A stretch of DNA of 37,638 bases from a virus. The notes beneath the pieces are model-generated. The model was not told the origin of the DNA. It made no database searches and was given only the letters and a program-made list of their open reading frames with translations. Below, piece after piece: positions 1-37,638 of this stretch. The stretch spans positions 1 to 37,638 of the IMG/VR virus record IMGVR_UViG_3300036851_000150; one strand, written 5' to 3'. The stretch's first letter is position 1. The number at the start of each line of letters is the position of its first letter. The translations under genes were made by a program, and so were the position numbers.

Positions 1-234
1 ATGCCCACCATCACCCAGGACCAGGTCGCGGGCCTCATCCGTCACGTCGTGACGGTGCTCGGCACGCTGTTCGTCGCGCGCGGCTGGGCCGGCGGGGCGT
101 ATCTCGACATCGTCGCTGGCGCGCTGGCGACGATAGGGGGCGCGGCGTGGTCTGTGGTCGCGAAGGCCCAGGCCACGCCGGCGCCAGATCAGCAGGCTGG
201 GCCGCCGAAGCCGCCGGCGCCGACGCTGCTGTGA
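1..234 (+). CDS. Putative phage holin (Pam3 gp28-like)
   Basis: A 77-residue protein with two hydrophobic stretches, roughly residues 9-27 and 34-52, separated by a short turn, then a Pro/Ala-rich hydrophilic tail. That shape fits small two-span holins, which form the inner-membrane lesion that releases endolysin. The sequence resembles the Pam3_gp28 putative holin family as I remember it. The ATG is base 1 of the window, so an upstream start cannot be excluded. Its stop overlaps the next start (GTGA at 231-234). It sits just upstream of the terminase genes, about 22 kb from the endolysin and spanins, so the lysis functions are split. Family assignment is moderately sure. Confidence 0.7.
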   Translation: MPTITQDQVAGLIRHVVTVLGTLFVARGWAGGAYLDIVAGALATIGGAAWSVVAKAQATPAPDQQAGPPKPPAPTLL

Positions 235-602
235 GCAACCGTGAGATCGCCGAGGCGCTCGGCCGCCAGCTCGGCCTGATGCCCGTGCAGACGGCCAAGA
301 TCAACGGCATTCCGCATCGCGACGCGTGGCTGCTCGCCGCGCACCATCCGGCCAAGGGCGACGGCATCGAGCACGGCCTCACGGCCCATGTCTTCGCCGG
401 CCAGGTGCATGCCTACGTCGAGGTTTTGGGCGCCGGACAGGACGCTGAGACGCTGGGCCGGCAGCTGGCCGGCATCATGTCGAGACTGAGAGATGGAGCA
501 GATACCAATCCCGGGTCGCCGGGGACGACGGCCGGGGACGCCCAAGACGGGCGGCCGGCAGAAGGGCACACCGAACAAGGTCAAGAGCAAGCAGGCCCTT
601 GA
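231..602 (+). CDS. Hypothetical protein between holin and terminase
   Basis: A 123-residue soluble protein that I do not recognise. The GTG start at 231 overlaps the holin stop, and I prefer it to in-frame starts further upstream inside the holin gene. The first 85 residues look like a normal folded domain, with a central HHPAKGDG segment and alternating hydrophobic residues. The last third is Gly/Thr/Gln-rich and low in complexity. It overlaps the next gene by 110 bp (493-602) in another frame, which is long for this compact genome. The C-terminal tail may therefore be poorly constrained. Function unknown. Confidence 0.6.
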   Translation: MSNREIAEALGRQLGLMPVQTAKINGIPHRDAWLLAAHHPAKGDGIEHGLTAHVFAGQVHAYVEVLGAGQDAETLGRQLAGIMSRLRDGADTNPGSPGTTAGDAQDGRPAEGHTEQGQEQAGP

Positions 603-834
603 CCTTGAGGCGCTCGCCACCGACGGCGAGATGCCTGTGCCGTTCCTGCTGCGTGTCATGCGCGACCGCAAGCGCCCGATCGAGGTCCGCATTAACGCCG
701 CGAAGGCTGCGGCGCCGTACTGCCACCGGGCGCTGAAGGCGGTGGAGATGACGGGCGAAAACGGCGGCGCCGTGCAGCACCAGCACGGCGTCGAGATTCA
801 TATTGTCGACCACCGGCCAGCCGATCAGGATTGA
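493..834 (+). CDS. terS: Small terminase subunit (putative)
   Basis: A 113-residue basic protein starting with an arginine/glycine-rich arm and a GGRQKGTPNK stretch near residues 20-29, a signature common at the N-terminus of phage small-terminase-like proteins. A helical part follows (residues 35-85), then an acidic tail. Small terminases recognise the packaging site and regulate the large subunit. It lies directly upstream of the large terminase and overlaps it by 32 bp. The ATG at 493 is chosen because it keeps the KGTPNK motif; a weak GAGAG lies just upstream. The call rests on motif and position, not on a full-length match. Confidence 0.7.
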   Translation: MEQIPIPGRRGRRPGTPKTGGRQKGTPNKVKSKQALDLEALATDGEMPVPFLLRVMRDRKRPIEVRINAAKAAAPYCHRALKAVEMTGENGGAVQHQHGVEIHIVDHRPADQD

Positions 835-2185
835 GGTTGCGCCGGCATTCGCTCCACTGCTCAGGCCTGCACGCTACAAGGGCGCGTACGGCGGCCGCGG
901 CGGGGCTAAGTCGCACTTCTTCGCCGAGCAGCTCGTCGTCCGTTGCTACGCGCGCGCCACCCGCGCGGTGTGCATCCGCGAGGTGCAGAATTCGATCCGG
1001 GATTCGGTCCGGCAGCTGCTGATCGACAAGATTCAGAAGCTGGGGCTCGGGTCTGTCTTCCAGGTGCTGGAGGCGGAAATCCGCGGCCCTCACGGTTCGC
1101 TCATCATCTTCAAGGGCATGCAGAGCTACAACGCCGAGACGATCAAGTCGCTGGAGGCCTATGACGTGGCCTGGGTGGAGGAGGCGCAGACCCTCTCCGC
1201 CACGTCGCTGGAGCTGCTGCGCCCCACGATTCGCAAGCCCGGCTCGGAGCTGTGGTTCTCGTGGAACCCGCGGCATCGCACCGACGCTGTCGACATGTTC
1301 TTCCGCAAGAGCCCCCACCCCGAGGCGGTCTCGGTGCGCGTCAACTGGCGCGACAATCCGTGGTTCCCGGATGTGCTGCGCAAGGAGTTGGTGCACGACA
1401 AGGCGACCGATCCGGTGGCCGCCGAGCACGTTTGGGAAGGCGCGTACGGTGCTGTTGCCGGCGCGATCCTGGCAAGATGGGTCGACGCGGCAGAGAGGAC
1501 GGGCCGCATCAACGACGGCGTCGCCTACGACCCCGTCGGCGCGCCGATCGAGATCAGCAGCGACATCGGCTTTCACGACACGGCGTCGTGGTGGTTCTGG
1601 CAGCGCCGGGTGGGCGGCTACTCTCTGCTCGATTACGATTGCGATAGCGGCCTCGACGCGGACGACTGGATCGTGCGGCTGCAGGAGCGGCTGACGCAGC
1701 GAGGCTGGACGAGGCTCGGCAAGATCTGGCTCCCTCACGATGCCAGGGTGCGGACCTTCCAGAGCAAGCACTCGACGATCGAACGGTTCCTGACAGCCTT
1801 CGGTCCTGGCAAGTGCGACATCGTCGAGCGGACATCGAAGTCAGATCGCATCAACGCCGCGCGCACGATCATCAGGCGCTGCGAGTTCCATGGCTCCAAT
1901 TGCGAGGCCGGCCTCGATGGCCTGCGCGCCTGGGAGTACGAGTGGAACCCCGACACGCAGTCCTTCATGAAGGAGCCCAAGCACACCTGGGCCTCGCACC
2001 CGTCCGACGGCTTCTCGTATGGATGCCAGATCATGCAGGAGACGGCGGCCCCCGAGGCACCGCCGAAGGGCCGCACAGTCGAGACCCCGCGCGGCCCGGT
2101 GTTCGTGCCCGAGATCGAGGCCAGGTTCCCGACGATGGACGAGATGTGGGCGCAGCAGAAGCGCCCGAACAGCTGGAGAGTGTGA
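803..2185 (+). CDS. terL: Terminase large subunit
   Basis: A 460-residue DNA-packaging motor of the PBSX/Terminase_3 type, with an ATPase that drives DNA into the prohead and a C-terminal nuclease that cuts concatemers. The Walker A loop GGRGGAKS is at residues 30-37, Walker B VAWVEEA at 122-128, and a coupling motif WFSWNP at 151-156. The nuclease domain shows acidic positions at D254 (SDIGFHD), D313 (LPHDAR) and D402 (HPSDGFSY). The frame opens with TTG at 803 inside the end of the small-subunit gene. No better start precedes the Walker A loop at normal spacing, so the TTG is accepted. Confidence 0.95.
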   Translation: MSTTGQPIRIEVAPAFAPLLRPARYKGAYGGRGGAKSHFFAEQLVVRCYARATRAVCIREVQNSIRDSVRQLLIDKIQKLGLGSVFQVLEAEIRGPHGSLIIFKGMQSYNAETIKSLEAYDVAWVEEAQTLSATSLELLRPTIRKPGSELWFSWNPRHRTDAVDMFFRKSPHPEAVSVRVNWRDNPWFPDVLRKELVHDKATDPVAAEHVWEGAYGAVAGAILARWVDAAERTGRINDGVAYDPVGAPIEISSDIGFHDTASWWFWQRRVGGYSLLDYDCDSGLDADDWIVRLQERLTQRGWTRLGKIWLPHDARVRTFQSKHSTIERFLTAFGPGKCDIVERTSKSDRINAARTIIRRCEFHGSNCEAGLDGLRAWEYEWNPDTQSFMKEPKHTWASHPSDGFSYGCQIMQETAAPEAPPKGRTVETPRGPVFVPEIEARFPTMDEMWAQQKRPNSWRV

Positions 2186-2469
2186 TGATCTGGAGCCCCA
2201 CGGGGCCTTCCGTCGCGGCAGGCCTCAGCCCGGCCAATGAGCAGTTCGTCCCAGCGCAGAGCGCCAACCTCGGTGGTGTCGCACGCATCGTTAATCTCGA
2301 CGCGGCCCCGCAGTCCTTTTCGATCGGCGGGAGCACCGTGGACAACGTCACCCCCCAAGTGCGGCTGGCGATCGGGCAGGAAATCTACATCACATACGGA
2401 CCAGGCGTCACACACATCTCGGCCAGCAACGCCAACGTGCACATCAATCCAGGCATCGCCCGTCCCTGA
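2185..2469 (+). CDS. Hypothetical small virion-region protein
   Basis: A 94-residue protein with an ATG that overlaps the terminase stop (ATGA at 2185-2188 reads across the junction) and a purine-rich GGAGAG about 5 bases upstream. The last base of its stop is the A of the portal ATG. It is rich in Ser, Asn, Ile and Val with no charged helical stretches, which suggests a small beta fold. Its place between terminase and portal suggests a head or packaging accessory role, but I do not recognise a family. Confidence 0.7.
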   Translation: MIWSPTGPSVAAGLSPANEQFVPAQSANLGGVARIVNLDAAPQSFSIGGSTVDNVTPQVRLAIGQEIYITYGPGVTHISASNANVHINPGIARP

Positions 2470-4718
2470 TGGCTGACACCAGCGCCGCTCAGGTCGGCGT
2501 CACAAGCGAGCAGGATTTCGGCCCCGGCGAGGCCGGCGTCGCCGCCTGGTGGCACACCGAGATCAAGCTCGCCCGCAAGTTCCGCGAGCGCTGGTGGAAG
2601 CGGGTCAAGAAGATCGTCGAGCGCTATCGCGACGATCAGGGCAAGGACGAGCGAAGCGAGGATTTGCACACCGGGGTGCGCTTCAACGTGCTCTGGTCGA
2701 ACACGCAGACGCTGCTGCCGGCGCTCTACGCCAAGCCGCCGAAGCCCGTCGTGGAGCGGCGCTACCTCAACCGGGACCCCGTCGGCCGCACGGCCAGCAT
2801 GATCCTCGAGCGCGCGCTCAACTACAATCTGGAGGTCGGCTACTACCACGGCTCCACGCGCAAGAGCGTGCTCGACTACCTCCTCGCCGGCCAGGGCGTC
2901 GTGTGGCACCGCTACGAGCCGACCTACGACTACGCGCAGCCGGCGATCACGGAGACCAGGCCCGTGCAGCCCGTGCAGCCGCCGGCAATGGGGGGCGCAG
3001 CTCCTGCCATGGCTGGCATGTACCAGCCAGGAACGGCGGCTGCACCAGCTGCAGGGGTGGCACAGCCGCAGCAGTCCGCGGAGCCCGCCGGGAATCAAGC
3101 CGAGGGCGAAGCCTATCGGACAGTCGCTGCGGAGAAGGTGTGCACCGACTATGTGCACGTCGATGACTTCATCACCAACGCGGCGCGCACTTGCGATGAG
3201 CTGCGCTGGGTCGGTAAGCGGTCATATCTGACGCGCAAGCAGCTCATCGATCGCTTCGGCGAGAAGGGCAAGGCCGTTCCGCTCGACTACAAGCCAAAGG
3301 ACCTGCCGGCGAGCAGCAAGCCCACCCAGAAGGACGAGGTCTTCGCCCGCGCCACAGTGTGGGAGTGCTGGAACAAGGCGGATCGCAAGGTCTACTTCGT
3401 GTCCGAGCATTACAATGAGGTCCTGGAGGTCGCCGACGACCCCCTCCATCTGGAGGCCTTCTGGCCGACGCCCGAGCCGCTGCTGGCCACGGTCGCTAAT
3501 GATTCCATCGTGCCGGTGCCGGACTATGCCGAGTACCAGGGCCAGGCGCAGGAGCTCGACGAGCTCACCCAGCGCATTGCCGCGCTGACGAAGTGCATCA
3601 AGGTCGCCGGCGTCTACGACGCGAGCGTGCCGGCGCTGAAGCAGCTGCTCGACGAGGGGCAGGAGAACAAGCTCGTCCCTGTCGCCAAGTGGGCCGAGTT
3701 CAGCGAGAAGAAGGGCCTTGAGGGCTGTACCGACTTCCTGCCGATCAAGGAGATGGCAGAGGTCCTGATCCGGCTGCACGAGGCGCGCGCGCAGGTCAAG
3801 AACGACCTCTACGAGGTCACGGGCATCTCGGACATCGTGCGGGGCGCCTCGCAGGCGGGCGGCGCCAAGACGGCCACGGAGCAGCGCATCAAGGGCCAGT
3901 TCGCGTCGCTGCGCCTGCAGGATCGGCAGGCGGCGGTCGCCAGGTTCTGCCGCGACAGCCTGAGAATCCAGGCCGAGATCATGGCGGAGCACTTCGCGCC
4001 CGAGACGCTCTACCTGATGTCGGGATACGAGCAGTGGGGCCCTGAGCAGCACATTCAGACTGGCATGCCGCCACAGCAGGCCCAGCAGATGGCGATGCAG
4101 GTGTTCCAGGCCGCCATCAAGCTCCTGCGCAGCGACAAGCTGCGCGGCTTCCGCATCGAGATCGAGACGGATTCCACGATCGAGCCCGACGCGCAGATGG
4201 AGAAGCAGGCACGCGTGGAGTTCCTGGGCGCAATGGCACAATTCCTCCCGCAAGCCATCCAGGCGGCAACGCAGCAGCCGGCGCTCGCACCAGTGATGGG
4301 CAAGATGCTCATGTTCGGCGTGCGCGGCTTCCGCGTCGGCCGCGAGTTGGAGAGCAGCCTCGAGGAGACGATCGCTGCGCTGGAGAAGCTCGCGGCCAAC
4401 CCGCAGGCGAAGCCCTCGCCCGAGGAGATGAAGCTGCAGACGGAGCAAATGAAGCAGCAGGGCGAGACGCAGCGTATGCAGATGGAGGCGCAGCATTCGC
4501 AGCAGGATGCCGCGATGAAGCAGCAGCAGGCCCAAGCCGATATGGCGCTCAAGCAGCGTGAGCATCAGCTCAAGATGGAGGAGATGGAGCGCAAGGCGCA
4601 GATGGATGCATTCCGCTATCAGGTCGACATAGCCAAGATGCAGGCCGAGCTGCAGCAGGCCCAGCAGCTGGCGATGATCCCGCGTCAGGCGCCGGCCGGG
4701 CAAGGGGTGCCAGCATGA
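2469..4718 (+). CDS. Portal protein (podovirus type)
   Basis: A 749-residue protein that forms the DNA entry and exit ring at one capsid vertex. The N-terminal core (WWKRVKKIVERYR, then FNVLWSNTQTLLPALYAKPPKP at about residues 76-97) is typical of podovirus portals, and the length fits that group. A Pro/Ala/Met/Gln-rich insertion interrupts the core at about 165-215. From about residue 640 the protein becomes an extended Gln/Met/Lys-rich coiled coil that resembles the barrel extension of P22-like portals. It is packed between the 94-residue gene and the next ORF with 1- and 4-bp overlaps. Confidence 0.93.
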   Translation: MADTSAAQVGVTSEQDFGPGEAGVAAWWHTEIKLARKFRERWWKRVKKIVERYRDDQGKDERSEDLHTGVRFNVLWSNTQTLLPALYAKPPKPVVERRYLNRDPVGRTASMILERALNYNLEVGYYHGSTRKSVLDYLLAGQGVVWHRYEPTYDYAQPAITETRPVQPVQPPAMGGAAPAMAGMYQPGTAAAPAAGVAQPQQSAEPAGNQAEGEAYRTVAAEKVCTDYVHVDDFITNAARTCDELRWVGKRSYLTRKQLIDRFGEKGKAVPLDYKPKDLPASSKPTQKDEVFARATVWECWNKADRKVYFVSEHYNEVLEVADDPLHLEAFWPTPEPLLATVANDSIVPVPDYAEYQGQAQELDELTQRIAALTKCIKVAGVYDASVPALKQLLDEGQENKLVPVAKWAEFSEKKGLEGCTDFLPIKEMAEVLIRLHEARAQVKNDLYEVTGISDIVRGASQAGGAKTATEQRIKGQFASLRLQDRQAAVARFCRDSLRIQAEIMAEHFAPETLYLMSGYEQWGPEQHIQTGMPPQQAQQMAMQVFQAAIKLLRSDKLRGFRIEIETDSTIEPDAQMEKQARVEFLGAMAQFLPQAIQAATQQPALAPVMGKMLMFGVRGFRVGRELESSLEETIAALEKLAANPQAKPSPEEMKLQTEQMKQQGETQRMQMEAQHSQQDAAMKQQQAQADMALKQREHQLKMEEMERKAQMDAFRYQVDIAKMQAELQQAQQLAMIPRQAPAGQGVPA

Positions 4719-5068
4719 GGACAACCTACGTCTACGACGCAGACCTCGACGCCGTCGTGCCCAAGCGCGGCCGCAACTACTTCGAGCCTGAACCGCGCGG
4801 GCCGCACATCATCTCGGACAGCCTGCCGGGCGGCGTGAACGGCATCGTGCATCCGGCCAACGGCCGCCGCTACGACAGCAAGAAGCGCTTCCGCGACGAG
4901 ACCCGCGCCCGCGGCTGCACCGAGGTCGGCAACGAGAAGTGGCCGGCACGCAGGCCGCAGAAGCTACCAGACCCGCGACCGGCGATGAAACAGCTGGTCG
5001 ACCATGTAACGCCGATGAGCCGCCACGAATACCGGCAGTTCTTCCGCGAACTATCGATGAAGGATTGA
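4715..5068 (+). CDS. Conserved hypothetical protein downstream of portal
   Basis: A 117-residue protein whose ATG overlaps the portal stop (ATGA). It starts with a short beta-rich segment, MRTTYVYDADLDAVVPK, and has a central HPANGRRYDSKKRFRDE and RGCTEVGNE motif. I recall this layout in small proteins found between portal and scaffold genes of many podoviruses. Those proteins have no agreed function. A minor head or assembly factor is plausible from position only. Confidence 0.8.
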   Translation: MRTTYVYDADLDAVVPKRGRNYFEPEPRGPHIISDSLPGGVNGIVHPANGRRYDSKKRFRDETRARGCTEVGNEKWPARRPQKLPDPRPAMKQLVDHVTPMSRHEYRQFFRELSMKD

Positions 5069-5072
5069 CCTG

Positions 5073-6302
5073 ATGGGCCCTGACGAAGAGATCGTCGATA
5101 CGATTGCCACGTCCGAGATTGTAGAGGCGCCAGCTTCTGCACCAGCCGAGTCCGCCGCACCAGCAGCGGAGCCGGCCAAGCCCGTCTCGGTGCACGACAG
5201 TGTGCGCGCGGCATTCGACAAGCTGACGGACGGCGAAACACCCGCCGACAACAAGGCCGCCGAAACCGCGCCCAGGCAGCCACGCGACCCCGGCGGACGC
5301 TTCGCGGCCAAGCCGAAGAACGGCGACCCGGCCGCTGCCGCTGCTGCGGCACAGCCCAGGAGCGAGCCGAGGCCGACCGACAGCAAAGCGGCCCCAGCAG
5401 CCCCTGCCGCGCCGGCTGGTCCGCCGCCCGGCTGGTCCGTAACCTCCAAAGCCGCGTGGGACCAGCTCCCGCAGCACATTCGCGACGATATCGCCAAGCG
5501 TGAGGGCGAGGTTGCCCAGGGCCTCGCGGCGCTGCGCGACTTCAAGGACGTGAAGCCCTACGCCGAGATGGCGCAGAAATCGGGCACGACGCTCTCGGCC
5601 GCCCTGCAGCGCTATACGACGATGGAAGGCATGCTTCGACGCGATCCCGCGCAGGGGCTGATGGCCATCGCCCAGAGCGTCGGCCTCAGCCAGGCGCAGG
5701 CCGCCCAGCTCTTCGCCCAGCTCGCGACGCGGCTGGGTGCCCGCCCTACGAATGGCCTCCCATCGAACGGAGGCCAACCATCCACTAGCGGCTCGGATCA
5801 GAACGACCCGCTGGCGGAGGTGCTCGGCCCGATCCTCGAGCAGCGCCTCGGGCCGCTGGCGCAGAAGCTCGGCACGCTCGAAAGTCACCTGACGCAGCAG
5901 CAGCGCGCGGATCAGAACGCGCGGGCTGAATCGGTGGCTCAGGCAATCGAGAGGTTCGCAGCCAACCCGGCGCATCGCTATTTCCCGGAGCTGGAGGAGA
6001 CCATCAGCCGTCTCTTCGAGAGCGGGATGGTGCAGCGCACGGCCGACGCCGTGGCGGACCTCAAGACGGCCTACGACATGGCTGCAAGGCTTCACCCCGA
6101 GGTGCACGAGACGCTTGTCAGCGAGCGGCTCAAGACCAGGGCGGATGAGGCCAAGGCCAAGGCGGCGGCGGCGCAAAGAGCTGCCGTGTCGCTCAACGGC
6201 CATCCGGCGGGAGGAGCCGCGGCTCCTCCCCGCACGGCTGCCGGCTTGAGCGCGCGCGACAGCGTGCGGGCCGTCTATCAGCAGCTTAGCGCCGGGGTCT
6301 GA
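5073..6302 (+). CDS. Scaffolding-like protein
   Basis: A 409-residue, Ala/Pro/Glu-rich protein directly before the coat gene, where assembly scaffolds normally lie. The first 110 residues are low-complexity and acidic, with a RDPGGRFAAK motif often seen in such scaffold-like proteins. The middle, about residues 120-330, is predicted helical, with repeated Gln/Ala heptads (AQAAQLFAQLATRL). The C-terminus ends with a short motif, ARDSVRAVYQQLSAG, that echoes residues 44-52 of the same protein (VHDSVRAAF). Scaffolds template the procapsid and then leave. No protease motif was seen. The ATG is preceded by GAAGG. Confidence 0.75.
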   Translation: MGPDEEIVDTIATSEIVEAPASAPAESAAPAAEPAKPVSVHDSVRAAFDKLTDGETPADNKAAETAPRQPRDPGGRFAAKPKNGDPAAAAAAAQPRSEPRPTDSKAAPAAPAAPAGPPPGWSVTSKAAWDQLPQHIRDDIAKREGEVAQGLAALRDFKDVKPYAEMAQKSGTTLSAALQRYTTMEGMLRRDPAQGLMAIAQSVGLSQAQAAQLFAQLATRLGARPTNGLPSNGGQPSTSGSDQNDPLAEVLGPILEQRLGPLAQKLGTLESHLTQQQRADQNARAESVAQAIERFAANPAHRYFPELEETISRLFESGMVQRTADAVADLKTAYDMAARLHPEVHETLVSERLKTRADEAKAKAAAAQRAAVSLNGHPAGGAAAPPRTAAGLSARDSVRAVYQQLSAGV

Positions 6303-6330
6303 CCCCACAAACCGACAAGGAACAGAGACG

Positions 6331-7347
6331 ATGCCCGCACCTGGCGTAAGCGAGGTTGCGACCATGACGATGCGCTCCCGCACTGGGGAGCTCGCCGACA
6401 GCGTCACGCGCAACAACGCCGTACTGACCCGGTTCAATGGCCGGGGCCGCATCCGCGAGTTCGTGGGTGGCGGCCGCACCATCATGGAGGAGATCGCCTA
6501 CGCGAATAACGTGACCTACAAGCGGTATGCAGGTTACGAGCTCCTCAACATCTCACCGTCGAGCGTATTCACCGCGGCCGAGTATCCCATCCGGCAGGCG
6601 GCGGTGGCGGTGTCGATCAGCGGCCTGGAGATGCTGCAGAACAGCGGTGAGGAGCAGTCGATCGACCTGCTTGCCAGCCGCATCGAGAATGCGGAGGACA
6701 CCTTCCGCAACGGCCTGTCGTTCGACATCTACTCCGACGGCAGCCTGCCCAACCAGATCGGCGGCTTGCAGGCAGCGATTCCCTTCGATCCGACGACAGG
6801 CGTCTATGGCACCATCGATCGGGGGCAGTGGGAGTTCTGGCGCAACCAGCGCTTCCGGGCAGTCACGGATGGCGGCGCGGCTCTCTCGCCTGCCAACGTG
6901 TACCAGTACATGACCCAGCTCTATGTGCGGTGCACGCGCGGCAACGACCGGCCGGACCTCATCGTCACCGACAACAATGGGTGGACGGTCTACAACCAGT
7001 CCCTCCATGCCATCCAGCGCATCACCAACACCGACAGTGACCTCGGCAAGTCGGGCTTCCTGAACCTCAAGTTCATGGACAGCGACGTGGTGCTCGATGG
7101 CGGCTTCCAGGGCACGACCCAGGACGCGACGCTGGCGGGCCTGCCGGTGGGTGGCGTGCCGGCCTCGGTGATGTGGTTCCTGAACAGCCGGTACAACAGC
7201 TGGCGGCCTCACCGGAACCGCAACATGGAGCCGCTCGACCCCGACCGCTTCTCGGTCAATCAGGACGCCATGGTCCGCCTCATCGGCTGGGCCGGCAACT
7301 TCACCAAGCGCGCCATGCTGTTCGACGGCGTGCTGACCAACACCTGA
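6331..7347 (+). CDS. Major capsid protein
   Basis: A 338-residue coat protein, expected to have the HK97 fold. It is recognised by an N-terminal arm (MRSRTGELADSVTRNNAVLTR), the IREFVGGGRTIMEEIAY strand region near residues 40-55, the AEYPIRQAAVAVSISG segment near 87-102, and the FRNGLSFDIYSDG part at about 128-140. These match podovirus coat proteins of alphaproteobacterial phages as I know them. A good ribosome site (AAGGA) lies 11 bases before the ATG. It follows the scaffold gene, and gene order supports the call. Confidence 0.92.
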   Translation: MPAPGVSEVATMTMRSRTGELADSVTRNNAVLTRFNGRGRIREFVGGGRTIMEEIAYANNVTYKRYAGYELLNISPSSVFTAAEYPIRQAAVAVSISGLEMLQNSGEEQSIDLLASRIENAEDTFRNGLSFDIYSDGSLPNQIGGLQAAIPFDPTTGVYGTIDRGQWEFWRNQRFRAVTDGGAALSPANVYQYMTQLYVRCTRGNDRPDLIVTDNNGWTVYNQSLHAIQRITNTDSDLGKSGFLNLKFMDSDVVLDGGFQGTTQDATLAGLPVGGVPASVMWFLNSRYNSWRPHRNRNMEPLDPDRFSVNQDAMVRLIGWAGNFTKRAMLFDGVLTNT

Positions 7348-7357
7348 GGAGGGCTCG

Positions 7358-7876
7358 ATGTACATCGAGGGTATCAACCCGCGGCGCGTGCTTACGGCTG
7401 CTGATCTGCCTCCGGCCGTCAATGCGGTGCAACCACTGCCCGATGCTGGCGGCGAGGCCCTCGCGCTCGGCACCATGGGACGCGACCAACTCAGCAATGA
7501 GTACATCCTGGTGCTGTCTGGCGCGGCGATCTCCGCAGAGGGCTTTCTCGGGTTCTGGGACGAGAACTTCACGTTCACCCTGATCAGCAGCGCCAACGAT
7601 GTCGGCGGGGTGCCGCTGGCAGCCAATCGAGGGCTGCCGACAGCGGCGGGGCAGAGGTTCTGGGCACAGACCTATGGCATGGGTCTGGTCCAGGCTGCTG
7701 CAGCAGCAGCAGCCGACGCGCTGCTATTCACGTCAGCCACGCCTGGCGCCGTCGATGACGTATCGGCGACGTTTTTCCCCATTGAGGGGCTGGCGTTCAT
7801 GGTGGCGGCAACGGGTGCTGGCGCGTTCAACGCGCGCCTGGCCAACCCGCGGACCGCGTACCTGGTAGGAGCCTGA
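7358..7876 (+). CDS. Putative head decoration or minor capsid protein
   Basis: A 172-residue protein 10 bp after the coat gene, with a strong GAGGAG ribosome site. It is rich in Ala, Gly, Leu and Phe, has no strongly charged helices, and alternates short hydrophobic strands (EYILVLSGAAI, NFTFTLISSAN). This fits a small beta-rich capsid accessory protein. A run of seven alanines near residues 112-118 is encoded by GCW/GCA repeats. The role is inferred from position beside the coat gene, and no named family is recognised. Confidence 0.7.
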   Translation: MYIEGINPRRVLTAADLPPAVNAVQPLPDAGGEALALGTMGRDQLSNEYILVLSGAAISAEGFLGFWDENFTFTLISSANDVGGVPLAANRGLPTAAGQRFWAQTYGMGLVQAAAAAAADALLFTSATPGAVDDVSATFFPIEGLAFMVAATGAGAFNARLANPRTAYLVGA

Positions 7877-7881
7877 TCGGC

Positions 7882-8643
7882 ATGCATCAGCAGACCAACG
7901 GCCAGGCGCCCTCTCTCTACGAGCGGGCGCCATGGCAGACCCAGGAAGCGCCGCAGTTCGTGCGCTTCTACACCCACGAGGATTACGATCGGGCCGCCTC
8001 GCAGCGCGAGGGTCGGCCCATCATCCGCGCCAAGCCCTACATCGAGTTCCCGCGCGCCGGCGAGATCGATGTCTTGCGGCGCGAGGCGACCGAAGGCGAC
8101 AAGATGCGCTTTCCGGAGCAGTGGAAGGCCTATCAGGAGAGTCGCGAGGACGCTCCGGTCGGCACGCCGCTCTCCACGCTGTTCCCGGCGCATCCCGAGA
8201 TCGTCTCGACCCTGCGTTTCTTCCGCTGCCATACCGTCGAGCAGCTCGCCGAGATGAGCGAGCACGGCGTGCAGAAGATCGGGCTCGGCGCCTTCGAGTG
8301 GCGGGCCAAGGCGCAGGAGCTGCTCAAGGCGGCCGAGGGCAGCAGGGGCTTCCACCAGCTGCAGCGGCAGCTTGAGGACCGCGACGCCACCATCGCCAAG
8401 CTGCAGCAGCAGATGGCGGCCATGGAGGCCAAGCTCAGCGAGCGGCCGCAGCAGCCTGCCCAGTCGACAGCGGACGTGCAGGCGCTAATCCGCGGCGAGG
8501 TGGCCGCGGCGATCGCGGCCGAGCGTGCGCAACCCACCGGGCAGGCAGCCCTCGGACTTGCGGCGCGCGGCAGCACCAACCCGCCGCAGCGCCCGCGCCA
8601 GGCGTCGGGCAGGCCGCCACAGATCCCGGAAGGGGGTGAGTGA
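7882..8643 (+). CDS. Hypothetical virion-region protein with C-terminal coiled coil
   Basis: A 253-residue protein. The first 150 residues form a globular part with FVRFYTHEDYDRAASQREG and SGxP-like segments. Residues 120-150 (TVEQLAEMSEHGVQKIGLGA) resemble a helix-hairpin-helix-like turn. Residues 155-200 form a heptad-type coiled coil (LEDRDATIAKLQQQMAAMEAKL). I recall similar proteins in head modules of podoviruses, without known function. A ribosome site (AGGAG) is present 12 bases upstream. Confidence 0.7.
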   Translation: MHQQTNGQAPSLYERAPWQTQEAPQFVRFYTHEDYDRAASQREGRPIIRAKPYIEFPRAGEIDVLRREATEGDKMRFPEQWKAYQESREDAPVGTPLSTLFPAHPEIVSTLRFFRCHTVEQLAEMSEHGVQKIGLGAFEWRAKAQELLKAAEGSRGFHQLQRQLEDRDATIAKLQQQMAAMEAKLSERPQQPAQSTADVQALIRGEVAAAIAAERAQPTGQAALGLAARGSTNPPQRPRQASGRPPQIPEGGE

Positions 8644-9038
8644 TGGCAACAACAACGGGGCTGATGGGGCTCGGCGTCCCGGCCGAGCAAGCGTTGCGCA
8701 CAGGCATCGAGATTGTGCCTGTAACAACCTCGTCCACCGCTCAGGGCGCCGGCACCGGCGTGCTTACCGGCAAGGGCAATAAGCTCGTTCTTGCGACCGC
8801 TCACGCCGGCGATGGCGCAGTGACACTGCCAGCGCAGGCCGACCTCGGCGACGAGGTCGAGATCCACAACGTCTCAGCCGCCAACTCTGCCGACGTGTAC
8901 CCGGCAGCTGGACAGACGATCAACCAGCTGACCAACGTGCAAGGCGTGGCGGTCGCTGCGGGCGCGTCTCTCCGCTGCACCAAGGTGTCGGCCATCAACT
9001 GGCGCGCGCGCCCTGCAGCGGCCGTAGCGGCCACCTGA
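8643..9038 (+). CDS. Hypothetical head-module protein, beta-rich
   Basis: A 131-residue Ala/Val/Thr-rich protein. I choose the ATG at 8643 over the in-frame GTG at 8640 because it lies about 7 bases after GGAAGGGGG and overlaps the previous stop. It has the pattern of a small phage surface domain (LVLATAHAGDGAVTLPAQAD, then DEVEIHNVSAANSADVYPAAG): alternating strands with the motif 'DVYPAAGQTINQL' that I associate with capsid-fibre or tail-associated proteins. Function not established. Confidence 0.7.
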   Translation: MATTTGLMGLGVPAEQALRTGIEIVPVTTSSTAQGAGTGVLTGKGNKLVLATAHAGDGAVTLPAQADLGDEVEIHNVSAANSADVYPAAGQTINQLTNVQGVAVAAGASLRCTKVSAINWRARPAAAVAAT

Positions 9039-9041
9039 GCC

Positions 9042-9974
9042 TTGGCCACCTACCTGGAGATCGTCCAGCTCGCGGCGGACGAGCTCGGCCTGGCCCGGCC
9101 GGCAACGGTTGTCGGGCAGGACGCCCAGACGCGGCAGCTCACCGCGCTCGTCAATCGCGACGGCCGGCAGCTCGTGCTCGACCATCCCTGGACCGAGCTG
9201 CAGGTCGAGTACGTGATCGAGTTCGGCGCGCCCGTTTCCCTCACGGGCGACACGATCGCCGGCTCGCGTGTCGTCGCCAACATCGATACGACAGGGCTGG
9301 CGGCCAATTACTTCGTCGTCAACGGCCAAGGCATCCAGATCAGCTGCCGGATCGCCTCGATCGACAGCCCGACACAGCTGACGCTGACGGAGAGCTGCGA
9401 TGCAACGCAGCTGGCCAATCCGCTCACCTTCACGCGCGACACCTTCGACATGCCGGTCGACTTCGACCGCTTCATCGATCAGACCAAGTGGGACCGGCGC
9501 TTTCAGTGGGCGCTGATCGGCCCGACCTCGCCGCAGCTCGATCAGTGGATGCGGTCCGGCATCGTGCCGACCTCGCCGCGACGGCATTGGCGCCAGGTCG
9601 GCAAGCTGCCCACGGCGTTCCGCGTCTTCCCACCGCCGACAGAGTCAGGCGAGCATCCGGGCACGCTCGTGTGGGAGTACATATCCCGCAACTGGGTGCG
9701 AGACGGTGCCACCGGCGCCTACAAGGACCGCCTGGAGGCCAACACCGACGTGCCGCTGTTCCTCGAGGACATGATGGTGCTCGGCGTCAAGTGGCGCATG
9801 TGGCAGATCAAGGGCTTCGACTACGCGGCGCTGCAGGCTGAGTACATCGACTACGTCAATGCGCGCAGGGCGCATGACGGCGGCATGCCGGTACTTGGCC
9901 TCGCCCGGCGGACCTATCCCTATCTGCTGTCGCCGACGCAGGTCCAGGACGGCAACTTTCCCGGAGCGCCGTAG
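9042..9974 (+). CDS. Head-tail adaptor / tail tubular protein A-like
   Basis: A 310-residue protein that probably sits between portal and tail nozzle. The opening MATYLEIVQLAADELGL is the usual start of this adaptor family in podoviruses. It is followed by an inserted beta domain (about residues 60-130) and the FDMPVDFDRFIDQTKWDRRF region near 133-152. The C-terminal helix ends in ARRTYPYLLSP. The start is TTG at 9042. It is preferred because the family normally begins at this residue and no ATG lies near. Position before the stabilisation protein supports the role. Confidence 0.82.
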   Translation: MATYLEIVQLAADELGLARPATVVGQDAQTRQLTALVNRDGRQLVLDHPWTELQVEYVIEFGAPVSLTGDTIAGSRVVANIDTTGLAANYFVVNGQGIQISCRIASIDSPTQLTLTESCDATQLANPLTFTRDTFDMPVDFDRFIDQTKWDRRFQWALIGPTSPQLDQWMRSGIVPTSPRRHWRQVGKLPTAFRVFPPPTESGEHPGTLVWEYISRNWVRDGATGAYKDRLEANTDVPLFLEDMMVLGVKWRMWQIKGFDYAALQAEYIDYVNARRAHDGGMPVLGLARRTYPYLLSPTQVQDGNFPGAP

Positions 9975-9976
9975 TC

Positions 9977-11545
9977 GTGCGCCACACCGCGCTGCTGCGT
10001 CGTCCGATCCAGACCAAGGGCTTCGGCGTCGTCGCCCGCGGTGCCTCGCTGCCGGCGCCCGTCGAGGGCTGGGACGCGCTCTCCCCGCTCTCCGCCATGC
10101 CGCCGCAGCGGGCCGTGGCGCTCGACAACATGTTCCCGCAGCCCGGTTACATCGAGCTGCGGCGCGGGCACGACGAGCATTCCGACACGGGCAGCGGCGA
10201 GCCCGTTGAGAGCCTGATGGCCTATCACGGCGCCGGCACCGGCCAGCTCAAGGCAGCCGCCAACGGGGTTATCTGGGATGTGACGGCAGCCACAGCTGCC
10301 GTATCGGAGATCACGGGCCTCACCAGCGATCGCTGGCAGCACGTCAACTTCACGACCATCGACGGCCTCAACTTCCTCTGGATCTGCAACGGCACCGACG
10401 ACAGCCGGCGCTGGGACGGCGCGACGTGGACGACCAATGTCATCTCGGGCGGGATCACCGGCAGCGATGCCGTGCATGTCGCCGTGTTCAAGGCCCGGCT
10501 CTGGCTCGTCGTCAACGGCTCGCTCAACCCGTGGTATCTGGGCGTGGGCGCGGTTCAGGGGCCGGCGACCGAGTTCCCGCTGCAGGGCGTGTTCCGCCAG
10601 GGTGGCACTCTGCAGGCGATCGGCACCTGGTCGCTCGACGCTGGAGCCGGGCCGGATGACATCATCGCATTCGTGTCCAGCCGCGGCGAGGTGGCGGTCT
10701 ACTCGGGCATCGATCCGGCCGCGGACTTCGTGCTCAAGGGCGTCTACCAGGTAGGCCCGCCAATCGGGCGCCGCTGCCTCACGCAGGTCGGCGGCGACCT
10801 CATGCTGATCAGCATCGACGGGGTGCTGCCGCTGTCTCAAGCGCTCGTCGTGGAGCGTGGCGTGCAACAGGGGGTGAGCATCACCCGGCTGATCCAGCCG
10901 GTCATGAACCAGTCGGCACGCGACTGGGGCGCCAACTTCGGCTGGCAGCTCATGTCCTACCCGCGGGGCACGCGCGCCATCCTCAACGTGCCGGTGCAAG
11001 AAAACAATAATCAGCGCCAGTACGTGATGAACACGGTGACAGGCGCCTGGTGCCGGTTCATCGGCCAGGAGGCCAACTGCTGGGAGACCTTCAATGACCG
11101 CCTGTTCTTCGGCGGCAACGACGGCGTGGCCTACGAGGCTGATATCGGCGGCCACGACAATGGAGCGGCCATCGAGTGGGACCTGCGTACCGCGTTCAAT
11201 TACTTCCGCGCCCGCGGCCGCCTGAAGCGCTGGACCATGTGCCGGCCGCTGCTGTTGACGGACGGACAGGTGACGCCCGGCCTTGCCATCAACACCGATT
11301 TCGGCGTGGACGCTCCGATCTCAGTCCCGGCCAACGTCGAGTCGCCCGCGGCGCAGTGGGACGTCGCGGTCTGGGACGTCGACATGTGGCCGCTGGAGAG
11401 CCGCGTCGTCGCCGATTGGCAGACGGTGATGGGGATCGGCTATTGCGCGTCGGTGCGCATGGCCGGCAGCCTCATGAGCGACGCCGAGGCCATCCTGCAG
11501 GTCAACGGGTTTGATCTGCTGATGGAAGACGGGGCGATGGTCTGA
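9977..11545 (+). CDS. Tail stabilisation / nozzle protein
   Basis: A 522-residue protein that resembles the podovirus tail-stabilisation (tail tubular B-like) family, expected to fold as a beta-propeller-containing tail tube. It shows repeated sheet segments such as LNFLWICNGTDDSRRWDG, KARLWLVVNGSLNPWYLG and RQYVMNTVTGAWCRF. It ends with strands and the segment ILQVNGFDLLMEDG. The GTG start at 9977 has GGAG 12 bases upstream. Gene order (adaptor, then this, then Gly-rich tail protein) is typical. The ATGA at its end starts the next gene. Confidence 0.83.
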   Translation: MRHTALLRRPIQTKGFGVVARGASLPAPVEGWDALSPLSAMPPQRAVALDNMFPQPGYIELRRGHDEHSDTGSGEPVESLMAYHGAGTGQLKAAANGVIWDVTAATAAVSEITGLTSDRWQHVNFTTIDGLNFLWICNGTDDSRRWDGATWTTNVISGGITGSDAVHVAVFKARLWLVVNGSLNPWYLGVGAVQGPATEFPLQGVFRQGGTLQAIGTWSLDAGAGPDDIIAFVSSRGEVAVYSGIDPAADFVLKGVYQVGPPIGRRCLTQVGGDLMLISIDGVLPLSQALVVERGVQQGVSITRLIQPVMNQSARDWGANFGWQLMSYPRGTRAILNVPVQENNNQRQYVMNTVTGAWCRFIGQEANCWETFNDRLFFGGNDGVAYEADIGGHDNGAAIEWDLRTAFNYFRARGRLKRWTMCRPLLLTDGQVTPGLAINTDFGVDAPISVPANVESPAAQWDVAVWDVDMWPLESRVVADWQTVMGIGYCASVRMAGSLMSDAEAILQVNGFDLLMEDGAMV

Positions 11546-12342
11546 TGGCGGAGATCAACCGCAACGTCTGGGACCGCGCGTCGAATTCCTGGCGGCGGCT
11601 TGTCGACAGCGCGTCGATCTCCTGGAGCACGCCCTCGCCGGGTGTGGCCTCGGCTAGCGTCATCCCGCCCGCGACGCCGTTCAACGTCCAGGTCTTTACG
11701 GCCTCGGCCACCTACACGCCGAGCGCCGGCATGCGCTTCTGCCGCATCCGGGTTCAGGCGCCTGGCGGCGGCTCGGGCGGTGCGGATGGCGCCGGCGCTG
11801 AAGGCTCAGGCGTGGCGAGCGGTGGCGGCGGTGCGGGTGAGTATGCCGAGGGGTTCTTCACGGCAGCCTCGATTGGCGCCAGCCAGACGGTTACCATCGG
11901 CGCAAGAGGCGCCGCCGGCAGCACCACGGGCGGCAATGGCGGCACAGGTGGCACCACGAGCGTCGGATCGTTGATCACGGCCATTGGCGGCAGCGGTGGT
12001 ACGGGCACCGGGTCAAACAGCACTGATCCAGGCCCCCGTGCCGGTGGTGCCGGTGGTGCCGGTGGAACGGGCGGTACGCTGCGCATCCCTGGGCAGGCTG
12101 GCGAGTCCAGCGATATCGTGACCGATGAGGCAACGTTTGCGTTGCTGAAGCGCGGCAAGGGCGGCGACTCCTTCCTCGGCCGGGGCGTGCCGCCTGGGCC
12201 GTTCGACAACGGGACGCCAATCGCTGCAAGTGCAGGTCCGAACTATGGAGCAGGCGCAACGGGCGCCTACGCAAGCAGCGACGTCGGCGTGGCCGGCGCT
12301 CTGGGTGGCGCCGGCATCGTGGTCATCGAAGAGTTCTTCTGA
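11545..12342 (+). CDS. Glycine-rich tail tip / receptor-binding candidate
   Basis: A 265-residue protein. Residues 1-50 form a short anchor (RNVWDRASNSWRRLVDSASI). Residues 50-75 contain FTASATYTPSAGMRFCRIRVQAPGGG, a common opening of phage glycine-rich domains. From residue 72 on, about half of the residues are Gly, Ala or Ser, in runs such as GGAGGAGGTGGT. It ends in AGIVVIEEFF, the terminal hydrophobic strand of such domains. Gly-rich tail-tip proteins can bind host surface receptors through polyglycine-II-like folds. Here that is inference. The ATG overlaps the previous stop. Confidence 0.75.
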   Translation: MAEINRNVWDRASNSWRRLVDSASISWSTPSPGVASASVIPPATPFNVQVFTASATYTPSAGMRFCRIRVQAPGGGSGGADGAGAEGSGVASGGGGAGEYAEGFFTAASIGASQTVTIGARGAAGSTTGGNGGTGGTTSVGSLITAIGGSGGTGTGSNSTDPGPRAGGAGGAGGTGGTLRIPGQAGESSDIVTDEATFALLKRGKGGDSFLGRGVPPGPFDNGTPIAASAGPNYGAGATGAYASSDVGVAGALGGAGIVVIEEFF

Positions 12343-12346
12343 CGCC

Positions 12347-12754
12347 GTGCCGCTGCTCACCGGCCATGACCAAGCCGTCGCCACCTGGGTCGCCGCGCAC
12401 CTCGGCATCCCGATCGCGCCGCCCTACGTGGCGCTCGGCGTCATCGATGCCAGCGGCACGCTGATCGGGGGCGCCGTGTTCCATGGGCACTGCGGTGCCA
12501 GCATCGACGTGACGATCTACGGCCCGGGCGCCCTGACGCGAGGCGCGCTGCGGGCCACGTGCCAATACGTGTTCGGCCAGCTCAGATGCGAGCGGCTCGG
12601 CGCATTCTGCAGGCGCACGAATGTACCGACGCGCAAACTGGTGGAGCGGCTGGGCTTCCGCCTCGAGGGCGTGGCGCGCAGCTACTGGGAAGAGGGACGG
12701 GCAGGTGACGCGATGATCTACGGTATGCTGAAAGCGGAGTGCCGCTGGCTATGA
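12347..12754 (+). CDS. GNAT-family N-acetyltransferase
   Basis: A 135-residue protein with the pattern of a small GNAT/RimJ-like acetyltransferase: a beta-strand N-terminus (YVALGVIDASGTLIGGAVFHG), a helix (ALRATCQYVFGQLRCERLGAFC), then RRTNVPTRKLVERLGFRLEG, which matches the acetyl-CoA-contacting C-terminal region. GTG at 12347 is taken as the start; the open frame upstream of it overlaps the Gly-rich gene and is probably not used. The ATG of the next gene overlaps its stop. Such acetyltransferases occur among late genes of many podoviruses. The substrate is unknown. Confidence 0.85.
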   Translation: MPLLTGHDQAVATWVAAHLGIPIAPPYVALGVIDASGTLIGGAVFHGHCGASIDVTIYGPGALTRGALRATCQYVFGQLRCERLGAFCRRTNVPTRKLVERLGFRLEGVARSYWEEGRAGDAMIYGMLKAECRWL

Positions 12755-13713
12755 ACGCTCCCAAGCCGCCCGACCCGGTGAAGACTGCGCAGGCCCAGGC
12801 GGACATGAACACTCAGACCGCCACCACGCAGTTCCAGTTGGGCGCGACCAACCAGCAGACGCCATACGGCTCGCTCACCTATAACCAGATCGGCACCTGG
12901 GACGACGGCACGCCGCGCTTTGAAGCCACCACGGCGTTCTCGCCGGAGCAGCAGCAGCTCTACGACCAGCTGGTGTCATCCCAGAGCCAGTTCGGCAACA
13001 TCGCCGGCAACCTGCTCGGCAACGTCAGCCAGTCCCTGTCGACGCCCTGGGACGCCAACGCGGGGGCGGCAACCCACATCACGGACATGCAGCGCACGTT
13101 CATGGATCCCGAGTGGGAGAGTCGTGAGCAGGGCCTCACCGCGCAGCTCGCCGCGCGGGGTCTGACCCCCGGCGGCGAGGCCTGGGACGAGCGCATGGGC
13201 GACCTCTTCGATGCGCGCGGTGACGCCTACAACCAGATGTACCTCGATAGTTACCGTACGGCGATGGACGCGAGCCTGCGCGAGCGCACGCAGCCGCTGA
13301 CCGAGCTCACCAGCATGCTGAGCCTCACGCAGCCCCAGATCGGGTCGTTCCAGACGACACCGCAGCCCGGCGTTGCGCCCGTCGACTACTCGGGCCTGGT
13401 GCAGAGCAATTACGCTGCCGAGAACGCCAACCATCAGGCCATGATGGCCGGCCTGTTCTCGATCCCAACGGCGATTGCGGGCGGCTGGGCGCGGGGTGGG
13501 ATGCCGATGCCATCGGACCGCCGCCTCAAGACGGACGTGGAGCGCATCGGCGCCGACCCGCGCGGCTTCGGTGTCTATGCCTACCGCTATCTGTGGGATG
13601 CGCCCGGCACCCAGCGCGTGGGCGTCATGGCCGACGAGGTGGCGCCGATCGCGCCCGAGGCCGTTCTCATGCACCCGGCCGGCTGGCTCATGGTCGACTA
13701 CGGAGCGCTGTAG
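12751..13713 (+). CDS. Virion protein with C-terminal S74-type chaperone domain
   Basis: A 320-residue protein with an ATGA overlap to the acetyltransferase; a GTG 12 bp upstream is the alternative start. Residues 1-250 are Gln/Thr-rich and mostly helical, like podovirus internal or tail-associated proteins. Residues 255-320 look like a peptidase S74 intramolecular chaperone: SDRRLK at 255-260, then the strands FGVYAYRYLW and RVGVMADEVAPIAPEAV, ending MVDYGAL. In endosialidase-type S74 domains a Ser and a Lys five residues later form the self-cleavage dyad. S255 and K260 have that spacing. S74 domains usually help a trimeric fibre fold, so attachment to this upstream region is of interest. 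Confidence 0.8.
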   Translation: MNAPKPPDPVKTAQAQADMNTQTATTQFQLGATNQQTPYGSLTYNQIGTWDDGTPRFEATTAFSPEQQQLYDQLVSSQSQFGNIAGNLLGNVSQSLSTPWDANAGAATHITDMQRTFMDPEWESREQGLTAQLAARGLTPGGEAWDERMGDLFDARGDAYNQMYLDSYRTAMDASLRERTQPLTELTSMLSLTQPQIGSFQTTPQPGVAPVDYSGLVQSNYAAENANHQAMMAGLFSIPTAIAGGWARGGMPMPSDRRLKTDVERIGADPRGFGVYAYRYLWDAPGTQRVGVMADEVAPIAPEAVLMHPAGWLMVDYGAL

Positions 13714-15990
13714 GTGGTCACGACCGTCGATCCCCTGTCCTTCGCCGAGAGCGGCAGCTACCTCACCACGCCGGCCAACATTGCCAGCCGGCGCCGGCTC
13801 TTCGAGTCGATGCTGCAGCAGGGCATGGACTCTTCGCCGATCCGGCACTGGTCGCAAGGGTTGGGGCGCCTCACGCAGGCGATGGTGGGCGGCTACGGAG
13901 CCTACCAGGCCGACCAGGATGAGCGCTCCCAGCAGCAGCGCACAGGGCGGCTGCTGGCCGACGCGCTGGCACCGGAGGGGCCGCCATCGACGACCGGACC
14001 GCCCTCGACGACGGGCGGCGGGCCACCCTCGACGACGCGCACAGGAGGGCCGCCCGGCTCGCCAGGCCTTCCAGACCTCACGAGCTGGATCATCGGCCGG
14101 GAGGGTGGGTTCCGGGGGTCGCCGTTCGACGACATGGGCCGCAGCTCGATCGGCTACGGCACACGCGCACAGCCGGGCGACACCACTATCACCGAGGCAG
14201 AAGGGCGCCGTCGCCTCGATGCGGCGCTCGCGGCTGCCGGTACCCAGATCGACCGCCAGTTCCCCGGACTCACGCCACACCAGCGGGCCGCGCTGATCGA
14301 CCTCACCTACAACGCCGGTCCCGGCTGGATGACGGCGGGCCTCGGGCAGGCCGTGCGCGCCGGCCAGTGGGAGCGGGCGCAAGAGCTGTTCCGCCAGTAC
14401 GTCAATGCCGGTCGGCCTGGTGAGCCACGGTCACCGCTCGGCGGCCTCGTCTCGCGCCGCGAGGCGCTCGCCCCATGGCTGCTTCCGACCTCGCCCATGC
14501 AGTCGGGCGCCGTCACGGCGCCGCCGCCGCAGGCCCTGCCGGGCATGCCGGGCGCGCCGGAGACGCCGCCGGGCATGCCGCTCTCGACGATGGTTCCGCC
14601 GTCGCTGGGGGCAACGGTTCCGCCCGGCTTTACATACACGCCGACTGTGCCGCCGACGCCAGGTGGCCGCTGGACTCCCGGGACACCCATCGGTCCGCAT
14701 TTGCGTTTCGGCGGGGTGCCTGGGTCAGCGCCGCCAACAGGCGGCGGTCCAGGAGGGCGGGGAACGCGCGAGAGCCCCCTCACCGAGGCCGAGATGCAGG
14801 CATTGCCGGAGGATCAGCGCTTCGGGCGATACTTCAACAGCGGTGGCCGGGTGTTGCTCTACTCCCGTGAGGGGCTGATCCCTGCGGATCAGTTGTTCGC
14901 CGGTGGGCAGCCTCCGCCAGGCGGACCGCCTGGCTTCAGGCAGGGCGGGCCCGATGGCGTGGCAGACGTGCCGCCGCCTGCACCCGTCAATCCGCTGCAG
15001 GGCGGCTTCCCCGGCCTCATGGGCGGAGGTGGCGGCAGTGGCGCCCAGCAGCCTGTGCCGCTGACGCCGCCCGTCGGGCCGCCTCCGGGGCCGCCTCCGG
15101 GCGGTCAACGGCCGCCGATGCTGCCGCCCGGCGTGGGCATGGGCGCACCGCCGCCCGGCGCGCCTGCTCCCACGGGACAAGGCGGCCCGTTCGCCATGGC
15201 CGGGCTGCCGTCGCTGGCGCCGCCGTCGCCGCCTCCCGGGGCGCCGTCCACCCCGCCGCCAGTGGCACCGCCGCCGGGCACACAGACCGGCATCCCAGGC
15301 ATCAACAGCCCGGCGCTGCGCCGGCTGCTCATGTCGGGCGACCCGCAGGCGGTGCAATTTGCGCTGCAGATGTACCGTGCGCTCGCCTCGCGGCAGCCGA
15401 CCGCCGACTACGACTTCCAGGTGGTCGGCGGGCAGCTCTACCGCATCAACAAGCGCACGGGGCAGGCGGAGCCCGTCAGCGGCGCCGGTGGCCCGCAAGG
15501 CCGCGCGCAGAACATCATTGGCGGGCTCAACGAGCTTGCGTCGCTCCCGAGCCGGTATCCCCGTTCGTTCGAAGGCGCCACTGGCCCGATCATTGGCGAC
15601 CCCAGCTCGACCATTGGCGGAATTGGCCGCAGCCTGCAGGCGATGGGCGCCCGCACTGGCCCGATCGCTGGAGAGATTCGTCGCGCGATCGAGGGTTCTG
15701 TCGAGGCGCTTGCCCAGACCATCAAGCCACTGATCCGCGCGCCCGGTGAAGGCACATGGTCGGATGCCGACCAGGCGCGGCTCAATGCGCTCCTTGGCAA
15801 CCTGGCTCAAGCCAACGACGTGGCCAGCTTCAACCGCGAGCTTCAGAACGTCCGTCAGCGCCTCATGGCCAACTTCGGCATACAGCTGCCGGAGATCACC
15901 TTCCCTGGCGCTCAGGGTGGCGGAGGTGGGCAGCCTGGGGGCGGCCAGCAGCCACCCCCGAGCGGCTGGGGCGCGGTCACCCGCGAATGA
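13714..15990 (+). CDS. Virion-associated GH24 lysozyme protein
   Basis: A 758-residue protein. Residues 1-85 are helical, 86-118 form a Pro/Ser/Thr-rich linker with repeated PPSTT, and residues 121-255 form a GH24 (T4/P21-lysozyme-like) domain. E130 in GREGG, D139 and S145 before IGYGT match the Glu-Asp-Thr spacing (0, +9, +15) of GH24 enzymes, with Ser in place of Thr. LTPHQRAALIDLTYNAGPG (187-205) is the conserved downstream helix. A long Pro/Gly-rich region (about 260-530) and a helical C-terminus (about 540-745) follow. It probably cuts peptidoglycan during DNA entry and is distinct from the endolysin. The GTG at 13714 directly follows the previous stop. Confidence 0.85.
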   Translation: MVTTVDPLSFAESGSYLTTPANIASRRRLFESMLQQGMDSSPIRHWSQGLGRLTQAMVGGYGAYQADQDERSQQQRTGRLLADALAPEGPPSTTGPPSTTGGGPPSTTRTGGPPGSPGLPDLTSWIIGREGGFRGSPFDDMGRSSIGYGTRAQPGDTTITEAEGRRRLDAALAAAGTQIDRQFPGLTPHQRAALIDLTYNAGPGWMTAGLGQAVRAGQWERAQELFRQYVNAGRPGEPRSPLGGLVSRREALAPWLLPTSPMQSGAVTAPPPQALPGMPGAPETPPGMPLSTMVPPSLGATVPPGFTYTPTVPPTPGGRWTPGTPIGPHLRFGGVPGSAPPTGGGPGGRGTRESPLTEAEMQALPEDQRFGRYFNSGGRVLLYSREGLIPADQLFAGGQPPPGGPPGFRQGGPDGVADVPPPAPVNPLQGGFPGLMGGGGGSGAQQPVPLTPPVGPPPGPPPGGQRPPMLPPGVGMGAPPPGAPAPTGQGGPFAMAGLPSLAPPSPPPGAPSTPPPVAPPPGTQTGIPGINSPALRRLLMSGDPQAVQFALQMYRALASRQPTADYDFQVVGGQLYRINKRTGQAEPVSGAGGPQGRAQNIIGGLNELASLPSRYPRSFEGATGPIIGDPSSTIGGIGRSLQAMGARTGPIAGEIRRAIEGSVEALAQTIKPLIRAPGEGTWSDADQARLNALLGNLAQANDVASFNRELQNVRQRLMANFGIQLPEITFPGAQGGGGGQPGGGQQPPPSGWGAVTRE

Positions 15991-18398
15991 CCAAGTATTC
16001 CGTGACCGGGCCTGACGGAGCCCGGTACAGCATCGAGGGGCCGGAAGGTATGTCCGATGCCCAGGTCATCACCGAGATCCAGCGGCAGCTGGGCGGCGGC
16101 CAGCCGGCACCGGAGCCGCCGCCTCAGTCGTGGGGCGAGTATGCCGGCGGCCTCGCCCGCCAGGCCGCGCAGGGCCTCACATTCGGCTTCGCGGATGAGG
16201 CCGAGGCCGGGCTGCGCTCGCTCGGGGACGCCGACTACGACACGACGGTCGCGGATATCCGACGGCAGAACGAGGCGTTCGCCGGGGCCAATCCCATCGC
16301 CTCCACCGTCGCCCACATCGCTGGCGGCGTGCCGCTGTTCGTCGGACCGGGTGGCGCCGCAACGGGCCTGGCGCGTGCTGCGCAGTGGGCCAACCAGGGC
16401 GGCATGCTCGCCAGGATGGGGCGAGGCGCCGTGCTGGGTTCCGGCACCGGGGCCGTGTCGGGCTTCGGCGCCGGCGAAGGCGACATCCGCACGCCGGAAG
16501 GGCTTGGGAGCCGGGCGCAGTCGGCGCAGATGGGCGGCCTGTTCGGCGCCGGCATCGGCGCAGCCGCCCCGCCGGTGCTCAGCGCCGTCGGGGCTGGCGT
16601 CAGGTCGATCGGCGGCATGGTCTCGCCCCTGACGCGGTCACTCAGAACGCCCAGCGAGCCGCCGCTGCCGTTCAGCACGTTCGACAGGCCGCCTGGGTCG
16701 CCGCCAATCGAGGGCGCGCGCTTCATCAACGACATGGCGCCCGGCGAGGTTGCCAACGCGCAGACGCGGGCGCTGGGCGCCATCCGCGACGCGCTGGTGC
16801 GGGAAGGCAGGACGCCGGCCCAGATCGAGGCGCAGCTCGATGAGTTCGCGACATGGGCCTCGCGCTTCAACACGTCCAGCTACGGCCAGGACGTCGTGAC
16901 GGCGGCCGACCTCAGCCCCGGACTGCAGCGCCTCTTGGGCTCGCTGGCGCGGCAGTCTCCGGAGGCCGCACGCGATGTCGCGACCTTCCTGCAGGCGCGG
17001 CAGACCGGCATCACGCCGCAGGGTGCTGACGCCATCCGTCTGGGTCAGCGGGGCATCCCGACCCGCCAGCGGTTCGCCGAGCCCGTAACAGGGCAGCAGG
17101 CGGCGGATGAGTTCGGCTCCACTTTCCAGCGCGCGCCAGGCGGCGATCTGCGCACCGGGCAGGGCAACGTGCAGCCCATGGGGCATTGGGCGCGCTCCAT
17201 GGACTTCCTGAAGCGCGCGTTCGGCATCAAGGACTCCGACTTCCACGGGCATGCAGCAAACCCCGGCCGGACCGTGGAGCAGATCGCGCAATCCATGAAG
17301 GAGGGGGCGAGACGCAGCTACGGCGACACGTACAGGATGGGCGAGCGCGTAGACCTGACGCCGACCATTGAGCCCGTCGTTCAGCGATGGGCGCAGCTGG
17401 CGGAGACGGCGCAGCCGCCCCTGGCCGGCGCCCTGCGGCGGGCGGTGCGGCTGTTCCGGCGCCCCGACGGCAGCGTGGTGCGCGACATCAAGAATTTCGA
17501 CCTCTACGGCAAGCAGTACCTCGACGATGAGATCGGCAAGGCTTTCCGCGCGGGCGACAACGCGATTGGTCGGGAGCTGACGACGTTCCGCGACGAGATC
17601 ATCGGCGCACTCGACAACGCCACCGACGCCCGCACGCGCGTCATCGCGCGGCTCTACGCGAGGGCGCGCGGTGAGTACTCCGACCGTATGCGGGTACAGG
17701 GGATCGTCGAACGCTTTCGCGATGAGTCATTCGGGGGCGACCCGCGTTCGCTGCTGCAGTTCTACGACACACTTTCGCGCGAGGAGCAGAAGCTGGCGCG
17801 GCTTGGCGTGCAGTGGGCGGTGGAGAAGGCCACCGGCCGCACCGGAGAGGCACGCCAGATACTGGGTCTGTTCCGCACCCCCGAGGCCGACCAGCTGCTG
17901 CGCGGCATCATCCAGCGCTCCTCTGGCTCCGGTGAATTTGCGAACCGGCCCGAACGCTTCGGGCGTGCCATCGACGTGGAGGGCCTGTTCCCTGAGACGC
18001 GGCAGGTGGCGCGTGGCGGCTCGCAGACGGCGGAGCGCGTCCAGGACGACTTGATGCAGGTCGCGCTTGACGCGTCGCAGAACGTGCAGACCTTGATGTC
18101 CGTCCTGCGCGGCAACCAGTCGCTCTATCAACTTGTCGAGCGAGCGTTCGCGCTGGTGTGGGATCGCGCATTTGGCGTCGGCGCCGATGCGGCCCGTGAG
18201 GCGACACGTATGCTGCTCACCGCCAACCCCGCGGAGCGCGCAGCGATGCTCCAGCAGGTTGCCGCCATTATGCCGGCCAATCGCATGGCGCAGTTCAGCG
18301 AGCTGACGCGTCGCTTGGCGGGCTCTGTCGGCGGCGCTTCTGCCAGCGCAGTGGGCGCCGCGGCCGGGGCGCCACAGGGAGGAGCGACGTTCCTATGA
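15987..18398 (+). CDS. Large internal virion / ejection protein (putative)
   Basis: An 803-residue protein. I choose the ATG at 15987 (ATGA overlap) because residues 1-36 form a short beta domain with a YSVTGPDGARYSIEGPEGMSDAQV pattern that is common at the N-terminus of phage internal proteins. Residues 60-210 are Gly/Ala-rich, with hydrophobic stretches able to contact membrane (VAHIAGGVPLFVGPGGAATGLARAA and GLFGAGIGAAAPPVLSAVGAG). Residues 230-800 are mainly long helices with Arg/Glu-rich surfaces. This layout fits an internal core protein injected with the genome. No catalytic motif was recognised. Confidence 0.7.
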   Translation: MTKYSVTGPDGARYSIEGPEGMSDAQVITEIQRQLGGGQPAPEPPPQSWGEYAGGLARQAAQGLTFGFADEAEAGLRSLGDADYDTTVADIRRQNEAFAGANPIASTVAHIAGGVPLFVGPGGAATGLARAAQWANQGGMLARMGRGAVLGSGTGAVSGFGAGEGDIRTPEGLGSRAQSAQMGGLFGAGIGAAAPPVLSAVGAGVRSIGGMVSPLTRSLRTPSEPPLPFSTFDRPPGSPPIEGARFINDMAPGEVANAQTRALGAIRDALVREGRTPAQIEAQLDEFATWASRFNTSSYGQDVVTAADLSPGLQRLLGSLARQSPEAARDVATFLQARQTGITPQGADAIRLGQRGIPTRQRFAEPVTGQQAADEFGSTFQRAPGGDLRTGQGNVQPMGHWARSMDFLKRAFGIKDSDFHGHAANPGRTVEQIAQSMKEGARRSYGDTYRMGERVDLTPTIEPVVQRWAQLAETAQPPLAGALRRAVRLFRRPDGSVVRDIKNFDLYGKQYLDDEIGKAFRAGDNAIGRELTTFRDEIIGALDNATDARTRVIARLYARARGEYSDRMRVQGIVERFRDESFGGDPRSLLQFYDTLSREEQKLARLGVQWAVEKATGRTGEARQILGLFRTPEADQLLRGIIQRSSGSGEFANRPERFGRAIDVEGLFPETRQVARGGSQTAERVQDDLMQVALDASQNVQTLMSVLRGNQSLYQLVERAFALVWDRAFGVGADAAREATRMLLTANPAERAAMLQQVAAIMPANRMAQFSELTRRLAGSVGGASASAVGAAAGAPQGGATFL

Positions 18399-19930
18399 CG
18401 CCGGAGCAGGAGGCAAGGCGCGCGCGGCTGCTGGCGATGCTGGCGGGGCCGCCTCCGCCGGCGCCGTCGTCCATGACGCTCCCGGGGTTCGAGGCGATGC
18501 CCGCTACCGAGACACCGGACGGGCGCTTCGTGGTCGGCGGCACGCCGGAGCCTGACATCCGCATGGGCGGTGCGGCACTGATGCCGCAGACGCCTGATGA
18601 GGAGCAGGCCATCCGCAGCGACCTGGACCAGCCGGGGCTGGGCCTGCTGCTGGCACTGAGCGGCTTGCCGACGCTGCGCGATGCAGGCAGTAACCTGCAT
18701 ACTGCGGTCGAGCAGGGCGATCCGGTGCGCGGGGCTGCAGCGGTTGGCGAGGCGGGCCTGCTGGCGCTGCCACTCACCCGGCTGGGACGAGCAATGTTCT
18801 CGACGCTGCCGCGGGGGATCGGCACCGGTCTCGGCACCGCCCTGGTGACCGAGACGGCTGCGGGCCGCGGGCCGCTGGGGGCAGGCGAGGCCGAGGCGCA
18901 AACGAAGACGAAGGGTGGCCGCGAGCCGCCGAGCGAGCCCGTCAGGAGGCTCCAGCAGCAGCTGAAGGACGCTGGATTCTACAGCGGCGAGATCGACGGC
19001 ATCATGGGCGAGGGGACGAAGGCGGCCAAAGCCGCGTTCGACGCCGCCGAGACCCGCAAGGGCGCCGCCGACACGGAGCGCCTGAAGGCTCAGGCGGAGG
19101 CGAAGAAGGCCGAGGCCGAGGCCAAGGAAGCGGAGACAAGAGCCGCCGAGAGCGCCGGCAAGGCGAAGACCAGGGAGGAGGGCGACCGGCGACTGAGAGA
19201 GATGGAGGGGGACTGGACGACGCAGGCGCTCAACTGGGGCTCGACGCTCGCCCCGTGGCTGGGTGCCGGCCTTGGCGGAGTCCTGGGCCATCGCCTGCAG
19301 GGGGCTTTGCACAGGCGCGCCAGGGGGGTGTCCCAGGCTGCTGCGGATCGAGCCGACGCCCTGATGGCGGCCCCAATGGGCAACACCAACGTCGCGGGGC
19401 GTGTCGGCCGCGTCAACCAGTACTGGTCAGAGGGCCACCCGAGCCGGGCCGAGCCGTTCCGGCTTGCACCGCGGGCAACCGGCCGCCATCCATACGCAGT
19501 CAACGCCGCTGGTGACGTCCCAACGGCTGGGCAGCTCTATCAGTCGGACCCGTCGGCGCTGGGGCGGGTGGCACAGGCCGCACCGCTGGCGGCCATCGGC
19601 GGCGCAGAGGCCGGAGTCGCCCACTACGGCCTCGTCGAGCCCGCCAGGACCGAGCTGGCAGCGGCACAGAAGGCCTTGGACGAGGACCGAAGCGAGGCGA
19701 ACATCCAGCGCCTGCAGCGGGCGCGGACGATGCTGGCAGTGGCCACGCTGACGGAGCGGCTTGGTCTGGGGGTGGCGCTAGGCGCGGCCGGCACCGAAGC
19801 GTGGGACTCGAGAACGGGAGCCCCAATGCCGCGTCCGGGATCGCTGCCTCAGGCCGAGAGAGAGCGCGGCCTATTGGCGGCGCTCCTGGGTCGGCCGGCC
19901 CCGAAGAGCAGGCGCCGCCGGACGCCATGA
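18395..19930 (+). CDS. Internal virion protein with peptidoglycan-binding domain
   Basis: A 511-residue protein with an ATGA overlap to the previous gene. Residues 1-160 are mixed, with Ala/Leu-rich helices. Residues 181-217 match a PG_binding_1 motif (VRRLQQQLKDAGFYSGEIDG, then GEGTKAAKAAF), a module that holds enzymes on peptidoglycan. Residues 218-275 are a Lys/Glu/Ala coiled coil. Residues 290-315 include a Gly/Leu-rich segment (LAPWLGAGLGGVLGHRL), and a second such segment lies near 455-475. No hydrolase motif was seen. It may guide the ejection complex through the cell wall alongside the GH24 protein. The role is inferred. Confidence 0.72.
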   Translation: MTPEQEARRARLLAMLAGPPPPAPSSMTLPGFEAMPATETPDGRFVVGGTPEPDIRMGGAALMPQTPDEEQAIRSDLDQPGLGLLLALSGLPTLRDAGSNLHTAVEQGDPVRGAAAVGEAGLLALPLTRLGRAMFSTLPRGIGTGLGTALVTETAAGRGPLGAGEAEAQTKTKGGREPPSEPVRRLQQQLKDAGFYSGEIDGIMGEGTKAAKAAFDAAETRKGAADTERLKAQAEAKKAEAEAKEAETRAAESAGKAKTREEGDRRLREMEGDWTTQALNWGSTLAPWLGAGLGGVLGHRLQGALHRRARGVSQAAADRADALMAAPMGNTNVAGRVGRVNQYWSEGHPSRAEPFRLAPRATGRHPYAVNAAGDVPTAGQLYQSDPSALGRVAQAAPLAAIGGAEAGVAHYGLVEPARTELAAAQKALDEDRSEANIQRLQRARTMLAVATLTERLGLGVALGAAGTEAWDSRTGAPMPRPGSLPQAERERGLLAALLGRPAPKSRRRRTP

Positions 19931-19937
19931 AGAAGCG

Positions 19938-20138
19938 CTAGAGGCTCAGCAGCTTTCCGAGCAGCAACGGCGACACGGCGGCCGCTATGAGGACGGCGTA
20001 GAGCTTGGCGTGCCAGCGGCGCTCAGCGGCCTTGATCTGCTGAAACTCGATCTCGCGCGCTGCCTGCCATGCCTCGGCAGCGGCCATCTGACGGGCCAGA
20101 ACGGCGCGGCGAATGACGTTGTGGTGGTAACGGATCAT
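19938..20138 (-). CDS. Small tail-anchored membrane protein
   Basis: A 66-residue protein on the opposite strand to its neighbours. Residues 1-44 are helical and charged (RQMAAAEAWQAAREIEFQQIKAAERRW), and residues 46-62 are a membrane segment (AKLYAVLIAAAVSPLLLGKLL) close to the C-terminus. ATG at 20138 is chosen over the longer open frame (to 20219) because it overlaps the stop of the next gene upstream (ATGA), which implies translational coupling. It ends 8 bp from the stop of the convergent 511-residue gene. Holin, antiholin or superinfection-related roles are possible, and none is shown. Confidence 0.65.
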   Translation of the reverse strand: MIRYHHNVIRRAVLARQMAAAEAWQAAREIEFQQIKAAERRWHAKLYAVLIAAAVSPLLLGKLLSL

Positions 20139-20302
20139 CGTGCGCCTACTGTTGAGTTGGCAATTGCCGACGCGACCACAGCGATACACCAAACAGCTGA
20201 GATGACGCCAAGCGGCCAAGCGAAAGCGAACAGCCCCACTGTCACGACGATCATGCCGCCGATGATCGCGAGTAGCATGAGAAACGCACCAAATCTGCCC
20301 AT
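20135..20302 (-). CDS. Very small two-span membrane protein
   Basis: A 55-residue protein read leftward from the ATG at 20302. A strong ribosome site, GGGGAGG, lies 5 bases before the start, and the stop overlaps the ATG of the next gene (ATGA). Almost the whole sequence is hydrophobic, in two spans: residues 7-25 (FLMLLAIIGGMIVVTVGLF) and 30-49 (PLGVISAVWCIAVVASAIAN). The size and topology are those of a small holin-like or exclusion-type membrane protein. Codon use and ribosome site support a real gene. Function unknown. Confidence 0.65.
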   Translation of the reverse strand: MGRFGAFLMLLAIIGGMIVVTVGLFAFAWPLGVISAVWCIAVVASAIANSTVGAR

Positions 20303-20414
20303 GTCAACCTCCCCAATATTCCGCCTACGCTACCCGCTCCGCCAACTTCACACAAGCTGAACAAATCAAGCCCGGTCGCATCCGTGACCCACGCGCCACA
20401 GAGGAGAATGTGCC
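20303..20414. other. Divergent intergenic region with likely promoters
   Basis: About 110 bp between the leftward small-membrane pair and the rightward tail fibre. It contains the ribosome sites of both directions (leftward at about 20308-20314, rightward at 20401-20406) and is lower in GC than most of the window. Promoters for both units would have to lie here, but no clear paired -35/-10 boxes could be picked out by eye. No coding frame here is supported. Confidence 0.4.
20401..20406 (+). promoter_or_regulatory. Ribosome binding site supporting an ATT start
   Basis: GAGGAG lies 8 bases before an ATT codon at 20415. The first in-frame canonical start, GTG at 20445, has no Shine-Dalgarno-like sequence upstream. 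The in-frame codons between the preceding TGA (20385) and the ATT include no ATG, GTG or TTG. The site therefore argues that translation begins at the ATT. Confidence 0.65.
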
Positions 20415-21545
20415 ATTCCGTATAATGGCTCAGGCACCTATACCGTGCCCAACTCATTCACCCCCGCCACGACGATCCTCTCGTCGGCCGTGAATGCGAA
20501 TTTCACCGACATCGCGACCGCGCTGTCGTCGGTGCTCACGCGCGACAACCAGGCCCCGATGACGGCGCCGCTGCGGCTGGCCGACGGCAGTCAGCCGTTG
20601 CCGGGCCTGCAGTTCGCCAACGACACCAACACGGGCTTGCGCCGCTCCGGCGCCGATGAGATGCGCTGGGTCGCGGGCGGCAACGACGCCATGTACGTCG
20701 ATGCCGACGGCAAGATGTGGCAGCTGGGTGCACTCGACGTGGCCGGTGCCGTCAACCTGCAGGCGGCGCTGGCAGCGCTGACGGCGGTGCTGGCGGCGGC
20801 CGCTACGCCCCTCACGCTCAGGCGCACGGAGAACGACACCACCGAGCGGGAGGCCGAGACTATCCAGTCCGGCTCCGGCGCCGGCGCCAAGTACTCAAGG
20901 CGCATCGTCGGCACGGGGGCGAACGCAATCAACCTGGTCCGTGAGTACCTCGGCTCGACGCAGATCACAGAGGTCGGAGACACCTTCTCCAAGCTGTTCG
21001 TGCAGCTTGTTATCGGCCTGAACTCGCGGATCGTGCTGCACCCGGACGGATACACTGACCTTGCGGAGATCGCCACTCCGGCCAATCCGGCGGCGAATGT
21101 GGCGCGGGTATATGTGAGAGACACTGATGGCGTGACCGAGCTGGCGTGGCGGGACAGCGCCGGGTTCGTGAGCGTGCTGCGCAACGCTGATCAAGGTGAC
21201 ATGCAGGAGACGGGTGACCGCTCGGTGACTGCCAACGTGCAGCACTTCCACCCGGGGCATCCGAAGGCGTGGGGGGCTGTGGATGGCGGCGCCGGCACAC
21301 TACTGGCTGGCTACGGAGTGGCTAGTGTGTCGCGAACCGCGACGGGCAATTTCCTCATTACACTGGAGGAGGCGATGTCAGGAGACTACGCAGTGATCGC
21401 CACCGCTCAGCAGGGTGATTTCACTATCCGTGCTGCCCAGTATGAGTTCATCAATTCCACACAATTCCGCATCCGCACTGTTGCTGGCAATAGCACAGCG
21501 GTCAATTTGAGCTTCTCATTTGAGGTTAAGGGGACGCTTGCTTGA
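20415..21545 (+). CDS. Tail fibre protein (apparent ATT start)
   Basis: A 376-residue protein. From the ATT at 20415 it begins (f)MPYNGSGTYTVPNSFTP, the normal opening of many phage tail-fibre proteins, followed by ATTILSSAVNANFTDIATALS. Starting at the GTG at 20445 would remove the first ten residues of this motif. The middle (about residues 75-230) holds short fibre repeats such as LRLADGSQPLPGLQFANDTNTGLRR. The C-terminal domain (about 280-376) is beta-rich, including NFLITLEEAMSGDYAVIATAQ, a shape like other receptor-binding tips. It probably attaches to the virion by its N-terminus and binds the host. No depolymerase or S74 domain was seen. The 3' end overlaps the antisense methyltransferase by 30 bp. 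Confidence 0.82.
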   Translation: MPYNGSGTYTVPNSFTPATTILSSAVNANFTDIATALSSVLTRDNQAPMTAPLRLADGSQPLPGLQFANDTNTGLRRSGADEMRWVAGGNDAMYVDADGKMWQLGALDVAGAVNLQAALAALTAVLAAAATPLTLRRTENDTTEREAETIQSGSGAGAKYSRRIVGTGANAINLVREYLGSTQITEVGDTFSKLFVQLVIGLNSRIVLHPDGYTDLAEIATPANPAANVARVYVRDTDGVTELAWRDSAGFVSVLRNADQGDMQETGDRSVTANVQHFHPGHPKAWGAVDGGAGTLLAGYGVASVSRTATGNFLITLEEAMSGDYAVIATAQQGDFTIRAAQYEFINSTQFRIRTVAGNSTAVNLSFSFEVKGTLA

Positions 21546-22331
21546 TTCAGGCCTTGCTTGATTCAGGCAGCGGCTAGTAGCACGCTCAAGCAAGCTCGGG
21601 AGGCTACCTTGCTCCTTCGGAAACGCGGCGATGTAATCGGCCCGCGCCCCAAATGGCTGGTGGAAGTCGTCGACCCCAATGGGGTGACCAAAGAAGTCGC
21701 AGGTCGCATAGCCAACCGCGTCGAGCTGCCCGAAATAGTCGGTGGCGGTATAGCCTGCGAAGCGTCCAGCGTCGTGTCCGCCCCACTCGCAGATGACGAC
21801 GGGGCGCTGCTTGTCCAGCAGCCGCAGCCCACCCCTGATCGCATGGTACTCCCCGCTTTCCAGGTCGAGCTTGACGAACCGGATTGGCCGGTCGGCATAG
21901 CTGTCCAGGGTTGTGCACCGCACCGTGATCGTCTCGGCTCGTGCGAGTTCCCCGCGCGCAAATGCGCTCGACAGGCCTGGGTCGGACGGAACGCTGTAGA
22001 AGATGGTCGACCCATCCCTGTCCGTCAGCGCGGCTTCGATGATTTCGACTTGGGGGAGCCTGGGGCGTCCCTTGGTCAATCTGACCCAAGCGGATGGCGA
22101 GACCTTCTTGCGCAGCTTGGCGCAGATGTGCGGCAACGGCTCGAAGGCATAAACCTTGCCGTTGCGGCCCACGCGGTAGGCCATTGGAATCGTGTGCAGC
22201 CCGCTGTGGGCGCCGCCATCGACGGCCTCCGCGCCTGGGGACAGGATTTCGGTGTAAAGCGCCTCGATGATGCGCTCGTAGGCCCCGTGCAATGCTGCGA
22301 GCCGATTAGCCAGCGTCGGCGCAATCTCCAT
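21516..22331 (-). CDS. FkbM-family SAM-dependent methyltransferase
   Basis: A 271-residue enzyme. The SAM-binding motif VDGGAHSGLHT is at residues 37-47, AFEPLP at 62-67, and the family's KLDLESGE motif at 154-161. Together these identify an FkbM-type O-methyltransferase, which often acts on sugars or small molecules. ATG at 22331 is used; a TTG six bases upstream has better spacing to an AAGG and could be the start. It lies antisense between the tail fibre and lysis genes and overlaps the fibre 3' end by 30 bp. A cargo gene altering host surface glycans, or modifying a virion protein, is plausible but not shown. The last about 12 codons are shaped by a 16-bp tandem duplication. Confidence 0.85.
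   Translation of the reverse strand: MEIAPTLANRLAALHGAYERIIEALYTEILSPGAEAVDGGAHSGLHTIPMAYRVGRNGKVYAFEPLPHICAKLRKKVSPSAWVRLTKGRPRLPQVEIIEAALTDRDGSTIFYSVPSDPGLSSAFARGELARAETITVRCTTLDSYADRPIRFVKLDLESGEYHAIRGGLRLLDKQRPVVICEWGGHDAGRFAGYTATDYFGQLDAVGYATCDFFGHPIGVDDFHQPFGARADYIAAFPKEQGSLPSLLERATSRCLNQARPESSKRPLNLK
21537..21568. repeat. Perfect 16-bp tandem duplication
   Basis: CTTGCTTGATTCAGGC occurs twice with no gap, at 21537-21552 and 21553-21568. The first copy contains the tail-fibre stop codon. Both copies lie inside the last codons of the leftward methyltransferase. Each copy carries a GATTC (GANTC) site. Because 16 is not a multiple of three, gain or loss of one copy changes the C-terminal frame of the methyltransferase without touching the fibre protein. 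Confidence 0.95.
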
Positions 22332-22427
22332 AGCCAATGACCTTCGACCCGCGCTGGAAAAACCCGCAGGGCCGAACCCAACCACACCCGCCCCATCCTC
22401 CGCAACCTGAACAGACGGAGAATATCC

Positions 22428-23246
22428 ATGCCTAGTGGCGCCAGCGCCGCACCGTGGCTCGACCTGGCCGTCGCCGAGCTCGGCACCAAGGAGGCGCCGG
22501 GGGCGGCCAACAACCCGGTCGTGGTCGCCTACTACCGCGATGCGGGACACCCGGAGGTCACCTCCGATGACGTGGCCTGGTGCGCCGGGTTCGTGGGCGC
22601 CATGCTCGCCCGCGCGGGGCTGCCGCTGCCGCCGCGCGATACGAGCCTGCTGGCGCGGTCCTACCTCAGCTGGGGCGTGGCGTGCGAGCCGCAGCCGGGG
22701 GCGATCGGCGTGTGGCCGCGCGGGGTGGCGTGGCAGGGGCATGTCGGCATCGTGGTGGATGTGGACGCTCGTGCCGGGACGTGCCGTCTCATCGGCGGCA
22801 ACCAGGGCGACGCAGTGAGCGTCGGTGTCTACCGGCTCAACGAGGCGCTGGCCTTCCGCTGGCCGGTGTCGGCGACGGTCGGCGCACTGCGCCGCGCGGG
22901 CTCTACCGAGATCCGTGCGGCCGACAAGATCGAGGCGGCCGGCGTTCTCGGCACCGTGGCGGCTGTAGGCACCGTGGCGGCCGTCGAGGCGGTCAAGACG
23001 CCGGCGCCCGAGGTCATCGCCACCAAGGTGCCGCCGGCGCCCGTTATCGACCCGGACATCGTGCCGGCGCTCGACCAGCTGACCTCGGTGGTCAAGGCGA
23101 TCGGCGGCCTCATCGCGGCGCATCCCTGGCTGGGCGGATGCGTTGCGGCGTGCCTCCTGCTGCTGTGGCTGGCGCGGCGGATCAAGGCGCGGCGCGTGGC
23201 CAGGGCCGCGGGCGGGGCACCGCTCAGTGTGGAGGTGATGCCGTGA
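22428..23246 (+). CDS. Endolysin, NlpC/P60 or CHAP-like, with C-terminal membrane anchor
   Basis: A 272-residue protein. Residues 8-150 form a cysteine peptidase/amidase domain of the TIGR02594/CHAP-like type: C52 in VAWCAGFVG, H105 in WQGHVGIV, and N125 in GGNQGD give a Cys-His-Asn triad. A Pro/Ala/Val-rich linker follows (about 170-215), then a hydrophobic helix at 232-250 (HPWLGGCVAACLLLLWLARR) and a basic tail. No N-terminal signal was seen. It probably cuts peptide bonds in peptidoglycan during lysis, possibly while held in the membrane. It heads the lysis operon, and its ATG has GGAG 9 bases upstream. Confidence 0.85.
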   Translation: MPSGASAAPWLDLAVAELGTKEAPGAANNPVVVAYYRDAGHPEVTSDDVAWCAGFVGAMLARAGLPLPPRDTSLLARSYLSWGVACEPQPGAIGVWPRGVAWQGHVGIVVDVDARAGTCRLIGGNQGDAVSVGVYRLNEALAFRWPVSATVGALRRAGSTEIRAADKIEAAGVLGTVAAVGTVAAVEAVKTPAPEVIATKVPPAPVIDPDIVPALDQLTSVVKAIGGLIAAHPWLGGCVAACLLLLWLARRIKARRVARAAGGAPLSVEVMP

Positions 23247-23365
23247 GGTACCTGCGCCGCGTGGCGATGTGGCTGGTCTGGCATGGGCCCAGATGGATGG
23301 CGCCGGCGGCACCGTGGCTCATGCGGTTCGCGCTCAACGCCAAGCGTATGGAGCGTGTGCGATGA
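23243..23365 (+). CDS. Small basic protein between endolysin and spanin
   Basis: A 40-residue protein. Its GTG overlaps the endolysin stop (GTGA) and its own stop overlaps the next start (ATGA). It is Trp/Met/Arg-rich (MRYLRRVAMWLVWHGPRW), probably an amphipathic, membrane-associating helix. Both overlaps suggest it is translated as part of the lysis operon. No family recognised. Confidence 0.5.
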   Translation: MRYLRRVAMWLVWHGPRWMAPAAPWLMRFALNAKRMERVR

Positions 23366-23769
23366 AGGGGTTGGCCTGGTGGCCGGTCACGCTGATCCTG
23401 CTCGCGGCGCCGTTCGGCGTGTGGGGCTGGGGCTGGTTGGACAAGCAGCGCGTCCTCGCCGTGCATGCTCGCCAGCTCGCCGAGCTCGGCAAGGGCGCAG
23501 CCAAGGAGCGCGATCAGTTCTACGCGCTGGGCAAGCGCGACGGCGCCGCCCTGATCCGCGACGCGGAGCGCACCGAGCTGGAGGCCACCAAGGCCGAGCT
23601 CGAGCGCATGGAGGCCGAGCTGGAGGCGGAGCGGGCCAAGGCCGCCGAGCTGGAGGCCAAGACGGCCGAGGCGCCGCCGGCTGGCAAGGCGGCGGCCGCG
23701 CCCACGCCGGATATCGTCGAGCTGTGCCGCAAGAGTGCATCTTGCAGGGAGAGGAGGGGACTCAAGTGA
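23362..23769 (+). CDS. Rz: Rz-like inner-membrane spanin (i-spanin)
   Basis: A 135-residue protein with an N-terminal membrane segment (residues 5-26, AWWPVTLILLAAPFGVWGWGW), then a long coiled coil (about residues 33-110), very rich in Glu, Ala, Lys and Arg (ELEATKAELERMEAELEAER). It ends in a Cys-containing tail (IVELCRKSASCRERRG). The type II membrane topology plus coiled coil is that of Rz-type spanins, which bridge to the outer-membrane partner and fuse the membranes at lysis. ATG at 23362 is chosen by the ATGA overlap. The lipoprotein gene directly after it supports the call. Confidence 0.8.
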   Translation: MKGLAWWPVTLILLAAPFGVWGWGWLDKQRVLAVHARQLAELGKGAAKERDQFYALGKRDGAALIRDAERTELEATKAELERMEAELEAERAKAAELEAKTAEAPPAGKAAAAPTPDIVELCRKSASCRERRGLK

Positions 23770-24002
23770 CCCGCATCGTCATTGTCGGCACCATCATCGC
23801 GCTGGCCGCCTGCGCCACGCACACCGAGGAGGCGCCGCCCAAGGCGCCCGTTGCGCCCGTCGTGGTGGACAGCTTCTGCGCCACAGCCAAGAAGCGGGCG
23901 TGGTCGGTGAAGGATTCGCCTGAGACCATCAAGGAGGCGCTGGCCTGGAACCGGGCGGTCGATCGGCGGTGCCCGCCGGCGAAGACTGCGAAGAAGGGTT
24001 GA
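23766..24002 (+). CDS. Rz1: Rz1-like outer-membrane lipoprotein spanin (o-spanin)
   Basis: A 78-residue protein starting with GTG that overlaps the i-spanin stop (GTGA). It has a short hydrophobic signal followed by the lipobox L13-A14-A15-C16, and a Pro-rich segment (EEAPPKAPVAPVVVDS). A C-terminal part, SFCATAKKRAWSVKDSPETI, resembles Rz1-like phage lipoproteins with ETI(K/R)xxxxxN. The lipidated Cys would anchor it in the outer membrane, reaching toward the i-spanin. The last gene of the lysis operon. Confidence 0.8.
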   Translation: MTRIVIVGTIIALAACATHTEEAPPKAPVAPVVVDSFCATAKKRAWSVKDSPETIKEALAWNRAVDRRCPPAKTAKKG

Positions 24003-24013
24003 CTCTCCCCTTC
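23993..24013. terminator. Weak candidate terminator hairpin between convergent units
   Basis: GAAGGG at 23993-23998 can pair with CCCTTC at 24008-24013 across a 9-base loop. It lies where the lysis operon and the leftward operon converge, and it overlaps both 3' ends. No clear U-tract follows on either strand, so this is weak. Confidence 0.25.
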
Positions 24014-24206
24014 AATCTTCCTTCCTCGCAAGCTCGATGACGCGGCGTATGCGCTCGCTCGCCAGCTTGGAGAGCGCCGGCTTGCCCGGCGACCATTCCA
24101 CCGTCAAGCGCTCAATCAACGTCGGCTCGGCGCCCTCAAAAACCACATACCACACCTCATAGTCGGAGATGCGGACAGCGACGCGACGGGTTGCCTTCTC
24201 TGTCAT
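24012..24206 (-). CDS. Hypothetical small protein
   Basis: A 64-residue protein with a beta-strand N-terminus (RRVAVRISDYEVWYVVFEGAEP) and a C-terminal helix (LASERIRRVIELARKED). ATG at 24206 is chosen because GGAGAG lies 5-6 bases upstream; the longer open frame lacks such a site. It belongs to a leftward trio downstream of integrase. No family recognised. Confidence 0.65.
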   Translation of the reverse strand: MTEKATRRVAVRISDYEVWYVVFEGAEPTLIERLTVEWSPGKPALSKLASERIRRVIELARKED

Positions 24207-24216
24207 CCTGACTCTC

Positions 24217-24402
24217 CTACTCCTTGCTTTCGATCTTGCGCAGCAGCGCCCGCAACGCAGGCCGGCTGATGCGCACGGCGTCTCCATCATCCTTGATCGA
24301 CATGTCGCCGCAACACATGCCGGCTATCCTGCGGTCGAGCACCTGCCGCGCTGAGCGGACGATATGGCGCTCGAACTCCTGCATGGCGGGGGTCGGCTTC
24401 AT
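24217..24402 (-). CDS. Hypothetical small protein
   Basis: A 61-residue protein with a mainly helical, basic sequence and a CCGD motif at residues 30-33 (GMCCGDMSIKDDG). The ATG at 24402 has AGGAG at good distance. It is adjacent to two other small leftward genes. No recognised family. Confidence 0.65.
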   Translation of the reverse strand: MKPTPAMQEFERHIVRSARQVLDRRIAGMCCGDMSIKDDGDAVRISRPALRALLRKIESKE

Positions 24403-24411
24403 CGGACGCTC

Positions 24412-24651
24412 CTATTCCTTCTCCGGCTCTAGCGCGTCCGCCGCGATAGCGAACACACGACGCGAGTAGTTGTCCTGCTCGATGGGGAGGAGGTCGCGGA
24501 TCTCAGTCAGCGCGGCTTCAAGCTCATCGATGCGCCCAGCCGCCCGGCACGTAACGCAGTGGTGTGAGACCACCGGCCGGGATGCTGTGCCAGCGCCGTC
24601 GGCATAGCACCCGCAGCGCTGGTCGCTGCGCAGCTCGTCAACGAGGGTCAC
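24412..24651 (-). CDS. Hypothetical small protein with Cys/His motif
   Basis: A 79-residue protein. Residues 13-35 have CGCY, then HHCVTC, a possible zinc-binding knuckle. The rest is a helix rich in Glu, Ala and Leu (IDELEAALTEIRDLL). The GTG at 24651 follows AAGGAG. The last gene before the integrase-side intergenic region. Function unknown. Confidence 0.65.
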   Translation of the reverse strand: MTLVDELRSDQRCGCYADGAGTASRPVVSHHCVTCRAAGRIDELEAALTEIRDLLPIEQDNYSRRVFAIAADALEPEKE

Positions 24652-24816
24652 GACGCGTCTCCTTCTCCTAGCTGCCGGCTTTGTTTGCCACTGCGGCCGT
24701 AACCCATTGACGCCGCGTGATGCGATCCGCAGTGCGAAATCTGGCTAACGCATTGACGCAGCCCGATTCCTCTCAAAGGACGGGTTAAAGTGCTGGCTCA
24801 AAATTCATCAACAAAA
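24652..24816. other. attP: Candidate attP region next to integrase
   Basis: A 165-bp non-coding interval directly after the integrase stop, unusual in this gene-packed window and AT-richer in its part near the integrase. It contains two copies of TAACSCATTGACGC (24700-24713 and 24746-24759, one mismatch, period 46 bp). It also holds one copy of TGTTTGCCACTGC (24682-24694) that repeats at 24833-24845 inside the integrase 3' end. Repeats beside an integrase are typical of arm-type sites around a phage attachment core. The core itself is not identified. Confidence 0.5.
24700..24759. repeat. Direct repeat pair, possible integrase arm sites
   Basis: TAACCCATTGACGC at 24700-24713 and TAACGCATTGACGC at 24746-24759 differ at one base and are 46 bp apart, start to start. 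Both are followed by a base and then GC. The similarity is too long for a 165-bp interval by chance alone, though this was judged by eye. Confidence 0.6.
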
Positions 24817-25923
24817 TCAACGCTTGGGCTTGTGTTTGCCACTGCCGCCCTTAGGGCGTTTGCCAGCCTTTGTTCTGTTGCCGTTCCGTTCCAGCTTCAG
24901 GATCGCGGCGGCGGCCAGCCGCCGCTGATCGGCGGCCTTGGTGTAGCGCTCGACCTCCTTGAGCGACTTGTGCCCGGTGATCGACATGATCTCGTGAGCG
25001 CTGCAGCCGGCGTCCGCAAGGTCGCGCGCCGCCACCTTGCGCAGCCCATGCAGCACGCACTCATCAGGCAGGCCGGCGGCATCGATCCAGTCGGCGAAGT
25101 CATCCCCCAGCAGTTCGGCTGAGTAGGCCCTGCCGGTTACGCTCACCAGCAAGCTGATGTGCCCCTGCTCTCCCCGTGCCAGCTCGGCCGTCAGCTCGCG
25201 GTGCTCGGCGATCTCCAGGTCAGTTCCCGTCTTCTGCTGACGCACCCGGATACGCCCGCCGCTGCGATGCGCGCGCGTCATGCCGGCCACATCGCCGAGG
25301 CGCTGGCCGGTGTAGCGGGCGAGGGCATAGGCCCGGCGCTGCATCGTGCCCGGCTTCCAACGCCGCTCATAGGCGGCGAGCTCGTCAATGGTCCAGGCCC
25401 GGTGCTCGCCAAGCTTAAACTGCTTCACCCGTGCTGCCGGGTTGTCCTTGCGATAGTCGTTGTCGATCGCGTAGCTCATGAGCAGGCTGACGACGCGCAC
25501 AACCATGTTGGCCATGCCCGGCGTCTCGGCCTTCTCATTCCGCCACTTCCTGATGTGGCGGCGCTCGATCAGCGCGACGGCGTGTGCCCCGATGCGATCA
25601 ACAAGCGGATCGATGATGCGCCGGTACATGGTCTTTGTTGAGGACTTGCGGTATCGGAACTCGTCACTGTCGTAGTAGTCCAGCGCCAGGGCGCCGAAGG
25701 ACTTGGGAGGATACGTCGTCAGGGGCTCCGCCGCGCTCTGCCTGGCGGCGTCGGTGGTGGCCTTGAGGCGGGCATACTCTGCCAGCCATTCCTCGCTCAG
25801 CGGCTCCCCTGGCAGCCGCCAGCGCTGGCCGTTGCGACGGAAGTACCAATACTTGATGCGCCCCTGCCGATCGCGCTCCGGCTTGACGTAAGGCAGGTCG
25901 ACCACGGCCGCACCATTGGTCAC
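24817..25923 (-). CDS. int: Tyrosine-recombinase integrase
   Basis: A 368-residue site-specific recombinase for integrating the phage into the host chromosome. Residues 1-70 are an N-terminal arm region (IKYWYFRRNGQRWRLPGE), and 75-165 form the core-binding SAM-like domain. The catalytic domain has R208 (TGQRLGD), H292 and R295 (LHGLRK), H318 (TGHKS) and the nucleophile Y327 (VERYT). K231 is a candidate catalytic Lys. The C-terminal tail is Lys-rich. The GTG start overlaps the preceding gene's stop (GTGA). It lies at the far end of the leftward operon, as in lambda. Confidence 0.95.
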   Translation of the reverse strand: MTNGAAVVDLPYVKPERDRQGRIKYWYFRRNGQRWRLPGEPLSEEWLAEYARLKATTDAARQSAAEPLTTYPPKSFGALALDYYDSDEFRYRKSSTKTMYRRIIDPLVDRIGAHAVALIERRHIRKWRNEKAETPGMANMVVRVVSLLMSYAIDNDYRKDNPAARVKQFKLGEHRAWTIDELAAYERRWKPGTMQRRAYALARYTGQRLGDVAGMTRAHRSGGRIRVRQQKTGTDLEIAEHRELTAELARGEQGHISLLVSVTGRAYSAELLGDDFADWIDAAGLPDECVLHGLRKVAARDLADAGCSAHEIMSITGHKSLKEVERYTKAADQRRLAAAAILKLERNGNRTKAGKRPKGGSGKHKPKR

Positions 25924-26120
25924 AAGTCATCCAGTGGGTTCGGGGCCGATGCTGCCACAACCTCTGGCGTGCCGGGTATGACGCGGATGCAACCATCGGG
26001 CATGATTTCCACCGCCGCGACGGCCATGTTCGCCTTCCGTGCCGCCTTGATGACGCGCACCACGTCCCGCTCCTTGAAGCGGGCGGGGCCGCGAGCGGGC
26101 CGTGGCCGCGCCTCGCTCAC
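25920..26120 (-). CDS. Small basic protein upstream of integrase, candidate excisionase-type factor
   Basis: A 66-residue protein. Residues 15-50 (FKERDVVRVIKAARKANMAV, then EIMPDGCIRVIPG) form a helix plus two strands, a pattern I know from small proteins next to integrases in alphaproteobacterial prophages. Those are usually unnamed. Position directly before int (GTGA overlap) and basic character make a recombination directionality role possible, but that is inference. Confidence 0.65.
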   Translation of the reverse strand: MSEARPRPARGPARFKERDVVRVIKAARKANMAVAAVEIMPDGCIRVIPGTPEVVAASAPNPLDDL

Positions 26121-26320
26121 AGCAGCACCCCCTTCGCCGCCTCGGTCTCGGCCTCCGCCTTGAGGCGCGCGGCGATCGCCTCCATCATGGCGATCTGCCG
26201 GTCAGCCAGCGCCTGGGTCATGCGGCCGTTGGCAACGCGCACCGGGTAGACGCGGCGGCGCAGGTTGACCTCGCGCTCGGCGCATTGGGCGAGGACGGCG
26301 AGGGGGTAGGTGCTGGGCAT
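26117..26320 (-). CDS. Conserved small phage protein
   Basis: A 67-residue protein with an EREVNLRRRVYPVRVANGRM segment followed by a helix (TQALADRQIAMMEAIAARLK). This combination is common in small left-arm phage genes of unknown function. ATG at 26320 overlaps the previous gene's stop. A GTG at 26323 is the alternative start. Its end overlaps the next gene (ATGA). Confidence 0.75.
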   Translation of the reverse strand: MPSTYPLAVLAQCAEREVNLRRRVYPVRVANGRMTQALADRQIAMMEAIAARLKAEAETEAAKGVLL

Positions 26321-26715
26321 CACACCCCCACGATCCCGCTCAGCCCAACGATCAGTGCCATCACCGCCAGGCTCGCCGTCGCGCGCAGGCGCTCACCGGC
26401 GCCGGCCATCGACGCCGGTGCGTCTGGTGCGCGCTGCGGAGGCTGCCGCAGCACGCGCGGCGCATCGACCGACGGGCCGGGCGGCATCGGTGGCCCGACG
26501 GCATACGGGTCGGCCGGCTCCTGGTACTGGCTGGCGGCGACAAGGCCCATTACGCCGATCGCCTCCTCCAGCGTCGACTTGGCGGCATAGACGCTGCCGT
26601 CCACCCATACGACATAGCCGCCGCCGCGCTCGCAGCGGCTGAGGTGGAAGCTCACCGATGGCCCGATGGCTGACGGATCAGGCTGGGCCAATAAAGTCAT
26701 GGTCGATGCAGCCAT
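26320..26715 (-). CDS. Hypothetical protein with C-terminal membrane segment
   Basis: A 131-residue protein. Residues 18-60 are a small beta-plus-helix domain (YVVWVDGSVYAAKSTLEEAIG) typical of short phage proteins. Residues 70-105 are Pro-rich. Residues 111-131 form a hydrophobic stretch at the C-terminus (ATASLAVMALIVGLSGIVGV). It may therefore be tail-anchored. ATG at 26715 follows GAGGAG. The function is not recognised. Confidence 0.7.
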   Translation of the reverse strand: MAASTMTLLAQPDPSAIGPSVSFHLSRCERGGGYVVWVDGSVYAAKSTLEEAIGVMGLVAASQYQEPADPYAVGPPMPPGPSVDAPRVLRQPPQRAPDAPASMAGAGERLRATASLAVMALIVGLSGIVGV

Positions 26716-26731
26716 GGCGCCGGTCTCCTCT

Positions 26732-27250
26732 TCAGGGATGCCACTCTATCCACCGCACACGGATAGTGATGAGGCCGCGGCTGCCGTCGTGGTGATGCAC
26801 GGCCTCGACCTCGATGCCGCAGCCGCTGCCGGGGATGAAGTCGGTGAACCCGCTGGCGCGGAGCGTCTCCCGGTGGATGAAGACGTCCGGGCCGTCCTCG
26901 CGCGCGATGAAGCCGTAGCCCTTGACGGCGTTCATGAACTTCACGCGGCCCCGGATGACATGGACCAGCTCGGGCGGCTGCGGCATGGGTTTGGCGGCCG
27001 GTGTCGGCATGCCGCCGACGGGCACGCACAGCCGATGCCAAGGGCCGCCGCGGCGATCGCGGACGGCCTCGCCCTGTGCGATGGGCGTGCCGCACACGGC
27101 GCACGGCGGCGTGCCGAGTTGCGCCTCGTCGGAGAGGTCGACGCGCGTGCGCGATGCCGCGAACGGGTAGCCCTCGCGGTCAGCCAGACGCGGAGCTGTG
27201 GCGGCCTCGCCGGCGTAGGGGTTGGCGGGGTGGCCCGGGTCGTCGGTCAT
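26732..27250 (-). CDS. Cold-shock domain protein with N-terminal zinc-ribbon-like part
   Basis: A 172-residue protein. Residues 46-78 contain C50xxC53 and WH72xxC75, a possible zinc-binding unit. Residues 98-170 are a cold-shock domain with RNP1 KGYGFI (110-115) and RNP2 DVFIH (122-126). Cold-shock domains bind single-stranded RNA or DNA. Here it might aid RNA handling or the RecT system nearby, which is inference. It is longer than classic cold-shock proteins (about 70 residues) because of the N-terminal part. The next gene upstream ends 3 bp before its start. Confidence 0.85.
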   Translation of the reverse strand: MTDDPGHPANPYAGEAATAPRLADREGYPFAASRTRVDLSDEAQLGTPPCAVCGTPIAQGEAVRDRRGGPWHRLCVPVGGMPTPAAKPMPQPPELVHVIRGRVKFMNAVKGYGFIAREDGPDVFIHRETLRASGFTDFIPGSGCGIEVEAVHHHDGSRGLITIRVRWIEWHP

Positions 27251-27253
27251 ACC

Positions 27254-27652
27254 TCACTCCATCCAGGCCACGCATCCGGCGGTCGAGCAGCGCGCATGGA
27301 TGTGCTTGTTGCTCGCCATCGTCCAATGCAGCGTCCCCGCCTTGCAGACGGGGCAGGGCAGGTTGCCAGCGCTGCGCGGCTTGGCTCCGACCTCGAGGAT
27401 GGCCAGCCGCGCGGTGCCGATGCGCTCGATGCTGGCCCGCTGCTCGGCCTTCTCGGCCGCCAGCTCCTCCGCCGTCGGTTCGGTGTAGTGCTCGCACCGC
27501 AAGGCCGGCGCGGTGTGCTCCTTGAAGCAGGGCGTGCGAATGAGCCAGCCAGCATCGGAACCGCCTGTGCGCTCGCGCACCTTGACGCCGGCGTTGCAGG
27601 GACCGCGTCGGTAGACTTCGCCGTTGTAGTGCTTGCAGCGGCCGGTCTTCAT
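27254..27652 (-). CDS. Cys-rich zinc-binding phage protein
   Basis: A 132-residue protein. The N-terminal part has CKHYNGEVYRRGPCNAGV (residues 6-23) and later CFKEH and CEHY. The C-terminal part has CPVCKAGTLHW and ARCSTAGC (about residues 98-128), a treble-clef or zinc-ribbon pattern. Two zinc sites are likely. I associate this N-terminal motif with small phage proteins of unknown function. Its ATG overlaps the stop of the next upstream gene (ATGA). Confidence 0.75.
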   Translation of the reverse strand: MKTGRCKHYNGEVYRRGPCNAGVKVRERTGGSDAGWLIRTPCFKEHTAPALRCEHYTEPTAEELAAEKAEQRASIERIGTARLAILEVGAKPRSAGNLPCPVCKAGTLHWTMASNKHIHARCSTAGCVAWME

Positions 27653-29040
27653 GTGCGGACCGCCTCCCTGAACCTGCCCGCCGGCCGCGCATAGCTGGCG
27701 GCAATCGCCTCGTGCGGCGTGCTCGCCCCCGGCGCCGCGCCCAGCAGGAACTCGCGGCGCGTGCCGTCGGGCTCAAGCGAGCCGTTGACGACGTGGACGT
27801 AGTGGTGGCCGGCTATAGCGTAGAGCTTGCGCGGACGGCCGTGACACGTATCCTCCGAGAGGAGAGCCGAGCCCATGGCGGCGATCATCGCGCCGGGGCC
27901 GTGCACCTCGGCGTAGATCTCCATGAGGATGCGGCGCATCTCGGCGTTGCTCTCGCCAAGCACGTCCTCAGGTGTGCGGGTGGCGCTCTCGGTGATGTAC
28001 TCGGCCGGGATGCGCTGGCCGCGCCAGGCGTGGAGGCTGTAGCCGTCGCGATAGCTGAGCGCCGGGCCGTCGCCGGCATGCAGGCGCCGCTGCGGGTCGA
28101 AGGAGATGCGCTCCGGCCGGTCGGAAACGAAGGCGACGGTCGGATAGAGGAATGACGCGCCGCACTCGCGCGAGAAGCGCTGATAGGCCGCAAAGTGCTC
28201 CGACGTGCGCTGCGAATACCGCGCGCCGATGCGGCGGCCGAATTCATAGAACGCCAGCCAGTAGGCGTCCCAGCCGCCGAGAAAAAACAGGTCGGCAAAA
28301 AGATTCTGGTCCCCGAGCTGGTCCCTGAGCTGGCCCCAGAGCTGGCCCCAGAGCTGGTCCCCGAGCTGGTCCCCGAGCTGGTCCCCGAGCTGGTCCCTGA
28401 GCTGGCCCCAGAGCTGGCCCCAGAGCTGGCCCCCGAGCTGGTCCCCGAGCTGGTCCCCGAGCTGGTCCCTGAGCTGGTCCCTGAGCTGGCCCCCGAGCTG
28501 GTCCCTGAGCTGGCCCCCGAGCTGGCCCCCGAGCTGGCCCCCGAGCTGGCCCCCGAGCTGGTCCCCGAGCTGGCCCCAGAGCTGGTCCCAGAGCTGGTCC
28601 CTGAGCTGGCCCCAGAGCTGGCCCCTGAGCTGGCCCCCGAGCTGGTCCCCGAGCTGGCCCCTGAGCTGGTCCCCGAGCTGGCCCCTGAGCTGGCCCCAGA
28701 GCTGGCCCCCGAGCTGGCCCCCGAGCTGGCCCCCGAGCTGGCCCCCGAGCTGGCCCCCGAGCTGGCCCCCGAGCTGGCCCCCGAGCTGGTCCCCGAGCTG
28801 GTCCCGCGTTGCCGGCAGCGTCGCCAGGACGCCGCGCGCGAGGAGGCAGAGCATGGGGCTGGAGAAGACCAGTACCAGGCGCGGCTCGGGCTGACCGGCA
28901 GCGGCGTAGAGGGCGCGGACGCTCGCGCTAGCGCGCTCGTGGTCGATGGGGTCGGTGGAGAGCGCTTGGCGGCGTTCGGCCTCGCGGAAGACGACCAGGT
29001 CGGCCGCCTGCTCTGGGGTCAGTCGCTCGATGCGGGACAC
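27649..29040 (-). CDS. DUF6745-like protein with 41-unit QL repeat
   Basis: A 463-residue protein. I start it at GTG 29040, which has GGAG 8-9 bases upstream; the open frame continues to 29133 but overlaps the next gene. Residues 1-75 (DHERASASVRALYAAAGQPEP) and the C-terminal part (LHAGDGPALSYRDGYSLHAWRG and QRIPAEYI) resemble DUF6745 proteins. Between them lie about 167 residues made of tetrapeptides xyQL, with x G, R or W and y G or D (41 full units plus one broken). It is expected to form a regular rod or solenoid. Function is unknown for the family. It overlaps the next gene downstream by 4 bp (ATGA). Confidence 0.75.
   Translation of the reverse strand: MSRIERLTPEQAADLVVFREAERRQALSTDPIDHERASASVRALYAAAGQPEPRLVLVFSSPMLCLLARGVLATLPATRDQLGDQLGGQLGGQLGGQLGGQLGGQLGGQLGGQLWGQLRGQLGDQLRGQLGDQLGGQLRGQLWGQLRDQLWDQLWGQLGDQLGGQLGGQLGGQLGGQLRDQLGGQLRDQLRDQLGDQLGDQLGGQLWGQLWGQLRDQLGDQLGDQLGDQLWGQLWGQLRDQLGDQNLFADLFFLGGWDAYWLAFYEFGRRIGARYSQRTSEHFAAYQRFSRECGASFLYPTVAFVSDRPERISFDPQRRLHAGDGPALSYRDGYSLHAWRGQRIPAEYITESATRTPEDVLGESNAEMRRILMEIYAEVHGPGAMIAAMGSALLSEDTCHGRPRKLYAIAGHHYVHVVNGSLEPDGTRREFLLGAAPGASTPHEAIAASYARPAGRFREAVRT
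28306..28806 (-). repeat. 12-bp coding minisatellite, 41 full units
   Basis: Read leftward, the unit is NGG GRC CAG CTC, where N is G, A or T (Gly, Arg or Trp; the first unit has C, Arg) and R is A or G (Asp or Gly). CAG CTC is invariant. Forty-one complete units and a broken last unit (GDQN) span 501 bp with no break in phase. Copy-number change would keep the reading frame. The opposite strand is also open here, as a PELA/PELV repeat, a by-product of the repeat. Confidence 0.95.
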
Positions 29041-29201
29041 TTCTGTTTCTCCAACAATTGCAGCCAATGAATGCAGTCGCGGATTGTGAAACGCGGGTCC
29101 TCGCCGCCCATCGCGTAGCGCCAACAGGCCCACGCGATGCGCACCGAGAACGCCTTCGACCCATCGTGGTCGATGATCCGCTCCAACCTAGTCCGCGACA
29201 C
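29019..29201 (-). CDS. Hypothetical small protein
   Basis: A 60-residue protein (RLERIIDHDGSKAFSVRIAWA, then CWRYAMGGEDPRFTIRDCIHWLQLL). GTG at 29201 is chosen because a strong GGAGGA precedes it by 5-6 bases. It overlaps its upstream neighbour by 14 bp and the start of the DUF6745-like gene by 22 bp. The aromatic, charged, compact sequence looks like a folded domain. I do not recognise a family. Confidence 0.65.
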   Translation of the reverse strand: MSRTRLERIIDHDGSKAFSVRIAWACWRYAMGGEDPRFTIRDCIHWLQLLEKQKCPASSD

Positions 29202-29715
29202 GCCGTTCCTCCGCCGCGTCCCACTCGCTCTGGCCGCCGACGTAGTACCGGCCCTCGGGGAGGCGCACGGCGTCGTGCTCGTCGTGGCGCAGGACGACGG
29301 GGCCGCCATCGACCACTAGGAGGCCGATAGCGAGGCGGCCGTGGGTGAGCTCGCCGAGCTGGACGAGCTGGCGCACCGCCTCGGGAGCGCGGTAGAGGCG
29401 GGCGGTGCCGGTCTTGGCCTCCGCCTCGGCGAGGCTCTTGTGCTCCCCGTCATGAAGGCGCTCGGTGACAGCCTTGATGGCGGCGGTGTCGACCTCCAGC
29501 TCCCGCGCCATGGCGTCGTCCCGGAACAGCGCGGGCTGCGGGTTCCAGATGGCGTGATGATGGCCCGTCACCTCGCCTTCTGCCAGGATCAGGCGCCCGT
29601 CGCGCGGGGTGATCTCCTCCGTGGTGTCGATCGACACGACGTGGGGGACGCGGAAGATTTCCACGTCGCCCTGGCAGAGGTCGCCGGTGGCGGGGTCCCA
29701 ATCGATGATCTTCAT
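29188..29715 (-). CDS. Hypothetical protein with GEVTGHHHAI motif
   Basis: A 175-residue protein. Residues 38-62 (RDGRLILAEGEVTGHHHAI) contain a motif I recall in proteins encoded next to DUF6745-like genes. Residues 75-175 are mixed, with repeated Leu/Glu/Ala helices (LHDGEHKSLAEAEAKTGTARLY). The HHH cluster could bind metal. Its ATG overlaps the RecT stop, suggesting co-translation. Function unknown. Confidence 0.75.
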   Translation of the reverse strand: MKIIDWDPATGDLCQGDVEIFRVPHVVSIDTTEEITPRDGRLILAEGEVTGHHHAIWNPQPALFRDDAMARELEVDTAAIKAVTERLHDGEHKSLAEAEAKTGTARLYRAPEAVRQLVQLGELTHGRLAIGLLVVDGGPVVLRHDEHDAVRLPEGRYYVGGQSEWDAAEERRVAD

Positions 29716-30875
29716 GCGGCTGCTCCATGGGTCTGGGGTTGAAACTCGGCCTTGCGGCGGTCCTTGTCGGCCGTGAGGCTTGCCTGCCAGTCGTCAGGCA
29801 GGGTCCTGAGGCTGGACTGCGCCGCTTTCCAGGCGGCGGCCAGCTCGTCGATCGTGCTCGCCGCGCGGATGGCCTGGCCGATGCGGACGTAGGCCTCCTC
29901 CGCGGCGATCTGCGCGGGCGGCTTGGGTGCGGCCGCCGCATGGGAAGCATCGTGGATGCGCACGCGGTGGCGGCCGACGCGGTCGGCGATCTCCTGCTGC
30001 AGGCCGCGCGCGTCGGTCTCGGCCTTGTTGGCCTCGATCGCCTCGAGGAGATCGTCCACGCTGCCGCAGGCGGCGAGATCGGCATCTAGCGCGGCGAGGA
30101 ACTCGGCGTCGGTGCGTACGATCTCGCCCGTGACGGCGTCGTGCGGCGGCAGGTCTGGGATGGGCGGAGGCGGCGCCGCAGCGCGTGGCGGCGCGTCAGG
30201 GATGGCGGGGGGCGCGGGCGAAGCTATCGCCCGGCGGTCACGCCCGTCGGCCTGCGGCAGCTGCTCTGCGGCCTTGGCGCGCCTGGGCGTGATGTCCTGG
30301 GCATCGCGATAGGACGCGTCCTCCATCTCGTCGCCGGTGTAGACGCCCAGGATGATCGCCGGCTCGTGCCGGCGGCACCATTGGCGAGTGCCGCGATAGA
30401 TCAGCTGGTCGTCGGGCTGGGCCTGCCATTGGCGGGTGACATTGCCGTCCCTGTCCTTGGTCTGCCAGTCGGCGACGGTGCCGCTGACCTCGCGCTCCGG
30501 ATCCTCAGGGTCCCACAGCGTGATCTTGCGTTGCGGCGTGCCCTTCTCGCCCTCGAATTTCTTCTTGAGCTGGATGCCGAGCTTGTTCTCGATGGCCGCG
30601 GCGACCAGTGCGCCGCTGAAGCTGAGCCTGCCGTGCACGATGTAGCTGCCCTGCGCCACGGCCACGGGGTTCATCTGCCAGTTGTAGGCCTGGTTGACCA
30701 CCAGGAAGCAGTTCCCGAACGTCTCGTCCGGCGTCCGGCCCTTGAGATGGTCCGGCAGGATGGTCGCACGCGACATGGCGCTGGCGACACGCTGCATCAG
30801 CTCGAATGTGCCGGGGTTGAACACGGCGACCTCGCCAGGCCCGGCAAGCGGCACCAATGCTCTGGACTCGGACAT
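29712..30875 (-). CDS. recT: RecT-family single-strand annealing protein
   Basis: A 387-residue protein. The RecT-type region is residues 16-200: FNPGTFELMQRVASAMSRATILPDHLKG, ETFGNCFLVVNQAYNWQMNPVAVAQ, RLSFSGALVAAAIENKLGI, and the TRQWCRRHEPAIILGVYTGDEM segment at about 170-190. RecT proteins anneal complementary strands in phage recombination. Residues 205-387 are an additional Ala/Pro-rich and helical extension. The upstream gene overlaps its start (TAATG). No RecE-type nuclease was recognised nearby. Confidence 0.9.
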   Translation of the reverse strand: MSESRALVPLAGPGEVAVFNPGTFELMQRVASAMSRATILPDHLKGRTPDETFGNCFLVVNQAYNWQMNPVAVAQGSYIVHGRLSFSGALVAAAIENKLGIQLKKKFEGEKGTPQRKITLWDPEDPEREVSGTVADWQTKDRDGNVTRQWQAQPDDQLIYRGTRQWCRRHEPAIILGVYTGDEMEDASYRDAQDITPRRAKAAEQLPQADGRDRRAIASPAPPAIPDAPPRAAAPPPPIPDLPPHDAVTGEIVRTDAEFLAALDADLAACGSVDDLLEAIEANKAETDARGLQQEIADRVGRHRVRIHDASHAAAAPKPPAQIAAEEAYVRIGQAIRAASTIDELAAAWKAAQSSLRTLPDDWQASLTADKDRRKAEFQPQTHGAAA

Positions 30876-31957
30876 TACGCAACCTCTCTCCGTTCAACGA
30901 CCTTGACGCCCGGGATATCGGCCCTGCCCTTGGCGGCGCGGACCAGCTTGGTGAGCACCTTGCCGACGACGATCGACACCTCCGGATGCTCGATCACGTG
31001 CAGGGCGGCGAGCTTGTAGTCTGTTATCTGAATGTCCCATGTCGTCTTGAGGCCGGCCTTGCGGCCCGTGCCGCCCCCCGACTGCACCTTGACGGCCTCT
31101 GGTGCAGCGGGGAGCGGCGGCAGCTGCGGCTTCGGGGAGGTGAGCGCAGCTATGGGGTCGTCGGCAATCTGGCGGGCGCGCTCGGTCTCGATGCGGGCAC
31201 GCTCGGCCTCGGCGATGGCGCGCTCGGCGGCATACCGGGCGTCGGCCTCGGCCCTCTGGCGGGCCTCCTCGGCCGCCATCCAGCCGCCGAAGGCGGAGCG
31301 CAGCTTGGCCGACCACTCGGCCAACAGGGCGCGGAAATCGTAGCGGCGGCGCACGGCCGTGGTGGCGTCGATGTGCGGGCGGACCTCGGTCTCGTACATG
31401 CCGTCGGCGCGCTTCTCGAGCGCGAGCAGCTCGGCCTGCAGGTTGCGGGCCATGTCGCAAGCCGTCTGGTCGGCGATCGGCAGGCCAAGGCGCGCTTTGG
31501 CCTGCGCGATGCGCTCGTGGGCCTCGCCGAGGATCAAGGCGTAGGGATCGGTCGGCTGGTTGTGCGTCTTGGGCGGCAGGGCTCCGGCCAGCGGTGGCGC
31601 GTCTCCAGGCCAACGGCCGTGCTCGCGCCAGTGGGTGGCGTCGTCCTTCGTGACGGGCATGGCGAACAGCCAGCGCTCGGCGAGCTCCTGGGGCGAGGCG
31701 TGGCTCGCATCGACCATGCCGCGCAGCTGCAGGCCCTCGCGCCATGACGTGACGGGGCGCTCGGCGTCGTCGACGAGCCAGACCTGCATGAGCACATGCG
31801 GCTCGCCCTTGCGCGGGCGCACCTTCCACAATCCGCACTGCGGGTTCTCGCCGGGGATGGCGGCGCCGACGGTGGCGAGCATCAGCGGCACGGCCTCCTC
31901 CGGCCTCTTGCAGCCGGCGGCGACGCAGGTGCGCCAGTAGGCGTATACGTCGCTCAC
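30875..31957 (-). CDS. RecT-associated hypothetical phage protein
   Basis: A 360-residue protein. Residues 1-160 are mixed globular (YWRTCVAAGCKRPEEAVPLMLATVGAAIPG, then HVLMQVWLVDD). Residues 160-270 form a coiled-coil helix rich in Ala, Glu and Arg (AEEARQRAEADARYAAERAIAEAERARIE). The C-terminus (residues 312-360) is a short helical domain ending GVKVVERREVA. A protein of this shape commonly precedes recT in alphaproteobacterial phages, as I recall. Role in recombination unproven. The GTG start overlaps the previous stop. Confidence 0.8.
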   Translation of the reverse strand: MSDVYAYWRTCVAAGCKRPEEAVPLMLATVGAAIPGENPQCGLWKVRPRKGEPHVLMQVWLVDDAERPVTSWREGLQLRGMVDASHASPQELAERWLFAMPVTKDDATHWREHGRWPGDAPPLAGALPPKTHNQPTDPYALILGEAHERIAQAKARLGLPIADQTACDMARNLQAELLALEKRADGMYETEVRPHIDATTAVRRRYDFRALLAEWSAKLRSAFGGWMAAEEARQRAEADARYAAERAIAEAERARIETERARQIADDPIAALTSPKPQLPPLPAAPEAVKVQSGGGTGRKAGLKTTWDIQITDYKLAALHVIEHPEVSIVVGKVLTKLVRAAKGRADIPGVKVVERREVA

Positions 31958-32391
31958 GCGGGGCCTCCGGCTCGCTCCATTGCGGCATTCGGATTCTTGA
32001 GCGCGCGGATGTGCGCAGCCAGCGCGCGGACGCAGCCGACAATCTGGCCGCGCGTGAGAAGGGCCGTCGGGCTGAACGCGACACTGTTGGCGAGCTGGTC
32101 AGCGAGGATCGCGGCCTGCTCGATGCACATGACGCGGCACTGCTCGGCCTGCTCGGCGTGGATGGTGGCGAGCCTGACGAGACCCAGCGGGTCTGGCGAT
32201 GCGGCGCGTGCGGCGGCCGGCAACGCCTCGGGCTGCGCCGGGTCCTCGTCGCCGGGGTCGGACTGCGGCGGGACCGCCGGCTGGGGGATCGGCGCCGGCG
32301 CCGGCGTCGGCTGCAGCGGGGGCGGCTCGACCGGGCGGATGCCGGGGCGCGGCGGGAAGGGGAGCGGCGGGTTGGGGTTGGTCTCAGCCAT
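31954..32391 (-). CDS. Hypothetical protein, Pro-rich N-terminus
   Basis: A 145-residue protein. Residues 1-65 are mainly Pro, Ala and Gln with no fold expected. Residues 68-140 are helical (LGLVRLATIHAEQAEQCRVMCIEQAAILADQLANSV, then GQIVGCVRALAAHIRAL), with three Cys. No family recognised. It overlaps both neighbours (8 bp at the start, 4 bp at the end). Confidence 0.7.
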   Translation of the reverse strand: MAETNPNPPLPFPPRPGIRPVEPPPLQPTPAPAPIPQPAVPPQSDPGDEDPAQPEALPAAARAASPDPLGLVRLATIHAEQAEQCRVMCIEQAAILADQLANSVAFSPTALLTRGQIVGCVRALAAHIRALKNPNAAMERAGGPA

Positions 32392-32779
32392 GGGCGTGCT
32401 CCTTCTCGCGGTAGTGCTCGGTGACGGCGTCGCGGTCGGCGCGCGCCCAGCCGAGGCGCCAGGCCTGGTCCGCGTCGCTGCGGCGCAGGAACGGGCTGTC
32501 GTCGCGGGTCAGGCCGCGCTCGTGGCTGTCGAGCCCGAGCAGGTAGCCCCAGTGCTCCGCGATTGCCGCAGGCGGCGGCAGGTAGGGGCTGACCCCGCTC
32601 CCCGCGCAGACGGGGCAGGATTGGCCTTCGGCCTGCGGGCGGTCGCCCGAGCCGTGGCAGACCGGGCAGGGCGCGGTCATGGCCTTGCTCTGCGGCTCGC
32701 AGGCCGGACAGTACGCGAGGCCTGACTCCGTGATGACGATGGGGGCGCCGCAGACGGGGCACTCCTGGAAGGCGGTCAT
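32384..32779 (-). CDS. Double zinc-ribbon small protein
   Basis: A 131-residue protein starting at ATG 32779 (ATGA overlap with the gene upstream). Residues 8-65 have four CxxC-like pairs: ECPVCGAP, YCPACEP, CPVCHGSGD, CPVCAGSGV. The last two resemble DnaJ-type CxxCxGxG zinc units. The C-terminus (residues 85-131) has a short helix, AWRLGWARADRDAVTEHY, similar to a ribosome-modulation/CrpP-type phage motif. RNA or DNA binding is plausible. Confidence 0.72.
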   Translation of the reverse strand: MTAFQECPVCGAPIVITESGLAYCPACEPQSKAMTAPCPVCHGSGDRPQAEGQSCPVCAGSGVSPYLPPPAAIAEHWGYLLGLDSHERGLTRDDSPFLRRSDADQAWRLGWARADRDAVTEHYREKEHAHG

Positions 32780-32901
32780 GCCTTGCCTCCGTCGAGAAGC
32801 ATCCCCACCAGCACGTCGGAGCCGCGGATGAGCCGCACCGTCAGCGCCAGGGCAAGGGCGATGGCGAGGGCGGCAATGAGGAGCCACCAGCGGTCAGTCA
32901 T
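32776..32901 (-). CDS. Very small single-span membrane protein
   Basis: A 41-residue protein, read leftward from the ATG at 32901, with GGAGG 7 bases upstream. Both ends overlap neighbours as ATGA. Residues 5-24 form one membrane helix (WWLLIAALAIALALALTVRL), then a short hydrophilic tail. Its exact fit between two genes is the main evidence. Function unknown. Confidence 0.6.
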   Translation of the reverse strand: MTDRWWLLIAALAIALALALTVRLIRGSDVLVGMLLDGGKA

Positions 32902-33236
32902 GGGAGACCTCCGTCATCGAGGATGGCGTCGATGAGGCCGTCGCGGGCGGCCTGGGTCAGGATGCGGGCGGCGAGGAGGGCGATGCTGGTGCCGCGCTGC
33001 TCGGCGGCGCGTTGCAGCGTGGCGACGGTGTCACTGCCGAGCATGGCTCGGACCCAGGTGGCGCCGCTGCGGGCGATGGGGCGGGCAAGCTTCCCGTTCG
33101 CGATCAGTCCGCCGACGGCGGGTGCGGCAACGCCGATGCGGGCTGCGATCTGGCTGTGGGTCAGGCCCCGCTCGCGCAGTGCGATGGCGGCCTGCGTGCG
33201 GCTGCGGTAGCCGAGGCATGGAATGGGGCCGCTCAT
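32898..33236 (-). CDS. HTH-containing DNA-binding protein
   Basis: A 112-residue protein. Residues 16-52 include AAIALRERGLTHSQIAARIG, then VAAPAVGGLIANGK, a helix-turn-helix of the resolvase/Hin-like or sigma70-like type. Residues 58-112 (VRAMLGSDTVATLQRAAEQRGTSI) are helical and may serve dimerisation. Probably a regulator of the left arm. The ATG at 33236 overlaps the previous stop (ATGA). Confidence 0.72.
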   Translation of the reverse strand: MSGPIPCLGYRSRTQAAIALRERGLTHSQIAARIGVAAPAVGGLIANGKLARPIARSGATWVRAMLGSDTVATLQRAAEQRGTSIALLAARILTQAARDGLIDAILDDGGLP

Positions 33237-33478
33237 GGCGCGCGATCTCCGTCCCGCAGGGCGGTGAGGACGCCGGACTTCAGGAACCGGCCGCCGGCGC
33301 CGCGGACACGGCCAGTCGCGTCGGCGTCAGTCTGGAGCTTGGTGCTCTCGTTTGCGATGTAGGCCCAGGCGCGGAGCGCGTCGGCGAGGCGGCGGCGCTC
33401 ATGGCGGTCGAGCGTGTTGAGGCCATGCGCATCGGTGGCGTCGAGCTGGCTGGCGAGCTGGCGGAGGTCAACGGGCAC
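33233..33478 (-). CDS. Hypothetical small protein, first gene of left operon
   Basis: An 81-residue protein, helical and rich in Arg, Leu, Ala and Asp (LNTLDRHERRRLADALRAWAY). It begins at GTG 33478, about 138 bases after the leftward -10 box; the leader holds two hairpins. The ribosome site is weak (CGGGA, 8 bases away). No family recognised. Confidence 0.6.
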   Translation of the reverse strand: MPVDLRQLASQLDATDAHGLNTLDRHERRRLADALRAWAYIANESTKLQTDADATGRVRGAGGRFLKSGVLTALRDGDRAP

Positions 33479-33499
33479 GGTGCAATCCCGGCTGAAGGT

Positions 33500-33534
33500 G
33501 GCCGGCCAGGGGGTGCGGGGTTCCCTGACCGGCC
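33500..33534 (-). promoter_or_regulatory. Hairpin in left-operon leader
   Basis: GGCCGG plus CAGGG (33500-33505 and 33507-33511) pair with CCCTG plus CCGGCC (33523-33527 and 33529-33534). This gives an 11-bp stem with one mismatch (33506 against 33528) and an 11-base loop. It is in the untranslated leader, 22 bases before the first GTG. No U-tract follows, so it is more likely a leader or attenuator-type structure than a plain terminator. Only pairing is seen; activity is inferred. Confidence 0.5.
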
Positions 33535-33577
33535 GAGGACGACGACCGGGCGACGAAAGACCTGCCCGGCCAGCCCG

Positions 33578-33602
33578 CGCCGCCGAAGGAGGGGTGGCGG
33601 CG
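33578..33602 (-). promoter_or_regulatory. Second GC hairpin in left-operon leader
   Basis: CGCCGCC (33578-33584) pairs with GGCGGCG (33596-33602) across an 11-base loop. It would form near the 5' end of the leftward transcript, about 10-15 bases after the expected start. Such a 5' stem could protect or regulate the mRNA; this is inference. Confidence 0.4.
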
Positions 33603-33615
33603 GGGCATGGGGCTT

Positions 33616-33645
33616 ACCCTACTTAAGCCGGGCTTAAGATGTCAA
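33616..33645 (-). promoter_or_regulatory. Leftward early promoter (PL-like) with operator
   Basis: Read leftward: TTGACA (33645-33640) as -35, an 18-base spacer, and TAGGGT (33621-33616) as -10. The spacer contains the palindrome CTTAAGCCGGGCTTAAG (33622-33638), perfect except for the central base. A bound repressor would block RNA polymerase. The same CTTAA half-sites occur in the rightward promoter. The -35 is a perfect consensus; the -10 is weak (3 of 6). Confidence 0.7.
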
Positions 33646-33751
33646 CTAAGAAAACTAAACCTGGTCGAAGATGATAAAATTTGGTGCGGCCAAAGAACCT
33701 TCCGGCACGCCAGAACGCGCCGATGCGACACCAGCCTTGAGGGGGAGAAGA
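33646..33751. other. Interval between PL-like promoter and repressor gene
   Basis: About 105 bp with AT-rich blocks (AAGAAAACTAAAC, GATAAAATTTGG). It may hold the 3' end of the repressor mRNA or upstream promoter elements. No supported gene, and no clear second promoter could be assigned. Confidence 0.3.
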
Positions 33752-34102
33752 CTACGCGCTCTGCTTGCGACGGCGCGGCTGCACGACGGTCATTTCGGGC
33801 TCGCGGGCTGCCTCGGCGGCCGTGAGGGCCTTGATCGCGTCTGATAGCCATGTGGGCAAGCAGCGCATGTCGCTTGTGTAGATCCAGTCAAGCGTGAGGC
33901 CATGCGTCTTGCAGAGCTTGATGGCGCCATCGACAGGCGGATAGACGGCGCCATTTTCCCACTGGTTGTAGGAGATTTCGCTTACGCCAGCGATGTGAGC
34001 GAAGTCCTTTTGGCTGAGGCGCATAGCGTCGCGGCTGAGACGGAGTCTCTTCCCGACTAACAAGTTGCGCTCCGGGCGCAATTTGCGCGCTTTGCCTGCC
34101 AT
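33752..34102 (-). CDS. Phage repressor, XRE-type HTH (CI-like)
   Basis: A 116-residue protein, short for a lambda-type repressor and with no LexA-like peptidase domain. The HTH region is about residues 16-70 from the ATG (VGKRLRLSRDAMRLSQKDFA, HIAGVSEISYNQWENGAVYP), followed by KLCKTHGLTLDWIYTSD. That ending is typical of small XRE-family phage repressors. The start is uncertain: ATG at 34102 has no ribosome site, TTG at 34120 has GAGG upstream, and TTG at 34063 has GGAG at good spacing. It would bind the CTTAA operators in both early promoters. Confidence 0.8.
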   Translation of the reverse strand: MAGKARKLRPERNLLVGKRLRLSRDAMRLSQKDFAHIAGVSEISYNQWENGAVYPPVDGAIKLCKTHGLTLDWIYTSDMRCLPTWLSDAIKALTAAEAAREPEMTVVQPRRRKQSA

Positions 34103-34155
34103 GGGCAGGGGGATACGCAATTCTCTTAGCCTCTGCCATTCCGGAATAGTTAGGA

Positions 34156-34184
34156 TTGACGCCTTAAACCCGCTTAAATTATCT
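34156..34184 (+). promoter_or_regulatory. Rightward early promoter (PR-like) with operator
   Basis: TTGACG (34156-34161) as -35, then a 17-base spacer containing CTTAAACCCGCTTAAA (34163-34178), then TTATCT (34179-34184) as a weak -10. AATTAT at 34177-34182 is an alternative -10. The two CTTAA half-sites are 10 bp apart here and 11 bp apart at the leftward promoter. The ATG of the Cro-like gene begins only about 8 bases after the -10, so the transcript may be leaderless. Confidence 0.65.
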
Positions 34185-34192
34185 TCACGCTC

Positions 34193-34444
34193 ATGGCAAG
34201 CCATCCCGACACCCCGCCCCTGCGCACCGTCCGTGACGTTGTTGACGCGCTTGGGGGCACCAGCACGGCCGCGGAAAGGCTGAACGTGAGCCCATCTGCG
34301 GTATCGATCTGGCTCAGAAAGGACTGCATCCCCCCAGCGCGATACCTCGACGTGAGCGCCGCCCTAGAGCAGATCGGGCACCGCGTCGAGCGCTTGCTCT
34401 TTCGTGAAACCCCACGTCAGAAGAGCGAGACGCATGCAGCGTAG
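34193..34444 (+). CDS. Cro-like / YdaS-type HTH regulator
   Basis: An 83-residue protein. Residues 12-55 form the HTH (TVRDVVDALGGTSTAAERLN, VSPSAVSIWLRKDCIPPARY). The C-terminus (YLDVSAALEQIGHRVERLLF) is helical. It starts at ATG 34193 with no ribosome site upstream. Its position opposite the repressor, across the shared promoter region, is that of Cro. The dimer type resembles Cro/YdaS-like antirepressor proteins. Confidence 0.82.
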   Translation: MASHPDTPPLRTVRDVVDALGGTSTAAERLNVSPSAVSIWLRKDCIPPARYLDVSAALEQIGHRVERLLFRETPRQKSETHAA

Positions 34445-34631
34445 TGGGCAAAAAGCAGCGTTGCAACTGGTAGTTACGCAGCCGCGTGAAGGCGGCGACA
34501 GATGTCACTCCAGACGGCCGATTGCTGACAGTACGTGTGAGCACACATGGCGCGACCTGATGCCGGGCTTCCAGATGTGCACCCAGTGCCTCCGGATCCG
34601 GAAGAAGCCGAGGAACGGGGGCGACGAGTGA
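34434..34631 (+). CDS. Small zinc-finger-like phage protein
   Basis: A 65-residue protein. Residues 35-58 hold CEHTWRDLMPGFQMCTQCLR, a C-x-H ... C-x-x-C zinc knuckle common in small phage proteins. ATG at 34434 overlaps the Cro-like gene by 11 bp; GTG at 34404 is the alternative start. Function unknown. Confidence 0.7.
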   Translation: MQRSGQKAALQLVVTQPREGGDRCHSRRPIADSTCEHTWRDLMPGFQMCTQCLRIRKKPRNGGDE

Positions 34632-34726
34632 TCGACACGCGCTCGCCCCACGTCATCCTCGCCCCTCTCATGGCGCGCGCCCGTCGGCGGCGACGGTGCC
34701 AGCGCTGCGGGAGGGACGCGCGATGA
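34628..34726 (+). CDS. Possible 32-residue CxxC protein
   Basis: GTG at 34628 overlaps the previous stop (GTGA), and the TGA at 34724-34726 overlaps the next ATG (ATGA). The protein is Arg-rich and ends with a CQRCGRD motif (C24 and C27). The exact fit is suggestive, but the length is too small to be sure; it may be only an intergenic reading frame. Confidence 0.35.
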   Translation: MIDTRSPHVILAPLMARARRRRRCQRCGRDAR

Positions 34727-35511
34727 CGATGACTCACGTCGCCGAGGCCTGCCCCATTCCGCCTGCGCCTCGGCGCAGGTTTTGGACGACGCGAGAGGAG
34801 AGCGTGCTGCGCGAGCACTACGCGAGTGGTGGCGCGGAGGCGTGCCTGCCGCTGCTGCCCGGCCGGTCGCTGGATGCGATCTATAAGCATGCCTTCGCGA
34901 TGGGGCTCACCGCTCCCGCCACCGAGTTCAGGCGCGAGCGGTGGCAGTCGAGCGAAGCCATCGATAACGTTATCCGGCGATACTGGCTCAACCCGCGCAA
35001 GGGCTTCCGCACCGAGTGCGCCCGCGTGATCGGTCGGCCGGGATGGTGGACGTCCAGGCGGGCAACACATCTCGGACTCACGGCGCCGCGCTTCAAGGAG
35101 CCGGCTTGGAGCGAGGATGAGATCGAGCTCGTTGGCGCCAACGGCCACAAGAGCCTCGCTGCCATCCAGAAGCTCCTCCGCAGGCACGGCTTCGTGCGCA
35201 CCGAGACGGCAATCGTGGTCAAGCTCAAGCGCATGGGGCCCGGCTCGCGTATCGACCCCGAGCACTACACGGCCGGCCAACTCGCCAAACTCATGGGTGT
35301 GAACCCCAAGACCGTCACCCGATGGATCGCGACGGGCATGCTTAAGGCGGACCGTCGCGGTACGGAGCGCAGCGCGGTGCAGGGCGGCGACCATCACTGG
35401 ATACATCGCAAGGCGGTGAGGAGCTTCGTCCGCGACAACGCGGCCGCTGTCGATTTGCGCAAGGTGGACCGCTTCTGGTTCATCGATCTGGCGTTTGGAG
35501 GGCCGGGGTGA
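34723..35511 (+). CDS. DNA-binding protein with SANT-like and MerR-like HTH parts
   Basis: A 262-residue protein. Near residues 20-60 a WTTREESVLREHYASGGAEA segment resembles a Myb/SANT-type or GcrA-type HTH. A second similar block is near 125-160 (PAWSEDEIELVGANGHKSLAAIQ). The C-terminal block (YTAGQLAKLMGVNPKTVTRWIATGMLKADR, about 188-217) is a MerR/excisionase-type HTH. ATG at 34723 has GGGAGGG upstream; a GTG at 34696 is the alternative. Likely a transcription or replication regulator. Its end overlaps rusA by 4 bp. Confidence 0.75.
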   Translation: MTMTHVAEACPIPPAPRRRFWTTREESVLREHYASGGAEACLPLLPGRSLDAIYKHAFAMGLTAPATEFRRERWQSSEAIDNVIRRYWLNPRKGFRTECARVIGRPGWWTSRRATHLGLTAPRFKEPAWSEDEIELVGANGHKSLAAIQKLLRRHGFVRTETAIVVKLKRMGPGSRIDPEHYTAGQLAKLMGVNPKTVTRWIATGMLKADRRGTERSAVQGGDHHWIHRKAVRSFVRDNAAAVDLRKVDRFWFIDLAFGGPG

Positions 35512-35978
35512 CCCCTATCCGCATCGAGCTGCCCGGTCCCCCGCGTGGCAAGGGACGGCACCGCACCACGCGGGGCGGCATCACCTACGCCGATCCGGTA
35601 ACGCGCTCCTACGAGGGGCAGCTCAAGCTCGCCGCGTCGCTGGCCATGGCGGGCCGCGCGCCGCTCGAGGGGGCGCTCAGCGTGGACCTGGTGGCCGAGA
35701 TGCCGATCCCGGCTAGCAAGTCCAAGCGGTGGAAACGCGATGCCGAGGCCGGACTGATCCGGCCCACAACAAAGCCGGATACGGACAATTTCATCAAGCT
35801 CATTGATGCCTGCAATAGCATCGTCTGGGTGGACGACAGCCAGGTCGTCACCATTACGGCGATGAAATTCTACAGCACGCGGCCGCGGCTGGTGCTCATC
35901 GTCGAACCAATGGTCGACCAGGTCATGGCCGCGCTCGGCGGGTTGGCGGCGGCGCGAGAGAACGGGGTGGCGGCATGA
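35508..35978 (+). CDS. rusA: RusA-family Holliday junction resolvase
   Basis: A 156-residue nuclease that cuts four-way DNA junctions. The catalytic segment is KPDTDNFIKLIDACNSIVWVDDSQV (89-113): D91, D93, K97 and D110 match the acidic cluster and the catalytic Lys of RusA. The N-terminal PGPPRGKGRHRTT (9-21) is the usual opening. It starts with GTG at 35508, overlapping the previous stop. It probably resolves replication or recombination intermediates together with RecT and the primase. Confidence 0.92.
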   Translation: MTPIRIELPGPPRGKGRHRTTRGGITYADPVTRSYEGQLKLAASLAMAGRAPLEGALSVDLVAEMPIPASKSKRWKRDAEAGLIRPTTKPDTDNFIKLIDACNSIVWVDDSQVVTITAMKFYSTRPRLVLIVEPMVDQVMAALGGLAAARENGVAA

Positions 35979-36481
35979 CGGCAGCTGGAACGAAGCTCGT
36001 GCTGTGGACGCCGGAGGAGGTGGCCCGGCTGCGGCAGCTGTTCGCGGACGGCAACGGGCCGTCGGCGATCGCCAAGCTGATGGGCAAGACGCGCAACGCC
36101 GTCATCGGGCGGCTCAACCGCATGGGGCTCAGATGTGGGGCGGACGTGGCCAAGGGGTCCCGGCAGCAGGCCCAGCGAAAGCGGCGCAAGGCGCAGCGGG
36201 GGGATAAGCCGCCCGCCCAGGTTCGCAAGCCCGCACCCAAGCCGGCCCAGGCACCCCCCTTGCGACTCCCTGGCGTTTGGGCGTTGCCTGCAGCCGGGCA
36301 TCCGGCCGGACCCGTGTCCATCTCCGACCTGGGGGCCCGGCAGTGCCGCTACATCGGCGAGCGGCCGGTGCTGCTGACGCTCGATACGCCCGTCTACTGC
36401 GGCCAGCCGACGGACGGGGGCTCGTGGTGCCCGCACCATCGCTCGCGGGTGTTCGACAAGCGGGCGGCGAGGACGGCGTGA
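35975..36481 (+). CDS. gcrA: GcrA-family cell-cycle regulator homologue
   Basis: A 168-residue protein. Residues 10-53 match the GcrA N-terminal HTH (WTPEEVARLRQLFADGNGPS, AIAKLMGKTRNAVIGRLNRM). Residues 54-115 are a basic, Lys/Gln/Pro-rich linker. Residues 123-158 have the C-terminal pattern CRYIGERPVLLTL, YCGQ, CPHH, the part that contacts sigma70 in GcrA. In hosts GcrA activates promoters with methylated GANTC. A phage copy may redirect host transcription. The ATG overlaps the rusA stop. No DNA methyltransferase of CcrM type was seen in the window. Confidence 0.9.
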   Translation: MTAAGTKLVLWTPEEVARLRQLFADGNGPSAIAKLMGKTRNAVIGRLNRMGLRCGADVAKGSRQQAQRKRRKAQRGDKPPAQVRKPAPKPAQAPPLRLPGVWALPAAGHPAGPVSISDLGARQCRYIGERPVLLTLDTPVYCGQPTDGGSWCPHHRSRVFDKRAARTA

Positions 36482-36597
36482 GGAGTATGTGGGCCAGTCG
36501 CGCGAAATCGCTGATCGTGTGGGCCTACTGCTGGCACCTCATCCCGCTGCGCGTGGCTCAGCGTCTCATCGATTCTCTGGGGCTGCGGGACGCATGA
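36478..36597 (+). CDS. Hypothetical 39-residue protein
   Basis: GTG at 36478 overlaps the gcrA stop (GTGA). The protein is Trp/Leu/Arg-rich (AKSLIVWAYCWHLIPLRVAQ), possibly a membrane-associated helix. ATG at 36487 is the alternative start. The primase starts 2 bp after its stop. No family recognised. Confidence 0.5.
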   Translation: MRSMWASRAKSLIVWAYCWHLIPLRVAQRLIDSLGLRDA

Positions 36598-36598
36598 C

Positions 36599-37638
36599 AT
36601 GGGGCGTGACGATATCGACCTTGGCCGCGTTGCCGCAGCGCTCGGGGGTGCTCAGCGCACCGGCAACGGCTTCGACGTGCGCTGTCCGTGCCATGACGAC
36701 CGCTCGGCCTCGCTTTCCATCAGCATCGGTGACGAGGGCCAACTGCTGTGGCACTGCCATGCCGGGTGCGAGTGGGACAAGGTGCGCGACGAGCTCCGGC
36801 GGCGGGGGTTCCTCGAGGGGGCGGAGCGCAAGCGGCGCCTCGCGGGGTCGCCTCCTCGAGGACGTATCGTCGCCACCTACGACTATCTCGACGAAGCCGG
36901 CGAGCTCGTCTTCCAGGTGTGCCGGCTCGACCCCAAGGACTTCCGCCAGCGTCGGCGGGCAAGGGCGGGTGACGACCCCGCCAAGGTGCGCGACGGGTGG
37001 ACCTGGTCGGTCAAAGGCCTGCGCGCCGTCCCCTTCCGGATGCCCGAGCTCCTCGAGGCGATCGCCGGCGAGTGGCCGGTGTTCGTCGTCGAGGGCGAGA
37101 AGGACGCCGACAGCTTGGCCCGGCTCGGCATCACAGCGACATGCAATGCCGGTGGCGCCGGCAAGTGGCGCCGCGAGCATGCCGCCGCGCTCAGCGGGGC
37201 CGACGTCATCATCCTGCCCGACAACGACGACGCTGGGCGCGAGCATGGCGAGGCCGTCGCCAAGTCCGTCGCCGGCGTCGCGCGGCGCGTGCGCGTCGTT
37301 GACCTGCCCGGCCTGCCGCCCAAGGGCGATGTGTCGGACTGGCTCGGCGCGGGCCACGGCCCAGACGAGCTGTGGCGGCTCGTGGACGCCGCGCCCGATT
37401 GGCAGGCGAGCGGCGCCTCCGCGGCGGGTGGCGTCGAGCTGGAGGACTTCTGGGCCTACCTCCCCGAAGGCAGGTTCATCTACCGGCCCACGGGTGCGCT
37501 CTGGCCGGCGTCTGGCGTCGACGGCGCCATCAAGCGCGACAGGCGGGCACTCAAGGCAAGTGTCTGGCTCGCCAGGAACCAGGCGGTGCACCAGATGACA
37601 TGGGCACCGGGCGAGGTGGAGATCATCGAGGGGCGGCA
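36599..37638 (+). CDS. Phage primase, CHC2 zinc and Toprim domains (partial)
   Basis: The frame starts at ATG 36599 (GCGGGA upstream) and is open to the end of the window, about 346 residues seen. Residues 25-60 form a CHC2-type zinc domain: CPCHDD at 29-34 and WHCHAGC at 51-57. Residues 160-225 form a Toprim domain: VFVVEGEKDADSL (catalytic E165) and ILPDNDDAGREHG (D208 and D210). The C-terminal part is cut off and may hold a helicase domain, as in other phage primase-helicases. It would prime phage DNA replication. The real gene lies in a different frame from an overlapping long ORF at 36489-37598. Confidence 0.9.
   Translation, partial: MGRDDIDLGRVAAALGGAQRTGNGFDVRCPCHDDRSASLSISIGDEGQLLWHCHAGCEWDKVRDELRRRGFLEGAERKRRLAGSPPRGRIVATYDYLDEAGELVFQVCRLDPKDFRQRRRARAGDDPAKVRDGWTWSVKGLRAVPFRMPELLEAIAGEWPVFVVEGEKDADSLARLGITATCNAGGAGKWRREHAAALSGADVIILPDNDDAGREHGEAVAKSVAGVARRVRVVDLPGLPPKGDVSDWLGAGHGPDELWRLVDAAPDWQASGASAAGGVELEDFWAYLPEGRFIYRPTGALWPASGVDGAIKRDRRALKASVWLARNQAVHQMTWAPGEVEIIEGR

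Follow-up and report, generated by a model that had tools for sequence, protein, structure and literature searches.

How translation begins on the tail-fibre gene of the virus record IMGVR_UViG_3300036851_000150 is not obvious, since no ATG, GTG or TTG stands where its protein appears to start. The window analysed, which is the whole record of 37,638 nt (37.6 kb), carries terminase, portal, capsid and lysis genes, with the fibre gene on the plus strand at 20415..21545. Translation from the ATT codon at 20415..20417 gives a protein of 376 aa opening IPYNGSGTYTVPNSFTP... The last in-frame stop before it is TGA at 20385..20387 and the first canonical in-frame codon is GTG at 20445..20447 (codon 11), with no in-frame ATG, GTG or TTG between the two. 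A Shine-Dalgarno (SD) sequence, GAGGAG at 20401..20406, lies 8 bases 5' of the ATT at an aligned spacing of 15, and its anti-SD duplex of -9.1 kcal/mol was matched in strength at just 2.6% of random positions in the same genome. The ATT, the GAGGAG 8 bases before it, the TGA and the GTG had been described in an earlier sequence-only reading and were confirmed in the sequence. Within the SD-start gap, and absent from that reading, is an out-of-frame AUGUG (20408..20412), whose ATG (20408) and GTG (20410) have aligned spacings of 8 and 10 and open only MCHSV* and a 27-codon frame. The ATT was mostly paired in the predicted fold of the window (unpaired probability 0.07), which weighs against the explanation favoured below.

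The encoded protein carries the conserved fibre N-terminal block xNGSGxx...NANFTDIA...RDGQA, with PYNGSGTY as its own version of the family N-terminus [PA][YFR]NGSG, and this region matches the tail fibre of Myxococcus phage Mx9. Its C-terminal part matches the curated tail-fibre families PHROG 11355 (4.8e-9) and PHROG 3484 (2.9e-7), and a Pfam search of the fibre returned no match. Searches with the 511-aa protein encoded upstream gave no relatives, those of genome contigs gave no close relative and those of plasmids gave no fibre match. Methionine aminopeptidase removes fMet ahead of proline; with proline as residue 2 the fibre probably loses its fMet, in which case its mature form would be identical whichever start codon is used.

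To locate the start, homologues were assembled from an IMG/VR protein search, a profile search, capsid-collected relatives in which fibres were found by profile, and a DNA-pattern scan of IMG/VR. The protein search gave 18 loci with related N-termini, and in 17 of these the codon aligned with the ATT is ATG, GTG or TTG. The exception, L002, is the closest of them (first 95 residues 82% identical) and reads TAGGAGGCCGCC-ACG. This locus is part of G001, a sister phage with portal and capsid (MCP) proteins 78% and 95% identical to those of the window and with a TAG four codons upstream of its ACG. Additional homologues outside the close group, found by the profile search, all have canonical starts where the N-terminus is alignable. 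Among capsid-related phages the aligned fibre start is ACG in G012, ATA in G015, CTG in G007 and ATT in both G027 and G032, as well as ATG, GTG or TTG in others. The sequence-only reading had proposed such an alignment as a check, and the ATT position does coincide with the homologues' start codon, usually ATG. Its identification of ATT 20415 as the true fibre start is therefore well supported by exact alignment with the ATG, GTG and TTG starts of dozens of homologues, and we regard this assignment as very likely to be correct. Its further suggestion of a recent ATG to ATT change, understood as a private accident, was not supported, as the sister phage also lacks ATG and four non-canonical codons occur across seven related phages.

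The DNA-pattern scan required GGAGG and, 6-11 bases on, the motif, but placed no constraint on the start codon. It recovered true fibres with ATG, TTG and GTG, the known ACG, ATA and CTG cases and two further unambiguous ATT fibres, L308 and L312 (duplicate L315), and no true fibre with a codon other than ATG or a single-base neighbour of ATG. One ATT candidate, L283, was excluded on account of an in-frame ATG four codons upstream, and L305/L317 and L274 were not fibres. Nine near-cognate fibre starts were thus collected, each one base from ATG and preceded by AGGAG(G) or GGGAGG. The non-canonical codons of the seven capsid-related cases are all single-base neighbours of ATG, for which the chance with seven random sense codons is approximately 4e-7. 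A near-cognate start can be assigned without reservation in the window, G001, G007, G012, G032, L308 and L312. The assignment is only probable in G015 and G027, because in-frame canonical codons lie upstream (ATG at -40 in G015 and TTG at -6/-7 in G027). G023, G027, G028, G030 and G031 carry fibre paralogues with this N-terminus in tandem, two or three per phage; in G027 the first alone starts with ATT and the others with ATG.

A one-base indel, whether real or a sequencing error, could in principle make ATG 20408 the true start, with the frame then reached one base off (MAIPYNG), and this ATG does lie only 7 bases upstream of the ATT and one frame off. However, an ATG is missing from that site in the sister phage, which carries ACG at the same codon as the ATT, the start in relatives falls exactly at the ATT position and several other phages show the same pattern. 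No initiation is reported at a 5' AUG at a spacing as short as 8-10 (PMC9841429), and by this rule ATG 20408, at 8, is too close to the SD. We consider an indel exceedingly unlikely. The ATT is almost certainly neither a sequencing error nor a private mutation. Because the pattern recurs in relatives known from separate metagenome records, it is improbable that resequencing would yield ATG at 20415-20417.

Translation from GTG 20445, with the preceding 10 codons untranslated, would avoid a near-cognate start, and this GTG is both the first in-frame canonical codon and kept in the sister phage. As the sequence-only reading had stated, it lacks a ribosome site: no SD precedes it. The first canonical in-frame codon of the seven cases falls at 11, 11, 49, 41, 16, 17 and 37, so that in members other than the window and its sister it is at quite different positions. 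This scatter, together with the lack of a shared SD, also led to rejection of a scheme in which two isoforms arise through a conserved downstream start. Comparison of the window with G001 over codons 2-10 gave five synonymous and two non-synonymous differences (pN/pS 0.14). The comparison of G007 (CTG) with G012 (ACG), where the first canonical codons are 49 and 41, covers codons 2-40 that lie entirely before any canonical codon, and here 26 synonymous changes at 28 sites were found against 10 non-synonymous at 89 (pN/pS 0.12), much like the value of 0.09 between two members with ordinary starts. Across same-subgroup members with non-canonical starts pN/pS was 0.09-0.14 over codons 2-15 or 2-40. 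Such strong purifying selection on codons ahead of any canonical start indicates that the segment is translated and makes initiation at GTG 20445 barely conceivable. Since the segment is translated, in-frame stops lie 4-12 codons upstream and canonical starts are lacking, initiation must take place at the near-cognate codon.

If ribosomes reached the frame from upstream, through readthrough of a stop codon or coupling to the preceding gene, the start codon would be irrelevant. Several relatives have an in-frame TAG within TAGGAGG, 12 bases before the start, and this TAG terminates a same-strand gene in G007, G010 and G011. The nearest upstream gene is, however, on the opposite strand in the window, G001, G012, G015, G027 and G032. 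The geometry of a TAGGAGG followed by 5 bases makes the in-frame TAG unavoidable, and the window lacks a TAG at this site. Nor would readthrough need seven of seven codons to be one base from ATG, and this explanation is very unlikely. The nearest upstream neighbour in the window is a divergent minus-strand ORF of 55 aa (20135..20302), membrane-protein-like (MGRFGAFLMLL...), whose stop is overlapped by the start of a second minus-strand ORF of 66 aa (19938..20138; MIRYHHNV...). Small minus-strand genes adjoin the fibre gene upstream at the same place (19938-20302 in the window) in G006, G009, G012 and G015. In four relatives the fibre start is 12-30 bases away from that of a conserved protein (QFCI.VAV.GSNG.YHWTPNG) encoded on the opposite strand, and in G001 and G032 the opposite-strand upstream gene is lipoprotein-like instead. 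An Rfam search found no element at the start site. A phage-encoded unusual initiator tRNA was rejected as an explanation, there being no tRNA in the window or the sister phage and one tRNA-Asn in G032.

The near-cognate starts are accompanied by strong ribosome-binding sites. In the seven capsid-related cases the SD duplex ranges from -7.3 to -10.9 kcal/mol, and only 0.4-2.8% of random positions in the respective genomes are as strong. Five of the seven have an aligned spacing of 13 and the other two of 15, compared with an E. coli optimum of approximately 13-14 (PMC9841429). Over 76 fibre homologues the mean SD energy was -6.4 for ATG starts (n=60) versus -9.1 for non-ATG starts (n=16; Mann-Whitney p=1.3e-4, kinship uncorrected), a trend present both inside and outside the close group. 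Fibre starts for this comparison were placed by protein homology and not by SD, so the trend is not built in. Other genes of the same genomes, with starts chosen automatically, showed the reverse, non-ATG starts having the weaker SD. One fibre, L080, has an ATG start yet a strong SD, and the trade-off is not strict. Predicted local folding around the start did not differ between start classes, and RNA structure at the start was rejected as an explanation accordingly.

Whether missing canonical starts are peculiar to the fibre gene was assessed in 19 related phage genomes, in which 285 conserved gene instances were screened for a lack of canonical starts 5' of the conserved N-terminus. On inspection the true cases were the fibres of the window, G001, G007, G012 and G032 plus one other gene, in G016 (ATC); the remaining flags arose because the alignment extended into the end of an upstream gene that overlaps the one tested, and the test was unable to flag G015 or G027. 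It supersedes a laxer genome-wide scan that flagged 90 of 348 instances, mostly through the same run-on. Of the 92 relatives assessable for the capsid gene, 91 start it with ATG and one with TTG, so that non-canonical starts number 7/44 for the fibre versus 0/92 for the capsid (Fisher p=2.6e-4, indicative given related sequences). The G016 gene (11782-12798, minus strand) encodes a 338-aa homologue of the product of window 12739-13713; its near-cognate start is TAGGAGGCTCCG-ATC, in the context TATAGGAGGCTCCG-ATC-GACGCACCG, with no in-frame canonical codon until residue 100 of the open frame. At approximately 6931-7446 (plus strand) of G001 is a small gene, presumably RusA-like as judged by eye, in which the codon aligned with window GTG 35508 is CTG (GGAGGGCCGGGGCC-CTG). 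On the plus strand of the window the terminase gene at 803 starts with TTG, as in the sister phage, and a 310-aa gene at 9042 has a TTG start where the sister phage has GTG.

These data also bear on the possibility that the ATT is the start and that near-cognate codons are simply tolerated drift, the strong SD making the codon nearly neutral while mutation erodes ATG. Turnover of the codon is indeed fast: ATT in one phage corresponds to ACG in another at 95% capsid identity, and the capsid tree requires at least six changes between canonical and non-canonical fibre starts. Drift should, however, also strike other genes with strong SDs, yet canonical starts are retained in the capsid gene and in nearly every other one. 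Near-cognate initiation is weak in E. coli, and neutrality would thus require that the fibre is not limiting. We regard drift as a possible but doubtful account; the retention of canonical starts in nearly all other genes is better accommodated by selection on fibre dose than by accident.

The best explanation overall, which we consider probable, is a near-cognate ATT start behind a strong SD through which fibre output is limited. AUU 20415 would be read by initiator fMet-tRNA positioned by the SD at 20401-20406, and the strong SD would compensate for the weak codon such that initiation is adequate yet capped. Selection may hold fibre output in a low-to-middle range; a weaker SD ahead of ATG and a strong SD ahead of a near-cognate codon would each satisfy it, allowing the codon to turn over freely. 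That the fibre level is set by this trade-off between SD and start codon is, to our judgement, evenly balanced. The low or regulated fibre translation put forward in the sequence-only reading would fit the pairing of a strong SD with a weak codon. If near-cognate starts are checked by IF3, fibre output would rise as IF3 activity per ribosome falls. Such a link is plausible by analogy with infC and sigR, although physiological regulation of the fibre start by IF3 is a tentative and rather unlikely proposal. Unlikely too is its fullest form, in which near-cognate starts behind near-perfect SDs in this group of environmental phages would hold fibre synthesis down under IF3 gating until a late-infection fall in IF3 activity per ribosome, the initiation state of the host would time or dose assembly, and the arrangement would have evolved repeatedly.

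To our knowledge, well-characterised bacterial genes with starts beyond ATG, GTG and TTG are few (infC and sigR), and a partial literature search found no report of recurrent starts of this kind in phage fibre genes. The window ATT is very probably one instance of non-canonical initiation that recurs in this lineage and in an unexpected gene class. Repeated near-cognate starts, with four codons and an SD strength that tracks codon weakness, amount to a natural experiment on the trade-off between start codon and SD. By implication, gene callers limited to ATG, GTG and TTG would clip the N-terminus of these fibres or start tens of codons late, just as they misplace the starts of sigR and infC. 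The cultured relatives compared are the Myxococcus phages Mx8 and Mx9 and the Stenotrophomonas phage BUCT555, which have a related capsid and fibre N-terminus. They differ from the window in that BUCT555 has ATG at the homologous fibre position, whilst Mx8 p64 and Mx9_p14 (L100 and L101) have a 30-residue signal-peptide-like extension with an ATG start before a TRNxxGTY motif.

Comparison with infC, which encodes IF3, starts with AUU in E. coli and AUC in Streptomyces and is restrained by IF3 (PMC5472188), shows the same use of a near-cognate AUU as a genuine start. However, infC belongs to the host, has a housekeeping role and is part of an autoregulatory loop, whereas the fibre gene is a phage structural gene whose codon is not conserved and which has no apparent feedback. 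The sigR gene of Streptomyces has a GTC start with an extensive RBS, AGGAGGTG, is repressed by IF3, and through its non-canonical start limits the dose of one protein relative to its partner (PMC5472188). It shares with the fibre gene the combination of a non-canonical start and a strong ribosome site, and differs in being a host sigma factor with a single codon and a demonstrated dependence on IF3, whereas the fibre codon set varies. In common with genes of the infC and sigR type, the fibre gene has no canonical in-frame start from the upstream stop to its conserved coding sequence and has a strong, correctly spaced SD.
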